NCBI RefSeq assembly: GCF_015244705.1
Contig: NZ_JABCQF010000001.1
Location: 682,001-746,000, forward strand
Origin: Gluconobacter potus
GTDB lineage: Bacteria > Pseudomonadota > Alphaproteobacteria > Acetobacterales > Acetobacteraceae
DNA: 64,000 nucleotides
Direction of reading: 5' to 3'
Within the stretch, counting starts at the first letter, position 1. Every line of letters begins with the position of its first letter. Made by a program: the position numbers and the translations under genes. This document shows, piece by piece, positions 1 through 64,000 of this stretch. Under the pieces are notes generated by a model. That model was not told the origin of the DNA. It ran no database searches and was given only the letters and a program-made list of their open reading frames with translations.

Positions 1-3
1 ACC

Positions 4-867
4 ATGGCCAACTATCCCGCGCCGCCGTTCAACACCCCGCATCAGGATCATATTCCCGGCCAGACATCCCTCATGACGCCGAAGCCCGACCATGGTGAGC
101 AGAGCTATGTCGGCCATGACCGTCTGCGCGGAAAGATCGCGATCATCACGGGTGGGGATTCCGGTATCGGCCGGGCTGTTGCGATCGCGTTTGCGCGGGA
201 AGGCGTGGATGTCGTTCTGTCGTTCCTGCCTGAGGAAATGGACGATGCCCGTGAAACCGAATCCTGGATCCGCAAGGCGGGACGGCGCGTCCTCCTTGTT
301 CCCGGCGACCTGCGGGATAGGGATGTCTGCGCCGAACTGGTGGACCGGACGGTCGCTGAGTTCGGACAGATCGACATTCTCGTGAACAACGCGGCCTTTC
401 AGATTGAACGGTCCTCACTGGCGGATGTCAGTGAGGAGGAATGGGACAAGACGTTCGATATCAATGCCGGCTCTGCATTCCGCCTGTCGCGTCTGGCCCT
501 GCCGCACATGCCGCGGGGTGGGGCGCTGATCCATACGGTTTCGGTCAATGCCGATCAGCCCAAGCCGAAGCTTCTGGCCTATTCCGCAACCAAGAGCGCC
601 ATCCAGAACTTCAGCGGCGGTCTGGCCCAGCTGCTGGGTGAGAAGGGAATTCGTTCCAACGTGGTCGCTCCCGGCCCGATCTGGACACCGCTGATTCCTG
701 CGACCATGGATGTCGAACACGTGGAACGCTTTGGCGCTGATACGCCGATGAAGCGTCCGGGGCAGCCCGCGGAACTAGCCGGGGCATATGTTTTCCTGGC
801 CAGTGATGACGCCAGCTACGTCTCGGGCGCCACGATTGCCGTCACCGGGGGCACTCCGATAATCTGA
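4..867 (+). CDS. SDR family oxidoreductase, YghA/GSP39-like
   Basis: A short-chain dehydrogenase/reductase of 287 residues. The NAD(P)-binding glycine motif TGGDSGIG lies near residue 49, the structural NNAA motif near residue 127 and the catalytic Y-x-x-x-K (YSATK) near residue 196. The roughly 40-residue proline-rich N-terminal extension before the Rossmann fold, containing PDHGE, and the C-terminal VTGGTPI are typical of the YghA / general stress protein 39 branch, which reduces aldehydes or oxidises polyols; the substrate cannot be read from sequence. The ATG lies three bases from the window edge, so its ribosome-binding site is not visible and a slightly earlier start is possible. It is followed by tRNA-His and is probably a single-gene unit. 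Confidence 0.88.
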   Translation: MANYPAPPFNTPHQDHIPGQTSLMTPKPDHGEQSYVGHDRLRGKIAIITGGDSGIGRAVAIAFAREGVDVVLSFLPEEMDDARETESWIRKAGRRVLLVPGDLRDRDVCAELVDRTVAEFGQIDILVNNAAFQIERSSLADVSEEEWDKTFDINAGSAFRLSRLALPHMPRGGALIHTVSVNADQPKPKLLAYSATKSAIQNFSGGLAQLLGEKGIRSNVVAPGPIWTPLIPATMDVEHVERFGADTPMKRPGQPAELAGAYVFLASDDASYVSGATIAVTGGTPII

Positions 868-967
868 GCCGGAACGGGTTTGCCAGAAAAATCCGTGGCG
901 TAAAAAAAATTGCGTCAAAGGACTGGACGACAGCCCCAACCTTCCTCTAGAGAATGCGTCGCTGTGT

Positions 968-1044
968 GGCGGATGTAGCTCAGTTGGTAGAGCGCCGGTT
1001 TGTGGTACCGGTTGTCGCGGGTTCGATCCCCGTCATTCGCCCCA
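968..1044 (+). tRNA. tRNA-His (GTG)
   Basis: A complete cloverleaf. Acceptor strands GCGGATG (969-975) and CATTCGC (1034-1040) pair with one G-T. The extra 5' G at 968 faces C1041, the G-1:C73 pair diagnostic of histidine tRNA. The anticodon GTG sits in the loop of the stem CCGGT/ACCGG, the T-loop is TTCGATC, and CCA is encoded at 1042-1044. Continuous, no intron. Confidence 0.97.
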
Positions 1045-1077
1045 GCAATCCTTTCCCAGAAAAACTGAATATTGCCC

Positions 1078-2010
1078 TCAGGGTTTTGCGACATCAGCCC
1101 GCTGGTGATGTCTGTGTTCCCAGTGTTCTTCCAGCGCCATACGCTCGAAGCGCAGTTTCTGGCGGATCCAGTTCAGCATGCCCGAGAGCGTGACGACCAC
1201 AATCCCCACGAAAGTCCAGTTGTCCAGCGGCTGCTTGAACAGCAGGTAGCTGAACGCCACCGCCCAGACCATCTGGCTGTATTGCGGGAGTGCCACACGG
1301 TTCGCAGGGGCGACGGCTGTGGCCATCATCATGAAAAGCTGACCCAGGGCGGCGAGAAAACCGTAGCCGAACAGGATGGACCAGACTTTCCAGCCATGGG
1401 GCCAGGATGCATGGGCGATCATGAGCAGTCCGTCGCCGATCAGCGGGCCGAACAGGCTTGATCCGAACAATGAAAGTCGGGCGCTCCCATCTCCCGCCAG
1501 CCGGTAGGCCACGACGCTGCTGGCATTGGCGAGGGCTGCGACGATGGCGCAGGCATGGCCCAGATGGAACGTCCGTGCGCCGGGTCGCAGGACGATCAGC
1601 ACACCGAGAAATCCGACCGCGACGGACAGCCACGTCCAGAACGAGACCTTTTCCTTGAGGATCGTCACGGAGATGATGGTGACGAAGAAGGGCATCAGGA
1701 ACATGAGCGAAAGGGCTTCTGGCATTGGCAGCAGCATGAAGGCCATGACGCTCGCGGCCGTCGAGACGAATGTCGAAACCGCGCGCAGAATCCACATCCC
1801 CGGGCGGGTCGTCGCGAAAATGTCGGAATAGGGTTCGTCAGGGCGGCGAATGAAAGGCAGGAGAATGAATCCGAAGACGCCGCCTGAAAACGCGACTTCA
1901 AAAGGATCCAGATGCCCCGCAAGTCCTTTTGAGCAGGCATCGCTGATAGAAAAGGCGGCATAGCCCAGGAGCGCCAGAAGAATACCGGAGGAGAAAATAT
2001 TCTGTTTCAT
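1078..2010 (-). CDS. DMT superfamily permease (EamA family)
   Basis: A 310-residue inner-membrane protein with about ten hydrophobic segments arranged as two EamA repeats (roughly residues 8-140 and 150-290). It begins with the typical LALLGYAAFSISDACSKGLAG helix region and carries the PEALSLMFLMPFF and NRVALPQYSQMVWA segments of drug/metabolite transporters. Substrate unknown; relatives export amino acids or metabolites. The ATG at 2010 is preceded by a GGAGA ribosome-binding site. The gene faces tRNA-His across a 33-bp gap with no clear terminator and diverges from manC. Confidence 0.85.
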   Translation of the reverse strand: MKQNIFSSGILLALLGYAAFSISDACSKGLAGHLDPFEVAFSGGVFGFILLPFIRRPDEPYSDIFATTRPGMWILRAVSTFVSTAASVMAFMLLPMPEALSLMFLMPFFVTIISVTILKEKVSFWTWLSVAVGFLGVLIVLRPGARTFHLGHACAIVAALANASSVVAYRLAGDGSARLSLFGSSLFGPLIGDGLLMIAHASWPHGWKVWSILFGYGFLAALGQLFMMMATAVAPANRVALPQYSQMVWAVAFSYLLFKQPLDNWTFVGIVVVTLSGMLNWIRQKLRFERMALEEHWEHRHHQRADVAKP

Positions 2011-2160
2011 GAGTCTGTTTCTCCGCGGGTAAAGCTGATTCCCATCGAAGATAAGGAAACCTGCTTGCGCTGACAGTCAATGTTTCAGATTCCCGGAATC
2101 ATCTTTTCTGATGCTCCGTTCATTATTGAGAGCAGGAAGGGGCCTGGAGGTGAAATTGGA

Positions 2161-2174
2161 AAGGTCGCGACCTT
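2161..2174. promoter_or_regulatory. Perfect 14-bp palindrome upstream of manC
   Basis: AAGGTCGCGACCTT is an uninterrupted palindrome 70 bp upstream of the manC ATG, in the 234-bp gap between the divergent permease and manC genes. It could be an operator for either. No known regulator is recognised from the site, and a chance origin is possible in GC-rich DNA. Confidence 0.35.
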
Positions 2175-2244
2175 CATGTAGGATGCGCCCCCTTCGGGGA
2201 AGCCGTATGGCCCCCATCTTGTGGATGAAAAAGCGTAAGCCCCC

Positions 2245-3666
2245 ATGTCCCAGAAGATCGTTCCAGTCATTCTCTCCGGTGGATCAGGCAGCCGTCTGTG
2301 GCCGGTTTCGCGCAGCAGCTACCCCAAGCAGTTCTGGCCTCTCCTGTCGAAACATACCCTGATCCAGGAAACGGCGCTGCGCGGCGCGCGGGCAGGGCTG
2401 GCGGATCCGATCGTGATCTGTAATGCCGAGCACCGCTTCATCGTCGCGGAACAGCTGCGGGATGTCGGGGTTGAAAACGCCCGGATCGTCCTCGAACCCG
2501 TGGGCCGTAATTCCGCCCCGGCCATCGCTGCAGCCGCGTTCCTGGTAGCCGAGACGGATCCGGACGCCATTCTGTGGATCATGGCTGCGGATGCGGCCAT
2601 TACCGATGAGGCAGCTCTCTACTCCGCGCTTGAACATGCTGTTGCCGCAGCAGCCCAGGGACGGATCGTGACGTTCGGAATGAAGCCTACACGCGTCGAG
2701 ACGGGCTATGGCTATATCGAGAGTGGTGCGCCCCTTTCTGGCCTTGAAGGCGTTTATGAAGTCTCGCGTTTTGTCGAGAAGCCGGATGCCGTGACGGCCG
2801 AAGCATTTTTCCGTGATGGGCGGTATCTGTGGAATTCCGGCATGTTCGTCACCCAGGCCGGTGTTTTCCTTTCCGAGATCCAGACCTTCGAGCCTGCGAT
2901 CCACGAGCATGTCGGGCAGGCCGTCCGGGGCCGCCGGAGCGATCTTGATTTCGACCGGCTGGACGATGCGAGCTTCCGTCAGGCACCGGATATTTCCGTG
3001 GATTATGCCGTAGCCGAGCGGACGAAACGGGCGGCCGTGGTGCCGGGAACATTCGGCTGGTCGGATATCGGTAGCTGGGATGCGCTGTGGGAGCTGACGT
3101 CCAAGGATGAAGCGGGCAATGCGACGTTCGGGGATGTTTTCCTCGATGACGCGCGCAACTGCTATGTCCGCTCGGACGGAATCGTGGCCACGGTCGCCGG
3201 TGTGGAAGATCTGATCGTCGTCGTGACGCAGGATGCCGTCATGGTCTCGCATCGTGACCGGGCGCAGGACGTCAAGCACATGGTCAGCCGTCTGAAGAAG
3301 GCTGGCCGCAGGGAAGCCGTGGCCCATAACCGCATGTATCGTCCGTGGGGCTTCTATGAAAGCCTGATCCAAGCGGACCGGTTCCAGGTCAAGCGGATCG
3401 TGGTTGAGCCAGGCCAGAAACTCTCGCTACAGAAGCATTTCCACCGCGCCGAGCACTGGGTTGTCGTGGGGGGCACGGCAGTTGTCACCCGTGATGCCGA
3501 GCAGATCATGGTGCGTGAAAACGAGAGCATTTATCTGCCGCTGGGCTGTGTGCATCGGCTTGAGAATCCGGGGCGGATTCCGCTGACCCTTATTGAGGTG
3601 CAGTCCGGTCCTTACCTGGGCGAAGACGATATCGTCCGGATCGAGGACGTCTATTCCCGGAACTGA
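2245..3666 (+). CDS. manC: Mannose-1-phosphate guanylyltransferase / mannose-6-phosphate isomerase
   Basis: A bifunctional 473-residue enzyme for GDP-mannose formation, the donor for exopolysaccharide and LPS mannose, rhamnose or fucose units. Residues 1-290 form the nucleotidyltransferase domain with the signature GGSGSRLWP near residue 11, followed by PKQF, and FVEKPD near residue 177. Residues 350-473 form the type II isomerase cupin, with RPWGFYE and the metal-site region around QKHFHRAEHW. Length matches the AlgA/XanB/ManC family. The ATG is chosen by family alignment; the ribosome-binding site is weak. It stands alone with no sugar-nucleotide genes alongside. Confidence 0.95.
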   Translation: MSQKIVPVILSGGSGSRLWPVSRSSYPKQFWPLLSKHTLIQETALRGARAGLADPIVICNAEHRFIVAEQLRDVGVENARIVLEPVGRNSAPAIAAAAFLVAETDPDAILWIMAADAAITDEAALYSALEHAVAAAAQGRIVTFGMKPTRVETGYGYIESGAPLSGLEGVYEVSRFVEKPDAVTAEAFFRDGRYLWNSGMFVTQAGVFLSEIQTFEPAIHEHVGQAVRGRRSDLDFDRLDDASFRQAPDISVDYAVAERTKRAAVVPGTFGWSDIGSWDALWELTSKDEAGNATFGDVFLDDARNCYVRSDGIVATVAGVEDLIVVVTQDAVMVSHRDRAQDVKHMVSRLKKAGRREAVAHNRMYRPWGFYESLIQADRFQVKRIVVEPGQKLSLQKHFHRAEHWVVVGGTAVVTRDAEQIMVRENESIYLPLGCVHRLENPGRIPLTLIEVQSGPYLGEDDIVRIEDVYSRN

Positions 3667-3680
3667 TGCGGACCGGAGGG

Positions 3681-3702
3681 CCTGATCCTTGCGCGGATCA
3701 GG
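3681..3702. terminator. Hairpin between convergent genes, candidate bidirectional terminator
   Basis: CCTGATCC (3681-3688) pairs perfectly with GGATCAGG (3695-3702) around a 6-nt loop, 15 bp after the manC stop and overlapping the stop codon of the convergent gene. There is no long T tract, so a terminator role is likely from position rather than proven. Confidence 0.5.
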
Positions 3703-4621
3703 GCTCCTGTTTCTGGTGGGTTCGGTTTCCAAACAGATGGTGCAGCCCGTTGGCGAGCGGAACGGGCGTGACGCCCAGACGCTGTTCCATCGAGCTGACA
3801 TCGAAATTCTTGTCTTCCAGAAGGCGGCGGATTTCTTCCGGCGCGATCTGCGGCAGTCTGCGGATATGCCGCGTCAGATGAGACAGCGCCATGAGCATCC
3901 ATCCCGGCAGTGAGACGATGGGACGGCCGCCAAGCCCCGCGAAATACAGCACCATGCGCACGAATGTCCGGTAAGCCACCGCCGTCGGACCGGCAATCAC
4001 GATGCTCTCCGGCCCCGTGACGTCTCCGTTCTGGATCAGATGTATGGCCGAGACCAGACAGCGCGTGACGTCCCGCTGGTCGATGGGCTGCACGAGGGCA
4101 CGGCCGCCGCCAGGAAGCGGGATGACGGGCAGACGTTCCAGCAGCTTCGCCAGCCGCTGCACATTGTCTTCGCCCTGGGCACCATAGATCATGGTCGGAT
4201 GAAGAATGATCGACGGGCGCCCGTCGGCCTTGAGGGCCGCTTCGCCTGCGAGAACACCCCGTCCGTGATCGTCGGGCCAGCGCGTGAACTTGCGGGTGCT
4301 GCCCAGCGCTACGATAGGGGCTTTCGTAGCGGCCAGAATGGCGGGCAGGTGGCGCGCATGGGCAGTGTTGACGACAACCGCCGCATCTTCGAACGCCAAG
4401 GCCAGCGTGGCGCTGTCCGTAAGGTCAGCGATCCGCACGGCCTGACAGGCTTCTGCGATGTCTGGCGCGAGATTGCCCTGGCTGCGCACGACGGCAATGA
4501 TCTTCTGGCCTTCAGCCAGAAGCGCGCGGCAGAGCGCGGATCCTGAGCGGCCGCTGGCGCCGATGATGCAGACCGGGCCTTTCGCAGGCGATGACGGGTT
4601 TGGGATGTTTCCGGTCGTCAT
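3698..4621 (-). CDS. NAD(P)-binding NmrA/NDUFA9-like protein
   Basis: A 307-residue atypical SDR. The dinucleotide-binding motif GASGRSGSALCRALL lies at residues 19-33, followed by the IIAVVRSQG strand that would select the cofactor. The block MIYGAQGEDNVQRLAKLLERLP near residue 150, followed by a P-x-D-x-R-D-V-like stretch (PIDQRDVTRCL), is typical of the complex-I 39-kDa/NmrA group. No classical YxxxK was identified. It could be a redox sensor or an NAD(P)H-dependent reductase. Its ATG overlaps the stop of the upstream gene by four bases, so the two are probably translationally coupled. Confidence 0.75.
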   Translation of the reverse strand: MTTGNIPNPSSPAKGPVCIIGASGRSGSALCRALLAEGQKIIAVVRSQGNLAPDIAEACQAVRIADLTDSATLALAFEDAAVVVNTAHARHLPAILAATKAPIVALGSTRKFTRWPDDHGRGVLAGEAALKADGRPSIILHPTMIYGAQGEDNVQRLAKLLERLPVIPLPGGGRALVQPIDQRDVTRCLVSAIHLIQNGDVTGPESIVIAGPTAVAYRTFVRMVLYFAGLGGRPIVSLPGWMLMALSHLTRHIRRLPQIAPEEIRRLLEDKNFDVSSMEQRLGVTPVPLANGLHHLFGNRTHQKQEP

Positions 4622-6024
4622 TGCGCGGAAGCCTTCAGATCGGGGGAAGCGAGAAATGCCAGCATCGAGGCCGGGGAAGAGAAGGCGTCATTGAGGACCC
4701 GGAGGGAGACGGGCGTTCCGGAAGCATAGGTTACCGTCAGGGTGCGGCCAGCCGGATTAGCGACATAATCCGGAATCGCGCTCAGGGCCGGATTGACGGA
4801 AAGGGCCGTCTGCAGGACCTGCGCAGCCTGCTGGCGGAGCTGGTCCGCCGTCATGCCATTCCCGGCCTGCCGGGCGGACAGGACGAATCCGGTATCGAGA
4901 AGCCTGTCTCCCTTCAGTGAGAAGCTCACGTTTTGCAGGGCCGTCGACTGGAGCATCTGCTGCGGTGAGGAATGACCTTGCGCAAAATCCGTCTGAACGG
5001 TCCGGGCACTGGCCGTCAGGGTCATGAAACCCGGGACCGTGAGGGACGCGTCCGTTTGGGACGTGTGATCGTCCAGATTCGAGATCTGGACAGAATGGGC
5101 GGTCGACCCAGCGCCGTTGATCGGGAAGGGCAGCTTCTCGTCGCTCTGGAAATGAAAGCCCTTCAGATCCTGCGTCATGGTCGCGGTCTGGTTCTCCAGC
5201 GTTCCCGTCCCGTGCAGTTCATCGAGCCGGATTGTGCCTGATGTCATGCTCAGCCTGAAATTGCGGGCCGCAAAACTCTCGGGTGGGGCCATGTGCGGCG
5301 GCAGGGGATGGTGGTCCCACAGGGCTGCAACCTGGGCGGCGAGATCCTTCTGCCTCAGGTCAAGCCGCTCCAGACTGGCCTGTCCGCTGACAAGCTGCGG
5401 CTCCTGACCGGGGGCGTGAACGGTCCGCTCGTATGCGATGGTCGACCCTTCGGTGCGGAGCGTCGTGACGAGGGCGGGGCCGTAGTTGTCCAGCGTGAGA
5501 CGACCGGAAAACAGGCTGTGTACATTGATCGGGCCGGGTGAGGGCGAGGGGACGAGGTTCTGGACCGAAAGCTGCTCGATCTGTCCGTGCGCGAGAGCGA
5601 TATGTGCGGGATCGATTCGGGAATGGCCGTCCGTTGCGGGCCGGGAGGGCGGCAGAACCAGTTGGCGCAGGCTGAGCGTGCTGCCATGGATGATCTGCGT
5701 CGGCGTCTGAAGGAACGGTTCGCGGACTTCGACGGCGCGGATGGAGAGGCCACCATCCGGCGTCGGGCGGGGATGGCCCAGCCGCATCCGGGAGGCGCGC
5801 AGGGTGAGTGATCCGTCCCGCAGGGTGATGTCGGTCAGGGTCGCGCCCAGCGAGAGAATGGCCGGGTGTGCACTTCCATAAGTGAATGTCGTCCCGGGCG
5901 GGAGAGCCGCGCGGAAGCTTGAAAGGCCGCGGACCAGCTCCATGTGGGCTTCGTGGTGAACGCCGGCCATGCCGATCACGGCCGTTACCGAAATCAGGCT
6001 CGCCGTGAGCCAGGGTCTTTTCAC
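4618..6024 (-). CDS. Membrane-anchored envelope protein of unknown function
   Basis: Not recognised with confidence. From a GTG start at 6024 it has 468 residues; a longer reading frame begins at 6108, but the GTG has a well-placed AGGA nine bases upstream and is directly followed by a basic-hydrophobic segment (KRPWLTASLISVTAVIGMAG) fit for an N-terminal membrane anchor. The rest is beta-rich with alternating polar/hydrophobic residues and repeated LTLDNYG/TIRLDELHG-like strands, resembling AsmA-like or DUF945/DUF2125 envelope proteins. It is coupled by a four-base overlap to the downstream NAD(P)-binding gene. No enzymatic motif seen. Confidence 0.6.
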   Translation of the reverse strand: MKRPWLTASLISVTAVIGMAGVHHEAHMELVRGLSSFRAALPPGTTFTYGSAHPAILSLGATLTDITLRDGSLTLRASRMRLGHPRPTPDGGLSIRAVEVREPFLQTPTQIIHGSTLSLRQLVLPPSRPATDGHSRIDPAHIALAHGQIEQLSVQNLVPSPSPGPINVHSLFSGRLTLDNYGPALVTTLRTEGSTIAYERTVHAPGQEPQLVSGQASLERLDLRQKDLAAQVAALWDHHPLPPHMAPPESFAARNFRLSMTSGTIRLDELHGTGTLENQTATMTQDLKGFHFQSDEKLPFPINGAGSTAHSVQISNLDDHTSQTDASLTVPGFMTLTASARTVQTDFAQGHSSPQQMLQSTALQNVSFSLKGDRLLDTGFVLSARQAGNGMTADQLRQQAAQVLQTALSVNPALSAIPDYVANPAGRTLTVTYASGTPVSLRVLNDAFSSPASMLAFLASPDLKASAQ

Positions 6025-6210
6025 GTTGATGTTCCTGTCTGAAACGGCCCCGCACAGGCGTCGGGCGCGAACGGTCTGTGTTGCGGCAGGATACCATTGT
6101 CGCGACATGGGGCAATGCAGACGTCGCTTTTGTTGCGGTAACGGGATACCATATAGCTGAAAATGGCGGAAAACTCCTGCGAATCACATAATTCAATGTG
6201 TGAACGGGGC

Positions 6211-6239
6211 TTGACGCGCGCGCTGAGGACGGCAATAAG
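6211..6239 (+). promoter_or_regulatory. Sigma-70 type promoter of rplM-rpsI
   Basis: TTGACG (6211-6216), a 17-bp spacer and AATAAG (6234-6239) form a good housekeeping promoter. It lies inside a longer open frame that runs into rplM, which argues that L13 starts at 6352 and that about 105 nt of transcribed leader precede it. The leader contains a small hairpin around 6270-6287 (GGTGC/GCACC). Confidence 0.7.
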
Positions 6240-6351
6240 GCCCCACCTGATCCGCTTCGCCGGAGAAGAGGGTGCTTTCGGGCACCGTTTTCGCTGCAAG
6301 CGCCATCCACGGTGCGGCCTGAGGGTCGTGCCCCAAGCTGGAATGTCACTA

Positions 6352-6825
6352 ATGAAGACCACACGTTCGCTGAAGCCAGCGGAGGTGACGAAGAACTGGG
6401 TGCTGATCGACGCCGAAGGGCTCGTTCTCGGCCGTCTCGCCACCATCATCGCCACCCGCCTGCGCGGAAAGCACAAGCCGCAGTTCACCCCGCACGTTGA
6501 TTGCGGCGACAACATCGTCGTCATCAACGCCGAGAAGGTCGTTCTGACGGGCAACAAGGTTGGCCAGAAGCTGTTCCACTACCACACGGGTCATCCGGGT
6601 GGTATCAAGGAGCGCACCATCACGCAGCGTCTCACGGGCAAGAACCCGGGTGAAGTTGTCGAGAAGGCCGTCGAGCGCATGATCACCCGTGGTCCTCTGC
6701 AGCGCGCCCAGATGAAGCACCTGTATGTCTATGCCGGTTCCGAGCATCCGCATGACGGCCAGAAGCCTGTCAAGCTGGACGTTGCTGCGATGAACCGCAA
6801 AAACACCGTAACCCACGAGTCGTAA
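6352..6825 (+). CDS. rplM: 50S ribosomal protein L13
   Basis: Large-subunit protein L13, 157 residues beginning MKTTRSLKP. Family blocks are visible: [16 protein letters not shown] near residue 16, [18 protein letters not shown] near residue 45, and LPH-like [12 protein letters not shown] near residue 107. The ATG at 6352 is chosen because GGA lies nine bases upstream and because earlier in-frame codons fall within the promoter and leader; ATG 6343 is in frame but has the GGA directly against it. Forms an operon with rpsI ten bases downstream, the near-universal arrangement. Confidence 0.96.
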
Positions 6826-6835
6826 GGCCTGTATC

Positions 6836-7327
6836 ATGTCCGAGACCCAAGAGCGCACCGGCACGCTGCAGGACCTTGCGAGCGTTGCTCCTGCCGTTAC
6901 CTCCAACGCTGCCCCGGTTCACGAAGTCAAGCGTGATGCCCAGGGCCGTTCCTACGCAACCGGCCGTCGTAAGGACGCCGTGGCCCGCGTGTGGATCAAG
7001 CCTGGCAAGGGTGACATCATCGTCAATGGCCGTCCGGTCACGACGTATTTCGCCCGTCCGGTTCTGCGCATGCTTCTGACGCAGCCGTTCCTGATTTCCG
7101 ACCGCTACAACCAGTTCGACGTGTACTGCACGGTGACCGGTGGCGGTCTGTCCGGTCAGGCTGGTGCTGTCCGTCACGGTATCTCCCGTGCACTGACGTA
7201 TTACGAGCCGAGCCTGCGTGGCATCCTGAAGGCTGCCGGCTTCCTGACGCGTGACAGCCGTATTGTCGAGCGTAAGAAGTACGGCCGTGCGAAGGCACGT
7301 CGTTCCTTCCAGTTCTCGAAGCGCTGA
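6836..7327 (+). CDS. rpsI: 30S ribosomal protein S9
   Basis: Small-subunit protein S9, 163 residues. The conserved [18 protein letters not shown] block occurs near residue 39, [22 protein letters not shown] near residue 120, and the C-terminus ends in the basic tail [11 protein letters not shown], whose final Lys-Arg reaches the P-site tRNA in known ribosomes. A roughly 35-residue Ala/Thr-rich N-terminal extension precedes the core, as in other alphaproteobacteria. Last gene of the rplM-rpsI operon. Confidence 0.96.
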
Positions 7328-7356
7328 TTTTTTCAGCCTTTTCGAACGGCGGAAAG

Positions 7357-7383
7357 CCCGGCCAGAAATGGCCGGGTTTTTTT
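7357..7383 (+). terminator. Rho-independent terminator of rplM-rpsI
   Basis: CCCGGCCA (7357-7364) and TGGCCGGG (7369-7376) form a perfect 8-bp stem closed by a GAAA tetraloop, followed by seven T residues. It lies 30 bp after the rpsI stop. Confidence 0.95.
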
Positions 7384-7569
7384 GTGGCTGATTTCGGGTG
7401 CCATGCGCCTGCCTGTGAATAAAAAACCAAAAATCATCGCTATGACGGATTTTAATTTCAATAAATAAATTTTAAACGAAACAAACTTTCTATATCGCCA
7501 GCGGGAAGCATGTATGGCAGAGTGCAGCCGCTGTTTTTGAGACCAGAATCTGCGGAAGATGTTTTCCCC

Positions 7570-8649
7570 ATGACGCCCTTCATCATTGAAAAGACCGAAA
7601 CCCCGACCGATCCCGTCAAGCGGACCGAACTGCTCGCCAACCCGGCTTTCGGGCGTGTTTTCACCGATCACATGGCTCTCATCAGCTACTCCGCTGACAA
7701 GGGCTGGCATGATGCGAAGATTACGCCGCGTCGCCCGCTGAGCATTGATCCGGCATCGACGGTCCTGCATTACGGGCAGGAGATCTTCGAAGGCATGAAG
7801 GCCTATCGTGAGAAGGACGGCCATGTCGCCACCTTCCGCCCCGAAGCCAATGCGTCTCGCTTTGCCGCCTCTGCCCGTCGCATGGGCATGGCCGAGCTGC
7901 CGGAAGATCTGTTTGTTCAGGCCGTGGATGAACTGGTACGCGTGGATCAGGATTGGGTGCCGTCCGGTGAGGGACAGAGCCTTTATCTGCGTCCGTTCAT
8001 GATCTCCAACGAAGTGTTCCTGGGCGTGAAGCCGGCGACGGAATACCTGTTCATCGTCATCGCCTGCCCGGTCGGCGCCTATTTCAGCTCTGGCTGTGTA
8101 TCCGTCTGGGTGTCCGAACACTACACGCGCGCTGCCATCGGTGGCACGGGTGAAGCCAAGTGTGGCGGTAACTATGCCGGCAGCCTGATTGCCCAGGCCG
8201 AAGCCAAGGACAAGGGCTGCGACCAGGTTCTGTTCCTTGATGCGCGCGAGCGTCGCTTCGTTGAGGAAATGGGCGGCATGAACGTGATGTTCGTGCGCAA
8301 GGACGGCAAGATCGTCACCCCGCCGCTGGGTGGCACCATCCTGCGTGGCATCACCCGCAACAGCCTGATCCAGCTTGCCGCCGATCAGGGGATCGAGGTG
8401 CTTGAAGAGCCAGTCGATATCGACGAGCTTTTCTCGGGTGCGGCTTCGGGCAAATACACGGAAGCCTTCGCCTGCGGCACGGCGGCGGTTCTTTCGCCGA
8501 TCGGAAAATTCGTGCGTCCGACGGGTGAAGCCGTGTTCGGTGACGGCAAGACGCCTGGCCCGGTCTCGCAGCAGCTTAAGAAGGCCCTGACGGATGTGCA
8601 GGGCGGCCGGACGAACGACGTCCATGGCTGGATCCACCGTATTTCCTGA
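7570..8649 (+). CDS. ilvE: Branched-chain amino acid aminotransferase
   Basis: PLP-dependent class IV aminotransferase catalysing the last step of leucine, isoleucine and valine synthesis. The frame is open from 7510, but ATG 7570 has GGAAGA at a spacing of 10 and gives 359 residues, matching the long (BCAT II) branch. Visible blocks are VLHYGQEIFEGMKAYR near residue 68, the GEAKCGGNYAGSL region carrying the PLP lysine, and DARERRFVEEMGGMNVMFV. Preceded by an AT-rich 186-bp gap suited to a promoter and followed by a terminator hairpin. Confidence 0.93.
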   Translation: MTPFIIEKTETPTDPVKRTELLANPAFGRVFTDHMALISYSADKGWHDAKITPRRPLSIDPASTVLHYGQEIFEGMKAYREKDGHVATFRPEANASRFAASARRMGMAELPEDLFVQAVDELVRVDQDWVPSGEGQSLYLRPFMISNEVFLGVKPATEYLFIVIACPVGAYFSSGCVSVWVSEHYTRAAIGGTGEAKCGGNYAGSLIAQAEAKDKGCDQVLFLDARERRFVEEMGGMNVMFVRKDGKIVTPPLGGTILRGITRNSLIQLAADQGIEVLEEPVDIDELFSGAASGKYTEAFACGTAAVLSPIGKFVRPTGEAVFGDGKTPGPVSQQLKKALTDVQGGRTNDVHGWIHRIS

Positions 8650-8657
8650 CGCCTGCC

Positions 8658-8684
8658 AGCCGGGTTCGTAAGGACCCGGCTTTT
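8658..8684 (+). terminator. Terminator after ilvE
   Basis: AGCCGGGT (8658-8665) and ACCCGGCT (8674-8681) form a perfect 8-bp stem followed by a short T tract. It lies between the convergent ilvE and mocA-like genes and ends at the stop of the latter. Confidence 0.75.
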
Positions 8685-9280
8685 CAGTCCCGGTCGATCC
8701 AGCCGGCACGAACCGCAGCATCAAGCTGCTCCGGCGTGTCGATATCGAAGCCGAGTTCGGGCGCGCAGACGCAGATCGGCGCAGTTTGCGTGTTCTTCCA
8801 GAGTTGCCGCAGGCCGGTATCGCCCTGCAGGCCCTGGATACGCTGCTGTGTTGCCGGGCTCAGCAGCACCGGAATGCCCCGCCCGTCTTCGCCATAAGAC
8901 GTGATGACATCTTTCCCGTCGGCGTCCTGTTCCAGAAGACCATGAAGATGCCGTTCGGTCAGGCAGGGCTGATCAGTTCCGGCGATCAGGAGCGGGAGGC
9001 TGCTCCCGGCGAGCGCCTGATGACCGCATCTGAGCGATGATGCCATGCCGGTCTGCCAGTCTTCATTCCGAACCAGAACGACATCGAGCCCTGCAAGGGC
9101 CTGCCGTATCGCGGCTTCAGCACCGCCCGTCACGACAACAAGATGCTCCGGTCGTGTTGCCAGCAGGAGCCGGGCGACATATCGCACCAGAGGGACACCG
9201 CCGATGCTCAGAAGCTGTTTGGGGCGGCCGAGACGGGTGCTTCCCCCCGCGGCCAGAAGAAGGGCGGAATGGCGTTTCAT
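8684..9280 (-). CDS. MocA-like molybdenum cofactor nucleotidyltransferase
   Basis: A 198-residue NTP-transferase of the MobA/MocA superfamily. The signature LLLAAGGSTRLGRPKQLL is near residue 7 and the metal-binding strand LLIAGTDQPCL near residue 97. Members paired with xdhC make molybdopterin cytosine dinucleotide for xanthine-dehydrogenase-type and aldehyde-oxidising enzymes. It overlaps the upstream xdhC gene by four bases, so the two are co-transcribed. The assignment to CTP rather than GTP is inferred from the xdhC partnership and from a separate MobA domain at 13162. Confidence 0.8.
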   Translation of the reverse strand: MKRHSALLLAAGGSTRLGRPKQLLSIGGVPLVRYVARLLLATRPEHLVVVTGGAEAAIRQALAGLDVVLVRNEDWQTGMASSLRCGHQALAGSSLPLLIAGTDQPCLTERHLHGLLEQDADGKDVITSYGEDGRGIPVLLSPATQQRIQGLQGDTGLRQLWKNTQTAPICVCAPELGFDIDTPEQLDAAVRAGWIDRD

Positions 9281-10248
9281 CGGGGCCGTGTCGCGATCAT
9301 CTGGGTCAGGATGGAGAGCGCGATTTCCATCGGGGTCCGGGCGCCGATTTCCAGTCCCGCTGGCAGGTGCAGGCGGCTGAATGCCTCTTCCGGGACCCCG
9401 GCTGCCCTGAGGGCTTCAAGCCGGCCCGGAATCTTGCGCCTGCTTCCGAGAATGCTGACGCAGAATGCTTCGGATTTCAGGGCATGGGCTGTGAGAGTCA
9501 GGTCGGAAAGAGCGTCGTGCGTCAGGCTGTAGACGGCCGTCCACCGATCGAGTGAGAGCGTGGGAAGGGCGGCGTCCAGACTCCCGCGGATATAGCGTGC
9601 TGGCGAGAGGCCGGGCGGCGGTTCGGGGGGGCCGTAGGGCCGGAGCAGGATAGTCTCGAGTCCCATGAGGCCGGACAGGCTCAGGAGCGCAAGCGTAATG
9701 GGATCCCCGCCAGAGAGGATCAGGCGCAGGGGCGGCAGATACTGACGAAAGAAGCGACCGGCCTCGTTTCCGGTGGGGTGTGCCTCCTCGCAGAACCGCA
9801 TGTTGCCCGTGTTGAGATCAGTCAGGAGCGTGACCGGCCTGCGGTTCTCCCGGGCCGCTCTGAGGGCTGCGACATGGGCAGGAAGGTCCGGTACGGGCCG
9901 CACGAAAATCCCGATGCGGCCGCCGCAGGTGAGCTGGATGTCCAGAACCGGACTGCCCGCGCCATAATCCAGCATCCGTGGCTGTCCGTCTTTCAGGCAC
10001 TCCAGGGCCTCTGCGCGCACGGCAGCTTCCACGCAGCCGCCGGACACATAGCCCTGAACTTCACCGTCCTCGCAGATCGCCATTTCGCTCCCCAGCGGAC
10101 GCGGGGAAGAGCCGGTGATACTGACCAGCGTTGCGAGGGCGGCGCGTTTCCCCTCAGCGGACCAGCGTTCCAGTGTGGGAAACAAATCGTCTGTCAGGCC
10201 ATAAAGCGGCCACTGGGGAAGGGGAGAAAACTGTGCCGCGGCCGTCAT
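9277..10248 (-). CDS. XdhC family molybdoenzyme maturation protein
   Basis: A 323-residue XdhC-type chaperone that binds sulfurated molybdenum cofactor and inserts it into xanthine-dehydrogenase family enzymes. The N-terminal XdhC/CoxI domain shows ATLVSITGSSPRPLGSEMAI near residue 39 and GYVSGGCVEAAVRAEAL near residue 67. The C-terminal Rossmann-like domain contains CVSILGSRRKIPGRLEAL near residue 263 and GLEIGARTPMEIALSI near residue 299. First gene of a two-gene unit with the mocA-like gene, divergent from moeA. No client enzyme is present in this window. Confidence 0.88.
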   Translation of the reverse strand: MTAAAQFSPLPQWPLYGLTDDLFPTLERWSAEGKRAALATLVSITGSSPRPLGSEMAICEDGEVQGYVSGGCVEAAVRAEALECLKDGQPRMLDYGAGSPVLDIQLTCGGRIGIFVRPVPDLPAHVAALRAARENRRPVTLLTDLNTGNMRFCEEAHPTGNEAGRFFRQYLPPLRLILSGGDPITLALLSLSGLMGLETILLRPYGPPEPPPGLSPARYIRGSLDAALPTLSLDRWTAVYSLTHDALSDLTLTAHALKSEAFCVSILGSRRKIPGRLEALRAAGVPEEAFSRLHLPAGLEIGARTPMEIALSILTQMIATRPR

Positions 10249-10265
10249 GGAGGGGTCCTGATGCT

Positions 10266-10293
10266 CTTTGGTGGCATAAGGGTAACGCCAAAG
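10266..10293. promoter_or_regulatory. Dyad in the xdhC-moeA divergent region
   Basis: CTTTGGTG (10266-10273) and CGCCAAAG (10286-10293) form an 8-bp inverted repeat with one G-T pair and a 12-nt loop, 18 bp upstream of xdhC. It could be an operator shared by the divergent Moco genes, or a leader hairpin. It matches neither the E. coli ModE box nor the Moco RNA motif as I know them. Confidence 0.35.
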
Positions 10294-10416
10294 ACGATTA
10301 TGACATACCCTTTCACCCTCAGACTGTTGATCCGTAGGCCATGAGGTCTATATCGGCAGGGAATACAGCGTCGGCATTCAGCCAGCGGAACAGACACGGC
10401 AGCGACCGGAGCGGAA

Positions 10417-11613
10417 ATGAGTGAACTCCTGAGCGTTACACGGGCCATGGAGCTTGTGCTGGATTATGCCGGCAGCTTCGGGACCGAGACGGTTGATCTG
10501 ACGATGGCGGCCGGGCGTATCCTCCAGCAGCCAATCCGCGCCGAACGCGCCCAGCCGCCTTATGACCGGGTAATGATGGACGGCATTGCCTTCCGCCACG
10601 GGAGCGGTCCAACGCTGGTGTCGCACGGAATCCAGCGTGCCGGGGCGCCGGGGCAGCCGCTTCCGGAAGGACATGTCTGTCTTGAAGTCATGACAGGGGC
10701 CGTTCTGCCTGAGGGGGCGGATACGGTTCTTCCGGTGGAGCGTCTCGTCCGGGAAGGTCGGCTGATCCGCTTTGAAGAGGGTTATGAGCCGCGCAAGGGG
10801 CAGTTCATTCATCGCCGGGGTTCCGACTGTGCGGCGGGAACGGAGCTTCTCGCGCCAGGTCAGCGTCTTGATGGCCCCGCCCTCGCTGTTCTGGCGGGAA
10901 ATGGTCATGCCCAGGTTAGCGTATCGCGGATTCCGTCCATCGGGATTGTGGCCACGGGCGATGAACTTGTGGATGTCAGCGCACCGGTACGGGACTGGGA
11001 GATCCGGCGTTCCAATGAATACGCCCTGACGGGTGCTCTGCTGTCATGCGGCTTCAACTGCATCGAACGGTCCGTCGTACCCGATGATCTCGCGGAGACG
11101 ATCGTGGCCCTGCGCGAACAGCTCTCGCGTCATGACGTCCTGATCCTGAGCGGCGGCGTGTCGATGGGAGCGTTCGATCATGTCCCTAAGGCGCTGTCGA
11201 AAATCGGGGTGGAGCGGGTCTTCCATAAGGTGGCACAGCGTCCGGGCAAGCCGCTTTGGTTCGGCGTTGGCCCCGAAGGGCAGCGGGTGTTCGGTCTGCC
11301 GGGCAATCCGGTGTCTGCCACGACCTGCGGCGTGCGTTACGTCATGCCGATGCTTCTGGCCGGGCAGGGGCTGTGTCGTCCCGAGCCTTACACGGTCATG
11401 CTCGATGCAGAGGCCGATCTGATCCCGACGCTGACCCGTTTCCTGCCGGTCAAAGTCCGCCATGACGCTACGGGACAGGCTCTCGCAACACCGTGCCCCA
11501 TGCCGACCTCTGGCGATTTCAGCTTCCTGGCATCTACGGACGGATTTGTGGAACTGCCGCGCGGTGAAGGTGTGGCCCCCCGTGGAACAGCTGCGATGTT
11601 TCATGGCTGGTAA
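10417..11613 (+). CDS. moeA: Molybdopterin molybdenumtransferase MoeA
   Basis: Inserts molybdate into adenylylated molybdopterin. The 398 residues show the family layout: an N-terminal segment, RAQPPYDRVMMDGIAFR near residue 44, GAVLPEGADTVLP near residue 92, the MPT-binding subdomain with GIVATGDELV near residue 176 and LSGGVSMGAFDHV near residue 244, GLPGNPVSA near residue 294, and a C-terminal beta domain. The common DRSAMDG is here DRVMMDG. GGAG lies five bases before the ATG. It starts the tight moe-moa operon and overlaps moaA by 11 bases. Confidence 0.93.
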   Translation: MSELLSVTRAMELVLDYAGSFGTETVDLTMAAGRILQQPIRAERAQPPYDRVMMDGIAFRHGSGPTLVSHGIQRAGAPGQPLPEGHVCLEVMTGAVLPEGADTVLPVERLVREGRLIRFEEGYEPRKGQFIHRRGSDCAAGTELLAPGQRLDGPALAVLAGNGHAQVSVSRIPSIGIVATGDELVDVSAPVRDWEIRRSNEYALTGALLSCGFNCIERSVVPDDLAETIVALREQLSRHDVLILSGGVSMGAFDHVPKALSKIGVERVFHKVAQRPGKPLWFGVGPEGQRVFGLPGNPVSATTCGVRYVMPMLLAGQGLCRPEPYTVMLDAEADLIPTLTRFLPVKVRHDATGQALATPCPMPTSGDFSFLASTDGFVELPRGEGVAPRGTAAMFHGW

Positions 11614-12637
11614 CCAGACGCCTGTTCTGACCGATCGCTTCAGCCGTCCGCTCCATGACCTGCGGATTTCCGTCATGGACCGCTGCAATTTCCGCTGCCC
11701 CTACTGCATGCCGGAAGCGACCTATCACGAGCATTTCCGCTTTCTGGAACCGAAAGAGCGCCTGAGCTTCGACGAGATCGAGCGTGTGGCGCGTGTGGCG
11801 GTTTCGCTCGGCGTCCGCAAGCTGCGGCTGACGGGTGGGGAGCCGCTTCTGCGTCCGAAACTGCCGGAACTCGTGGCGCGTCTGGCCGCCATTGAAGGCG
11901 TGGAAGATATTGCCCTGACCACCAATGGCGTCCTGCTGGAACGGCATGTCCGGGATCTGAAAGAGGCCGGGCTGAACCGCGTGACGGTCAGCCTCGACAG
12001 TCTGGATCCGGCCGTTTTTGCACGGATGAGTGGTGGCCGGGCGCAGCTTGAGCCGGTTCTGGATGCGATTGACAGCGCCGCGCAGGCCGGATTTTCAGGC
12101 GGCGTGAAGCTTAATACCGTCATCCAGCGTGGACTGAACGATGCGGGTGTCGAGGCTCTGGCCGAACGCTTCCGTCATAGCGGCGTCGTGCTGCGCTTCA
12201 TTGAATATATGGATGTCGGGACGCGCAATCACTGGGAGCGCTCGGAGGTTGTCCCGTCGCGTGAACTGCGCGAACGGATTGACGCCTGTTGGCCGCTCGA
12301 ACCCGTGGATGCGCATTATCGTGGGGAAGTGGCCCAGCGGTACCGCTATTGCGACGGGGCTGGGGAAGTCGGCTTCATTTCTTCCGTCACGGCACCATTC
12401 TGCGGAGACTGCTCCCGTGCGCGTCTGTCGTCGGAAGGGCAGCTTTATACCTGTCTGTTTGCTTCGGAAGGAACGGATCTGCGCACGCTTTTACGCAGCG
12501 ATGCGGACGACGCAGCCCTGCGCGACCTACTGGCCGGGGTGTGGCGCCGCCGGACGGACAGGTATAGTGAGGAACGGGCTGCCTCTTCGGATGCGCCCGC
12601 ACGACGCCGCATCGAGATGAACTATATCGGCGGCTAG
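11603..12637 (+). CDS. moaA: GTP 3',8-cyclase MoaA
   Basis: Radical-SAM enzyme that converts GTP to 3',8-cyclo-GTP, the first step of molybdenum cofactor synthesis. 344 residues from ATG 11603, inside the end of moeA. The N-terminal cluster CNFRCPYC (CxxxCxxC) is near residue 28, LRLTGGEPLLR near residue 74, and the second cluster FCGDC...YTC near residues 266-283. The C-terminus ends NYIGG, the double glycine required for activity in characterised MoaA. The longer open frame back to 11462 would overlap moeA by over 150 bases and is rejected. Confidence 0.95.
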   Translation: MAGNQTPVLTDRFSRPLHDLRISVMDRCNFRCPYCMPEATYHEHFRFLEPKERLSFDEIERVARVAVSLGVRKLRLTGGEPLLRPKLPELVARLAAIEGVEDIALTTNGVLLERHVRDLKEAGLNRVTVSLDSLDPAVFARMSGGRAQLEPVLDAIDSAAQAGFSGGVKLNTVIQRGLNDAGVEALAERFRHSGVVLRFIEYMDVGTRNHWERSEVVPSRELRERIDACWPLEPVDAHYRGEVAQRYRYCDGAGEVGFISSVTAPFCGDCSRARLSSEGQLYTCLFASEGTDLRTLLRSDADDAALRDLLAGVWRRRTDRYSEERAASSDAPARRRIEMNYIGG

Positions 12638-12682
12638 AATCGGTGGCCAGAATTCGGTGACCAGACCGGGAGATCGAAGACG

Positions 12683-13165
12683 ATGAAGACGCTCACCCAT
12701 GTCAACGAGCGCGGCGAGGATCCGCGCATGGTCGATATCAGCGGCAAGGATGTGACGGAACGCAGCGCTCATGCCCAGGCGCGTCTGGTTTTCCCGTCCG
12801 AGATGGCGCGGACCCTGTCTGAAGCCGGTTTCATGACGGCCAAGGGTGCGGTGCTGACCGTGGCGCAGATTGCGGGCGTGATGGGCGTGAAATCGACGTC
12901 GCAACTGATCCCGCTGTGTCATCCGCTCTCGCTCAGTGGTTGTCGGGTGGACATCACGATCGAAGGTGATGAAGCGGTGATCGACTGCCGGGTTTCGTGC
13001 AAGGGGCGCACGGGCGTGGAAATGGAAGCGCTGACAGGCGCGTCCGTGGCCGCGCTCACGATCTACGACATGTGCAAGGCCATGTCCCATGACATGGTCA
13101 TCCGCGAGGTCAGGCTGATGGGCAAGGCCGGCGGTAAGCGCGACTTCCAGCGGATTGAATCATGA
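12683..13165 (+). CDS. moaC: Cyclic pyranopterin monophosphate synthase MoaC
   Basis: Converts 3',8-cyclo-GTP to cyclic pyranopterin monophosphate. 160 residues with MVDISGKDVTERSAHAQARLVF near residue 14, QLIPLCHPL near residue 73, GVEMEALTGASVAALTIYDMCKA near residue 112, and the C-terminal GGKRDFQ. Starts 45 bp after moaA and overlaps the next gene by four bases. Confidence 0.95.
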   Translation: MKTLTHVNERGEDPRMVDISGKDVTERSAHAQARLVFPSEMARTLSEAGFMTAKGAVLTVAQIAGVMGVKSTSQLIPLCHPLSLSGCRVDITIEGDEAVIDCRVSCKGRTGVEMEALTGASVAALTIYDMCKAMSHDMVIREVRLMGKAGGKRDFQRIES

Positions 13166-14001
13166 CACCACTTTACGGCCTGATCCTTGCGGGCGGTGCC
13201 AGCAAACGCATGGGAACGGACAAGGCCGCGCTCGACTATCACGGCAAACCGCAGCTTCAGGCGGCGTTCGAGGTTCTGACACCTGTTGTGGACCGGTGTT
13301 TTGTTTCAGTGAGGCCGGATCAGGCGTCCGACCCACTGCGGTCCAGCTTTCCACAGATCGTTGATACGGTAGACGTTGACGGACCGGCAGCGGGTCTGCT
13401 GTCGGCCCATCGGGCTTATCCGGATGTGGCCTGGCTGGTTCTGGCCTGTGATCTGCCGATGCTGGATCGCGGCACGCTCGACACCCTGATTGCCGCGCGG
13501 GATGGAGAGCATGTCGCCGTGTCCTATCGCAGCGAGCATGACGGTCTGCCCGAACCGCTCTGTGCCATCTGGGAGCCGGAAGCGCTTGATCGTCTGGAAA
13601 AGCAGGTTGCGGGTGGGCGCATCTGTCCGCGCAAGCTGTTGATCAACAGTCCGACGAAGCTGCTGGAACCGCATAGCCGCGGTGCGCTCGATAACATCAA
13701 TACGCCGGAGGAACGCGACGATGCGGCCCGGCGCCTGAAGGATCTGCCGGGAGGGCCGATGATTCGCCTGACACTGGAATATTTCGCACAGCTCCGGGAG
13801 CTTGCCGGAACGCGGGAGCAGTCGCTCGAGACCGCCTTCGCGACCGTGGGGCCGCTTTACGAGGAACTGCGTGAGAAATACGCTTTTCCGTTCGAAGCCT
13901 CGAAGCTTCGTGTAGCGATCAATGGCGATTTTGCGCCCTGGACACAGACTCTGAAGGACGGGGACCATATCGTGTTCATTCCGCCGGTGACGGGCGGATG
14001 A
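13162..14001 (+). CDS. MobA-MoaD fusion: Mo-cofactor guanylyltransferase joined to molybdopterin synthase sulfur carrier
   Basis: A 279-residue in-frame fusion. Residues 1 to about 195 are MobA: LILAGGASKRMGTDKA near residue 7, WLVLACDLPMLD near residue 91, and DNINTPEE near residue 180. Residues 200-279 are an entire MoaD: IRLTLEYFAQLRELAGT at its start and DHIVFIPPVTGG at its end, with the C-terminal GlyGly that is adenylated and thiocarboxylated. Met200 (ATG 13759) is preceded by GGGAGGG (13749-13755), so a separate 80-residue MoaD could also be made by internal initiation. Four-base overlaps with moaC and moaE show strong translational coupling. MobA makes the guanine-dinucleotide cofactor; MoaD donates sulfur to MPT. 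Confidence 0.9.
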   Translation: MTPLYGLILAGGASKRMGTDKAALDYHGKPQLQAAFEVLTPVVDRCFVSVRPDQASDPLRSSFPQIVDTVDVDGPAAGLLSAHRAYPDVAWLVLACDLPMLDRGTLDTLIAARDGEHVAVSYRSEHDGLPEPLCAIWEPEALDRLEKQVAGGRICPRKLLINSPTKLLEPHSRGALDNINTPEERDDAARRLKDLPGGPMIRLTLEYFAQLRELAGTREQSLETAFATVGPLYEELREKYAFPFEASKLRVAINGDFAPWTQTLKDGDHIVFIPPVTGG

Positions 14002-14510
14002 GCCGCTTTCGCATGGCGTCCGCGCCCGTGGATCTGAACGTGCTGCGTGAGGATCTTCATCTGGCCGAGGCAGGCGGGTTCTGTACGTTTGAAGGCTGGG
14101 TCCGCAACAGGAACGAGGGCCGTCCGGTGGATGGTCTGGAATATGAATCCTATGAGGCGCTGGCCCAGCTCGAAGGCGAGCGGATCGTGGCCGAGGCTCT
14201 GGAGCGTTTCGAGATCAGCCAGGCCGTGGCGATGCACCGCACGGGAAGCCTGAAAGTCGGGGATGTCGCGGTCTGGATCGGGGTCTCGGCGCCTCACCGG
14301 GATGCGGCGTTCCGGGCCTGTCGCTACATCATCGACGAGATCAAGCACCGGGTGCCTGTCTGGAAGAAGGAACATTATCTGGACGGGGATGCCGAATGGG
14401 TGGCCTGCCATCACTGCCAGACTGCTCCGCGTGCCTCGGAGACGGGGACGCATGATCACGATCATGACCACGGCCACGATCATGGAAGCTGCGGCCACCA
14501 TCATCACTGA
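13998..14510 (+). CDS. moaE: Molybdopterin synthase catalytic subunit MoaE with His-rich tail
   Basis: Large subunit of molybdopterin synthase, which uses MoaD thiocarboxylate to make the dithiolene. 170 residues. Family features: GGFCTFEGWVRNRNEGRPV near residue 27, LEYESYEALAQ near residue 48, MHRTGSLKVGDVAVWIGVSAPHR near residue 80, and the catalytic KxxVPVWKKE as KHRVPVWKKEHY near residue 116. Beyond the usual end near residue 145 it has an added tail with eleven histidines alternating with Asp/Gly and one Cys, plausibly a metal-binding appendage. Last gene of the Moco operon. Confidence 0.93.
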   Translation: MSRFRMASAPVDLNVLREDLHLAEAGGFCTFEGWVRNRNEGRPVDGLEYESYEALAQLEGERIVAEALERFEISQAVAMHRTGSLKVGDVAVWIGVSAPHRDAAFRACRYIIDEIKHRVPVWKKEHYLDGDAEWVACHHCQTAPRASETGTHDHDHDHGHDHGSCGHHHH

Positions 14511-14520
14511 CTGAGCGTTT

Positions 14521-14558
14521 CCGCGGGACCATATCTTTATGCCCTGCGGAGCGTTTTT
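14521..14558 (+). terminator. Probable terminator of the Moco operon
   Basis: CCGCGGG (14521-14527) and CCCTGCGG (14542-14549) pair with one bulged base, followed by AGCG and a five-T tract. Located 10 bp after moaE. Confidence 0.6.
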
Positions 14559-14565
14559 AAGTTGT

Positions 14566-14588
14566 AATTGCAAATCATTCTCAATTAG
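14566..14588. promoter_or_regulatory. Fur-box-like operator
   Basis: The AT-rich segment AATTGCAAATCATTCTCAAT and following bases is an interrupted dyad around AATCATT with strong resemblance to alphaproteobacterial Fur boxes (TGCAAATNATTCTCAATT-type). It lies 35 bp upstream of the ATG of the following gene, between it and the Moco terminator, where a promoter is expected. Identified by eye only. Confidence 0.6.
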
Positions 14589-14622
14589 GGTGACTCCGGT
14601 TCTGCTGATTCGGAGTTTTCCC

Positions 14623-15213
14623 ATGACACGGCTGTCGCTTTCCCTGTCCGACCTCTGCTGCTGTGAACGCCTCGCGCTGTGGAGTATCCGCTGCCTCATC
14701 AGCCATTACCGCTTGCCAAGCTGCCCCGAGACAAAAACGACCGACGGTCTGTTTCCCGCCTGTTTCCGCCCGGCCCTTGATGCTGCGGAAGGGGCCTTTG
14801 CGGACGCCACCCACCTTCTGAAAGTTGCGGATCAGCCGCGTCTTGCGGTGAACGCACCGGGCATGCAGTCTCTCACGGCACTGGAGGAACGGTTCCTGCG
14901 CGGGATCATCGCGGCCCAGAACGAGGGCCAGCGCGAGGTTTTCGTGCTTCTGGCCGAAGTCTTCCCTGACAGGTTCGTCCAGGGCTGCCTGGCCACCGCG
15001 CTGACCCTTCTGGCGGACTGTCTGGCAGGGGCCGGGCACTGGCTGCCGAAGAAACTGCTGAAAGACGAGACCACGATTTCGGGGGGAGGGGCGCTGTCCT
15101 CGATCAGCCGCTGGCGATCGGTCAGTCCGTCGCGGATGCGGGTTCTCTGGCCGCAGGATAGTGGGCCCTTACATGCTGGCATGTCGCATGACGCCAGCCG
15201 GGTGATGCACTGA
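14623..15213 (+). CDS. Unknown protein, probably iron-regulated (first of a pair)
   Basis: Not recognised. 196 residues from ATG 14623, chosen for CGGAG seven bases upstream; the frame is open from 14539, but that would include the Fur-box-like site. The N-terminus is LSLSDLCCCERLALWSIRC, with four cysteines in about twenty residues, followed by a helical region (ALEERFLRGIIAAQNEGQREVF) and a hydrophobic stretch near residue 125 (FVQGCLATALTLLADCLAG). The C-terminal third is basic and low in hydrophobics. The operator and the one-base overlap with the next gene suggest an iron-responsive two-gene unit. Confidence 0.6.
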   Translation: MTRLSLSLSDLCCCERLALWSIRCLISHYRLPSCPETKTTDGLFPACFRPALDAAEGAFADATHLLKVADQPRLAVNAPGMQSLTALEERFLRGIIAAQNEGQREVFVLLAEVFPDRFVQGCLATALTLLADCLAGAGHWLPKKLLKDETTISGGGALSSISRWRSVSPSRMRVLWPQDSGPLHAGMSHDASRVMH

Positions 15214-15428
15214 TGATGTCGCTGAGTGGGCGCCCCGTCCGGAACGGGGCAGAACCGCAGCGTCCGGGACTTGAGGAACTGGAACACATGACGGTCTGTC
15301 TGCTGCTATTGGCTGTCGGAGCAGTCGGGTTCTGCTGGCTGGCGTGCCTGAACCTTGAGATTTCCGTGGAAGATCTTCTTTCCGCGCTCGGATACCAGTC
15401 CGGACTGGAAGCGTCATTCAGGAACTGA
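15213..15428 (+). CDS. Small membrane protein, partner of the preceding gene
   Basis: Not recognised. 71 residues. Its ATG overlaps the upstream stop by one base (TGATG), a hallmark of coupling. One strong transmembrane segment (TVCLLLLAVGAVGFCWLACL) spans about residues 27-46, preceded by a polar, proline-containing N-terminus and followed by a 25-residue tail. A second ATG three bases downstream is an equally good start. Function may be tied to the Cys-rich protein upstream. Confidence 0.55.
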   Translation: MMSLSGRPVRNGAEPQRPGLEELEHMTVCLLLLAVGAVGFCWLACLNLEISVEDLLSALGYQSGLEASFRN

Positions 15429-15454
15429 GGCTCCCGAAGGCGCTTCCTTGACGA

Positions 15455-15661
15455 TCAGTCCACGCCGACCATGACGCTGGACGCCTTGATGACGGCGTAG
15501 GCCTCTTTGCCGACTTCGAGGCCCAGATCCGCGACGGCTTCATTGGTGATGGCGCTGGTAATGACCGTGCCGTTGACGTCGATCGTGATGTGAGACGTCG
15601 TCGCACCCTTGAGGATGTTCGTGATCCGGCCCTTGAGCTGGTTACGTGCGCTGAGCTTCAT
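15455..15661 (-). CDS. Mop-type molybdate-binding protein (single TOBE domain)
   Basis: A 68-residue molbindin beginning MKLSARNQLKGRI, the diagnostic opening of Mop proteins, followed by VTSAITNEAVADLGLEVGKEAYAVIKASSVMVGVD. Such proteins oligomerise and store or buffer molybdate in the cytoplasm. GGAAGG lies seven bases before the ATG at 15661; a five-residue longer reading starting at 15676 lacks support. Its place beside the Moco operon fits this role, though it is on the opposite strand. Confidence 0.9.
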   Translation of the reverse strand: MKLSARNQLKGRITNILKGATTSHITIDVNGTVITSAITNEAVADLGLEVGKEAYAVIKASSVMVGVD

Positions 15662-15792
15662 GAAAAAACCTTCCATAAGGATGGCAGACAGGAATGCCTG
15701 TCTGTTCCATATCGGAAGACTTTACGCCCGCGTCCAGAGAGACGGATCTGGAAAATGCTTCCGGACCCCGATTGATCCGGAGAGGGCCGTTT

Positions 15793-16932
15793 TCAAATGT
15801 AATATTCGGTCAGCGGCGGGAAGCCGTTGAAGCCCACGGAGGCGTAGGTCGAGACATACGCGCCCGTGGCGAGGATCTCGACCCGGTCCCCACATTCCAG
15901 AGAGTCCGGCAGGGGGATGCGGTTCTTCTCGTACATGATATCCACGCCGTCGCAGCTTGGGCCGGCGACCACGCAGGGGGAGCGGGTGGCGTCGTCTGAA
16001 TCGCGGGATGTGCGGAAAGTGTAGCGGATGGCTTCACCTTCCGTCTCGGCCAGGCCACCGAAGCGCCCGATATCAAGATAGACCCAGCGCGGATCGGTTA
16101 CGGCACCGCCGCGACGGCTGACGAGAATGACCTCGCTCGACACCACGCCGGACTGCCCGACCATGTAGCGGCCTGGCTCCAGCAGGATTTCAGGCGCACC
16201 GTCCGGAAAATGCGTCCTGAGGGACGCATGGATCGTGTCGGCGAAATCCTGAACGGAGGGCACGTTCTCGCGGTAATGCGTCGGGAAGCCGCCACCCAGA
16301 TTAAGCATCTGAAGGTCCACGCCCTGCGCGCGCAGATCATGATACAGGCCGGCCGCCTTGGCGATCGCATGATCATAAGCGGCAACGCCCGTCTGCTGGC
16401 TGCCGACATGGAAGGACAGGCCGTAAGGCTTCAGGCCCAGTTCACGGGCACGCAGCATCAGCGCGTGCGCGTTGCTCAGCGTGGTGCCGAACTTGCGCGA
16501 CAGGGGCCAGTCCGCGCCTTCGTTCTCGACGGCCAGGCGGCAGAAAACGCGCGCGCCGGGAGCGTGCTTTGCAAGCTTTTCCAGTTCTTCGATGCTGTCG
16601 AAAACGAACAGGCTGATGCCCAGATCATGCGCTTCGCGGATCCATTCGGCTTTCTTCAGCGTGTTGCCGTAGGAAATCCGGTCAGGCGTCGCGCCGGCGT
16701 CCAGGCACATCCGGATTTCCGCAGGGGATGCGACATCGAAGGACGAGCCCAGGGCCACAAGGCGGTCGAGGATGGCCGGGGCCGGGTTGGCCTTGATGGC
16801 GTAATAGATTTTCGCTTCCGGGAGCGCATCGTGCAGGGCACGGTAATGCGCCCCGACGACGTCGAGATCGACGACGAGGCAAGGGGTTGCCGGCTGCTGC
16901 TCGGCAAGGAAGCGGGTGATTTTGGGAGTCAT
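15793..16932 (-). CDS. Ornithine/lysine decarboxylase, eukaryote-like (alanine racemase fold)
   Basis: PLP fold-type III decarboxylase of 379 residues making putrescine or cadaverine for the polyamine pathway. YYAIKANPAPAIL near residue 43 carries the PLP lysine, FHVGSQQTG near residue 175 the conserved His-x-Gly-Ser, LNLGGGFP near residue 211 the phosphate-binding glycines, and GPSCDGVDI near residue 310 the catalytic cysteine contributed across the dimer. The size and motifs match short alphaproteobacterial ODC/LDC enzymes. Ornithine versus lysine cannot be settled here. It has a long upstream region with a strong hairpin. Confidence 0.9.
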   Translation of the reverse strand: MTPKITRFLAEQQPATPCLVVDLDVVGAHYRALHDALPEAKIYYAIKANPAPAILDRLVALGSSFDVASPAEIRMCLDAGATPDRISYGNTLKKAEWIREAHDLGISLFVFDSIEELEKLAKHAPGARVFCRLAVENEGADWPLSRKFGTTLSNAHALMLRARELGLKPYGLSFHVGSQQTGVAAYDHAIAKAAGLYHDLRAQGVDLQMLNLGGGFPTHYRENVPSVQDFADTIHASLRTHFPDGAPEILLEPGRYMVGQSGVVSSEVILVSRRGGAVTDPRWVYLDIGRFGGLAETEGEAIRYTFRTSRDSDDATRSPCVVAGPSCDGVDIMYEKNRIPLPDSLECGDRVEILATGAYVSTYASVGFNGFPPLTEYYI

Positions 16933-17101
16933 GACACTCAATTCCCAGAACCGGACTCGTCAGGGAACGATATCGCCCTGCGAGTATGTTGCGAAACGGT
17001 CGAACGGACCGGCGAATAGCGGGAATCCGTAAAGGGTGGATTCCTGAAGGCCAGAACGCTTGACGTCGTTGCGTAACCTCGAGTGGGCCAGTGGCACGTG
17101 C

Positions 17102-17149
17102 GTTGCTGCGTGAGGGCGGGATATGAGACTAAATCCCCCGCCACGCAAC
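17102..17149 (-). promoter_or_regulatory. Structured leader of the decarboxylase gene, possible speF-type element
   Basis: The 414-bp gap between the decarboxylase (start 16932) and the divergent gene (start 17347) holds no convincing ORF. Within it GTTGC...GCGT-GGCGGGAT (17102-17122) pairs with ATCCCCCGCC-ACGCAAC (17133-17149), an imperfect stem of about 17 bp, located 170 nt upstream of the decarboxylase. Alphaproteobacterial ornithine decarboxylase genes are known to carry a long structured speF RNA element; position and length agree, but I cannot confirm the consensus by eye. Confidence 0.45.
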
Positions 17150-17346
17150 CGATAATTTTGCATTGTGATGGTTTTGCCAATATTGGTGAGCTGAATCAGG
17201 GCGAATTCGGAACGCTGAAGGCATCTTCCGCGTCTGTACTGGCTCATGTCGTTCAATCCGGACTGTTCGTTACGGATATTCCGGTACGGAACGGCAAAGA
17301 CGCCAAGACTGCTGCCCCCAACAGGACACTGCCGAGGACACCCTGC

Positions 17347-18393
17347 GTGAGTTTGACCCCCGAATCTGCGACCCTCTCCGGCTCCCGAACCGTGCCGGGA
17401 CATGCCGTACCTTCGGACGCCGGACACTCACCTGCTGCGGCAGGCACAACGGATTCGGAACCCGTGTCCTCTCCGGACAGGCTGCACCATGCGGCCTGGC
17501 GCGTCATCGCAAAGCATCTGTTTGCCGAAGTCGGCTCAAGCCAGACATCCCTGTCGGCAGCGGGTTGCGCCTTCTACGCCACACTTTCCCTCTTTCCTGC
17601 CATTTCCAGCCTGATTTCCCTTTATGGCCTGGCATTTGATTTGCAGACGGTCGAGCCGCAGCTCGAAGTCCTCCGGCATCTCCTACCTCCCTCGGCTTAC
17701 GATCTGATCGGGGACCGGATTCACGAACTGATTTCCCAGCCTCATTCGTCCCTGACGATCGGGCTGATCTTCTCGCTCGCGGTCGCCCTCTGGTCGGCTT
17801 CGGCGAGCACGAAGTCGATCCTGTCTGCGCTCAACATGGCCTATAATGCGCAGGAAACCCGGAGCTTCCTGAAATTTCAGGCCATCGCGCTGTCCACCAC
17901 GCTGACGGCCATTCTGGGGGCCGCGCTGACCCTGGCCCTGATGGTGGCCGCGCCGGCACTTGTGGATTACCTGCCGCGTCACGTCAGTTTCCTGAGCGAT
18001 CCGCCGTTTCCGGTTGATCTGCTACTCTCTTACGGCGCGCCGATGGTCGTGCACACGCTCGCGCCGCTTCTGATGCTGCTGTTCGTCTTCATCGCAGTGA
18101 CGCTGCTCTACCGGTTTGCGCCCTGCCGCGTGCATACGCAGTGGCGCTGGATTTTTCCGGGTTCGGCGCTGGCAACCGTCCTGTGGGTCATCACGTCGCT
18201 CGGCTTTTCATGGTATGTCGCGCATTTCGCAAGCTACGGTGCAACCTACGGACCGCTCGGTGCCGTAGCTGCCATCATGATGTGGTTTTTCGTGAGTGCG
18301 TATGTGGTGCTGTTCGGGGCGGAACTGAATGCCAGCCTCGAGGCCCGGGCCGGTCAGAGGCAAGAAGTACCCCCTCAGACAGGAGCAGCCTGA
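17347..18393 (+). CDS. YihY/BrkB family membrane protein
   Basis: A 348-residue inner-membrane protein with six hydrophobic segments in the YihY layout. Recognisable blocks are AAGCAFYATLSLFPAISSLISLYG, the amphipathic LPPSAYDLIGDRIHEL, WSASASTKSILSALNMAYN, the loop RFAPCRVHTQWRWIFPGSALATVLW, and YGATYGPLGAVAAIMMWFFVSAYVVLFGAELN. Family function is undefined and it is not an RNase. The frame is open from 17083, but GTG 17347 has GAGGA eight bases upstream, and the earlier part overlaps the decarboxylase leader and lacks protein-like character. An 80-residue Ser/Pro/Ala-rich cytoplasmic N-terminus precedes the first helix. Confidence 0.85.
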   Translation: MSLTPESATLSGSRTVPGHAVPSDAGHSPAAAGTTDSEPVSSPDRLHHAAWRVIAKHLFAEVGSSQTSLSAAGCAFYATLSLFPAISSLISLYGLAFDLQTVEPQLEVLRHLLPPSAYDLIGDRIHELISQPHSSLTIGLIFSLAVALWSASASTKSILSALNMAYNAQETRSFLKFQAIALSTTLTAILGAALTLALMVAAPALVDYLPRHVSFLSDPPFPVDLLLSYGAPMVVHTLAPLLMLLFVFIAVTLLYRFAPCRVHTQWRWIFPGSALATVLWVITSLGFSWYVAHFASYGATYGPLGAVAAIMMWFFVSAYVVLFGAELNASLEARAGQRQEVPPQTGAA

Positions 18394-18418
18394 CAGTCAG
18401 GTCAGGCCACCGTAAAGA

Positions 18419-19069
18419 TCAGTGATGGTGGTGCGGCGTACGATGTGTGCCGCTGCCCTGCCGTGAGGCAGGGGCGATGCTGGTTCCCGCTGCCTGAATG
18501 GCCTGTGCGCTCGTGTCCGACGGATCGGCCTCGGCCACTTCCGGCTCTGTGGCGGGATGCACGGACGGCGCAATATCCGTCATTTTCGCAATCGTGACAT
18601 GGGCCGTGCCCGCACCGAGCATGCCGATCTTTGCGGCGGCGGCATGAGACAGATCGATGATGCGGCTGTTGAAAGGCCCACGGTCATTGACCGTTACCAC
18701 GACGGAGCGTCCCGTATCCTGCGACGTCACGAGAAGCTTCGTGCCGAGGGGCAGGGAAGGATGCGCTGCTGTCAGATCGTTGGTGTTGAATGTCGTCCCG
18801 CTGGCCGTGCGGTGTCCATGAAAGTGCCGTCCATACCAGCTTGCCATTCCATGCTGGGACCATGCGTGCGCGGCCTGGTGGGCACGGTTTGCAAGTGCAG
18901 CCCGAACGGAGTCTGCCCAGCTCGTCTTCGGCGTCCCATCAGCAGCAGAATCGTCGCTCGCGTGAGCGGCGTGATGACTGGCCAGCCCGGCAAGCGCCAC
19001 GGCGAACGTCATGTTGCGCAGGGGGATGCAACGGAAGGGATTGCGAAGGACAGACAGATCAAAGCGCAC
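18419..19069 (-). CDS. RlpA family septal ring lytic transglycosylase-like protein
   Basis: Exported double-psi beta-barrel protein. The GTG start at 19069 gives 216 residues with a signal peptide ending near AHA; TTG 19171 and ATG 19012 are alternatives. The core shows GMASWYGRHFHGHRTASGTTFN, LTAAHPSLPLGTKLLV, and VVVTVNDRGPFNSRIIDLSHAAAAKIGM, the full RlpA signature including the catalytic-type Asp. RlpA proteins cleave denuded glycans or bind them at septa. There is no lipobox cysteine and no SPOR domain; the C-terminus is a Ser/Ala linker ending in four histidines. Confidence 0.85.
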   Translation of the reverse strand: MRFDLSVLRNPFRCIPLRNMTFAVALAGLASHHAAHASDDSAADGTPKTSWADSVRAALANRAHQAAHAWSQHGMASWYGRHFHGHRTASGTTFNTNDLTAAHPSLPLGTKLLVTSQDTGRSVVVTVNDRGPFNSRIIDLSHAAAAKIGMLGAGTAHVTIAKMTDIAPSVHPATEPEVAEADPSDTSAQAIQAAGTSIAPASRQGSGTHRTPHHHH

Positions 19070-19222
19070 TATATCAGGTTCTTCTCCAGTGGACGGGACG
19101 GGCTCAGATCGTACCAGATAGCACAAAAATGCGGCCCTGTCCCCTTTTGGACACCCTGAAGACGGCAGCAATAGGGCAATGACGCTTTCATGACAGCTCC
19201 GAAAGTGCTATCGCGCGGCCAG

Positions 19223-19672
19223 ATGAAACGCCCTCTGATCACCGTTCTCAACGGTCCGAATCTCAACATGCTGGGTCTTCGCCAGCCCGGAATCTATGGT
19301 CACGCCACGCTCGATGATGTCGAGCAGGTGTGCATTCAGGCTGCCGAACGGCTTGATGTCGCCATTGATTTCCGCCAGACGAACGGAGAGGGTGAACTCG
19401 TGTCCTGGGTGCAGGAATGTCGCGGCCGTGCAGACGGAATCGTGATCAATCCTGCCGCTTACGGGCATACCTCGATCGCCCTGCTCGATGCGCTTCTGGC
19501 GGTCGAGCTTCCCGTGGTTGAGGTTCATATTTCCAATATCCATCGCAGGGAGCCGTTCCGTCATCACACCTACGTCTCGCAGGCCGCCATCGGCGTGATC
19601 TGTGGCCTCGGCGTCAGGGGATACGCGCACGCGCTTCAGGCAATAACCGACATGATCGAAGACGAAGGATGA
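19223..19672 (+). CDS. aroQ: Type II 3-dehydroquinate dehydratase
   Basis: Dehydrates 3-dehydroquinate to 3-dehydroshikimate in the shikimate pathway. ATG 19223 gives 149 residues, the normal size, opening MKRPLITVLNGPNLNMLGLR; ATG 19190 would add eleven residues, and neither has a clear ribosome-binding site. Catalytic features are GPNLNMLGLRQPGIYG with the Tyr, FRQTNGEGELV, INPAAYGHTSIAL, and VEVHISNIHRREPFRHHTYVS with the His. It overlaps accB by four bases, linking shikimate and fatty-acid genes in one operon, a common alphaproteobacterial arrangement. Confidence 0.95.
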   Translation: MKRPLITVLNGPNLNMLGLRQPGIYGHATLDDVEQVCIQAAERLDVAIDFRQTNGEGELVSWVQECRGRADGIVINPAAYGHTSIALLDALLAVELPVVEVHISNIHRREPFRHHTYVSQAAIGVICGLGVRGYAHALQAITDMIEDEG

Positions 19673-20124
19673 GCCGTATGCTCGTGGACAAGGATGCCAT
19701 TCGGGCATTGGCCGATATTCTGACGGAAACCGGCCTGACCGAAATCGAGATCTCCGAAGCTGACAGCCGGATCCGTGTGGCCCGCAATGTCAGCGTGGTC
19801 CAGGCTGCTGCTCCGGCCGCCGCGCCTGTGGCACCTGTTGCCCCGGTCGCCGCAGTGCCCGTTACCGCTCCGGCAGATCCGGCCAAGCATCCGGGCATGG
19901 TTCCGAGCCCGATGGTCGGCGTGGCCTATCTGACGCCGGATCCGGCATCCCCGCCATTTGCGGTTGAAGGTCAGCTGGTTGCTGCCGGTCAGACGATCAT
20001 GCTCATCGAAGCCATGAAGACCTTCAACCAGATCAAGGCGCCCCGCGCCGGTACGCTGACGAAGTTCCTGGTCGAGTCCGGTCAGCCGGTCGAGTTCGGC
20101 GAAGCCCTGGCGATCATCGAGTAA
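19669..20124 (+). CDS. accB: Biotin carboxyl carrier protein of acetyl-CoA carboxylase
   Basis: Carrier subunit for the first step of fatty acid synthesis, 151 residues. The N-terminal helical part is followed by an Ala/Pro/Val-rich flexible linker at about residues 45-70. The biotinyl domain contains [17 protein letters not shown] with the thumb, and [11 protein letters not shown] with the biotinylated lysine near residue 117. Stop and start are shared with accC (one-base overlap). Confidence 0.95.
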
Positions 20125-21476
20125 TGATTTCCAAGGTCCTCATTGCCAACCGGGGCGAGATCGCGCTGCGTATCCAGCGCGCCTGCCGCGAGATGGGCAT
20201 CAAAACCGTTGCCGTGCATTCGACGGCAGACGCCGATGCGATGCATGTGCGTCTTGCCGATGAAGCCGTCTGCATCGGTCCGCCGAGCGCACGCGACTCC
20301 TATCTGAACGTGGCTGCTATTCTTTCGGCTGCGACGATCACGGGAGCGGACGCCATTCATCCGGGCTATGGCTTTCTGTCGGAAAATGCCGAATTTGCCG
20401 AGACCGTGGAAGAACACGGCCTCGCGTTCATCGGCCCGACAGCCGAGCATATCCGCACGATGGGCGACAAGATCACGGCCAAGACGACCATGCGCGCGCT
20501 CGGCGTGCCGCTGGTTCCGGGCTCTGATGGCGCCCTGCCGGATCTTCAGGCCGCTCGTGAAGTGGCTGAGAAGGTCGGTTATCCGGTCCTGATCAAGGCT
20601 GCCGCCGGTGGCGGTGGACGCGGGATGAAGGTCGCCCAGACCGCGGATGATATCGAGGAAGCCTGGTCAGTGGCTCGTGCGGAAGCCCGTGCAGCCTTCG
20701 GCAATGACGAGGTCTATCTCGAGAAGTACATGAACCGTCCGCGTCATATCGAGCTTCAGGTTCTCGGTGATGCGCATGGCAACGTCGTACATTTCGGTGA
20801 GCGTGACTGTTCGCTCCAGCGCCGTCACCAGAAGCTTCTGGAAGAAGCCGGTTCGCCGGCCCTGACGGATGCCGAGCGTGAGGAGATCGGCCGCACCGCG
20901 ACCGAGGCCCTGTCACGCATGGGCTATCGCAATGCCGGAACGCTTGAGTTCCTGTATCAGGACGGTCAGTTCTGCTTCATCGAGATGAACACGCGTCTTC
21001 AGGTCGAGCATCCGGTGACGGAGATGGTCTGCAATGTGGATCTCGTGCGCGAGCAGATCCGCATCGCATCCGGTGAACCGCTCGGTTACACGCAGGCTGA
21101 CGTCAAGATGTCCGGCCATGCGATCGAGTGCCGCATCAATGCGGAAGATCCGGAAACCTTCATGCCGAGTCCCGGCACGATCAAGGTGTTCCATGCGCCG
21201 GGTGGGCTGGGTGTCCGCATGGACAGCGCTATTTACGCTGGCTATCGCATCCCGCCTTACTACGACAGCATGATCGCCAAGCTGATTGTTCACGCCCCGA
21301 CCCGCGCCGAAGCTATTGCCCGCATGCAGCGTGCCCTGGACGAATGCGTGGTTGACGGTGTGAAGACGGTTATTCCGCTGCATCAGAAGATTCTGGCGGA
21401 CCCGTCTTTCCAGAAGGGGGATTATACGATCCACTGGCTGGAGAATTTTGTCGCTGCCCAGCAGGCAGGGAAATAA
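20124..21476 (+). CDS. accC: Biotin carboxylase of acetyl-CoA carboxylase
   Basis: ATP-grasp enzyme that carboxylates biotin on AccB. 450 residues, standard length. Blocks include [22 protein letters not shown] at the N-terminus, [14 protein letters not shown] near residue 75, the glycine-rich loop [13 protein letters not shown] near residue 156, [14 protein letters not shown] near residue 228 and [16 protein letters not shown] near residue 284 with the catalytic Glu/Asn/Arg. Third gene of aroQ-accB-accC, followed 14 bp later by the NIPSNAP gene. Confidence 0.97.
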
Positions 21477-21490
21477 ACCGGAGACAGCCC

Positions 21491-22060
21491 ATGAGTTACG
21501 CAGAAACCATCGTTCTCGATGTCCGTATCGGACAGATGCCGCAGGTGGTTTCTGCTCTCACAGGGCGTGACGGGCTCGCCGTCTGGGTGAGCGAGATCGG
21601 TGTTCTGAACCGGGTTGTCCTCTTCCGGACGGCAGACACCTATGACGCCCTTCTGGAAGGGCGTCCGGATGTGCTTGCAGCCATTCCGGAAGAACCTGTG
21701 CAGAATGTCGAGGTGACAAGCTGGCGCGTCATTTCCCCGCTGCTTCCGGCCGGGGAGCACGGCAGCCTCTATGAATGGCGCTGCTACGATCTGAAGCTTG
21801 GACAGGTCGGGAACGTGGAAGAGGCTTTTGCCGCTGCGGTTCCGGCACGTCTGGAACTGTCTCCGCTGCTTTGCGGGATGATCTCGATCGAGGGAACGCC
21901 CCGGCTGGCGCATATCTGGCCGTATGCGGACATGAATGCCCGTCTGGAGATCCGGGCGCAGGCTGTGGCCAGCGGTGTGTGGCCGCCGAAAATCGGTGGC
22001 GGTCTGGTTGCTATGGAAAATGCGATCCTGCTTCCGGCACAGGGCTCCGCCTGGAGCTGA
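21491..22060 (+). CDS. NIPSNAP family protein
   Basis: A 189-residue protein with two ferredoxin-like halves. The second begins SLYEWRCYDLKLGQVGNVEEAF near residue 95 and ends RLAHIWPYADMNARLEIRAQAVASGVWPPK, which is typical of NIPSNAP. Function is not established in bacteria. GGAGA precedes the ATG by six bases, and the 14-bp spacing after accC suggests cotranscription with the operon that ends at the terminator immediately downstream. Confidence 0.8.
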   Translation: MSYAETIVLDVRIGQMPQVVSALTGRDGLAVWVSEIGVLNRVVLFRTADTYDALLEGRPDVLAAIPEEPVQNVEVTSWRVISPLLPAGEHGSLYEWRCYDLKLGQVGNVEEAFAAAVPARLELSPLLCGMISIEGTPRLAHIWPYADMNARLEIRAQAVASGVWPPKIGGGLVAMENAILLPAQGSAWS

Positions 22061-22081
22061 GATATCCTGAAAGACAGGCAC

Positions 22082-22121
22082 AAAAAAAGCGCTGCAGGTC
22101 AGACCTGCAGCGCTTTTTTTT
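22082..22121. terminator. Strong bidirectional terminator
   Basis: GCGCTGCAGGTC (22089-22100) and GACCTGCAGCGC (22102-22113) form a perfect 12-bp inverted repeat, flanked by seven A on the left and eight T on the right. It can end both the aroQ-acc operon and the convergent YfdX gene. Confidence 0.96.
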
Positions 22122-22145
22122 ATCTGAGGGCAGGGCCTTTGAAGA

Positions 22146-22835
22146 TTACTTCGTGGCAGCTGCCGGAGCCGCGGTGGCCGGGGCCTGTGATTCAACGGCG
22201 TTTTCAGACACGAAGATCACCGAATCCAGAGCCTGGTTCAGCGCATCAACGGCGTCCTGCGGGTGATGGCCTTCCGTGAACACGGTCGCACGATAGACTG
22301 CGCCCTGAACCGGCGTGATGGGAGCAAGGGCCAGGATGAAGTCTGCATCTTCGCCGACGACCTTCATGGTCTCAGCGGCCTGATCCGTATTGCCGGATTT
22401 CAGTTGTGCATTTGCCGAGGCAACAGCCGTCTTCTTTTCGGGAGCAAGCGTTTCGTTCACGATGAACTCACCGCCAACCGGGAGCCAGTCGGTCTGGCCC
22501 ACGACAGGCTGATGGTTGGCTGCAACGGGATGCTGAGGGGCAGGGTGCAGATCGTTCTCGGCGGCCTGAAACTTCTTGTCTGCCTTTTCAGCGGCGGCGA
22601 GACGCTTCTGGGCGTCATAAAGCGCCGGGATGGCGGCTTCGGTCTTGCCGCCCGTCTGGAGGATGTCGCGGGCGTTCATGATGTCCTGGAAAGCGCGCTG
22701 TCCATCAGCGGAAAGGTGATGAAAAGCCCGGTGTGCCTTGAACTGCTCCCAGTGTGAGTGAAGTGAAGCGGCACCGGCCAGAGGTGTTGCGCAGAGAAGG
22801 GCTGAAATCGCAGCCATGGCGGGAATGAATTTCAT
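22146..22835 (-). CDS. YfdX family periplasmic protein
   Basis: A 229-residue exported protein. The signal peptide MKFIPAMAAISALLCATPLAGAA is clear. The mature part is helical and matches YfdX: FQDIMNARDILQTGGKTEAAIPALYDAQKRL, LPVGGEFIVNETLAPEKKTAV, LKSGNTDQAAETMKV, and a C-terminal helix set ending in an Ala/Pro tail. YfdX in enterobacteria is acid- and EvgA-induced and chaperone-like; a role in acid tolerance here is an inference that suits an acetic acid bacterium. It is monocistronic, with a 413-bp upstream gap. Confidence 0.75.
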   Translation of the reverse strand: MKFIPAMAAISALLCATPLAGAASLHSHWEQFKAHRAFHHLSADGQRAFQDIMNARDILQTGGKTEAAIPALYDAQKRLAAAEKADKKFQAAENDLHPAPQHPVAANHQPVVGQTDWLPVGGEFIVNETLAPEKKTAVASANAQLKSGNTDQAAETMKVVGEDADFILALAPITPVQGAVYRATVFTEGHHPQDAVDALNQALDSVIFVSENAVESQAPATAAPAAATK

Positions 22836-23180
22836 GATATCGTCTCCGTGAATATTCGGTTCTGACTCTCATGGATATTTCATGGGGACAGATCGGGCAA
22901 ATTACCGATCATTTAGTGACTGTGGGCGTGGCTGATTTCTTTTGCAGCCGTGCCCCGCACTGCGCGTCAGCCTTCGTGCGGAGGCATCCGGGATTTATGA
23001 AAATCGGTATTAACACATCTTATTCACATTGTTGCTCTGATGGTGTTATTTTTGGAACTAAGAGACCATATGGCGTGATGTCTTGAAATAAAAATGAGAA
23101 TATCAAGGTTTTCATTTGCGGATGGCTTGCTCTGGGAAGGGGCTTTCCGTATGTACGATGCCTCAATCACGATACCGTGC
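22836..23180. other. Intergenic region between yfdX-like gene and edd
   Basis: AT-rich DNA carrying the divergent promoters. A 71-codon frame (22871-23086) has no ribosome-binding site and no protein-like composition. CTTGA...TCAAG (from about 23082) is a weak dyad. No gene or RNA recognised. Confidence 0.5.
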
Positions 23181-23210
23181 CTTGCGCCGGAAAGTCGGCC
23201 TTTCCGCAAG
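23181..23210 (+). promoter_or_regulatory. Hairpin in the edd leader
   Basis: CTTGC (23181-23185) plus GGAAAG (23189-23194) pair with CTTTCC (23200-23205) plus GCAAG (23206-23210), 11 bp with a three-base bulge and a TCGGC loop. It ends 38 nt before the edd ATG. No T tract follows, so it is more likely a leader structure than a terminator. Confidence 0.4.
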
Positions 23211-23248
23211 CGCATTGCAGGTATCAGCCGAGTAGCGAGTATTTCCAG

Positions 23249-25096
23249 ATGTCTCTGAATCCCGTCGTCGAGAGCGTGACTGCCCGTATCATCGAGCGTT
23301 CCAAGGTCTCCCGGCGTCGGTACCTCGCCCTGATGGAACGAAACCGGGCCAAGGGTGTGCTCCGGCCCAAGCTAGCCTGCGGCAATCTGGCCCATGCCAT
23401 CGCGGCATCCAGCCCCGACAAGCCTGATCTGATGCGTCCCACCGGGACCAATATCGGCGTGATCACGACCTATAACGACATGCTCTCGGCGCATCAGCCT
23501 TATGGCCGCTATCCCGAGCAGATCAAGCTGTTCGCCCGTGAAGTCGGTGCCACGGCCCAGGTTGCGGGCGGTGCGCCTGCCATGTGTGACGGTGTGACGC
23601 AGGGGCAGGAGGGCATGGAGCTTTCCCTGTTCTCCCGTGACGTGATTGCCATGTCCACGGCGGTCGGGCTGAGCCACGGCATGTTCGAGGGCGTGGCGCT
23701 GCTGGGCATCTGCGACAAGATCGTACCTGGGCTGCTGATGGGCGCGCTGCGCTTCGGTCATCTCCCGGCCATGCTGATCCCGGCAGGCCCGATGCCGTCC
23801 GGTCTTCCCAACAAGGAAAAGCAGCGCATCCGTCAGCTTTATGTGCAGGGCAAGGTCGGTCAGGACGAGCTGATGGAAGCAGAAAACGCCTCCTATCACA
23901 GCCCGGGTACCTGCACGTTCTATGGCACGGCCAATACGAACCAGATGATGGTCGAGATCATGGGCCTGATGATGCCGGACTCGGCCTTCATCAATCCCAA
24001 CACGAAGCTGCGTCAGGCGATGACCCGCTCGGGCATCCATCGTCTGGCCGAAATCGGTCTGAACGGCGAGGATGTGCGTCCGCTTGCCCATTGCGTGGAT
24101 GAAAAGGCCATCGTGAATGCGGCAGTGGGACTGCTGGCGACGGGTGGTTCGACTAACCATTCGATCCATCTTCCGGCCATTGCCCGGGCCGCCGGTATCC
24201 TGATCGACTGGGAAGACATCAGCCGCCTGTCCTCTGCAGTTCCGCTGATCACCCGTGTTTATCCGAGCGGTTCCGAGGACGTGAACGCGTTCAACCGCGT
24301 GGGTGGCATGCCGACCGTGATCGCCGAACTGACGCGTGCCGGAATGCTGCACAAGGACATCCTGACGGTGTCACGTGGCGGTTTCTCTGATTATGCCCGT
24401 CGCGCTTCGCTGGAAGGCGATGAGATCGTCTACACCCACGCGAAGCCGTCCACCGACACCGATATCCTGCGCGATGTGGCTACGCCTTTCCGCCCCGATG
24501 GCGGTATGCGCCTGATGACCGGTAATCTGGGCCGCGCGATCTACAAGAGCAGCGCCATCGCGCCCGAGCATCTGACCGTTGAAGCGCCGGCACGGGTCTT
24601 CCAGGACCAGCATGACGTCATCACGGCCTATCAGAATGGCGAGCTGGAGCGTGATGTTGTCGTGGTCGTCCGGTTCCAGGGACCGGAAGCCAACGGCATG
24701 CCGGAGCTTCACAAGCTGACGCCGACGCTCGGCGTGCTTCAGGATCGCGGCTTCAAGGTGGCTCTGCTCACGGATGGTCGTATGTCCGGTGCGAGCGGCA
24801 AGGTGCCGGCCGCCATTCATGTCGGTCCCGAAGCGCAGGTTGGCGGACCGATCGCCCGCGTGCGGGACGGTGACATGATCCGCGTCTGTGCCGTCACGGG
24901 ACAGATCGAGGCTCTGGTGGATGCCGCCGAGTGGGAGAGCCGCAAGCCGGTTGCTCCGCCGCTCCCAGCATTGGGAACGGGCCGCGAACTGTTCGCGCTG
25001 ATGCGTTCGGTGCATGATCCGGCCGAGGCTGGAGGGTCGGCCATGCTGGCCCAGATGGATCGCGTGATCGAAGCCGTTGGCGACGACATTCACTAA
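23249..25096 (+). CDS. edd: Phosphogluconate dehydratase
   Basis: Entner-Doudoroff enzyme converting 6-phosphogluconate to KDPG, of the IlvD/Edd iron-sulfur dehydratase family. 615 residues from ATG 23249, opening MSLNPVVESVTARIIERS; the longer frame from 23177 includes the leader hairpin. Cluster and active-site blocks are GAPAMCDGVTQGQEGMELSLFSRDVIA, LGICDKIVPGLLMGALRFGHLP, SPGTCTFYGTANTNQMM and LTDGRMSGASGKVPAAIHV. Immediately followed by eda, 12 bp apart, forming the two-step ED unit central to sugar catabolism in acetic acid bacteria lacking full glycolysis. Confidence 0.97.
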   Translation: MSLNPVVESVTARIIERSKVSRRRYLALMERNRAKGVLRPKLACGNLAHAIAASSPDKPDLMRPTGTNIGVITTYNDMLSAHQPYGRYPEQIKLFAREVGATAQVAGGAPAMCDGVTQGQEGMELSLFSRDVIAMSTAVGLSHGMFEGVALLGICDKIVPGLLMGALRFGHLPAMLIPAGPMPSGLPNKEKQRIRQLYVQGKVGQDELMEAENASYHSPGTCTFYGTANTNQMMVEIMGLMMPDSAFINPNTKLRQAMTRSGIHRLAEIGLNGEDVRPLAHCVDEKAIVNAAVGLLATGGSTNHSIHLPAIARAAGILIDWEDISRLSSAVPLITRVYPSGSEDVNAFNRVGGMPTVIAELTRAGMLHKDILTVSRGGFSDYARRASLEGDEIVYTHAKPSTDTDILRDVATPFRPDGGMRLMTGNLGRAIYKSSAIAPEHLTVEAPARVFQDQHDVITAYQNGELERDVVVVVRFQGPEANGMPELHKLTPTLGVLQDRGFKVALLTDGRMSGASGKVPAAIHVGPEAQVGGPIARVRDGDMIRVCAVTGQIEALVDAAEWESRKPVAPPLPALGTGRELFALMRSVHDPAEAGGSAMLAQMDRVIEAVGDDIH

Positions 25097-25108
25097 GGAA
25101 GAGTTCTG

Positions 25109-25732
25109 ATGATCGATACTGCCAAACTCGACGCCGTCATGGGCCGCTGTCCGGTCATGCCGGTGCTGGTGGTCAATGACGTAGCTCTGGCTCGCCCGAT
25201 GGCTGAGGCTCTGGTGGCTGGTGGACTGTCCACGCTGGAAGTCACGCTGCGCACGCCCTGCGCCCTGGAAGTGATTGAGGAAATGTCGAAAGTGCCGGGC
25301 GCGCTGGTCGGTGCGGGAACGGTGCTGAATCCGTCCGACATGGACCGTGCCGTGAAGGCTGGTGCCCGCTTCATCGTCAGCCCCGGCCTGACCGAGGCGC
25401 TGGCAAAGGCGTCGGTCGAGCATGACGTTCCGTTCCTGCCGGGCGTCGCCAATGCGGGTGACATCATGCGCGGTCTGGATCTGGGCCTGTCACGCTTCAA
25501 GTTCTTTCCGGCCGTGACGAATGGCGGCATTCCTGCGCTCAAGAGCTTGGCCAGTGTTTTCGGCAGCAATGTCCGCTTCTGCCCCACGGGCGGCATTACG
25601 GAAGAGAGTGCGCCGGACTGGCTGGCCCTTCCGTCCGTGGCCTGCGTCGGCGGGTCCTGGGTGACGGCCGGCACGTTCGATGCGGATAAGGTCCGGCAGC
25701 GCGCCACGGCTGCGGCACTCTTGACGGTCTGA
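25109..25732 (+). CDS. eda: KDPG aldolase
   Basis: Cleaves 2-keto-3-deoxy-6-phosphogluconate to pyruvate and glyceraldehyde-3-phosphate. 207 residues, class I TIM barrel. The general-base Glu lies in LEVTLRTPCALEVI near residue 45, and the Schiff-base lysine in SRFKFFPAVTNGGIPALK near residue 130. FCPTGGITEESAPDWL near residue 157 is the phosphate-binding turn. Preceded by GGAAG and linked to edd. Confidence 0.96.
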   Translation: MIDTAKLDAVMGRCPVMPVLVVNDVALARPMAEALVAGGLSTLEVTLRTPCALEVIEEMSKVPGALVGAGTVLNPSDMDRAVKAGARFIVSPGLTEALAKASVEHDVPFLPGVANAGDIMRGLDLGLSRFKFFPAVTNGGIPALKSLASVFGSNVRFCPTGGITEESAPDWLALPSVACVGGSWVTAGTFDADKVRQRATAAALLTV

Positions 25733-25768
25733 CCGAACCGCTTCTGGTCTGATCGTCAAAGCGTTTTT

Positions 25769-25797
25769 CGGATGCCGTCAGAATGTTGCGGCATCCG
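25769..25797. repeat. Perfect inverted repeat after eda
   Basis: CGGATGCCG (25769-25777) and CGGCATCCG (25789-25797) form a 9-bp stem with an 11-nt loop, preceded by a five-T run that itself follows a shorter CGCTT/AAGCG stem. Probably part of the edd-eda termination region. Its presence argues against the ATG at 25772 as the start of the next gene. Confidence 0.55.
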
Positions 25798-25855
25798 TGA
25801 ACGTTTTGTGAACAAATGGTTTGCGAGACACGTCGAAGCAGACCATATAGGGCGC

Positions 25856-26419
25856 GTGACCGGACGTTCCCATCTGCTGATTGGCGGCTTTGCCGTGCTG
25901 TGCGCGATGCGCTGGCATATCCTGTCGCCTGAACCGCTCTCCGTCTGCACGGGATTGCTGGGTAGTCTTTTGCCAGACATCGATACCGAACGCTCCATGC
26001 TCGGCAGCCGGCTGAAATTCCTCTCCCGTTTTCTGGCAAAGACCTTTGGGCATCGTGGCCTCACACATTCCGGGGTGATGCTGCTTCTGGCCGCGGCCGT
26101 GCTGAACGGTCTGATGGGGCCCGAGAGCCTGCATGGGCCCTGGGGGGCGCTCCTGCTGGGGGCAGGGACGCATATTGCGGCTGATCTTCCGACAGGGGGA
26201 TGTCAGCTCTTCGCGCCCCTCAGCCGTTCGCGACTCTCGCTCTGGCCTTATGTCCGGACTGGCGGGATCGGAGAAATCATGCTTCTTGTGCCCATTCTCT
26301 GCCTTCTGGGTTGGGCAGGATTTTCCGGTAATGGCCCTGTTCCGGGTCATGTTCCTCCCTCTGCGCATCACTCGCGGTTGCGCGGACATGTTTTGAAGGA
26401 TATTTCATTCTCATCATGA
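25856..26419 (+). CDS. YdjM-like membrane-bound metal-dependent hydrolase
   Basis: A 187-residue integral membrane protein of the LexA-binding inner-membrane hydrolase family. It opens with [19 protein letters not shown], followed by the invariant [21 protein letters not shown] and the metal-site [10 protein letters not shown] and [12 protein letters not shown] motifs. At least four hydrophobic segments. GTG 25856 is preferred because family members begin just before the H of the first motif; the frame is open back to ATG 25772, which sits in a hairpin. It overlaps purH by four bases. Confidence 0.75.
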
Positions 26420-27993
26420 CTGAGACCCGACTCCCCGTCCGTCGCGCCCTCCTCTCCGTTTCTGACAAGACGGGACTGATCGAACTGGGGCGTGCGCTCG
26501 CCGCCCACGGTGCGGAACTGCTTTCGACGGGAGGCTCTGCAAAGGCCCTTCGTGAAGCGGGTCTGACAGTCAAGGATGTCTCGGAGCATACCGGTTTTCC
26601 TGAAATCCTGGATGGCCGGGTCAAGACCCTCGTCCCGCAGGTGCATGGTGGCATCCTCGGTCGCCGCGACCTTCCGGCCCATGTCGCGCAGATGGCGGAA
26701 CACGGCATTGCGCCGATCGATCTGGTCTGTGTGAATCTCTATCCTTTTGCCGCGACCGTCGCGTCCGGGGCAGGGGATGAGGACTGCATCGAGAACATCG
26801 ATATCGGTGGGCCGGCCATGATCCGCGCTGCCGCCAAGAACTTCGATCACGTCACGATCCTGACCGATCCGCGTCAGTATGCGGCTGTCATCGCCTCGCT
26901 GGAACAGGGTGGCACGGTTCTGGCGGAACGTCGCGATTACGCTGCCTCCGCCTATGCCCATACGGCTGCCTATGACAGCATGATCTCCCGCTGGTTCGCG
27001 AAGCAGGCCGGTGAGATCCTTCCTCCCGTTCTGACGCTGAGCGGCACCCGCGATGATCTGCTGCGCTATGGTGAGAACCCGCACCAGAAGGCCGCCTTCT
27101 ATCGCGATGGCAGCCAGCGTCCGGGCGTCGCGAGTGCGCGTCAGGTTCAGGGGAAGGCCCTGAGCTACAACAACATCAACGACACGGACGCTGCATTCGA
27201 AGCCGTCGCCGAGTTCGACGAGCCGACGGTCGTGATCGTCAAGCATGCCAATCCGTGTGGCGTAGCTTCTGCTCCCACTCTGGAACAGGCCTGGATCGCG
27301 GCCCTGCGCTGTGATCCGGTTTCGGCCTTCGGTGGCATCGTTGCAGTCAACCGGACGCTGAATGGCGCCACGGCCCAGAGGATCAGCAAGATCTTCACCG
27401 AAGTGATCGTGGCTCCAGATGCCGACGCTGAAGCAGTCGAAGTCCTGTCGCGGAAAAAGAATCTTCGTTTGCTGCTCACCGACGGCGTGCCCGACCCGAC
27501 AGCTGAAGGACTGGCGTTCCGTTCCGTCGCGGGTGGCTTCCTGGCACAGACCCGTGATGCGGGCCGTGTGACGGAAGCTGACCTCAAGGTCGTGACCAAG
27601 CGCGCACCGACGGCCCAGGAAATGAAGGACCTGCTGTTTGCGTTCCGTGTCGCAAAACACGTGAAGTCAAACGCTGTCATCTATGTCCGTAACGGGGCAA
27701 CGGTCGGCATTGGCGCCGGACAGATGTCCCGGGTGGACAGCGCGCGTATTGCAGCGCGCAAGAGCGAGGACGCTGCGAAGGAAGCCGGAGAACGCGCACC
27801 GCTGACGACTGGTTCGGTCGCGGCGTCGGACGCCTTCTTCCCCTTCGCTGACGGTCTTGAGAGCGTCGTTGCGGCGGGCGCTGTGGCTGTCATTCAGCCA
27901 GGCGGCTCCATTCGCGATCAGGAGGTGATCGATGCGGCAGATGCTGCCGGGATCGCCATGGTATTCACCGGCATGAGGCATTTCCGACATTGA
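26416..27993 (+). CDS. purH: Bifunctional AICAR transformylase / IMP cyclohydrolase
   Basis: Last two steps of IMP synthesis. 525 residues. Residues 1-200 form the IMP cyclohydrolase with [30 protein letters not shown] and the [22 protein letters not shown] block. Residues 200-525 form the transformylase with [35 protein letters not shown] carrying the catalytic Lys-His, and [12 protein letters not shown]. Its end overlaps the next gene by four bases. Confidence 0.97.
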
Positions 27994-28340
27994 AAAAGCT
28001 CGCTTTCGCCAGCCTGGTCCTGGCGCTTTCCGTCTCCGCAGTCGAGGCTGCTCCCTGCGTCTATGACATGACGCCGCTGCCCGTTACGCAGGGGGTCGTC
28101 TCCGGCATCACGCCTACGGGCGTGAAATTGCGTGATGGAACCACGGTCATTCTGCCGGACGAACTTCTGGCCGGTGTTCGGCTGAACCAGAAACTGGCTG
28201 TCAGGGGGCTGGTCTCTACGACAACCCATACGGTTCAGGCGCTGGCTCTGGAAGGCAATCCGCCTGTATGCCCCAGCGCGCCCACAATCCCGCGCGGACC
28301 TTTTGCGGGGTCCCCGGCTTATGATGCGATCCATCCCTGA
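27990..28340 (+). CDS. Small secreted protein of unknown function
   Basis: Not recognised. 116 residues from a TTG start overlapping the purH stop (TTGA). A classical signal peptide, [19 protein letters not shown], is followed by a mature domain of about 97 residues with two cysteines and short beta strands ([39 protein letters not shown]), suggesting a small OB- or barrel-like fold. The start is unusual but is the only one that keeps the signal peptide. Coupled to purH by position only. Confidence 0.65.
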
Positions 28341-28417
28341 GTCCTAAGGTGCTGATTGCTTCATGTTGCTGAAGGGATGAGCCTTTCAGTTCTGTAGCCC
28401 CTGCCACTGTGCTCTGG

Positions 28418-28457
28418 CGTCCCCGAGAAAGCCTGAAAAAAGGTTTTCTCGGGGACG
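28418..28457. repeat. Long inverted repeat upstream of the flagellar genes
   Basis: CGTCCCCGAGAAA (28418-28430) is exactly complementary to TTTCTCGGGGACG (28445-28457), and the inner bases GCCT/AGGT can extend the stem to about 17 bp with a small A-rich loop. No T tract follows. It separates the purH unit from fliK and may be a rho-independent-like barrier or the processed end of a transcript. Confidence 0.6.
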
Positions 28458-28552
28458 TATGCTTTTGGGACCGCTAAACGCTTTCTTTACTGTTCCTGTG
28501 CCAACAGTTTCCCCGGGTTTCCCATTGTCAGCGGATCCGGAGGCACACAGTT

Positions 28553-29878
28553 TTGTCACATGTCACGACATCCGCAGTTGTAACGACAACGGGGGCAGGA
28601 CGGCTCGAAACCCTGCCGCAAACCCAGCTGGCGTCGAATGAGCGTTTTCGCGATTTTCTGGAAAGCTATGTGCACCAGAAGTCCCCTGCACATGCCGATG
28701 ACAGCCAGAAAGCTTCAACAGACAAGCCCCGGGTCCTAAAAGCTGCGACATCCCCATCCCAGGAGAAGGGGCAAACCCAGATTCAGAAAACCAGTTCTGA
28801 AATGGCCGCCGCTACGAAGCGCAATGAAGCAGCAAGCTTGCAGCAGCATTCTGCTTCTGCAAAGCAGGTCAGTGCAACGGCTCAGAATACTGTATCGCCC
28901 TATGCTGCTCAGAAGGGCAGTATGGCAGCTAATAAGGGACAGCCTCAAAAAGTCGCCGGGGATGGGCAGCAAAAGACGTCTCAAACGAATGCCACAAAGA
29001 GCAGTGACAAATATTCGGTTGCTGATGGGCAGAAGGCAGAAAAACCTGCCCTGACGCAGGGTGAGGGGGCTGACGCTGCTGATGACCATTCAACGGAGAA
29101 CGTATCGCCACAGGCAAATATCCCTGTGGCTGGATCGAACGTCTCTGCTGCGGACGATGCGGTGCAGAAAAACCACCCGTCATTAGCTGACACCACACAG
29201 TCAAATTCAGAAACGGGTGGGATCGAAGCATCCACTCAAAAAGAGACCAGCTTTTCGGTAGAGCAGGATAGTGCAGAAGTAAAAGCAAATACTGTCTCGG
29301 ATATGACGACTGCAGCACAGAGCGTTCCGGCATTTCAACTGGACTCTGTATCCGCGGAGAAAACATCCACTGATTCAGCCACTGAGACGTCTCATGCTGC
29401 TCAGTCAGAAAATGCTTCCGAGACGGCGGGCAATAATGAACAGGTCTCCCGACATGACGAGCCGCAGCCTTTGCTCTATCAGAAGAACAGTAACGGAAGC
29501 ACGACAACTCATATTGAAATGAATGTCGGCCACCACGAAAAAGTCTATGTGGAAATTGGTGAAACGCCTGCCAGGGAGCAGCGGATTCACATCAATACCG
29601 ACGATCCGGAAGTCTATCAGTCTTTAAAAGACGACCGCGATACATTGCTCGCAAGTCTGGCGCAGAGTTCCGTTTCCGTGACTGCCTCGCAGAGCATCAT
29701 CCCTCCGAATATCCAGATCAGCCTTTCGCAACCCTCTTTCCTGAGCATGTCATCCCAGGATGAGCGGCAGGGAAGCAATAATCAGTCAGGAGGGGAAGCA
29801 AGGGGGACCTCATCTGCGACTGATACTCCAGCCCCTGAACGCCGGTTTCTGCGTGGCGTCGTCGATCTCACCGTCTAA
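28553..29878 (+). CDS. fliK: Flagellar hook-length control protein FliK-like
   Basis: A 441-residue polar protein. Residues 1-300 are low-complexity, rich in Ser, Thr, Ala, Gln and Lys, the molecular-ruler part. Residues 310-400 resemble the C-terminal switch domain (HIEMNVGHHEKVYVEIGETP, then INTDDPEVYQSLKDDRDTLLASLA). FliK measures hook length and switches export from hook to filament. The start is a TTG at 28553 with GGAGG exactly nine bases upstream; no in-frame ATG is better placed. Identification rests on composition, the C-terminal pattern and the adjacent flgD, since FliK sequences diverge strongly. Confidence 0.75.
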   Translation: MSHVTTSAVVTTTGAGRLETLPQTQLASNERFRDFLESYVHQKSPAHADDSQKASTDKPRVLKAATSPSQEKGQTQIQKTSSEMAAATKRNEAASLQQHSASAKQVSATAQNTVSPYAAQKGSMAANKGQPQKVAGDGQQKTSQTNATKSSDKYSVADGQKAEKPALTQGEGADAADDHSTENVSPQANIPVAGSNVSAADDAVQKNHPSLADTTQSNSETGGIEASTQKETSFSVEQDSAEVKANTVSDMTTAAQSVPAFQLDSVSAEKTSTDSATETSHAAQSENASETAGNNEQVSRHDEPQPLLYQKNSNGSTTTHIEMNVGHHEKVYVEIGETPAREQRIHINTDDPEVYQSLKDDRDTLLASLAQSSVSVTASQSIIPPNIQISLSQPSFLSMSSQDERQGSNNQSGGEARGTSSATDTPAPERRFLRGVVDLTV

Positions 29879-29893
29879 CATAGGATTCAAAAC

Positions 29894-30634
29894 ATGGTTT
29901 CTTCAGTTGGTACAACGACCGCCAGCACGTCGCTTCTAAGTCAGGCTATTGCAGCCGCGAAAAGCAATGCGGCAGCAAATGCAGCCTCTGCTTCTTCCAG
30001 TACGTCAACGAGCGCCAGCAGTTCGAGCAGTTCGCTCTCATCTCTGGGGGGGAATTTCAACCAGTTCCTCACGCTGCTTACAACACAGCTGCAGCATCAG
30101 GACCCCAGTAATCCAACCAGCACTGATTCCTTTACGGCCGAACTCGCTCAGTTTGCCGGCGTCCAGCAGCAGGTCGAGACCAATACAAATCTGACCACCC
30201 TGATTTCCGCGACGCAGGACAACCAGATGGCTTCAGCGGTCAGCCTGATCGGCAAGACGACAACTGCAAGCAGTTCCAGCCTGCCGCTTCAGAGCGGTTC
30301 TGCATCCCTGTCGTTTACCGCGCCTCAGGCAGAGGATGTCGCGATTGCCGTAACGGACAGTACGGGTACGGTCGTGAAGTCCGAAACAGTCAATGCGTCC
30401 GCGGGAACAAATACCTGGACATGGGACGGCAAGAATAACAGCGGTACGCAGTTGAGCGATGGTGCTTATACGGTTGCTGTAGAGGGAAGCTCTACTGACG
30501 GTACCAGCGTTGCTCTTTCGACCACGATAACTGGGACTGTCACTGGTGTTTCAAAGGGAACAACGGGCGTTAATATTGATATGGGCGATGCTACCATTGA
30601 CATGAGCGATCTGACCGGATTTTCGACCACCTGA
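29894..30634 (+). CDS. flgD: Flagellar hook assembly protein FlgD
   Basis: Hook-cap scaffold of 246 residues. A Ser/Ala-rich N-terminus is followed by the FlgD core FNQFLTLLTTQLQHQDPSNPTSTDSFTAELAQFAGVQQQVETN near residue 55, then the FlgD Ig-like half with WDGKNNSGTQLSDGAYTVAVEG near residue 175. Fifteen bp after fliK, so co-transcribed. Cap proteins are exported unfolded by the flagellar apparatus and discarded after hook completion. Confidence 0.93.
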   Translation: MVSSVGTTTASTSLLSQAIAAAKSNAAANAASASSSTSTSASSSSSSLSSLGGNFNQFLTLLTTQLQHQDPSNPTSTDSFTAELAQFAGVQQQVETNTNLTTLISATQDNQMASAVSLIGKTTTASSSSLPLQSGSASLSFTAPQAEDVAIAVTDSTGTVVKSETVNASAGTNTWTWDGKNNSGTQLSDGAYTVAVEGSSTDGTSVALSTTITGTVTGVSKGTTGVNIDMGDATIDMSDLTGFSTT

Positions 30635-30659
30635 TTCCAGCGACTGATAATGCCCATTG

Positions 30660-30675
30660 TTAGGCGTACGTTAAC
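30660..30675. promoter_or_regulatory. CtrA-box-like site upstream of fliF
   Basis: TTAG (30660-30663), a seven-base spacer and TTAAC (30671-30675) differ by one base from the alphaproteobacterial CtrA consensus TTAA-N7-TTAAC. It is 134 bp upstream of the fliF GTG, in the 174-bp gap after flgD. CtrA controls flagellar genes in many alphaproteobacteria; its role here is inferred. Confidence 0.4.
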
Positions 30676-30808
30676 CTTTTTGCTCCACAATCAGCATTAT
30701 CGACAGTTGGGTTTAGGGGTGAGTGCTCATGTGGGCAATGCAGGAAGGTTTTTCTAAAGAGAGTCGCCAGGATGACGATTCACTGAAAAACCGGAAAGAG
30801 AGCAGCCG

Positions 30809-32488
30809 GTGAAAGCGCTTCTAGCAAACCTCAAGCAGTTGGGGCTGCCGCGTCTGGCGGCTCTTGGCGGCGTTGGCGTTGCGATGCTGGTCCTGCTCGG
30901 CGTGCTTGTCCTTCATGGAGTCAACGCCACAAACGGCCTGCTCTACCGTGATCTGGAAGCGCATGAAGCAGGTGAAATCGTAGAGCAGCTTGCAAAGGCC
31001 CACATCAAATATCGTCTTCAGGATCAGGGCAGTACGATCATGGTGCCTGATGACGACGTTGCACGTGCCAGATTGCTTCTGGCTCAAAGCGGCCTGCCAT
31101 CAGGCGGGTCTGTCGGATACGAGATATTCGACAAGGGCAACAGCTTTACCGCCACGCAATTCGAACAGACCATCAATGAAACCCGTGCACTCGAGGGTGA
31201 ACTGGAACGTTCAATCCGTCTGATCCATGGCGTCCGGAATGCCAGGGTGCATCTTGTGCTGCGTCACAGGGAGCTTTTTTCAACAGATGAGCAGAATGCT
31301 CAGGCGAGCGTCCTTCTTTCAATGGACGGTGGACGTCGGCTGGATGAGGAAAGCATTGCAGCAGTCGTGAACCTGGTTTCCGCGGCGGTCCCAGGGCTGG
31401 ACGCCCACAATATCTCCCTGATCGACAATCGTGGTCATGTTCTTCTCAAGCAGGGAGAAGGAAACTCGAACGGCGGTCAGTCTGCGGAAGAGCAGCGGCA
31501 ATTGATTGAACAGCGTATCGCGCGTGAAGTCGAGGATCTGCTGGGATCTTCACTGGGGCCGGGGCATGTGCGTGTAGAAGCCAACGTCACCATGAATAAC
31601 GATCATGTTCGGGAAACCCAGGAAAATTATGATCCCGACCAGCAGGTTCTGAGGTCGCAACAGACCAAGACAGAAAAAAGCATCAATACCCAAGGCTCTA
31701 CCAACACGACGGTGTCAAATAATCTTCCGAACGCCAATGCGGGACAGCAGCAGAATGGAAGTCAGAGCAACCGGCAGGAACAAACGAATAATTATGAGAT
31801 AAGCAAGACAGTCCGGACCCTGGTTCAGGATCAGCCACGCATTGCCCGCATCAGTATGGCCGTCATGGTCGATGGTATCAGCCAGTCTGATGGAAAAGGC
31901 CACGCGTCATGGCAGCCGCGCAATCAGGAAGAACTTGGGCGGCTGACTGCGTTGACCAAAAGTGCTGTTGGCTTCGATCAGAGTAGGGGTGACGTAGTTA
32001 CCGTGATGTCCATGAAGTTTACGGATATGGACATGGAAATGAAGCCAGAGATCTCCGGCTGGAGCAAGTTTTTCACCCATTCAAATCAGATGGAGGCGAT
32101 AAGGTTTGGATTATTCGCAGCCTGCCTGGCGATGGTTCTGTTCTTTGTCGTGCGCCCATTACTCCGGCCGATTGGAGAGTCCAGCTCTGGGAAATTGCTC
32201 AATTTTGCCACTTCTGAAGCCCGTACTCCAAATGCCGATCTTTCTTCGCAAGGCGCTGTTTATCTGCCCGACAGTCAATCCGAGAGAGCAAGAACTCCTA
32301 TGCTCGAGGCGGCTTATGTGAATGCTGAACCGGTTGATGAAGAAACAGTCTCTGTCAGTGGAGTACAGGGACGAATTAGAGCCTCTTCCGTTCAGAAAGT
32401 TGTAGATCTCGTGGAAACTCATCCATCTGAAAGTATTGCTTTGGTAAGAGGATGGTTGATTCCTTCTCAGGAAGGAGCGAGAGGATGA
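30809..32488 (+). CDS. fliF: Flagellar MS-ring protein FliF
   Basis: Forms the MS ring, the membrane base of the flagellar basal body. 559 residues from a GTG. An N-terminal transmembrane helix (about 18-38) is followed by LLYRDLEAHEAGEIVEQLAKAHIKYRLQDQGSTIMVPDDDV and by QTINETRALEGELERSIRLIHGVRNARVHLVLRHRELF, the two ring-building motifs. A Ser/Asn/Gln-rich segment near residues 290-325 is the beta-collar insertion. A second transmembrane helix (FGLFAACLAMVLFFVVRPLL) is near residue 433, and the C-terminal FliG-binding tail SIALVRGWLIP is conserved. Overlaps fliG by four bases. Confidence 0.95.
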   Translation: MKALLANLKQLGLPRLAALGGVGVAMLVLLGVLVLHGVNATNGLLYRDLEAHEAGEIVEQLAKAHIKYRLQDQGSTIMVPDDDVARARLLLAQSGLPSGGSVGYEIFDKGNSFTATQFEQTINETRALEGELERSIRLIHGVRNARVHLVLRHRELFSTDEQNAQASVLLSMDGGRRLDEESIAAVVNLVSAAVPGLDAHNISLIDNRGHVLLKQGEGNSNGGQSAEEQRQLIEQRIAREVEDLLGSSLGPGHVRVEANVTMNNDHVRETQENYDPDQQVLRSQQTKTEKSINTQGSTNTTVSNNLPNANAGQQQNGSQSNRQEQTNNYEISKTVRTLVQDQPRIARISMAVMVDGISQSDGKGHASWQPRNQEELGRLTALTKSAVGFDQSRGDVVTVMSMKFTDMDMEMKPEISGWSKFFTHSNQMEAIRFGLFAACLAMVLFFVVRPLLRPIGESSSGKLLNFATSEARTPNADLSSQGAVYLPDSQSERARTPMLEAAYVNAEPVDEETVSVSGVQGRIRASSVQKVVDLVETHPSESIALVRGWLIPSQEGARG

Positions 32489-33498
32489 TGGATATGGAAA
32501 AGAATATCTCCGGCGTACAAAAAGCGGCCATCCTGATGATGGCCTTGGGCGAGGAAAACTGTTCTCGTTTGTTCGAGCAGATGCATGAAGAAGAAATTAG
32601 AGAAATTTCATCTGCAATGGCTCAGTTGGGTATTGTTTCGTCAAATACCGTCGAAAAAGTATGCCATGAATTTAGCCAGGGCTTAGGGGCTGCTGAAGGT
32701 GTAGTCGGAGATCTGGAAAGTACGGAAAAGCTTCTCAAAAATGCTCTTCCCGCCAATCGGGCTGCAGCAATCATGGAGGAAATCCGTGGGCCTGCCGGGC
32801 GTACGATGTGGGATAAGCTCGGTAATGTATCAGAGACAGTTCTCGCGAATTATTTGAGAAACGAATACCCACAGACTGTTGCCGTTATATTAAGTCGGAT
32901 CAAACCTTCTCATGCGGCTAAAGTTCTGGCGCTTTTCCCGGAAGAATTTTCATTAGATATCATGATGAGAATGCTTAAAACGGAAACAATACAGAAAAAC
33001 GTTCTTCAAAGCGTTGAAAAGACACTGAGATCGGAATTTGTGTCAAATATTCCGCGCGGAATAAACCGGAATAGCCATGAGGTTCTGGCTGACATATTTA
33101 ACAATTTTGATAGGCGCATTGAAGGTAGATTTATGACTGCTCTGGAAGAGCGGAGTCAGGATGATGCCGAACAGATCAAAAGTCTTATGTTTACATTCGA
33201 AGAGCTCGTCAATCTTTCCAGTGAGAGTTTGATAGTATTGCTGAACCAGATACCTCGGGAAAGCCTGCCGCTGGCCCTTAAAGGTGCAAGCGATAAATTG
33301 AGACAGGCGTTTCTTGCTTCCATGTCGGAGCGTGCAGGTCGTATTCTTATGGATGAAATTGAAGATTTGGGTCCTGTGCGAGTAAAAGATGTTGATACTG
33401 CACAGAACCAAATTCTTATTATTGCGAAAGATCTTGTAGACCGAGGCGAAATTGATCTGATTGATCAAGAACAGCCTGGAAATGAGATGATTGTCTGA
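32485..33498 (+). CDS. fliG: Flagellar motor switch protein FliG
   Basis: Rotor switch subunit, 337 residues from the ATG overlapping the fliF stop (a second ATG follows directly). N-domain GVQKAAILMMALGEENCSRLFEQM binds FliF; the middle domain carries NEYPQTVAVILSRIKPSHAAKVLALFPEE; the C-terminal torque helix region is TFEELVNLSSESLIVLLNQIPRESLPLALKGA. A GAGAGG ribosome-binding site is present. Third-position GC begins to fall here relative to fliF. Ends with a one-base overlap onto the next gene. Confidence 0.95.
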   Translation: MMDMEKNISGVQKAAILMMALGEENCSRLFEQMHEEEIREISSAMAQLGIVSSNTVEKVCHEFSQGLGAAEGVVGDLESTEKLLKNALPANRAAAIMEEIRGPAGRTMWDKLGNVSETVLANYLRNEYPQTVAVILSRIKPSHAAKVLALFPEEFSLDIMMRMLKTETIQKNVLQSVEKTLRSEFVSNIPRGINRNSHEVLADIFNNFDRRIEGRFMTALEERSQDDAEQIKSLMFTFEELVNLSSESLIVLLNQIPRESLPLALKGASDKLRQAFLASMSERAGRILMDEIEDLGPVRVKDVDTAQNQILIIAKDLVDRGEIDLIDQEQPGNEMIV

Positions 33499-34148
33499 TG
33501 GTCCACAATTTCTCAGGCGGCAATAATGCTTCTGGAATTCTCTACGCGGAGGACTTCGATAGGGTCTTGCCGGGCAATGTAGAGAAAAATGACGATATAC
33601 CGCCGCCCATCGAGAACGAAAACACTAATACGCTATCCGATGAACTTTTAGAAGAATTTTATCAAAAGGGACTGCAGGCAGGAAAATTATCAGGAAAGGA
33701 ATTATTTGATAATGAAAGAATAATCCTGGAGAGTTTTTATAAAAATGAAATAAAAAAAGAAATAGATGGAATATGTGAGAGTGTAAAAAACATAGAGAAG
33801 GATATGTCTAAGCAGGTTACGTCTTTCTTCCTGAAAATACTGATGAATCTGTTTCCGGAGCTTTTGACGCAGTATGGAGTGGAAGAGGCAAAGCGAACGA
33901 TCGAAAAAATTAATTCATTCATAAAAGATAAATTCCAGTTGGAATTAATTTGTTCTCAAGAGCTTTCAGAAAAAATAGAAGGGTACTTTGGAGAATCTAC
34001 GCAAAAAATAATAAATATTATTGTGGATGGAGCGAAAAAAGGTGGGGATTTCAAGGTTTCTTGGGATACAGGTCTGTTTGTTAGGAATGCGGATAAAGTT
34101 GTTTCTGAAATAACGTCAGAAATTCTCTCGCTCTCTCATGAAAAATAG
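33498..34148 (+). CDS. fliH: Probable flagellar assembly protein FliH
   Basis: A 216-residue acidic, coiled-coil-rich protein between fliG and fliN, the place of fliH in many operons. The pattern EEFYQKGLQAGKLSGKELFDNE near residue 50 resembles the FliH stator stalk before the ATPase-binding C-terminus, and the last 80 residues include FKVSWDTGLFVRNADKVVSEI. FliH regulates the FliI export ATPase, which is absent here. The gene is extremely AT-rich: bases 33721-33780 contain only 14 G or C of 60. Sequence similarity is weak; the call relies on position. Confidence 0.6.
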   Translation: MVHNFSGGNNASGILYAEDFDRVLPGNVEKNDDIPPPIENENTNTLSDELLEEFYQKGLQAGKLSGKELFDNERIILESFYKNEIKKEIDGICESVKNIEKDMSKQVTSFFLKILMNLFPELLTQYGVEEAKRTIEKINSFIKDKFQLELICSQELSEKIEGYFGESTQKIINIIVDGAKKGGDFKVSWDTGLFVRNADKVVSEITSEILSLSHEK

Positions 34149-34157
34149 GAGGAAAAA

Positions 34158-34481
34158 ATGCTGGATAAAGATGAGGATGGTTTCGGTATGGAAAGAGAAC
34201 AGGTTTTAAAAGAAGAAATTTCAGGCGATAAAACGCCTAATGATTTGCAGGCTATTTATGACATCCCTGTTACGGTAAGCGCAGTATTGGGCCGAGCCAC
34301 AATGCCGATAAACCAATTATTGAAGCTGGGGCGGGGGGCTGTGGTGGAGTTGGACCGGAAGATTGGAGATCCAATCGATATTCTTGTCAATAATCGCTTA
34401 ATTGCAAGGGGTGAGGTGGTTATGGTGGATGAGACGCGTTTAGGCGTCACCATGACTGAAATTGTAAAGTCAGAAAATTAA
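34158..34481 (+). CDS. fliN: Flagellar motor switch protein FliN
   Basis: C-ring subunit, 107 residues. The SpoA domain is clear: VTVSAVLGRATMPINQLLKLGRGAVVELDRKIGDPIDILVNNRLIARGEVVMVDETRLGVTMTEIV. GAGG lies seven bases upstream of the ATG. The N-terminal 30 residues are polar and unconserved. Partner FliM is not encoded in the window. Confidence 0.93.
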   Translation: MLDKDEDGFGMEREQVLKEEISGDKTPNDLQAIYDIPVTVSAVLGRATMPINQLLKLGRGAVVELDRKIGDPIDILVNNRLIARGEVVMVDETRLGVTMTEIVKSEN

Positions 34482-34501
34482 AAAACCATATCGGAAGAAA
34501 A

Positions 34502-36634
34502 ATGAATAATATAAAGAAAAGTTTCTCTTCCGAGATGGGAAGGATTTTTTCATCAAATAATATTCCTCAAAGCGTGCTCGCTTTGAAAAAGTGGGTTCCT
34601 GGATCAGATATCGGGCTTGCTCTCTCTGTTTCTGCTCTGTTGTCGATATTGGTTCTGCCTCTTCCGACGTTTGTTTTAGACGTCGGATTATCGTTGTCAG
34701 TTACGTTATCCATTTTGGTTCTGATGGTGGCGTTATTTTTAAATAAGCCGCTTGATTTTACGTCTTTTCCAACACTGCTTCTATTAACAACTCTACTGAG
34801 GCTTTCGCTCGAGGTAGCAACTACGCGCTTGATTCTGAGTCACGGATACGAAGGCGCCTATGCCGCGGGCCATGTTGTTGCTGCTTTTGGTGGCTTCTTG
34901 ATGGGCGGAGACGTAGTTATCGGGGCTATTTTGTTCTCGATACTTCTGGTTGTTAACTTTATGGTTATTACCAAAGGCTCGGGACGTATTGCCGAGGTTG
35001 CGGCCAGGTTTTCTCTGGATTCCATGCCGGGAAAACAAATGGCAATTGATGCTGAACTATCCTCAGGCGCTATTACTGATTCTGTCGCACGTAAAAAACG
35101 TAGAGAACTTGAAGAGGAAAGTGGTTTCTATGGCGCGATGGATGGTGCTGCCAAATTCGTGCGTGGAGACGCGATTGCTAGTCTGATTATAACCGCTATC
35201 AACATTGTAGGCGGACTAACTATAGGTGTTGTTCGCCACGGTATGCAGATAGCAGATGCAGCTACCTCGTTTACGACGTTGACGATAGGTGATGGTCTTG
35301 TTTCGCAAATTCCTGCCCTGTTGGTTTCTACGGCTTCAGGTATTGTCGTAACAAAGGGTGGGACTGAAGGCGGAACTGACGTTGCTCTTGTCCGTCAATT
35401 GGGTGGTAATTCTAAACCGCTTGCCTTGGCTTCCGGCTCGGCAGTGGTTTTGGCATTAATCCCAGGTCTGCCGACATTTCCCTTTTTGTTTCTAGCAGTT
35501 TTGGCTGGGGGAGCGGCTTGGATAAGATACCGGACTCCCGTGGTTGGTACGGATAATGATGGAGATTCTGTTGTAGTTCCCGAAAATCCTGTTCCCGCAG
35601 AAGTTCCAATTTCGGAAAGCCTGAAGGTTGATCTATTGAGACTGGAATTGGGCTTTAATTTGTTGGCGATCGCAAGCGGTGAGGGGACGCGTTTAACAGA
35701 AAAAATAAAAATACTTCGTCGAACAATTGCAAGCGATATGGGTTTCGTCCTTCCACCTGTTCGTATCCAAGATAATCTGCTTTTACCGCCTGATTCTTAT
35801 TCAGTTTCTATTAAGGAGATAGAGGTCGGTCAGGGTGAAGTCAGGCTGAATAAGCTTTTAGCGATGGATCCACGGGGGGGAGAGCCAAATATCGAGGGAG
35901 AAAAAACCAAAGAACCCGCTTTTGGCTTGCCTGCATTGTGGATAGATCAAAATCTGCGGGAAAATGCCATTGTTCAGGGGTACACGGTTGTTGATCCTGC
36001 AAGTGTAATCATCACGCATTTAACCGAATTGGTTAAAGATAATATGCCAGACCTTCTTTCTTATTCGGAGACGCAAAAACTGCTGGATGAGATGCCTAGA
36101 GAGCAGCAGAAATTGGTCATAGATCTGGTTCCCTCTCAGATTTCAGTTAGTGTAATACAAAGAACTCTGCAGTCCCTTCTTGAAGAACGGGTATCAATCC
36201 GTGATCTGGTTAGTATTCTAGAGGCTTTGCAGGAGGGATGTAGCCAAGGATTAAAAACTGTTGCAGCGTTAGTTTCTCATGTTCGGACCAGACTGGCTCG
36301 TCAAATCAGTGCATCAGTCATTGGTCCTCAGGGATATATTCCAATTGTGACCCTCAGTCCTGACTGGGAGATGTTTATTTTGGATCATTTGTCTAATTCG
36401 GGCGAAGAAAAACAGATTAATTTTTCTCCGTCAAAAATGAATGAGTTCGTGTCTCGCGTTAAATTCTGTCTTGATAGTGCCTCCAAGCAAGGGGAGGTGC
36501 CAGTAATATTGGTTTCGAGAAATATCCGACTTCCCATCAGGCGCATAATAGAACGTATACAGCCTTCTATAAGCGTTTTAGCACAAGAGGAAATTTCGCC
36601 GCGCGTCAAAATACGTACTATTGGGTCAATATAA
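34502..36634 (+). CDS. flhA: Flagellar biosynthesis protein FlhA
   Basis: Export-gate component of the flagellar type III secretion system. 710 residues: seven to eight transmembrane segments in residues 30-330 (LALSVSALLSILVLPLPTFVLDVGLS, PTLLLLTTLLRLSLEVATTRLIL), the conserved FHIPEP loop GRIAEVAARFSLDSMPGKQMAIDAELSSG near residue 163, then the soluble substrate-binding domain (FGLPALWIDQ, VSIRDLVSILEALQEG). Part of the AT-rich end of the flagellar cluster. No flhB, fliP or fliQ follow. Confidence 0.96.
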   Translation: MNNIKKSFSSEMGRIFSSNNIPQSVLALKKWVPGSDIGLALSVSALLSILVLPLPTFVLDVGLSLSVTLSILVLMVALFLNKPLDFTSFPTLLLLTTLLRLSLEVATTRLILSHGYEGAYAAGHVVAAFGGFLMGGDVVIGAILFSILLVVNFMVITKGSGRIAEVAARFSLDSMPGKQMAIDAELSSGAITDSVARKKRRELEEESGFYGAMDGAAKFVRGDAIASLIITAINIVGGLTIGVVRHGMQIADAATSFTTLTIGDGLVSQIPALLVSTASGIVVTKGGTEGGTDVALVRQLGGNSKPLALASGSAVVLALIPGLPTFPFLFLAVLAGGAAWIRYRTPVVGTDNDGDSVVVPENPVPAEVPISESLKVDLLRLELGFNLLAIASGEGTRLTEKIKILRRTIASDMGFVLPPVRIQDNLLLPPDSYSVSIKEIEVGQGEVRLNKLLAMDPRGGEPNIEGEKTKEPAFGLPALWIDQNLRENAIVQGYTVVDPASVIITHLTELVKDNMPDLLSYSETQKLLDEMPREQQKLVIDLVPSQISVSVIQRTLQSLLEERVSIRDLVSILEALQEGCSQGLKTVAALVSHVRTRLARQISASVIGPQGYIPIVTLSPDWEMFILDHLSNSGEEKQINFSPSKMNEFVSRVKFCLDSASKQGEVPVILVSRNIRLPIRRIIERIQPSISVLAQEEISPRVKIRTIGSI

Positions 36635-37007
36635 TAATTTCATTATATTTTTGATAGTCGATTTGAGTTGTTTGACCTCTGGCTGTGGATGCCAGAAGGT
36701 GGTGAACGAGGGATTTTCTCGAAATGCGAAATCTTACCGCCCCGGCCTGATGGACGAATGAGTGGCGGCCATTCTTTCAAGTTTCTGATATGGATAATAC
36801 GGTCGCTTCAACGTGCCAGTACGACACAATATTCCCTTTCTTCAGGCTCCACTGAATGTCTGTTGTCGATCCAATTTTGAGATGGGCAGAGATTTTTGAT
36901 GCTACCGTTGGCTCTGAAAAATAATGCTCCCTCAAGCCGTTCATCTGCTAAGGAGACCGGCAATAGGGAAAATGATCTCTGCTGATTTCAGGCTGATGCG
37001 ATTTTTT
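36635..37007. other. Intergenic region between flhA and nadK
   Basis: Holds no convincing gene. The hairpin TCTGGC/GCCAGA near 36679-36697 is the only clear structure. A 70-codon frame (36668-36880) lacks a ribosome-binding site. Base composition returns toward the genome norm across this gap. Confidence 0.5.
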
Positions 37008-37766
37008 ATGAAAATTCATTTTGTTGCCTCTTCAACGGACAGCGCCCAGGCGGCACTGGCCCGACTTTCACAGAAATACGGAGATGTGCGGCTTCACGAG
37101 GCGGATGTTGTTGTCTGTCTGGGGGGGGACGGCTTCATGCTCGAGGCCCTGCACAAGGTTCTGGATAAAAGCATTGCTATTTACGGCATGAATTATGGGA
37201 CGGTTGGGTTCTTGATGAATGCCGCCGATGAGGGAGACCTTTTACAGCGTCTCGAAAATGCCCAGCCGTCGGTTCTCCACCCGCTGCACATGACTGCCAC
37301 GACAGTGGCAGGGAAAGTCAAAAGTGCATTGGCATTCAATGACGTGTTTCTTTTCCGTCAGACACGACAGACGTCCCGTATCCGGATAGAAATAGATGGT
37401 CGGTTGCGGCTTGAGGAACTGATCTGCGACGGAATAATCGTTTCCACTCCCGCCGGTTCGACAGCTTATAACCTGTCCGCTCATGGACCTATTGTGCCTT
37501 TGAGCGCCAATATTCTTCCGCTTACACCGATTTCCGCTTTTCGGCCCCGGCGTTGGCGGGGCGCCCTGCTGCCGTCGAGCGCAGTCGTAAAACTGACACT
37601 GCTTGATACTGAGAAGAGGGCAACAGCAGCAGTAGCAGATTTTACGGAAATCCGTGATGTGGCCGAGGTTGTTGTCCGGGAAGACCGTTCCCGGAAAGCC
37701 ACGATCCTGTTCGATCCCGATCACGGTCTTTCAGAGCGGATCATTGCCGAACAGTTCGTGGCATAG
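37008..37766 (+). CDS. nadK: NAD kinase
   Basis: Phosphorylates NAD to NADP. ATG 37008 gives 252 residues opening [20 protein letters not shown], the usual alphaproteobacterial start; ATG 36972, which has AGGG upstream, is an alternative. Motifs are [15 protein letters not shown] near residue 41 (GGDG), [13 protein letters not shown] near residue 60, and the second core motif [23 protein letters not shown] near residue 142. Only three bases separate its stop from that of the convergent dehydrogenase gene. Confidence 0.94.
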
Positions 37767-37769
37767 GTC

Positions 37770-38702
37770 TTAGATTACGGGTGTCAGCAGGGTTTTATCG
37801 GTGAAATAGGCAATCAGGTTGTCCACGACCAGATTAGCCATGGCCGTTCTGGTTTCGACTGTGGCCGACGCCTGATGGGCCTGCAGAACGGTGTTTGGCA
37901 GGCTTAGAAAAGCCGGATTGATATTGGGCTCGTTCTGGAAAACGTCCAGTCCGGCGCCAGCGATGCGTTTTTCCTGCAAGGCGCTCAGAAGTGCGGCTTC
38001 GTCCACCACTGTTCCTCGGGCGATATTGACGAGGAAACCGTCTTTGCCCAGAGCATCCAGGATGTCCCTGTCGATCATGTTGGCGGACCGTGGACCGCCT
38101 GAGACCGCCAGGATCAGGACGTCGCACCAGGTTGCCAGCGCCTTCAGATCAGGCTCGAAGTGGCAAGTGCTTTCAGGCCGGGCGTGTGAGTTGAAGTAGG
38201 CCACCTCCATACCGAACGCCGAGACGCGTTTGGCAATCGCCTGGCCGATATGTCCAAATCCTGCGATGCCCACTTTTTTCCGGGTCAGGCTTCGTCCGAG
38301 GGGAGGCGTGGCGGAAGGCCATTTTCCAGCACGGACGAAGGTATCGTTCGTCACGATGCCCCGCATCACTGCCATCATCAGCGCGACGGCCATGTCGGCC
38401 ACGTCGTCCGTCAGGGTGTTCTGGGTTGTGGCGACCCCGATGTTGCGGCGTCTTGCTTCATCCAGATTGATGCGGTCCGTGCCCACACCGTTGACGGAAA
38501 TGACTTCAAGATTGGGCAGGGCGTCCATGATTTCGGAAGGAACCCCGGACCCACCACCTGTCGTGATCCCGCGAATGGCAGGAGCAATGTTCTTCAGGTT
38601 TTCCAGCGATGTGTAGGGGTGGAGTGTAAATGATTTCTCCAGCCTTTCCTTCATGACCGGCACGAGGGGATCAATCGTCAGAATGTCAGGTTTGGATGAC
38701 AT
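37770..38702 (-). CDS. D-2-hydroxyacid dehydrogenase (glyoxylate/hydroxypyruvate or 2-ketogluconate reductase type)
   Basis: An NAD(P)-dependent reductase of 310 residues from ATG 38702, which has GGAG six bases upstream; the 18-residue longer frame is rejected. The Rossmann motif is GIAGFGHIGQAIAKR near residue 146. The catalytic Arg lies in AVSGGPRSANMID, the Glu in GAGLDVFQNEPN, and the His in VLQAHQASAT. Acetic acid bacteria use such enzymes for 2-ketogluconate or glyoxylate, but the substrate cannot be settled from sequence. Last gene of a three-gene unit with the phosphatase and AEC transporter. Confidence 0.87.
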   Translation of the reverse strand: MSSKPDILTIDPLVPVMKERLEKSFTLHPYTSLENLKNIAPAIRGITTGGGSGVPSEIMDALPNLEVISVNGVGTDRINLDEARRRNIGVATTQNTLTDDVADMAVALMMAVMRGIVTNDTFVRAGKWPSATPPLGRSLTRKKVGIAGFGHIGQAIAKRVSAFGMEVAYFNSHARPESTCHFEPDLKALATWCDVLILAVSGGPRSANMIDRDILDALGKDGFLVNIARGTVVDEAALLSALQEKRIAGAGLDVFQNEPNINPAFLSLPNTVLQAHQASATVETRTAMANLVVDNLIAYFTDKTLLTPVI

Positions 38703-38739
38703 GAAACTCTCCATTTCTGTTCCGCTCAAGCTAGAAGCT

Positions 38740-39207
38740 TCAGGGGCGGGGGCCAAGAGCGGTTCTGGCTAGGGCGGCACAAGCGGCCTCGACGTCCTCC
38801 CATGTCGTGACGAAGCCTTCATCCGGCCCGTAATAGGGGTCGATGACGTCCTGTCCGGCACGGGCTGGAATATGGTCCAGCATCAGGGAAAGGCGCGCTT
38901 TTGAGTGGTGAGGGCGCATTTGTCTGAGAATGGCGAGATGGGAACGGTCCATCGCAATGATGTGGTCAAACCGGTCGAAATCTTCTTCGGTGACAAGGCG
39001 TGCCCGAAGCGGTGACGCATCAAGCCCCTGTCTGGACGCGACGACACGGGCACGGGGGTCAGGAGCCTCGCCGAGATTCCAGCGTCCGGTTGCCGCAGAG
39101 TCGATATCGAGGGTCAGTCCGCGAAGGCTGGCTTCGCGGCGCATGGCCAGTTCGGCCAGAGGTGAGCGGCAGATATTGCCCGTACACACGAAAAGAAAAC
39201 TGGTCAT
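38740..39207 (-). CDS. Low-molecular-weight protein tyrosine phosphatase
   Basis: 155 residues from ATG 39207, which overlaps the upstream stop by four bases. The P-loop VCTGNICRSP is near residue 6 and the general-acid loop DPYYGPDEGF near residue 125. In many proteobacteria such enzymes dephosphorylate tyrosine kinases of exopolysaccharide export, though no kinase is nearby. Cytoplasmic. Confidence 0.92.
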   Translation of the reverse strand: MTSFLFVCTGNICRSPLAELAMRREASLRGLTLDIDSAATGRWNLGEAPDPRARVVASRQGLDASPLRARLVTEEDFDRFDHIIAMDRSHLAILRQMRPHHSKARLSLMLDHIPARAGQDVIDPYYGPDEGFVTTWEDVEAACAALARTALGPRP

Positions 39208-40184
39208 GCACCTGTCAGCCAAATGAAAAATGCCATCGTGAAGATTGAACTTAACGTTCCAAAGAACAGAACGGATGCAATCTCACGTTCCAGCACATGA
39301 TAGCGCATGGCAAGGATGACGTTGATCGACGCACTGGGGATCGCCATCGTCAGGACGCTCTCCTGAAGGGCAGGCAGGGGAAGGTGCCACAGACGGGCCA
39401 GCGCATAGATGATTCCGGGAATAATGACATTCCGGACGCTGACAATCACGCCGACCAGAGGGCTGAATTTCACCTGACGCGTAAAGAGCACCACGCCCGA
39501 TGCGAACAGCGCCGCGCCACCTGTCGTGCGGCCGAGCAGCTGAAGTGAGCCCTTCAGAAACTGTGGCAGGAAGGCGCCGGCACTGACCAGAACAAGCGCC
39601 ATCATCGGAACCCAGACGACCGGCTCCCGGCAGGAATGCATCAGATGCCCGAAAAGCTCACGGAGTTCGTTCCGGGTTTCCCCTTCAGTCTCGACCCGAT
39701 GGCGGGTGCCGCGGTCATGTCCCATCAGGATCAGGGTGGTGGGAAGCTGCACCAGATTCATGGCCAGGGACGCGATCGAAATCGGCACCGAACTGGCCGG
39801 CCCGAAAATCTGTCCCAGAACAGGAATACCGATGAAGGGAACGGATGGTCCCGTGATGGTCATCGCAATCAGGGCCGCTTCGCCCAGACGGCGTTTGAGC
39901 AGTACGCGCAGAATGGCGAAGATCAGGCCGTAACCGCCGATCATGGCCAGCAGGATCAGAGCTGCCACCGGCCCCGCTGCCAGAACCTGGTTGCGGGGCG
40001 TACTGAGGATGGATGCCAGCAGTTCCAGTGGAAGCGCGTAGAGCATGACCAGACGTGTCAGAACACCAGCCTGCTGGGCATCGAAATCTTTTCGGTATGC
40101 CGCGAAATATCCAAATCCCAGCGTCACGAGAATCGGGAGAATGGACTGAACGATCGTCAGCAGCAGGGCAGGCGAATTCGTCAT
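39204..40184 (-). CDS. AEC family transporter (auxin efflux carrier-like)
   Basis: A 326-residue permease with about ten transmembrane segments in two halves separated by a polar loop near residues 160-180 (GHDRGTRHRVETEGETRNELREL). Typical blocks are VTLGFGYFAAYRKDF and the GPSVPFIGIPVLGQIFGP turn. Relatives carry dicarboxylates or amino acids. It starts the aec-phosphatase-reductase unit, raising the possibility that it imports or exports a hydroxyacid for the reductase. Confidence 0.85.
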   Translation of the reverse strand: MTNSPALLLTIVQSILPILVTLGFGYFAAYRKDFDAQQAGVLTRLVMLYALPLELLASILSTPRNQVLAAGPVAALILLAMIGGYGLIFAILRVLLKRRLGEAALIAMTITGPSVPFIGIPVLGQIFGPASSVPISIASLAMNLVQLPTTLILMGHDRGTRHRVETEGETRNELRELFGHLMHSCREPVVWVPMMALVLVSAGAFLPQFLKGSLQLLGRTTGGAALFASGVVLFTRQVKFSPLVGVIVSVRNVIIPGIIYALARLWHLPLPALQESVLTMAIPSASINVILAMRYHVLEREIASVLFFGTLSSIFTMAFFIWLTGA

Positions 40185-40293
40185 AGATGATCCATGTGAG
40201 AAAATCCGGTCAGGAAAAGATCATCTTTCGTAACGGTCGCTCCAACATTCGTCTATCCCCATGGCAGATGACAGTTGACCGGAGCCACGGAGA

Positions 40294-40656
40294 ATGGCTT
40301 TGTGGAGTGATCTTGTCCTCTTTCAATCGGTGCCAGATCACGTGATGCAATCCATACTCGATACGTTGTGGGGTCTGATCCTCGGACTGCTGGGCGTGGT
40401 TGTGGCCGGTGTGGCGATCACCGAGGTCATGGCCCGCACCGTCCTGGCCAGTCTCGGGATACAGGGAAATTCACAGACGGTGCTGCTGTTCCTGCTTCTG
40501 GGAGCGCTGATCGTGGCGTCGTTCAGGATTTTCGGACGGCTGTTTGCCGTGCTGTTGGTCGCGGCCTTTTCCGTCTATTTCATGCATGTCGTCTTCGGGT
40601 TCCTGAGCGACGCGCTCATCCCGGTTCAGACATCGGGCGGGACGACCGATGTCTGA
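40294..40656 (+). CDS. Small membrane protein of unknown function
   Basis: Not recognised. 120 residues, three predicted transmembrane helices (LWGLILGLLGVVVAGVAITEV, TVLLFLLLGALIVASFRI, and LFAVLLVAAFSVYFMHVVFGFL) and a short polar C-terminus. A GGAG-like site precedes the ATG. It stands alone between divergent and convergent neighbours. Confidence 0.6.
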   Translation: MALWSDLVLFQSVPDHVMQSILDTLWGLILGLLGVVVAGVAITEVMARTVLASLGIQGNSQTVLLFLLLGALIVASFRIFGRLFAVLLVAAFSVYFMHVVFGFLSDALIPVQTSGGTTDV

Positions 40657-40676
40657 ACCCTGTCAGGGCTGACAGA

Positions 40677-42584
40677 TCAGCTTTCCGGCACCTGGATCAG
40701 TGCGATCAGCGTTGCAACGATCTCAGGATCAGCAAGGGTGGACAGGTCGCCAAATCCTTCGGTCTCTCCGCAGGCAATCTTGCGAAGCAGGCGGCGAACG
40801 CTTTTCCCCGAGCGGGTCTTGGGAAGGTCCGGCACGACATGGACGCGTTCCGGCGCCGCATAGCGGCCCACTTTTGATGTGATGGCCTGTGCGGCCCGGA
40901 CGTGAAGATCCGCCGGCGCGTTATCGCGCGGGACGACATAGACGACGATCCCCTGTCCCTTGAGGTCATGCGGAACGCCAATCGCTGCACTCTCCGCAAT
41001 GGCCAGTTCAGTCGCCAGAGCGTCTTCGATCTCGGCAGAGCCGATCCGGTGACCGGAGACGTTGATCACGTCGTCAACGCGTCCAGTGATCCAGTAATAC
41101 CCGTCTTCGTCACGCCGCGCGCCGTCACCCGTGAAATAGTAGCCGGGATAGGGCTGAAGATAGGTGCGCTCGAAAAGGGCAGCATCATTCCAGATCGTGA
41201 GCGCCCGGCCGGGCCAGGAACCCCTGAGGCAGAGCACACCTTCCGTTGCGCCTTCTTTCGGAGCGCCGCGTTCATCCAGAAGAACCGGATGGACACCGGG
41301 TAGGGGGAGCGTGGCGGAAGCGGGCTTCTCCCGGACAGCGCCCGGAACCGGCGAAATCATGATTCCACCGCTTTCGGTCTGCCACCAGGTATCGACGAAA
41401 GCGCAGCGCCCGCCACCGACATGATCATTGAACCAGGACCACGCTTCCTGGCTGATAGGCTCGCCGACAGTCCCCAGAACGCGCAGGGAGGAGAGGTCAT
41501 GACGCTGCACAACCTCATCGCCTTCGCGCATGAGAGCGCGGATCGCGGTCGGAGACGTATAGAACGTCGTGACTTTGTGGTCCTGAATGACGCTCCACCA
41601 GCGGCCCGGTCCTGGATAGGACGGCATGCCTTCGAACAGCAGAATCGTTCCGCCGTTCAGCAGGGGGCCGTAAACGCCATAGGTATGCCCGGTGATCCAG
41701 CCGATATCGGCGGTGCACCAGAAGATGTCGCCTTCCTGATGATCGAAAACCAGTTCATGGGTGTAGGACGCCCAGACCAGATAGCCGCCCGTGCCATGCA
41801 CGATCCCCTTGGGCTTTCCGGTGCTGCCCGATGTGTACAGCAGGAACAGCGGGGCTGAGGTCGGCATGTCCTGCGCAGCGCAGTCGGCCGATGCCTCGTC
41901 CAGAAGGGGCGTCAGCCACAGGTCCCGTCCCGCCGTCAGATCAACCTCGTCCTGCGTCACGCTCACGACCAGCACATGTCTGACGGCCAGAGCTTCCGGA
42001 CGGAGATCCAGAGCGGCGTCCAGCGTCGTCTTGAACGGGATTCGCTTGGGACCACGGCGTCCCATATTGGCAGTAATGACCAGCACTGCGCCACTGTCAG
42101 CCAGTCGGTCGGCAATCGCTTCCGGAGAGAACCCGCCGAAAAGAACCACGTGGATGGCTCCGATCCGCGCGCAGGCAAGCATGGCGATCAGGCCTTCCGG
42201 CACGGACGGTAGGTGAATGGCAACCCGGTCCCCGGTCTGCACGCCCTGTTCACGCAGCACGTTCGCCATGCGGCAGACGCGTTCGTGGAGCGTCCGGTAG
42301 GTGAAGGTCACAACCCGGTCGGCCTCTTCGGCTTGCCAGACAAGGGCGTTCTGATCGCCGCGCGTCTCAAGATGTCGGTCCAGACAGTTGACGCTCGCAT
42401 TGAGCACTCCGCCTGGAAACCAGCTGCGTTCGGTGCAATGAGCCTGACCGGGCGTGGTGCTCCAGTTCAGCCGTCTGCTCTCACGCTCCCAGTAATGTTC
42501 AGGCGCGACAGTGGCCTGCTCCACCAGATGGCCATAGCCCGCCGGAGTCAGGCGGAATGTATGAGGTTGGGAGGAAAGAGACAT
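40677..42584 (-). CDS. acs: Acetyl-CoA synthetase
   Basis: AMP-forming acetate:CoA ligase, 635 residues, the full-length Acs. ANL-superfamily motifs are YTSGSTGKPKGIVHGTGGY near residue 250, DTWWQTESGG near residue 397, YYFTGDGARRDEDGYYWITGRVDDVINVSGHR near residue 486, and the regulatory acetylatable lysine in PKTRSGKSVRRLLRKI near residue 596. It lets the cell reassimilate acetate, relevant to acetate overoxidation in acetic acid bacteria. Monocistronic; AT-rich 116-bp upstream gap. Confidence 0.95.
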   Translation of the reverse strand: MSLSSQPHTFRLTPAGYGHLVEQATVAPEHYWERESRRLNWSTTPGQAHCTERSWFPGGVLNASVNCLDRHLETRGDQNALVWQAEEADRVVTFTYRTLHERVCRMANVLREQGVQTGDRVAIHLPSVPEGLIAMLACARIGAIHVVLFGGFSPEAIADRLADSGAVLVITANMGRRGPKRIPFKTTLDAALDLRPEALAVRHVLVVSVTQDEVDLTAGRDLWLTPLLDEASADCAAQDMPTSAPLFLLYTSGSTGKPKGIVHGTGGYLVWASYTHELVFDHQEGDIFWCTADIGWITGHTYGVYGPLLNGGTILLFEGMPSYPGPGRWWSVIQDHKVTTFYTSPTAIRALMREGDEVVQRHDLSSLRVLGTVGEPISQEAWSWFNDHVGGGRCAFVDTWWQTESGGIMISPVPGAVREKPASATLPLPGVHPVLLDERGAPKEGATEGVLCLRGSWPGRALTIWNDAALFERTYLQPYPGYYFTGDGARRDEDGYYWITGRVDDVINVSGHRIGSAEIEDALATELAIAESAAIGVPHDLKGQGIVVYVVPRDNAPADLHVRAAQAITSKVGRYAAPERVHVVPDLPKTRSGKSVRRLLRKIACGETEGFGDLSTLADPEIVATLIALIQVPES

Positions 42585-42700
42585 GGACCTGAAACCTTAC
42601 GCACGAAAGACGAACGCCATATAGCGGGCGCATCGTTATATTTGGCTTGCAGGATCGGAAATAGAGGAAAATTACTCATCCCCATTCCTGCCCGAATGGT

Positions 42701-43705
42701 TCATGCCTTTCTGACGGTGCACAGAGAGGCGATGTGCCGCCTGCACAGCGCCATGTCGGGAGACGCGCTCTGCTTGCAGGCCAGTTCGAACGCCTGCGTT
42801 TCCCGGGCCGCCGCTGCCAGTGCCGCAAGAGGCCACCGGTCAAGCGCCTGATTGAAAGCCGCCGTCCGCTTGAAGAATACGGGGGGCCTGAGCGTCTTCA
42901 TGGACTCGGCCCGCCCCTGACCATCCTGCACGCCCTGCGCAACCTTCTGAAGCCGCACCAGAACGCCCAGAACGGTCCGCGCAACGGCTACGGGGTTGGC
43001 ACCATCGGCCAGCGCCCGTTCAAGAGCCTGATCGGCCATCATGCGGTTTCCGCACAGCGCGGAAAAAGCGGCGTCTTCCAAAGAATTGCCGCCCGCATCG
43101 CCGACACAGTCCTGAACGGCCTGCAGATCGAGACGGCCATTTTCGCCCGCATACAGAACAAGTTTTTCGATTTCGCCCCGCACGCCACTGCGGTCGGAGC
43201 CAAGCACGCCCATCAGCCAGCTCAGGGCATCGCGGTCGATCGTCACACCGGCCTGACCGAGAGCATCCGTCACGGTCTGGGAGAGGGCGCGTCCTTCTTC
43301 GGGATAACAGGCGATGGACGCGACCTGCTTGTGGGCTTCGGCGAGCGCACGCAGTTTCGAGCGCGCCGTAATTCCCGGAGCCTCGATAACGATCAGCGTT
43401 TCCGTGTCGGTTTCAAGCACCCGCTTGAACAGAGGGGCCAGACTGTCCTGACCCTCACGCACCCAGACCACCCGTCGCCCGCCGATCAGGGAAAGCGCCG
43501 TGGCCTCTTCTTCAAGCCGGTCCTGCGTTTCCCGATCCAGCTGAGCCACCTGGAACGGATCATCCGTCGTCCCGGCCACCAGCCTGACCGCCTGCGCGGC
43601 ACGCTCACGAATAAGACCCGTATCTTCGCCATGAAGCACGATGGCCCGCCAAGACCCGGCATCGGCCAGTGTCCGACTGATGCTTCGTGCGTCGATCTTC
43701 ACCAC
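42701..43705 (-). CDS. holA: DNA polymerase III subunit delta
   Basis: Clamp-loader subunit that opens the beta clamp. 334 residues opening MVKIDARSISRTLADAG, with AIVLHGEDTGLIRERA near residue 22, the VIEAPGITARSKLRALAEAH block near residue 99, and the C-terminal HolA domain with LEDAAFSALCGNRMMADQALERALADGANPVAVARTVL. Starts directly after the lptE stop; fourth gene of DUF3576-leuS-lptE-holA. Confidence 0.92.
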   Translation of the reverse strand: MVKIDARSISRTLADAGSWRAIVLHGEDTGLIRERAAQAVRLVAGTTDDPFQVAQLDRETQDRLEEEATALSLIGGRRVVWVREGQDSLAPLFKRVLETDTETLIVIEAPGITARSKLRALAEAHKQVASIACYPEEGRALSQTVTDALGQAGVTIDRDALSWLMGVLGSDRSGVRGEIEKLVLYAGENGRLDLQAVQDCVGDAGGNSLEDAAFSALCGNRMMADQALERALADGANPVAVARTVLGVLVRLQKVAQGVQDGQGRAESMKTLRPPVFFKRTAAFNQALDRWPLAALAAAARETQAFELACKQSASPDMALCRRHIASLCTVRKA

Positions 43706-44377
43706 TTACTGCGCAGACGTGCTGGTCGTGCTTCTGGATAGACGGCCCGTTGCGGAAGCCGGGAAGCCATCGACACCTGTCCGGTCGGTGGCGGCATTGC
43801 CGTTGTCATCCGGCATGCGATCCGTGTTCAGATAGCGCGGCAGTTCATCCGGCGCGGCTTTCTCGGGCATGTTGTGATTGCGGAACCAGATCGCGATCTG
43901 CTGCGTCATGGTCTGCGCCAGCGTATCCGAGACGCGTGCCTGAAGCGTTTCATCATTCAGCGTCTGGGCGAAATACTGCTCGAACGTGGTGTTGAAACCA
44001 TCGAGTGTCGTGGCATCCCCCTGGGCCAGCAGGCGCGGATTCTGCTCGACCGTGATCAGCACCCAGTGCGCCGAGCCCGTGCTCCGGGTGCGGCCGGACG
44101 TATTGTCCTGATGGATGTCGACCGCTTCTTCATTCATGCCGGAAGAGACTTTCAGCATGTATTTATGAGGATCTTCCGGCCCGGCGCCGGCCAGGTTTTT
44201 CTGCAGGGCCAGACGGAGTTCCTGGCCATAACGCCCCGGAATGTTGTCCACATAAATCTGTGCCAACTCTTCCGACATGTCGGTTTTCGGGGTCAGCTTT
44301 CCATAGAGGGGGGAAAAACCACACCCCCCCAGCAGAAGGAAAGCCGTGAGCAGAAAGGCGCCGCGCCGGTCAGACAT
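43706..44377 (-). CDS. lptE: LPS assembly lipoprotein LptE
   Basis: Outer-membrane partner and plug of LptD. 223 residues. Lipobox FLLLGGC near residue 19, followed by GFSPLYG, the LptE hallmark, and IYVDNIPGRYGQELRLALQKNL. The C-terminal 60 residues are Asn/Asp/Thr-rich and unconserved. One-base overlap with leuS upstream and direct abutment with holA downstream. Confidence 0.9.
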   Translation of the reverse strand: MSDRRGAFLLTAFLLLGGCGFSPLYGKLTPKTDMSEELAQIYVDNIPGRYGQELRLALQKNLAGAGPEDPHKYMLKVSSGMNEEAVDIHQDNTSGRTRSTGSAHWVLITVEQNPRLLAQGDATTLDGFNTTFEQYFAQTLNDETLQARVSDTLAQTMTQQIAIWFRNHNMPEKAAPDELPRYLNTDRMPDDNGNAATDRTGVDGFPASATGRLSRSTTSTSAQ

Positions 44378-46974
44378 CAGCCCGCCACCACGAAATTGAC
44401 GATCCGGTTCGGAACATGGATTTCCTTCACCAGCCGTTTTCCTTCAAGCAGACGGGCCACATTCGGCTCGTTCTTTGCAGCGGCCAGCACGTCTTCTTTC
44501 GGCGCATTGGGCGGAACCTCAATGGTCCCGCGCAGCTTACCAAGGATCTGCACACCGATCGTCACACTCTGCACGGCCAGCCATTTTTCTTCGGCTTCCG
44601 GCCAGGGACGCTCCACAACAAGTGCACTGCCCGGTTCCAGAACTGCCATCATGTCTTCCGCAAGATGGGGCATCATCGGAGCCGTCAGCAGACACAGCAC
44701 GCGTGCCGCCTCACGGCGCGCAGCGGCAATGCCGGCGCCTTCGATGCGTTCGGCATCGGCCAGAGCGGAGGTCAGCTCATGCAGACGGGCCACGGCAACA
44801 TTCGGCGTAAAGGCTTCGAGAGCTTCACCGACGGCGGCAATGGTCCGGTGCGTGACACGACGCAGGTCATCCCCTGCTGCACCATGCGCACTGTCGGCTG
44901 CATCCCGTGCGGCCACGGAAGCCACGAGACGATGCAGTCTCTGGCCAAAGCGTGCAGCAGCGGCAACGCCTGCGGCCGTCCATTCCATGTCCCTCTCCGG
45001 CGGGCTGTCGGAGAGAACGAACCAGCGGGCCGTATCCGCGCCATAACGCTCGATGATGTCGACCGGAGACACCGTGTTGCGCTTGGACTTGGACATCTTT
45101 TCCGAGCGGCCGACCTGAACCGGCGTTCCCGTCTCACGGCGCACCACCTGATCGCCGTGCCGCTCGACCTCTTCGGGATACAGCCAGCCGCTGTCGTCGC
45201 GGTAGCTCTCATGCGTCACCATGCCCTGGGTGAAGAGACCGGCAAACGGCTCGTCCACATCCAGATGCCCGGTTTCATGCATCGCGCGGGTGAAGAAACG
45301 CGCATAGAGCAGATGCAGGATCGCATGCTCGATGCCGCCGATATACTGGTCCACCGGCAGCCAGCCATTGGCAGCCGCCGGAACTGTCGGGGTTTCGGCA
45401 TGCGGGCTGGTGAAGCGGGCGAAATACCAGGAACTGTCAACGAACGTGTCGAACGTATCGGTCTCACGAACCGCAGGCTTGCCGCAATGCGGGCAGTTGA
45501 CGTGCTTCCAGGTCGGGTGGTGATCGAGCGGATTGCCGGGACGATCAAATGTCACGTCTTCCGGTAGGATGACGGGAAGCTGGTCATCCGGCACCGGAAC
45601 CGGGCCGCAGGTGTCGCAGTGGATGATGGGAATGGGGCAGCCCCAGTAGCGCTGCCGGGAAATGCCCCAGTCGCGCAGGCGCCAGTTCACGACACCCTTG
45701 CCAGCCCCCAGACCTTCAAGGCGCTCAATGACTTTCGTCCGCGCAGCAGCAGGATCCAGCCCATCCAGGAAACCCGAATTGAACAGGGTCGCATCCCCCG
45801 AAACGGCCTTCTTGCCCAGGACAAAGGTCTCGGCATCCTGCCCCGGAGGCAGCAGAACCTGCGGAACCGGCAGGTCGTACTTGCGGGCAAAGTCGAGATC
45901 GCGCTGATCGCCGCACGGGCAGCCGAAAACAGCGCCGGTGCCATAGTCCATCAGGACGAAATTGGCGATCCAGACAGGTGCCGTCTTTTCGGGATCAAGC
46001 GGGTTGGCCACGCGCAGACCCGTGTCGAACCCGCGCTTTTCGGCAGCTTCGATCACTTCCTCGGACGTCCCGAGACGGCGGCATTCCTCAATGAAGGCAG
46101 CGGCCTGCGGGTTGCTTTCCGCAACCTTGCGGGCCAGCGGATGTTCCGCTGAAATCCCGATGAAGCTCAGGCCAAACAGGGTATCGGGACGCGTCGTGAA
46201 GACTTCGACGCTGTCGAGATCCTCGTCATAGCCTGCGGGCGGCTGATGCAGCGCAAAGCGGACCCGGGCCCCTTCCGAACGGCCGATCCAGCGCTCCTGC
46301 ATCGTCCGGACGCGTTCGGGCCAGCGATCAAGCGTCTTCAGATCATCAAGCAGGGGCTGAGCGAATTTCGTGATTTTCAGGAACCACTGAGAGAGCTTCT
46401 TCTTCTCGATCAGCGCTCCCGAGCGCCACCCGCGCCCGTCCACGACCTGCTCGTTCGCAAGAACCGTCTCATCGACCGGATCCCAGTTGACCAGAGAATC
46501 CCGCCGCTCGACCAGACCGGCGGCCAGCATGTCGGTGAACAGCTTCTGCTGCTTGCCGTAATATTCCGGCAGGCAGGTTGCGATCTCACGGTCCCAGTCC
46601 AGCGAGAAGCCCAGACGCTGCAGTGTGCCCCGCATGGTGGCAATGTTGTCCATCGTCCACTTGCCAGGATGGACATTGCGTTCACGGGCGGCATTTTCTG
46701 CCGGCAGACCGAACGCGTCCCACCCCATGGGGTGCATGACAGCGAAACCACGGGCCCGCTTGTAGCGCGCGACCACATCCCCGAGCGTATAGTTTCGGAC
46801 ATGCCCGACATGAAGCTGCCCCGACGGGTACGGGAACATCTCCAGCACATAGTATTTCGGACGATCGGCCGGGGGAACATCCGGAACCGCAAAGGTATTC
46901 CGCCGCTTCCATTCGTTCTGCCAGAACGGTTCGCGGTTCTGGAAATCGAATGCGGGGGCTGTGGTATCGCTCAT
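44377..46974 (-). CDS. leuS: Leucyl-tRNA synthetase
   Basis: 865 residues from ATG 46974. The class I HIGH motif is [16 protein letters not shown] near residue 47, the CP1 editing domain includes [12 protein letters not shown] near residue 250, a zinc-like pair IHCDTCG and NCPHCG is near residues 435-480, DSSWYFARF lies near residue 522, and KMSKSKRN near residue 608. The C-terminal anticodon-binding and LeuS domains are complete. The longer frame from 47010 is rejected because it overlaps the DUF3576 stop. Confidence 0.96.
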
Positions 46975-46981
46975 GTCTGAC

Positions 46982-47500
46982 TCAGTTGTCCCGCTCGCCA
47001 TTTTCGGCACGCAGTTGACGTGCGCGGGTCAGGATACGGGTAGTAATATCGGAAGTGGTGGTGGCGGAAACGGGGGTGTCTTCCCACTGGCCATCCTGCA
47101 GAACCTGCCGGAACACGGAGACCCGCAGAGCGTCCGAACGCAGGCGACGGTCCAGCACATAGGCCGCAATCTTGAACCGCTCGTTCTGGCTGGAGGACGG
47201 CTGATACCAGTCGGTCAGGATGACACCGCCCACGGCATCGGCAGAGGCCAGCGGCATGAAGGACAGGGTGTCGATCGCTCCGCGCCACAGATAGGCGTTC
47301 ACACCACCGCGAAGCTCGTCAGCGCCACCTTCGGCACCGCGATCCACACCGAGAAGATGATTGCGAGGCGCGGTCAGGGTGCTGGGGTCACGCCCGCTGC
47401 CACAGGCGGCAAGAGCGCTGAGCGCCAGAAATCCCAGGGCAAGCCGGGTTGTCGGTCGGTGAAGGGGGCGAAGAACGGTCAACTGGATGCGAGACATCAT
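46982..47500 (-). CDS. DUF3576 family lipoprotein
   Basis: A 172-residue predicted lipoprotein: signal peptide [14 protein letters not shown] with lipobox Cys near residue 33, followed by GSGRDPST. The DUF3576 core is [51 protein letters not shown] and the C-terminal [14 protein letters not shown]. Function unknown, but it is conserved upstream of leuS-lptE in alphaproteobacteria, suggesting an outer-membrane role connected with LptE. Confidence 0.87.
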
Positions 47501-47635
47501 GTGTGGTCCTGCGGGCCGCGCCAGGGCCGGTCACAAGCAAGGATGCAGACTGGCGAGGCCTGCAGCCGGCAACTTCTGTTTGAGTGTTCATATCGTGCCG
47601 GCGGCAAGAGGCCAAGCACCTGAAGGAAGATGTTC

Positions 47636-49744
47636 TTATCCTTCGGCCACGCCGGCCTTTCTCAGCGCTTCAGCCAGTCTCGTTTGCAGTGTCTTCCCCC
47701 CGAAAGGAAAGCGGTCGATTGCTCTGGAAATGGTCAGATCCGGTACCAGACGAAGAAGGTGACGACAGACCTGATGCGCCTCTTCGGCACAGTCGCCCAT
47801 TTCAATCAGGGCGATGAGGTAATAAACCAGAGAACTCGGGTAGGATGGATAAAGACCGGATGACAACCGACCCATCGAGATTACTTCCTGATAGTCTTCC
47901 CCTAGCAACAGGACCATCATGAAAACCGGGCGCAGCAGTTCAAGCAACTGTGAGCGATACCCGTTTTCCAGCAGTAGCTTCACCTTTCCGGCTGCCGCCT
48001 TCGTCTCCCCACCCAGCAGGGCCAGAACAATCTCCGCCATCAGAAGATCAGGAGAATCCTTGTGAAGCCCCTCGATCCGCAAGATTCCCTCAGCCGCGGA
48101 CTGGGCAACCGAGAGAGCCGTACTGTGCATGGCAGGCTCGTGCATCAGATACGCGGCGAGAAGAACTTCGACTGCATGCAGATCCGGCATCAGCGCAATG
48201 GCGGTACGAACGCTGCGAAGACCTCGGGCAAAAACAGCTTTGGCTTCAGGGCTCCATTCATTCAGGAAGCGGATATAGCAGTGCAGGGCATCAATGAGTG
48301 CAATCGCACCGTCGTCCCCGTCAAGATCGCCGGCGCGTTCCAGCAGAAATCCAATTCTGTCGAAAAGTGAAGAATCATGCCGCAGGAGCAGCATGAAAGC
48401 CCGTAGCGCCATTCCAAGTGCTGAAAGTTCTGCATCCGGTCGGGTCGCAATTCGCCGGGCTTCGGTGACAAAGATGCTCCACTGCATTGCCTGGGCAGGC
48501 GCCAGAAGGCTGTTTTTTGCGGTATCCGGACCGGAATGTGGGAAATCGTAATGCGTTCCCCATATGATGACTCCCCCGCGCCGCGCGTCCAGAACGCGGA
48601 GGATCAGTCGGTTTTTGGCACCATCAGGACCTGCCCGCAGATTCCCGGCAATGATGTAATCCATGCCCCAGTTCCGATAGACCGCGGCCGCACTCACAGG
48701 GTCGGGCGGGGAGGTTTCGGGGAGCGCAAGGATGTCGAAAGTCCCCATGTTGACGAACATGAGTTCCAGTTGATCCCGCAGGCGCTGGCCCTGTTCTGCA
48801 AGCGTTTCATTCGCAGAAAACGGGGTCAGGAAAACCAGCGTGATTTTCCGGGGTTCTGCCGCAGCCGGATGTTGTGAGGCGTAATGCAACGGCAGGGCAA
48901 GCATCGGATCCGGGCGCATCACCGGAGCTGTGAAAGACGCTTCAGGGACTCGGGTAGCCAGACCTGCCTGGGAGAAGTCCCGGTCCAGATCCTTGCCGAA
49001 GCTTTCAGTTGGAATGCTCTTGATCAGCGCCTGTGTTGCCGGAGTAAGGATATGTCCTTCGGCGTCTCCGAAAAGATGTGTCATCTGGTCAGCGAGTGCG
49101 GCTGCCCGACCCTTGTCACCACGATGCAGGGCCATCTGAACTCTGGCACGCCAGGCAACTTCATTCAGGCCGTCAAACTTCAGCAGGCGTTCAGCCACGT
49201 CCTCGACCTGATCCGGATCTGTCAATTCCCGGACGGCATTTTCATAAACCTGCTGGAGATGTGTTGAGAGGCGCTCCCTCTGCTGGACAAGCCATTCGTC
49301 CAGCGCCGGATCCACCCCTGCCAGCTCTCCGAGCAGCGGTTCGTCAGGGAGGGTCACGCTGTCGATCGTCCGGACACTGACTGTGAGCAGCCTCTCGGCA
49401 TCCACCGAAGTGAGAGCCGGCTTCAGGGCCAGTGAGTGCCGCTGGACATCAATGACGTCCACGCCTAGCGGACTCAGCGCATCCAGAAGACGGTGAATTT
49501 CCTGCCGCAGAGATGCGCGCGCCATCTCTTCAGGGCGTTTGCTCCATAGCAGTTCCGCCAGCCGGGAGCGAAGGACAGGTTTCCGGTCAGAAAGAGCCAG
49601 AATAGCCAGAAGGGCCCGTGTCTTGCCCCCTACCGGAAGCACGCTCTCGCCTGTGAGAGTTCTTGCTTCCATCTGCCCGATCAGTCGCACGCGCAGAAGG
49701 GTGGGGTCGGTCTCGCGGATATGACGGGATGAACTGTCCATCAT
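47636..49744 (-). CDS. BTAD/SARP-type transcriptional regulator with FlgO/TolB-N-like and TPR regions
   Basis: A 702-residue one-component regulator from ATG 49744, which has GGAGG at a spacing of eight. The N-terminal winged helix (VRLIGQMEARTLTGESVLPVGGKTRALLAILALS) and BTAD domain (residues 95-230) bind DNA. A middle segment near residues 315-420 (ELMFVNMGTFDILALPE then WGMDYIIAGNLRAGPDGAKNRLILRVLDARRGGVIIWGTHYDF) looks like the nucleotidyl-cyclase-associated TolB-N/FlgO fold. The rest is helical TPR-like. No transmembrane segment; the effector is unknown. Confidence 0.78.
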   Translation of the reverse strand: MMDSSSRHIRETDPTLLRVRLIGQMEARTLTGESVLPVGGKTRALLAILALSDRKPVLRSRLAELLWSKRPEEMARASLRQEIHRLLDALSPLGVDVIDVQRHSLALKPALTSVDAERLLTVSVRTIDSVTLPDEPLLGELAGVDPALDEWLVQQRERLSTHLQQVYENAVRELTDPDQVEDVAERLLKFDGLNEVAWRARVQMALHRGDKGRAAALADQMTHLFGDAEGHILTPATQALIKSIPTESFGKDLDRDFSQAGLATRVPEASFTAPVMRPDPMLALPLHYASQHPAAAEPRKITLVFLTPFSANETLAEQGQRLRDQLELMFVNMGTFDILALPETSPPDPVSAAAVYRNWGMDYIIAGNLRAGPDGAKNRLILRVLDARRGGVIIWGTHYDFPHSGPDTAKNSLLAPAQAMQWSIFVTEARRIATRPDAELSALGMALRAFMLLLRHDSSLFDRIGFLLERAGDLDGDDGAIALIDALHCYIRFLNEWSPEAKAVFARGLRSVRTAIALMPDLHAVEVLLAAYLMHEPAMHSTALSVAQSAAEGILRIEGLHKDSPDLLMAEIVLALLGGETKAAAGKVKLLLENGYRSQLLELLRPVFMMVLLLGEDYQEVISMGRLSSGLYPSYPSSLVYYLIALIEMGDCAEEAHQVCRHLLRLVPDLTISRAIDRFPFGGKTLQTRLAEALRKAGVAEG

Positions 49745-50205
49745 CTTCGCCGCCTCCACGATCAGCATCTCCTGTCGAAAAGGACAGAAGTTCCAAACCG
49801 TTTCAGTATGTCATTATAAGCAACGCGGATCATGGCAATTCTCAACCCAGTCAAACCTGCAAGACCTCTACAAAAAGGTATTGTGTAGGATGCCAGCTGC
49901 GAATGCGCTCTATCCTACTCAGGATTTGGTACTACCAGAAAACAGATCACCTTTTTGATGGAAAAGAGGTGTCGTGCAAGGCCGTAGCAGAAGCCTTGCT
50001 TAAAAGACTAACCAGAAAAAGTTTAGATAGCATAAACAGGGCGTGTAATCTTCATCCCCGACGATATGCCCTGTCGAGGGTTTCGATTTTCCTGTTTTCC
50101 CGGATGTTGCCGGTTTGGATGAAGAATTCCTGACGTCTTCCACTGACTTATATGGCGCAGATACGGTTGCAGCGATACCATAACTGCGATACGAGAGACG
50201 TGTTT
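49745..50205. other. Intergenic region between the BTAD regulator and tRNA-Arg
   Basis: About 460 bp with no supported gene; several short frames run through it without ribosome-binding sites. It carries the regulator promoter on the minus strand and a tRNA promoter on the right. Composition is more AT-rich than neighbouring genes. Confidence 0.5.
50167..50195 (+). promoter_or_regulatory. Candidate promoter of tRNA-Arg(CCT)
   Basis: TTGCAG (50167-50172), 17 bp and TACGAG (50190-50195) are spaced as a housekeeping promoter, and predicted initiation near 50202 falls just before the tRNA 5' end at 50206. Confidence 0.45.
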
Positions 50206-50511
50206 GTCCGCGTAGCTCAGCAGGATAGAGCACAGGATTCCTAAGGTTTTGAATTGGGCGCCATGATGGGAAACCGCATGGTGGATTCGCTCAAATTCGG
50301 GGAACGCTCTGATCGTCTCGATCGTGCCAATCCCGAGCCAAGCTTTCCGGCGTGCCGGTAAGAAGGTGTAGAGACTGTACGGGCGACACCTTGGCGTTCT
50401 GGCCATGGTGAAGAGACAGTCCAGACCACGAACATGCTTGCGGGCATGGCGGTGAAAACCGAAGTGGTATGAATCCTGGGGCCGGAGGTTCGAATCCTCT
50501 CGCGGACACCA
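50206..50511 (+). tRNA. tRNA-Arg (CCT), interrupted by a group I intron
   Basis: Exon 1 is 50206-50242 and exon 2 is 50472-50511. Joined, they give acceptor GTCCGCG/CGCGGAC, anticodon stem CAGGA/TCCTG around the 7-nt loop TTCCTAA with anticodon CCT at 50240-50242, T-stem GGAGG/CCTCT with loop TTCGAAT, discriminator A508 and encoded CCA (50509-50511). The intron separates anticodon position 36 from base 37. A tRNA finder not allowing for introns would miss this gene, leaving AGG codons without their dedicated tRNA. Confidence 0.95.
50243..50471 (+). mobile_element. Group I intron (IC3-like) in tRNA-Arg(CCT)
   Basis: A 229-nt insertion between T36 and A37 of the tRNA. It follows group I rules: the upstream exon ends in T, the intron ends in G (50471). 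GGG at 50256-50258 can pair with the anticodon CCT, including the splice-site G-T wobble, as internal guide, directly 5' of a P2-like hairpin capped GAAA (CCATG/CATGG, 50261-50281). Core segments GAGCCAAGC (50335-50343), GAAGGTGTAGAGACT (50362-50376) and CAGTCCAG (50417-50424) match the Azoarcus tRNA-Ile intron as I remember it. No internal ORF or endonuclease gene. Confidence 0.93.
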
Positions 50512-50671
50512 ACAAACACAATATTTCCAGAACCACATTTCTTGCCCCCGCAGGTCAGGGGACGCGGGTTCTTCCCGCAGCAGGCCTTGCGGTTGTCCGG
50601 GTGGGGAGACCTCCGGGCAGATGGTCACCTAAAGCGAGATGATGTCTCCATCACCTCGCTGTGTTCAGCCC

Positions 50672-53176
50672 TCAGAAGCGGGCTGAAACATCCAGGTAAT
50701 AATACCCGCCACTCATGCCGAGCTGGGATGTGCTCATGTAATATTTGGGCACACCGAGATAACGGTTCCCTTCAGGAACGACGGACGGAAATTTGGCGAA
50801 GATGTTGTTCCCGCCGATCGTGGCGCTCCATTTGGGCGTGATGTTGTAGGTAACGGAGGCGTTCGTCGTCCATTTCGGCACATTCTGGAACTCCAGGAAG
50901 TGGCTCGTGGAATAGGTATATGGCCCTGTATAGTAGGTGAGCTGGGACGTTGTCTCGCCATAGCGGATTTCATGGACGGAGACCGCCCATTTGTTCCGGG
51001 CAGAATGCCAGGTCCCACCGAAGATGATCTTGCTGCGGGGATACGCCGTGGTGAGGTAGGCGATATACTGGGCGTTCAGAAGGGCTGCTCCGGTTGTGCT
51101 GGTCGCCTGATGGCGCAGGCGCGTGCGATTCAGGTTGATCGCGACATCCCAGTCCGCATGACCATAACGACCGAAATCGGTCGGATAGGTCGCCGTCAGA
51201 TCGAGACCCTGTGTCCGGGTGTTGGCGACATTGGCAAACCAGTGCGTGGCGAGCTGGCTTCCAGTCCAGTTTTCAGATCCTGCCGGCAGGTTGAAGCCGT
51301 CAGCCTGGAGTGCGCTGTAGGCCTGCGATCCGTAGATCGTACCCCCGGGCATGATCCGGTCGCGCAGGTCGATCTGATACACGTCGACGGTAACGTGCAG
51401 CTTCTTGATCGGTTCGACGATGATGCCGCCTTCGGCACTCGTGGACGATTCCGGCTTCAGGGTTGAGGCGCCGTTGGCGAGCGCGCCAGCGGAGTTCGCC
51501 GCAATGATGCCGCTGGCAGCCGTTGGAGAGACGGAGAGTGCGGAATAATGTTCCTGCGCGAGCGTCGGCGCATGGAAGCCATTGCTGAATGTGCCGCGGA
51601 TCGCAAAGCGTGGGCTGAAATCGTAACGGGTCGAGATCTTGCCGGTCTTGGTGTTGCCGACATCCGTGTAATGCTCGACGCGGCCAGCCAGATCGATCTG
51701 CCAGTGCTTCATCAGGTTCGTTGAGATGTCGAGATAGCCCGCCGCAACGTCACGGGACCATTTGCCCGCATTGGCCGGGTTGGTGCCGGGAAAGCCGTCC
51801 GAGCTGGAATAGGTGTAGCTCGCCGGAGAGCCTGTGCCGATGGCATAGGCCTCGTAACGATAGGACGCACCACCAGCGACGTTGATGGCATAAGGCCAGA
51901 AGGAGGTGCGGAACTTGCGGCTCAGGTCGACGCTGTTCGTCCACTGCGTGTCGTTATAGGACTGTGCTGCGAAGGATGTCGGGGTCTGCCCCGTGGCGGT
52001 GTACAGGCCCACATTTGTTGAGCTCTCGGTATCGAAGGCATCGTAGTCCCGTCCGAAGACCGATGAAACATCCCAGTGCCAGCCCGCCAGTGTCCCCCTG
52101 AAGCCGGCCGTCAATTCGTAGTCGTCCTCGTTCAGGGCTTCGATGGGCGTATAGCCGTAAGGGTAGATTGAGGCATAGCCGGGATAGCTGGCGAGCGTGG
52201 AGGGCAGGCGGTAGTTCTGATATGATTCCGCATGCCGGTGCGCATAGGTCGCGCTGGCATAGGCCTGCACGTTGTCAGTGATGTTGTAGCCGGCATTGAT
52301 GGCGACGCTCTCACGGGTCTGCTCGGGCTGCCCGAGAAGCTGATTGACATAGGTGTTGGTCCGGTTGTCCGCCCCGGACCGGACCGTATGGTCCTGATGA
52401 ACGAAATCGCCGCCGATATGAACGAAACCGCGATTGTTCAGATTCAGGCCGCCGTCGATGAACACACCTTGCTGGAAACCGTCGCCTTCGCTCGTGATTC
52501 CCGTGTTCGAGCGCATGGTCAGACCATGGTTCTGCTTCTTCAGGATGATGTTGACCACGCCTGCAATCGCGTCTGAACCGTACTGGGCGGACGCACCGTC
52601 ACGCAGAACTTCGATATGGTCGATCATGGACATGGGGATCATGTCGATATCGACAGGCGTTGACCCCTGCGCCGGGCCGCCATCCGCATAGATATTCGCC
52701 GTGGTATGGCGCCGCTTGCCGTCCACCAGAACGAGCGTTTCGTTGGGGTTGAGCCCGCGGAGCGAAATCGTGTCGGTCAGGGCACCCGCATCAAAACCGC
52801 CTGTGGGAACGGTGAGGGATGGCAGCAACAGCGCCAGGGAGTCGCGGAGTGTGGGCTGGCCGGTACCTGTCAGCTGGCGATTCGTCACGATGTCGACAGG
52901 AGCGATCGAATCCCGCGCCTTCTTGCCGAACTCACGCGTCCCCGTCACAACGACCGCTTCACTGCCCCCCGCTACTTCCACCGGCGGTTTCGGGACCGGC
53001 CGGGAAGTGGCCTTCCGGGACGGAGGGGTTGCATGGGTCTGTTTGTGCTGAACCGGAACGGATTGCGTTGTCGCAGCGCGGCCTTCGTCCATCATCAGGA
53101 CAAATGCAGAGCCAAGAAGGGAAGTCCCCAGAAGGGTTACATGACGAAGAGAAAGCTGGGTCAGCACTTTTACCAC
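50672..53176 (-). CDS. TonB-dependent outer membrane receptor
   Basis: An 834-residue receptor from a GTG start (GTG 53167 also possible; no strong ribosome-binding site). Signal sequence, then a short linker and VVVTGTREFGKKARDSIAPVDIV near residue 74, the TonB box/plug start. Plug motifs are DTISLRGLNPNETLVLVDGKRRHT and IDHIEVLRDGASAQYGSDAIAGVVNI. The barrel ends in GYYYLDVSARF, with the aromatic C-terminal signature. The ligand is unknown; the class includes siderophore and nutrient receptors. It diverges from a Tat-exported MRJP-like gene, with an inverted repeat in between. Confidence 0.9.
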   Translation of the reverse strand: MVKVLTQLSLRHVTLLGTSLLGSAFVLMMDEGRAATTQSVPVQHKQTHATPPSRKATSRPVPKPPVEVAGGSEAVVVTGTREFGKKARDSIAPVDIVTNRQLTGTGQPTLRDSLALLLPSLTVPTGGFDAGALTDTISLRGLNPNETLVLVDGKRRHTTANIYADGGPAQGSTPVDIDMIPMSMIDHIEVLRDGASAQYGSDAIAGVVNIILKKQNHGLTMRSNTGITSEGDGFQQGVFIDGGLNLNNRGFVHIGGDFVHQDHTVRSGADNRTNTYVNQLLGQPEQTRESVAINAGYNITDNVQAYASATYAHRHAESYQNYRLPSTLASYPGYASIYPYGYTPIEALNEDDYELTAGFRGTLAGWHWDVSSVFGRDYDAFDTESSTNVGLYTATGQTPTSFAAQSYNDTQWTNSVDLSRKFRTSFWPYAINVAGGASYRYEAYAIGTGSPASYTYSSSDGFPGTNPANAGKWSRDVAAGYLDISTNLMKHWQIDLAGRVEHYTDVGNTKTGKISTRYDFSPRFAIRGTFSNGFHAPTLAQEHYSALSVSPTAASGIIAANSAGALANGASTLKPESSTSAEGGIIVEPIKKLHVTVDVYQIDLRDRIMPGGTIYGSQAYSALQADGFNLPAGSENWTGSQLATHWFANVANTRTQGLDLTATYPTDFGRYGHADWDVAINLNRTRLRHQATSTTGAALLNAQYIAYLTTAYPRSKIIFGGTWHSARNKWAVSVHEIRYGETTSQLTYYTGPYTYSTSHFLEFQNVPKWTTNASVTYNITPKWSATIGGNNIFAKFPSVVPEGNRYLGVPKYYMSTSQLGMSGGYYYLDVSARF

Positions 53177-53194
53177 GCAATAAGTTAGTAATTT

Positions 53195-53220
53195 ATACGA
53201 AACACAAAATCGTTTCGTAT
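53195..53220. promoter_or_regulatory. Inverted-repeat operator candidate upstream of the TonB receptor
   Basis: ATACGAAAC (53195-53203), 8 bp, GTTTCGTAT (53212-53220): a perfect 9-bp dyad, 18 bp upstream of the receptor GTG and between divergent genes. The size and spacing resemble operators of dimeric repressors. No regulator gene is adjacent. Confidence 0.6.
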
Positions 53221-53354
53221 TTGCGGAACGTCAACATAATTTTCCGGTTCAGGAAAAATGTCGATCACATTTTGTAGGGGCTGTGGCGTTCCTTACACGC
53301 TTGGGGCGTTATGGAAACGGTGTGTCTTGCAAATGGATTCCGGAGAGTTTGTGC

Positions 53355-54551
53355 ATGAAGCGACGTCATTTCCTGCGGGCAGCATCAGCGGCCCCAGCGT
53401 CTCTCGCAGTTTCTGCCGCGCTGCCGGTTGCTCAGGCGTGCGCAGCTGGAAACGAGGATAACGGCACAGGGCCTTACGGGGAGCTTGATATTGTTGCCGA
53501 ATTCGATGGTCCTGGCCCCTCGGGGATCGTGGTTCTCCCGAATGGCAGAATTTTTGTCGGTTTTCCACGCCATGCCGTGGATCATAAGGGAGCAACTCTC
53601 GGCGAACTGGTCGGTGGGAAGGTCGTGCCTTATCCCAGTGCCGAAATGAGTCTCCCGGGGAATGTTCCGGCAGAGTGTCTTGTTTCCGTTCACGGCATGA
53701 CCATGGATCGGAACGGCAGGCTCTGGGTGATTGATGACGGCAAGCGCGCCGGACATCCCCTGCAGCCGGGGGCAGCGAAGATCGTCTGCATCGATCCGGC
53801 AACAAACCGGGTCGCGCACAAGATCATCCTCAAGGCGCCGGTGCTTCTGCCGGACAGTCACATGAACGATCTGCGGGTGTCGCTGTCCCATGGGGCGCAG
53901 GGGACGGTCTTCGTGACCGATTCATCCTTCGGAACAAGCCCCGGACTGGTGATCGTTGATGTCGCGACCCAGCAGGCCCGTCGCGTGCTGACGACGCATC
54001 CCGCAATCCTTCCGGAAACCGGATTTCTGGCCATCGTGGAGGGTGAGCCCCGCCGCTATATCCCCGGTCATCCGCAGTTGGTCTCGGGCGGCGTGGATGG
54101 CATCGCGCTGACTAAGGACGAAAAACGTCTCTATTTCGCACCCCTGACCAGCCGTCGGCTTTACAGCCTGTCGGTGGATCTTCTCGCAGATCCGGCGTCG
54201 GATAATGCCGTTCTCGGCCCCGCAATCCGCGATGAAGGCGAAAAGGGCGTGGCAGATGGTCTGGCCCTGGATGACCAGAACCGGCTCTATACGACAAATT
54301 ACGAGCACGACTGCATTCTGCGGCGCGACCCGGATGGATCGTTCAAAATGATGCTCCGGGATCCGCGTGCCCTCTCACCTGACGGAATTTTCGCAACCGC
54401 GGATCATGTCTACTGCACGTTCGGGCAGTGGAACCGGCTGGCATCGTTCAATGGCGGCACCGATCGCAGGGTCACGCCCTATCTTCTGATTCGTTTTCCG
54501 ATCGAGCAGTCGCAGCCTTATGATGCGTTGCCGCTGGGGCAGAAATCCTGA
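53355..54551 (+). CDS. Tat-exported yellow/major royal jelly-like protein (SMP-30-like beta propeller)
   Basis: 398 residues from ATG 53355 with GGAGAG eight bases upstream. The N-terminus KRRHFLRAASAAPASLAV is a twin-arginine signal. The mature protein has the yellow/MRJP pattern: GPYGELDIVAEFDGPGPSGIVVLPNGRIFVGFPR, HGMTMDRNGRLWVIDDG, MNDLRVSLSHGAQGTVFVTDSSFG, and VADGLALDDQNRLYTTNYEHDCILRR, repeating Asp-x-x-Asn-Arg propeller turns. Often annotated L-dopachrome tautomerase-related; actual activity is unknown. Divergent from the receptor gene, which suggests joint use of one substrate. Confidence 0.8.
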   Translation: MKRRHFLRAASAAPASLAVSAALPVAQACAAGNEDNGTGPYGELDIVAEFDGPGPSGIVVLPNGRIFVGFPRHAVDHKGATLGELVGGKVVPYPSAEMSLPGNVPAECLVSVHGMTMDRNGRLWVIDDGKRAGHPLQPGAAKIVCIDPATNRVAHKIILKAPVLLPDSHMNDLRVSLSHGAQGTVFVTDSSFGTSPGLVIVDVATQQARRVLTTHPAILPETGFLAIVEGEPRRYIPGHPQLVSGGVDGIALTKDEKRLYFAPLTSRRLYSLSVDLLADPASDNAVLGPAIRDEGEKGVADGLALDDQNRLYTTNYEHDCILRRDPDGSFKMMLRDPRALSPDGIFATADHVYCTFGQWNRLASFNGGTDRRVTPYLLIRFPIEQSQPYDALPLGQKS

Positions 54552-54562
54552 GCCCCGATACG

Positions 54563-54603
54563 AAAAAGCCCCAGCGGAACCATCCACCGGGGCTTTCTTT
54601 TTT
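54563..54603 (+). terminator. Terminator after the MRJP-like gene
   Basis: AAAGCCCC (54565-54572) pairs with GGGGCTTT (54589-54596) around a 16-nt loop, followed by C and six T. It lies 14 bp after the stop and, with its A run, could also serve the convergent yidB-like gene. Confidence 0.85.
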
Positions 54604-54630
54604 ACAGGTATTGAATGCCAGAGGGGGAGC

Positions 54631-54990
54631 TCAGGCCGTCGTTGACGGAGCCTGGCCCTCAGGCGTGTGCTTGTCGACGGCAGCGGGAAGAAGCTGAGCC
54701 AGTGCGGGCAGGATTGTGCCAGCGGGAAGGCCTGTCTTGGCGACGATCGTCTGGATCTGCTGATCCGTCAGGAGGCTGCGCAGTTCATCCGCCGTAATGG
54801 GCAGGTTCTCGCCATGGCCGATCCAGGACTGGATTTTGTCGGTCAGGCCAGCGCTCTGGGCCTGGCTGATAAGCATGTTCAGGCCATCTCCCTTGAGGAA
54901 ATCGCCAATGCTGCCGCCAAACTTTTCGCCCAGCTGTCCGCCGATGGCGCCGACAGCCTGGTTCATGAGGTTTCCGAGAAAGCCGCTCAT
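54631..54990 (-). CDS. YidB family protein (DUF937)
   Basis: 119 residues from ATG 54990, with GGAAG nine bases upstream; the longer frame from 55170 runs into minE and is discarded. The N-terminal Gly-rich helices MSGFLGNLMNQAVGAIGGQLGEKFGGSIGDFL and LISQAQSAGLTDKIQSWIGHGENLPITADELRSLL are typical of YidB/DUF937. Function unknown. It follows minE by 64 bp on the same strand and may belong to that transcript. Confidence 0.8.
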   Translation of the reverse strand: MSGFLGNLMNQAVGAIGGQLGEKFGGSIGDFLKGDGLNMLISQAQSAGLTDKIQSWIGHGENLPITADELRSLLTDQQIQTIVAKTGLPAGTILPALAQLLPAAVDKHTPEGQAPSTTA

Positions 54991-55054
54991 CCGTGTTCTT
55001 CCATTTCTTTCAGACGCGGCACTCCGGCCGTCGTCGGGTATCTGGTGGTCAGGG

Positions 55055-55333
55055 TTACGAGACCCGTTTGCCGCTGAGCTGCTGCGGAACCTCGACGTCG
55101 ATTTCGAGCATGGAGCAGCCGCTGCCACGGTCCACCTTGATCTGGACCTTGTCCTGGTCGACGGCGACATGACGCGCGATGACTTCCATGATCTCCTTGT
55201 GAAGCTGGCGGATCAGATCGGACTCACCGGCCTCACCCGCACCGCGCTCATGCGCAAGCAGGATCTGCAGACGGTCCTTGGCGACGCTGCTGGACTGCTG
55301 GCGCCGGGCGAAGATGTTTGAGAGAAAACTCAT
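55055..55333 (-). CDS. minE: Cell division topological specificity factor MinE
   Basis: 92 residues opening [30 protein letters not shown], the membrane-anchor and MinD-contact region, then [27 protein letters not shown] of the topological domain. ATG 55333 sits four bases after the minD stop; a longer frame is rejected. MinE drives MinD off the membrane at mid-cell. Confidence 0.94.
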
Positions 55334-55337
55334 GAAC

Positions 55338-56150
55338 TCATGCGTCCCTCTTGAAAAGCCAGTCAAAGAAACCGCGCTTCTCGACTGGAACCGAGACCTC
55401 GAGCTTCTCGCCGCTCAGGCGACGGGCTGCTTCGAAATAGGCGCGGGCAGGAAGGCTCGTGGGTGCGGCCAGCGTAACGGGCGCACCGACATTGGAAGAC
55501 TTCAGCACATCCTCGCTTTCGGGCACGATGCCGAGCAGCGGAATGGACAGGATTTCGAGAACGTCTTCGACGCTCAGCATTTCCTTGCGCGCGGCGCGGG
55601 CAGGGTCATAGCGCGTCAGGAGCAGATGCTTCTCGACTTTCTCGCCCTGTTCGGCCTTCTGGGTCTTGCTGTCGAGCAGGCCGATGATCCGGTCGGAGTC
55701 ACGAACCGAGCTGACTTCCGGATTGGTCACGATCACGGCCATGTCGGCGTGATACATGGCCAGCTGCGCGCCACGCTCGATCCCGGCCGGGCTGTCGCAG
55801 ATGACCCAGTCGAACTTCTCGCGAAGCTCATCCATCACGCGGGCTACACCCTCGGAGGTCAGCGCGTCCTTGTCACGGGTCTGGGAAGCGGGGAGGATGG
55901 ACAGGGTTTCGCAGCGCTTGTCCCGGATAAGGGCCTGCGACAGGCGGGCATCGCCCTGCACGACGTTGATGAGATCGAAAACCACCCGGCGTTCGGCGCC
56001 CATGACCAGATCGAGGTTCCGAAGGCCGACATCGAAATCAACCACCACGACATTCTGCCCGCTCTGAGCGAGAGCGGCGCCGAGCGCGGCGGTCGATGTC
56101 GTCTTGCCGACGCCACCCTTGCCGGAAGTGACAACCAGAACCTTGGCCAT
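55338..56150 (-). CDS. minD: Septum site-determining ATPase MinD
   Basis: 270 residues. Deviant Walker [21 protein letters not shown] near residue 9, switch-I-like [44 protein letters not shown] near residue 119 and the C-terminal amphipathic membrane helix [13 protein letters not shown]. It recruits MinC to the membrane and oscillates with MinE. Order on the minus strand is minC, 148-bp gap, minD, minE. Confidence 0.96.
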
Positions 56151-56298
56151 GAATACTCCAAAAAAACGTCTTTGCGGTCTGCGGTTGCCTGTGACGGGTT
56201 ACCGCAACCGGTTTCCCATTCTATGAAAGTTTTATACCCTGCGGCAACCTGCGAATAGGGGCGCTTTCGTGGCAGGCCCCATCAATTCACAGTTCAGT

Positions 56299-57027
56299 TT
56301 ACGCCGTCAGGGGGAGAACCCGAACGCGGTCCTCGTTCAGGGTGGCCTGCGCGGCCTGCCCGAGGATCGCGGGATCGATGTCTTCCGTCACGGCATAATA
56401 CCCGTCGAGAGCCAGCAGTTCGGCCAGCATCCGGCTTGCGAAAATCCGGCTCTGGGACTGTCCGCCCACTCCGGCGATCGCCCGGCCCCGCAACGTTCCG
56501 TATACATGAATGGATCCCGCAGCCACGATCTCCGCGCCGGACGAGACCGATCCGAGGATGATCACGTCGCCCTGCATGTGCTGGATGCTCTGCCCCGAGC
56601 GGACGGTCTGCTCGACGATGAGTGTTCCGCTACTGGAAACCGGTGCCGCGGCGCTCACGGCCGGATCTTCCGGAATCTCGACTTCACCGGCTGGACGGCC
56701 ACCATCAAGCGTTTCGGGCCAGTCCCAGTGTGCCACCGCCGGCCAGTGACGGCTCCCGCCCTCGATGCCGATGACCCGGACACCGCGGCTTCGGATATCA
56801 TCCAGAAGAGTCGTCAGGCCCGGCGTGGTTTCGCTGAGGAGGCCGAGGTCCAGAATGACCGGTTTTCCGGTGAAAAGCCCGCCTGAACGCGCGATCTGGT
56901 AGTCGAGACCTTCCAGCCACGCGGGAAGAGGTGCCTCGGGAGACAGGACGAGTGCAAGGAAAGAGCGGCCGCGTGCACGGATGCGCATGGGGGTGTTCGA
57001 AGAGGGTGCGGAAACGGGATCGGGCAT
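56299..57027 (-). CDS. minC: Septum site-determining protein MinC
   Basis: FtsZ assembly inhibitor, 242 residues from ATG 57027. N-terminal domain residues 1-120 include MRIRARGRSFLALVLSPEAPLPAWLEGL. The C-terminal beta-helix holds the family core VRSGQSIQHMQGDVIILGSVSSGAEIVAAGSIHVYGTLRGRAIAGVGGQSQSRIFASRM. The start region is variable; no strong ribosome-binding site is seen. Divergent from the FzlA-like gene. Confidence 0.93.
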   Translation of the reverse strand: MPDPVSAPSSNTPMRIRARGRSFLALVLSPEAPLPAWLEGLDYQIARSGGLFTGKPVILDLGLLSETTPGLTTLLDDIRSRGVRVIGIEGGSRHWPAVAHWDWPETLDGGRPAGEVEIPEDPAVSAAAPVSSSGTLIVEQTVRSGQSIQHMQGDVIILGSVSSGAEIVAAGSIHVYGTLRGRAIAGVGGQSQSRIFASRMLAELLALDGYYAVTEDIDPAILGQAAQATLNEDRVRVLPLTA

Positions 57028-57104
57028 CGTGAAAATCGTCGGACCTGTGTCGGGCAGTCGGTGAGGCTCTTGTGAGCGGGTATCGGCTGACTTAGAAAGT
57101 GGCA

Positions 57105-57773
57105 ATGCGTATCCTGCATCACCTTCCACTTTCTCCGCAATGCCGTCTCGTGAGGCTCGCCCTCAGCGAGAAGCGACTCCCGTTCGAACCCGTCATCGAG
57201 CGGGTCTGGGAACAGCGTGAGGAATTCCTGCATCTCAATCCCGCGGGCGAGGTTCCCGTGCTGGTTGAGGAAAATGGTCTGGCCGTGCCGGGCGGGCGTG
57301 TCATCTGCGAATATCTCGAAGACGCCTATCCCGATACCCCGCTTCTGGGGCGTACTTTCGCCGACCGCGTCGAGACGCGACGGCTGGTGGACTGGTTCGA
57401 CACCCGCTTCGCCCAGGAAGTCACCCGCAACCTGCTCGGCGAAAAGGTCGACAAGCGCCAGTTCGGACGCGGCCACCCGGACGGTAATGCGCTGCGGGCC
57501 GGCTATGCGAACATGCGCTTTCATCTCGATTATATCGGCTGGCTGGCGGAGACGCGGTCCTGGCTTGCGGGACCTGCGCTGTCGCTCGCGGATTTTGCGG
57601 CTGCGGCTCATCTGTCGGCGTTGGATTTCATCGGGGACGTGAACTGGTCCAAGGCGCCTGCCGCGAAGGACTGGTATGCGCGGGTGAAGTCGCGCCCCTG
57701 TTTCCGGGGACTGCTGTCTGACAAGGTCAGTGGCATCACGCCGCCGGCGCATTACGCCAATCTGGATTTCTGA
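57105..57773 (+). CDS. Glutathione S-transferase family protein, FzlA-like
   Basis: 222 residues opening MRILHHLPLSPQCRLVRLAL; GTG 57099 is an equally possible start. An N-terminal thioredoxin-like domain (HLNPAGEVPVLVEENGLAVPGGRVICEYLE) is followed by the helical GST domain, ending in PPAHYANLDF. The segments LRAGYANMRFHLDYIGWLAETRSWLAG and the C-terminus match, from memory, FzlA, an FtsZ-binding GST-fold division factor essential in Caulobacter. Its place divergent from minC supports a division role rather than detoxification; this is an inference. Confidence 0.75.
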   Translation: MRILHHLPLSPQCRLVRLALSEKRLPFEPVIERVWEQREEFLHLNPAGEVPVLVEENGLAVPGGRVICEYLEDAYPDTPLLGRTFADRVETRRLVDWFDTRFAQEVTRNLLGEKVDKRQFGRGHPDGNALRAGYANMRFHLDYIGWLAETRSWLAGPALSLADFAAAAHLSALDFIGDVNWSKAPAAKDWYARVKSRPCFRGLLSDKVSGITPPAHYANLDF

Positions 57774-57781
57774 GAACCGCC

Positions 57782-58960
57782 ATGATGAACCCCGATGTGA
57801 TTGTGCTCGGAGCCGGTGCAGCGGGGCTGATGGCTGCGGCGACGGCCGGTCAGAACGGGGCGCGGGTCCTGGTTCTGGATCACGGACCCGAGCCGGGGCG
57901 CAAGATCCTGATTTCTGGCGGCGGCCGATGCAATTTCACGCATCTTGAGACCGGGCCCAACTGTTTCATCTCGCAGAACCACCATTTCGCGCGTTCCGCA
58001 CTGGCGCGATACACGCCGCAGAATTTTCTCAAGCTGGTGAACCGCTACGGCATTGCCTGGCATGAGAAGGCGCGCGGGCAGCTCTTCTGTGACGGCTCGG
58101 CCGGGCAGATCGTGGACATGCTGGTCTCGGAATGCCGGACCGCCGGGTGTGAGTTGCGGATGCAAACCCGCATTCTGGATGTGCGGCAGGCGGAGCACGG
58201 CTTCATCGTCGTCACGGATGGGGGCGAGATCCGGACCGGGGCGGTGATCCTCGCAACGGGCGGCCTGTCCATTCCCAAGCTCGGAGCGTCGGACCTGTCG
58301 CTGCGGCTGGCGCGGAAATTCGGTTTGCGGGTTGTGCCGCCAGCGCCTGCGCTCGTGCCGCTGGTTCTGGCGGACGCCGATCCGGAGCTTGCGGGCGTGT
58401 CGCTGCCGATCGTGGCGCGGCTGGGCAAGAAAGGACCGCGGTTTGAAGACGGAATGGTCTTCACCCATCGGGGCGTGTCCGGCCCGGCGATCCTTCAGAT
58501 CTCGTCCTATCTTGAAGCCGGGGATGCGGCGCAGATCGATCTTCTGCCCGGGCAGAATGCATTGAATGTGCTGCTGAAGGTCAAGAAAGACCGTCCGAAG
58601 GCCCTGCCGCCGAGTCTGCTGGAGGCACTGCCCCAGCGGCTGGCCCGCGTTCTGGCTGCCGGGCTGGGGGACACGATGCTGGCGAACCAGCCGGACCGTG
58701 CAATCAAGGCACTGGCCGAGCGTGTGTCGAACTGGCAGCTTCGCCCCGCCGGCACGGAAGGATACGCCAAGGCGGAAGTCATGCGCGGCGGGATCGATAC
58801 GCGGGATATGTCGTCCCAGACGCTGGAGGCCCGGGACATTCCGGGGCTATATGCGATCGGGGAGGCCGTGGATGTGACGGGCTGGCTGGGCGGTCACAAC
58901 TTCCAGTGGGCCTGGGCGAGTGGTGTTGCGGCAGGGCGGGCGGCGGCCGGACATCGCTAG
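57782..58960 (+). CDS. BaiN/HI0933-type FAD-dependent oxidoreductase
   Basis: 392 residues. The FAD motif VIVLGAGAAGLMAAATAGQNGARVLVLDHGPEPGRKILISGGGRCNFT near residue 5 is the HI0933/YhiN signature. Second FAD-associated segment GAVILATGGLSIPKLGASD near residue 152, MVFTHRGVSGPAILQ, and GLYAIGEAVDVTGWLGGHNFQWAWASGVAAG at the C-terminus. A flavoprotein of unproven substrate. Eight bases after the FzlA-like gene, so cotranscribed. Confidence 0.87.
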   Translation: MMNPDVIVLGAGAAGLMAAATAGQNGARVLVLDHGPEPGRKILISGGGRCNFTHLETGPNCFISQNHHFARSALARYTPQNFLKLVNRYGIAWHEKARGQLFCDGSAGQIVDMLVSECRTAGCELRMQTRILDVRQAEHGFIVVTDGGEIRTGAVILATGGLSIPKLGASDLSLRLARKFGLRVVPPAPALVPLVLADADPELAGVSLPIVARLGKKGPRFEDGMVFTHRGVSGPAILQISSYLEAGDAAQIDLLPGQNALNVLLKVKKDRPKALPPSLLEALPQRLARVLAAGLGDTMLANQPDRAIKALAERVSNWQLRPAGTEGYAKAEVMRGGIDTRDMSSQTLEARDIPGLYAIGEAVDVTGWLGGHNFQWAWASGVAAGRAAAGHR

Positions 58961-59106
58961 TCGCTCACCAGTCCGGGGTGTCAGCGTGTCTTTGCCACAG
59001 GATTGCCATCCTGACGTCCGATCACGCGGCAACCGATGAGGTGGCGATCCGTTTCCGCTTTTCCAATTCCGGTTTTCTGAAACTGGCCGATCAAGGACAC
59101 ATCGAA

Positions 59107-59352
59107 ATGTCTCGTTCCGTTTTCCGTCATGTTTTGCGTGCTGCTGCCGGTCTGTCCTTTCTGGGGCTTGGCGCCTGTGTCGGTACGGCAGCGTCCGGTC
59201 CCGTCGCGCCGGGCACGCCGATCGCGGGGTATGGTTATACCTGCAAGGCGGGGATCTACACCTGCAAGATGCCGACGCAGGTTCCGCTTGGCGCGCCGTG
59301 CTCGTGCCCGGGTCTTGGTGCCGCGTCTTACGGGAATATTCATCAGCCGTAA
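59107..59352 (+). CDS. Small Cys-rich lipoprotein of unknown function
   Basis: 81 residues from ATG 59107 with AAGGA eight bases upstream. Lipobox LSFLGLGAC places Cys24 as the acylated residue. The short mature part is Gly/Pro-rich with four further cysteines in YTCKAGIYTC and APCSCPG, likely disulfide-bonded. Not recognised. Confidence 0.7.
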   Translation: MSRSVFRHVLRAAAGLSFLGLGACVGTAASGPVAPGTPIAGYGYTCKAGIYTCKMPTQVPLGAPCSCPGLGAASYGNIHQP

Positions 59353-59419
59353 GACGTCGGCCATTGGCCCCGTTGTGCTGAGGGGGTAGGACTGCGCCAT
59401 GCAGGAGGGTTTTTCTGGA

Positions 59420-60631
59420 ATGGCGCAGTTTCTTCCCTGGATTGTGGCGGCGGTGGGGCTGCTGGTTGCGCTTGTTGCCGTCCTGCGGGGCGGTAATGGT
59501 GGCGGCCGTTTCGAGCGTCTGCTTGAGCGTGAGGCTCAGGAGCGGGGGCAGGATGTGGAATATCACCGGGCGCATCTGTCGGAAGTGGAACGGGTGCTGT
59601 CCGGGCGGCTGGACCAGTTCCGGCTGGAGACCAGCGAGCGGCTGAGTACGCTTGCCCGAAATCTCGGGCAGGATCAGGCCGAAGGACGCCTCCTGCTGTC
59701 GGATGCGCTGCGGGAGATGGCGCAGAGCCAGAACGAGCAGATCGAACGGATCCGTGCGACCGTGAACGAACAGCTTCATGGTGCGGTCGAAAAGCAGATG
59801 CAGACCAGTTTCCAGCGTGTGGTGGAGCAGTTCAGCGCCATGCAGAAGGCGCTGGGCGAAGTCACGAGTGTGACGGCGCAGATCGGGGATCTGAAGCGGC
59901 TGTTCTCCAATGTGAAAACGCGCGGTGGCTGGGGCGAGGCGCAGTGCCGGGCCATTCTGGACGATATTCTCCCCGAGGGGAGCTATGACATGAACTTCCG
60001 CCTCGGGACGGCCGGGGAGAATGTCGAATTCGCGGTGAAGATGCCGGTGCGCGGAACGGAAACGCCGCCGCGCCTCGCGATCGACAGCAAGTTCCCGACC
60101 GAAGCCTATGAACGGCTGCTGAATGCCGCGGAAGCAGGAGACGCGCTGGCCGAACGGCAGGCCCGGCGGGAGTTGGAAAATGTCATCCGCTTCGAAGCGA
60201 AGAAAATCGCGTCCAAATATATCCTGCTGCCGGTGACGGTCGAATTTGCGGTTCTGTATCTGCCGACGGACGGGCTTTATGCCGAAATTGCCCGGATGCC
60301 GGGTGTGATTGATGAAATTGGTCGGCTGTATCGGGTGATGGTGATGGGGCCGTCGCTTCTGCCGGCGATGCTGCGGACGGTGCATCTGGGATATGTCACG
60401 CTGACGCTTGAGGAGCGGACGGAGGCGATTGCAGGGCTTCTGGGGGCGACGCGGCAGGAAATGCTGCGGATGGATCAGGTTCTGGAAAAGCTGCATCGCA
60501 ATGCGGGGACGATGGGAAATACCATCGAGGAAGCCCGGCGCCGGACCCGGGTGCTCGGACGGCGTCTGCGGGCACTGGACGGTACGGCCGATGAAATGGA
60601 AGAAGCCCTGGACGAACCGGCCGGCCCCTGA
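59420..60631 (+). CDS. rmuC: DNA recombination protein RmuC
   Basis: 403 residues from ATG 59420, with AGGAGG upstream; ATG 59399, seven codons earlier, is an alternative. An N-terminal membrane helix (residues 1-22) and coiled coil (residues 35-150) lead into the RmuC nuclease-like domain: FSNVKTRGGWGEAQCRAILDDILP, LAIDSKFPTEAYERLL, and YILLPVTVEFAVLYLPTDGLYAEI. RmuC limits inversion and illegitimate recombination. Confidence 0.92.
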   Translation: MAQFLPWIVAAVGLLVALVAVLRGGNGGGRFERLLEREAQERGQDVEYHRAHLSEVERVLSGRLDQFRLETSERLSTLARNLGQDQAEGRLLLSDALREMAQSQNEQIERIRATVNEQLHGAVEKQMQTSFQRVVEQFSAMQKALGEVTSVTAQIGDLKRLFSNVKTRGGWGEAQCRAILDDILPEGSYDMNFRLGTAGENVEFAVKMPVRGTETPPRLAIDSKFPTEAYERLLNAAEAGDALAERQARRELENVIRFEAKKIASKYILLPVTVEFAVLYLPTDGLYAEIARMPGVIDEIGRLYRVMVMGPSLLPAMLRTVHLGYVTLTLEERTEAIAGLLGATRQEMLRMDQVLEKLHRNAGTMGNTIEEARRRTRVLGRRLRALDGTADEMEEALDEPAGP

Positions 60632-60700
60632 ACATTTTCCCCTTTAAGACCGATTTTAATTGGATGACATGGGGGAGTGCCTCATGTGAGGATCATGACC

Positions 60701-61426
60701 ATGACGTCCGTACAAGAACATGGGGTGCCCGAGCGCACTGTCGGATCCTCTCCCCGGCTCCTGCTGATCGAGGATGACGACAGCATTGCGGCCGAGGTCG
60801 CCGAGGAACTCACGACCCGTGGCTATGAGGTCACGCGCGCCGCGACAGGTGTCGAGGGGCTGGATCACGCCTGCATGGGGCAGTTCGATCTGATGATCGT
60901 GGACCGCATGCTGCCGGAGCTGGACGGGCTGACCGTCATTGAAAGCGTGCGCGCCCAGCGGATCAACATTCCCGTTCTGGTGCTCTCCGCGCTTTCGGCG
61001 GTGGATGACCGGGTGAGCGGTCTCAAGGCAGGCGGAGACGACTACCTCACCAAACCCTTCGCCATGGAAGAACTGGCGGCACGTCTGGAAGCGCTGCTGC
61101 GCCGTCCGACGGACAGCCGCGTGACGATGCTCCGGGTCGGCCCGCTTGAAATGGATCTGATCGAGCGCCGGGTATTCCGCAACGGGCAGGAAATCGATCT
61201 CCTGCCGCGGGAGTTCCGGCTGCTGGAATACATGATGCGCCGTCCCGACACCGTGCTGACGCGTACCATGCTGCTGGAGGACGTCTGGAACTACCGGTTC
61301 GTTCCGCAGACGAACCTGGTGGATGTTCATATCGGGAAGCTGCGTCGCAAGATTGATCTGGCGGGTGAACCGCCGCTCATTCACAGCATCCGCGGTGCCG
61401 GGTTCAGTCTGCGTGTCCCGGGCTAA
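60701..61426 (+). CDS. OmpR-family response regulator
   Basis: 241 residues from ATG 60701, with GAGG nine bases upstream; GTG 60677 and ATG 60695 are alternatives. Receiver: acidic pair IEDDDS, phosphoacceptor in DLMIVDRMLPELDGL, Lys in LTKPF. Winged helix: VGPLEMDLIERRVFRNGQEIDLLPREFRLLEYM and LVDVHIGKLRRKIDLAGEPPLIHSIRGAGFSL. Overlaps the kinase by 14 bases. Confidence 0.93.
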   Translation: MTSVQEHGVPERTVGSSPRLLLIEDDDSIAAEVAEELTTRGYEVTRAATGVEGLDHACMGQFDLMIVDRMLPELDGLTVIESVRAQRINIPVLVLSALSAVDDRVSGLKAGGDDYLTKPFAMEELAARLEALLRRPTDSRVTMLRVGPLEMDLIERRVFRNGQEIDLLPREFRLLEYMMRRPDTVLTRTMLLEDVWNYRFVPQTNLVDVHIGKLRRKIDLAGEPPLIHSIRGAGFSLRVPG

Positions 61427-62843
61427 CCTGCGCGTTTCCGAAATCTTTCAGGCTGATCTTTTCCGCACGGCCACGTTCCGGCTGACACTGGCCTTTGTTG
61501 TGGCGATCATTGCCGGAATGGCGCTGCAGTTCGGACTCGTCTATGGCCAGATGAGCGGATACGAGCAGCAACGCTCGACGGATCTTCTCCAGCGTGAGGC
61601 CGATCAGCTGGTTCATGAATCTCCGGCCCAGCTTGAGTATGAAGTCCGCGAACGCAGCAAGACCGACCTGCGCGTGATCCTCAACGGGGCGGCCCTGTTC
61701 GACATGAGCCGTAACCGGATCGCAGGTGACATCAAGAAATGGCCGGTCGGGCTTGAAGTTTCTCCAAAGACGCAGCGTCTGTGGGATGCGCCGCCGGGGG
61801 ATGCGCCCTACGAAATGCGATATCTGGCCGTTGAAGTCGAAGGGACGAACGGCAACCGCGACCGTATTCTGGTTCTGGCCCGTTCGCTGCACATGGCCAA
61901 TGAACTGCGCTATATCACCAAGCGTGCGGCGCTGATGTCCGTGGTGCCGGTCGTGGTGTTCGCCCTGATGGCGGGGATTTTCCTGAGCCACCGGGCGCTG
62001 GGGCGGATCAAGGACATGCATGAGGCGATCGACCGCATCATGGATGGCGATCTGCACGAGCGCCTGCCGACCGGCCGCGAGCGCGACGACATCGAGCGGC
62101 TTGCGGTTTCGGTCAACCGGATGCTGGACCGGCTGGAACATCTGCTCGACGAGATCCGGGATGTGGGCAACGATATTGCCCATGATCTGCGGACGCCTCT
62201 CGCACGGGTGAAGGCGCGGCTGGAGCGTGTTTCGGCCATCACGAATGACCCGGCCGCGCTTCAGGGGGCGATCGAGCGGGCGACGCTGGATCTCGAACAG
62301 TGTTTTTCCGTTATCACGGCCCTGCTGCGGATCGGCGAGATCGAGAATGGCCGCCGCCGGGCGGGGTTTGCCATGCTGGATCTGCGCGAACTGCTGGCCG
62401 GCGTGGTGGATCTGTATGAGCCCATCGCCGAGACCGAAGGCGTTACGCTGGAAGTGCTGGATTCGGATGAACCGGTGCCGCTTTTCGGAGACAAGGATCT
62501 GCTAAACGAGGTTCTGGCCAATCTCGTGGACAATGCGATCAAGTTTACGCCTGCGCCGGGAACGGTCCGGCTGAGTGCGGGGCAGGGGCCTGACGGGGCG
62601 ACCTGGCTTCAGGTTGCCGATACGGGGATCGGCATTGCCGAGGACGAGCGCAAGGCCGTCATGGGCCGGTTCTATCGTTCGGATAAAAGCCGTCATGTCC
62701 CGGGAAGCGGGCTGGGGCTGAGCCTGGTGTCGGCGATTCTGCGGCTGCACGGAGCCTCAGTGGATATCGTGTCTGCCCATCCCGGCCATGCGCTGCCCGG
62801 AGCGGTTTTCACCATTCATTTCGCTCCGCCGGCCTCGCCCTGA
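61413..62843 (+). CDS. Sensor histidine kinase
   Basis: 476 residues from GTG 61413. Two transmembrane segments (near residues 17-40 and 162-185) flank a sensor domain of about 120 residues. A HAMP domain follows, then the H-box NDIAHDLRTPLARVKARLE, N-box NLVDNAIKFTPAPG, G1 VADTGIGIAEDE and G2 GSGLGLSLVSAI. The ligand is unknown. Cognate of the preceding regulator; the RND pump downstream is a likely target. Confidence 0.92.
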   Translation: MSRANLRVSEIFQADLFRTATFRLTLAFVVAIIAGMALQFGLVYGQMSGYEQQRSTDLLQREADQLVHESPAQLEYEVRERSKTDLRVILNGAALFDMSRNRIAGDIKKWPVGLEVSPKTQRLWDAPPGDAPYEMRYLAVEVEGTNGNRDRILVLARSLHMANELRYITKRAALMSVVPVVVFALMAGIFLSHRALGRIKDMHEAIDRIMDGDLHERLPTGRERDDIERLAVSVNRMLDRLEHLLDEIRDVGNDIAHDLRTPLARVKARLERVSAITNDPAALQGAIERATLDLEQCFSVITALLRIGEIENGRRRAGFAMLDLRELLAGVVDLYEPIAETEGVTLEVLDSDEPVPLFGDKDLLNEVLANLVDNAIKFTPAPGTVRLSAGQGPDGATWLQVADTGIGIAEDERKAVMGRFYRSDKSRHVPGSGLGLSLVSAILRLHGASVDIVSAHPGHALPGAVFTIHFAPPASP

Positions 62844-63013
62844 AAAGCGCTTCAATGTGTCGTACTGTGTCAATGTTTGCCGTGTGTCTTGATATTTAAA
62901 CAGAATTTTCCTTGTCGTCTGGGTCTCGATGGATATGACTCGGATCAATTTGCAAGGGGACACCCGTTGAGAATGACCGGACCAGGAAGAGCCCCAAGGG
63001 GTTGTCTGACCGC

Positions 63014-64000
63014 ATGAATGCCATTGTCGTTACCGCGCTGAAGCGGCCTTATACCTTCGTTGTTCTGTCGATCATGATCCTGATCTTCGGGGTCAGGGCC
63101 ATCGTTTCCACGCCGACGGATGTCTTTCCTTCGATCAAGATCCCGATTGTGGCCGTCATCTGGTCCTATACGGGTCTGATGCCCGACGACATGTCCGGAC
63201 GTATCGTCTATTATTACGAGCGTGCCCTGACAGCGACCGTCAGCAACATCGAACATATCGAAAGCTCGTCCTATTACGGGCGCGGTATCGTGAAGGTGTT
63301 TTTCCAGCCAGGTACCAATACGGCGGTGGCGCAGACGCAGATCACGTCGGTCTCCCAGACGGTCATCAAGCAGTTGCCGAACGGTGCCACTCCACCGCTG
63401 ATCCTGGCGATGGATGCGTCTTCCGTTCCGGTCCTGACACTGCAGGTCAACAATCCGACCATGTCCGGGTCGGAAATCTACAACATGGCGTCCAACCTGA
63501 TCCGGCCGGAGCTGATTTCCGTGCCCGGGGCGGCCATTCCCAATCCCTATGGTGGTCTGGCTCCGGACATCATGGTGGATATCGATCCGATCAAGTTGCT
63601 GGCCCACAGGCTTTCGCCTGAGGACGTGGCCGCGGCGCTGAACCTGCAGAACATTGTTCTGCCGGCCGGTGACCAGAGGATTGGCCAGCTCGACTGGATG
63701 GTGAAGACGAACTCGACGCCCCTTGATCTGGCGGTGTTCAACAAGATGCCGGTCAAGCAGGTCGGCAATTCCGTGATCTATCTGCGCGATGTCGCGTGGG
63801 TGCATCGAGGAGGGCCCCCACAGATCAATGCGGTCCTTGTGAAGGGGCAGCAGGCGGTGCTGATCGTCATCCTCAAAAGCGGTGATGCGTCCACGCTGTC
63901 TGTCGTGAGCGGGATCAAGAAGCTTCTGCCACAGGTCGAGGCAACGCTGCCGGCCGGAACGACAATGAATGTCCTGACCGATGCGTCGAGCTTCGTGAAG
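63014..64000 (+). CDS. RND efflux transporter, N-terminal part (runs off the window)
   Basis: 329 codons are present with no stop before the window ends. MNAIVVTALKRPYTFVVLSIMILIFGVRAIVSTPTDVFPSIKIPIVAVIWSYTGLMPDDM is the AcrB/MexB-like first helix and the porter-domain opening, and GAAIPNPYGGLAPDIMVDIDPIKLL and the LVKGQQAVLIVILKSGDASTLSVV stretch continue it. The start is ATG 63014; TTG 63002 is possible. Unusually no membrane-fusion-protein gene lies immediately upstream. Likely under the two-component system. Confidence 0.9.
   Translation, partial: MNAIVVTALKRPYTFVVLSIMILIFGVRAIVSTPTDVFPSIKIPIVAVIWSYTGLMPDDMSGRIVYYYERALTATVSNIEHIESSSYYGRGIVKVFFQPGTNTAVAQTQITSVSQTVIKQLPNGATPPLILAMDASSVPVLTLQVNNPTMSGSEIYNMASNLIRPELISVPGAAIPNPYGGLAPDIMVDIDPIKLLAHRLSPEDVAAALNLQNIVLPAGDQRIGQLDWMVKTNSTPLDLAVFNKMPVKQVGNSVIYLRDVAWVHRGGPPQINAVLVKGQQAVLIVILKSGDASTLSVVSGIKKLLPQVEATLPAGTTMNVLTDASSFVK

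What the first reader, a model, noticed from the sequence alone, without database searches (positions are those of the whole stretch)
50243..50471. Group I intron splits tRNA-Arg(CCT) and its guide triplet matches the anticodon
Seen: a cloverleaf with all arms appears only if 50243-50471 is removed. The removed piece ends in G, follows T, has a GAAA-capped P2-like hairpin and core blocks like those of the Azoarcus intron. GGG (50256-50258) just before P2 can pair with the anticodon CCT as the internal guide, as GUG pairs with CAU in Azoarcus. Known: IC3 introns in alphaproteobacterial tRNA-Arg. Inference: this one is active and self-splicing. AGG decoding would depend on splicing.
Basis: partly seen in the sequence, partly recalled or inferred. 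Interest (0 to 1): 0.85.

Follow-up and report, generated by a model that had tools for sequence, protein, structure and literature searches.

The report
Known self-splicing intron in arginine tRNA
A short catalytic RNA intron interrupts the only recognised gene for one arginine tRNA in an acetic acid bacterium (Gluconobacter-like); it is real and well preserved, but it belongs to an intron family that has been known and tested in related bacteria for decades.

Summary
ARAGORN with introns allowed finds a complete tRNA-Arg(CCT) at 50206-50511 (+), split by a 229-nt intron at exactly 50243-50471. Rfam's group I model matches over its gathering cut-off (54.6 bits against 50). A 60-pair structure with the P3/P7 pseudoknot is upheld by compensatory changes across 64 tRNA-Arg(CCT) introns. 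The guide GGG (50256-50258) pairs with the anticodon CCU, with U-G at the splice site. Relatives in tRNA-Thr(GGU) and tRNA-Asn(GUU) show GCC and GAC (three loci, by eye). The host is Gluconobacter-like. The split pattern is in 26 of 26 genomes of the genus, an intact site in 0 of 26. It is already in print: the tRNA-Arg(CCU) intron family was first found in Agrobacterium and self-splices in Bartonella (PMC7717549); a tRNA(Arg) split by a group I intron-like sequence is tabulated for Gluconobacter oxydans and four other acetic acid bacteria (PMC4596401). One claim is too strong: the genome also has tRNA-Arg(TCT), which may read AGG by wobble, so AGG decoding need not depend on splicing. Ordinary; low interest.

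The parts
50206..50242 (+). 5' exon of tRNA-Arg(CCT), ends with the anticodon CCT (50240-50242)
   Evidence: ARAGORN with introns allowed
50243..50471 (+). group I intron, 229 nt, ends in G50471
   Evidence: ARAGORN, RF00028 54.6 bits, covariation
50256..50258 (+). internal guide GGG, pairs with CCU 50240-50242 as P1 (U50242-G50256 wobble at the splice site)
   Evidence: GGG in 23 of 23 tRNA-Arg(CCT) splits among the 30 family loci examined
50259..50283 (+). P2 hairpin capped by GAAA (50270-50273)
50287..50292 (+). P3 5' strand, pairs with 50381-50386
   Evidence: 384 of 384 cells paired, 3 of 6 pairs with changes on both sides
50297..50336 (+). P4-P5 (P4: 50297-50302 with 50331-50336)
   Evidence: P4 invariant
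50338..50366 (+). P6 and P6a
50373..50377 (+). P7 5' strand (expected guanosine site), pairs with 50417-50421; pseudoknot with P3
   Evidence: P7 invariant
50387..50410 (+). P8
50425..50468 (+). P9 with P9a and GAAA-capped P9b (GAAA 50454-50457)
50472..50511 (+). 3' exon of tRNA-Arg(CCT) including encoded CCA

Best explanation
A group I intron of the known alphaproteobacterial tRNA-Arg(CCU) family sits between the anticodon and base 37 of the only recognised tRNA-Arg(CCT) gene of a Gluconobacter-like bacterium. Shown here: the gene, exact intron borders, conserved ribozyme fold, guide pairing, presence of the split in all sampled genomes of the genus, and no intact copy found. Inferred from relatives and from the general mechanism (PMC3984707 passages): the transcript folds, guanosine bound at P7 attacks behind U50242, the freed 5' exon attacks behind G50471, and the exons join to give mature tRNA-Arg(CCU). 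Within the acetic acid bacteria it appears to have come down by descent at a leuS-linked locus.
For: ARAGORN gene and borders; RF00028 over cut-off and the only match at E <= 0.001 in the genome; covariation over 64 introns with slide and shuffle controls; 112 of 119 pattern-matched named loci have the 3' exon, and all 112 introns end in G; guide and anticodon change together: Arg CCU/GGG, Thr GGU/GCC (two loci), Asn GUU/GAC (one locus) (by eye); the tree places it in a 14-row set of Gluconobacter and Neokomagataea introns with 96% SH-aLRT support, nearest G. aidae at 96% identity; split pattern in 26 of 26 genus genomes, intact site in 0 of 26; of 150 family genomes 40 are split (34 by pattern plus 6 by ARAGORN), 44 have an intact site, none both; a LeuRS hit at E <= 1e-10 within the fetched stretch in 31 of 56 Acetobacteraceae loci; [quoted passage not shown] split tRNA(Arg) tabulated in five acetic acid bacteria (PMC4596401 passages).
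Against: No splicing assay on this copy. P1 and P7 do not covary in the set used. The genome is a draft (67 contigs) in which no tRNA-Ile(GAT) or tRNA-Ala(TGC) was found, so an unseen intact tRNA-Arg(CCT) is not fully excluded. No promoter-like site by a sigma-70 consensus scan, a weak test in this group. Most relatives match RF00028 below its cut-off: 39 of 150 family genomes at E <= 0.001, only 8 of 150 over the cut-off.
Confidence: 0.96

Rival explanations
1. The intron is decayed: a relic in a tRNA pseudogene, AGG being read by tRNA-Arg(UCU).
For: tRNA-Arg(TCT) is present and AGG is rare, 8 of 4237 codons in nine ORFs.
Against: Exons form a full cloverleaf with CCA; every pair of the named structure is a standard pair in the window copy; the split is kept in 26 of 26 genus genomes, and the structure is kept by compensatory changes among relatives, which decay would not give.
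Confidence: 0.03
2. The fold needs a protein helper in the cell, so the intron is spliced but not strictly self-splicing.
For: PMC7717549 states that protein co-factors are presumed for group I introns in vivo (passage).
Against: The Bartonella family member self-spliced in vitro.
Confidence: 0.15
3. The intron reached this lineage by recent horizontal transfer or transposition rather than descent.
For: Seven of 58 Acetobacterales introns fall in a 96%-supported set with other orders; split and intact genomes occur in the same genus group, g50 and g76; the title of Paquin et al. 1999 claims horizontal transmission (title seen in the reference list; paper not held).
Against: For this copy: nested among Gluconobacter introns and present in all 26 sampled genomes of the genus; LeuRS near the split tRNA in several acetic acid genera.
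Confidence: 0.04

Closest known systems
Alphaproteobacterial tRNA-Arg(CCU) group I intron family (first in Agrobacterium tumefaciens; BbgpI of Bartonella bacilliformis)
   Same: Same tRNA, same place behind CCT, group I helices; introns of other Bartonella species lie in the same tree and alignment (PMC7717549 passages)
   Different: Only sequence and loop lengths, as far as seen
Split tRNA(Arg) of acetic acid bacteria (Asaia bogorensis, Acetobacter pasteurianus, Gluconobacter oxydans, Komagataeibacter medellinensis, Gluconacetobacter diazotrophicus)
   Same: Table note c in PMC4596401: one tRNA(Arg) split by a sequence homologous to a group I intron (the passage does not name the anticodon). 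Loci of Asaia bogorensis (L211) and G. diazotrophicus (L215) here have the CCT split
   Different: Another species of the same group
Azoarcus tRNA-Ile(CAU) group IC3 intron
   Same: Small intron behind the anticodon; a three-base guide pairs with the CAU tag, the isoleucine anticodon (PMC6274277 passages); GAAA-capped P2 and P9 (Azoarcus side recalled)
   Different: Other tRNA and guide triplet; here P9 is a three-way junction with an extra P9a (Azoarcus single P9 recalled, not fetched)
[quoted passage not shown]
   Same: Group I intron in a tRNA anticodon loop (PMC4033280 passages)
   Different: Other tRNA and, from recall, another position in the loop

Membership tests
Group I intron | Match to the group I covariance model over the curated cut-off | tested here: met
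   RF00028 54.6 bits, gathering 50
Group I intron | P3/P7 pseudoknot with P4-P6 and P8 | tested here: met
   P3 384 of 384 cells paired with changes on both sides in 3 of 6 pairs; P7 318 of 318 paired but invariant
Group I intron | 5' splice site behind U that pairs with G of an internal guide (P1) | tested here: met
   U50242-G50256; GGG in 23 of 23 Arg(CCT) splits among 30 family loci examined
Group I intron | Last intron base is G | tested here: met
   G50471; 112 of 112 named introns with a 3' exon
Group I intron | P10 between guide and 3' exon | tested here: inconclusive
   Three possible pairs, AAU 50472-50474 with AUU 50253-50255 (read); not tested by covariation
Group I intron | GTP-dependent splicing | not testable with these tools
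   Self-splicing shown for the Bartonella relative only (PMC7717549 passages)
tRNA-Arg(CCU) intron family of Alphaproteobacteria | Sits directly behind anticodon CCT of tRNA-Arg and aligns end to end with other members | tested here: met
Subgroup IC3 | Formal subgroup assignment (no P5abc, IC3 core) | tested here: inconclusive
   Short P5 and GAAA-capped P2 and P9b fit, but no subgroup model was available

The most novel reading that the evidence does not exclude
The intron, called sporadic and horizontally spread in the title of a 1999 paper, has become a fixed, vertically inherited part of tRNA-Arg(CCU) in the Gluconobacter genus group with no intact back-up, perhaps because splicing has been recruited to set the supply of the AGG-reading tRNA.
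Probability: 0.08. Interest if true: 0.45.

Novelty: already known. Interest (0 to 1): 0.1.

Why it matters
It matters mainly for annotation: a tRNA finder that does not allow introns misses this gene, so the genome would be listed as lacking tRNA-Arg(CCT). The comparison adds modest facts: the split pattern in 26 of 26 genomes of the genus, no genome among 150 of the family found with both a split and an intact copy, and a guide triplet that follows the anticodon of the host tRNA in the few other tRNAs seen.

Tried and rejected
Decayed relic: rejected on intact exons, intact structure and compensatory changes. Second intact tRNA-Arg(CCT) in the genome: not found; of 48 tRNA matches, 46 are over cut-off and carry other anticodons, and the two weak ones are not tRNAs by ARAGORN. 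Mobile element at the tRNA: I looked only at the translated ORFs of 44000-58000, by eye; a LeuRS, a TonB-type receptor and a large regulator-like protein are neighbours and I saw no integrase, but no domain search was run and the rest of the window was not examined (one search printed no translations). Plasmid search with the regulator-like gene: no match, uninformative. The MFE fold of the bare intron was not used, since it cannot show pseudoknots. ARAGORN called three tRNA-Arg(CCT) splits 'His' (L062, L073, L076); the sequences show CCT and GGG, and the joined exons give tRNA-Arg(cct) among other candidate joins. Of the 119 pattern loci seven lack the 3' exon: L141 (cyanobacterial MAG) and L199 (archaeal MAG) were treated as chance, and in five the fetched stretch ends 62-233 bases behind the 5' splice site. 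My first extraction with ARAGORN covered 80 of the 119 loci and confirmed 70; one search then used the exon sequences on all 119. A search for literature on tRNA-Thr, tRNA-Asn or tRNA-Lys group I introns in bacteria listed nothing on point in its 15 shown rows of 378; that does not show that none exists. The zero-overlap probability ignores kinship and is not used as evidence.

Full report
What was checked. The region was read directly. ARAGORN without introns misses the gene. With introns allowed it gives tRNA-Arg(cct) at window 50206-50511, + strand, with a 229-nt intron at 50243-50471, and the joined exons give a full cloverleaf with an encoded CCA. Rfam's group I model matches 50241-50443 over its whole length at 54.6 bits, above the gathering score of 50. 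It is the only such match at E <= 0.001 in the 3.42-Mb genome.

Anatomy. The 5' splice site lies behind U50242, the last anticodon base. CCU pairs with GGG 50256-50258, giving the usual U-G pair at the splice site. P2 is capped by GAAA. P3 (50287-50292 with 50381-50386) and P7 (50373-50377 with 50417-50421) form the pseudoknot around P4-P6 and P8. P9 carries a variable hairpin and a GAAA-capped one. The intron ends in G50471. In canonical tRNA numbering the place is 36/37.

Is the fold real? I aligned 64 tRNA-Arg(CCT) introns: the window's plus 63 of the 112 full named ones, kept by a greedy 92% identity filter. One row (L130) holds ten masked bases. Over 60 named pairs 94.5% of cells pair, against 30.5-44.1% when partners are slid by 1-3 columns; 33 pairs show changes on both sides against a shuffled mean of 24.3; 0 of 500 shuffles reach any observed measure. 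Limits: the structure was drawn from the window's sequence, which favours it over slid versions; P1, P4, P6 and P7 never vary here; P1 was fixed by the collecting pattern; the distal part of P5 pairs in only 65.2% of cells, and two distal P8 pairs fail in 41 and 32 of 63 rows.

The guide. Independently of that pattern, 30 loci with RF00028 matches were examined: the window's own and 29 of the other 40 matches in a sample of 150 family genomes (39 genomes match at E <= 0.001, 8 over the cut-off). Twenty are Arg(CCT) splits by ARAGORN and share ATTGGGC. Three more were miscalled 'His' by ARAGORN but are Arg(CCT) splits with ACTGGGC. The other seven lie in other tRNAs. Two in tRNA-Thr(GGT) have the guide GCC and one in tRNA-Asn(GTT) has GAC, read by eye. 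The guide therefore follows the anticodon, as base pairing requires, though on three loci only. A three-base guide binding the isoleucine anticodon CAU is described for Azoarcus (PMC6274277, passages).

Relatives. 112 have the 3' exon, and all 112 introns end in G. They lie in Acetobacterales (57), Hyphomicrobiales (34), Rhodobacterales (13) and Rhodospirillales (7), with one in an unassigned genome. In a quick tree (SH-aLRT only; 52 of 109 inner branches under 80) the window's intron sits in a 14-row set of Gluconobacter and Neokomagataea introns with 96% support; the nearest is Gluconobacter aidae (96% over 221 columns). A 96%-supported set of 52 rows holds 51 of the 58 Acetobacterales introns and one unassigned; the other seven fall among other orders, so some horizontal spread or poor resolution remains.

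Fixation. In the window's genus 26 of 26 genomes (its own included) have the split-site pattern and 0 of 26 an intact site at up to one mismatch. In the family sample 34 of 150 have the split pattern, six more are split by ARAGORN, and 44 of 150 have an intact site. None has both, and 66 of 150 met neither test; some of these 66 have an RF00028 match or a half-length tRNA match and may be split with other letters. Of 56 Acetobacteraceae loci (stretches of at most 8 kb) 31 have a LeuRS hit at E <= 1e-10; the 12 shown are 74.8-95.7% identical and span Gluconobacter, Saccharibacter, Asaia, Swaminathania, Komagataeibacter, Gluconacetobacter, Ameyamaea and Novacetimonas. This points to descent at one locus within the acetic acid bacteria.

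Decoding. The genome's other Arg tRNAs are TCT, CCG and ACG. tRNA-Arg(UCU) may read AGG by wobble (general knowledge). AGG is 8 of 4237 codons in nine ORFs that I took for genes. So the claim that AGG decoding depends on splicing is not shown. Absence of an intact CCT gene is also limited by the draft assembly: no tRNA-Ile(GAT) or tRNA-Ala(TGC) was found among its tRNAs, probably because the rRNA operons are collapsed (inference).

What is known. [quoted passage not shown] Paquin et al. 1999; neither read here). PMC4596401 (passages) notes a tRNA(Arg) split by a group I intron-like sequence in five acetic acid bacteria including Gluconobacter oxydans; the passage does not name the anticodon. 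The finding is therefore a correct reading of an already known element.

Verdict. Observation confirmed, interpretation supported apart from the AGG claim, novelty 'already known', interest 0.1.

Noticed in passing
L067 (G024) and L075 (G088): Group I introns directly behind the anticodon of tRNA-Thr(GGT), 208 and 197 nt by ARAGORN, with the guide GCC by eye. I do not know whether this host tRNA is reported; the 15 shown rows held nothing on point.
   Followed up: partly
L050 (G143): Group I intron (78.5 bits, best of the family sample) in tRNA-Asn(GTT), 247 nt, guide GAC by eye; the same genome has an intact tRNA-Arg(CCT).
   Followed up: partly
L055 (G113), L056 (G014), L078 (G017): Group I introns in what look like tRNA-Leu genes of Acetobacteraceae; L056 is TAA by ARAGORN, L055 was called CAA, L078 was called Ile and is Leu(TAA) only by my reading of the loop.
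   Followed up: partly
L066 (G079): Second group I intron in a genome that also has the tRNA-Arg(CCT) split; the exons read like tRNA-Lys(TTT) with the intron inside the anticodon, by eye only.
   Followed up: partly
genus groups g50 (G049, G128) and g76 (G076, G143): Split and intact tRNA-Arg(CCT) in different species of one genus group, a natural place to study gain or loss of the intron.
   Followed up: no
window 47636-49768 (-): Large regulator-like protein next to the tRNA (named by eye) that diverges fast: 85% identity to Gluconobacter aidae, 50-84% to the other full-length Gluconobacter hits shown, 39% to Asaia.
   Followed up: no
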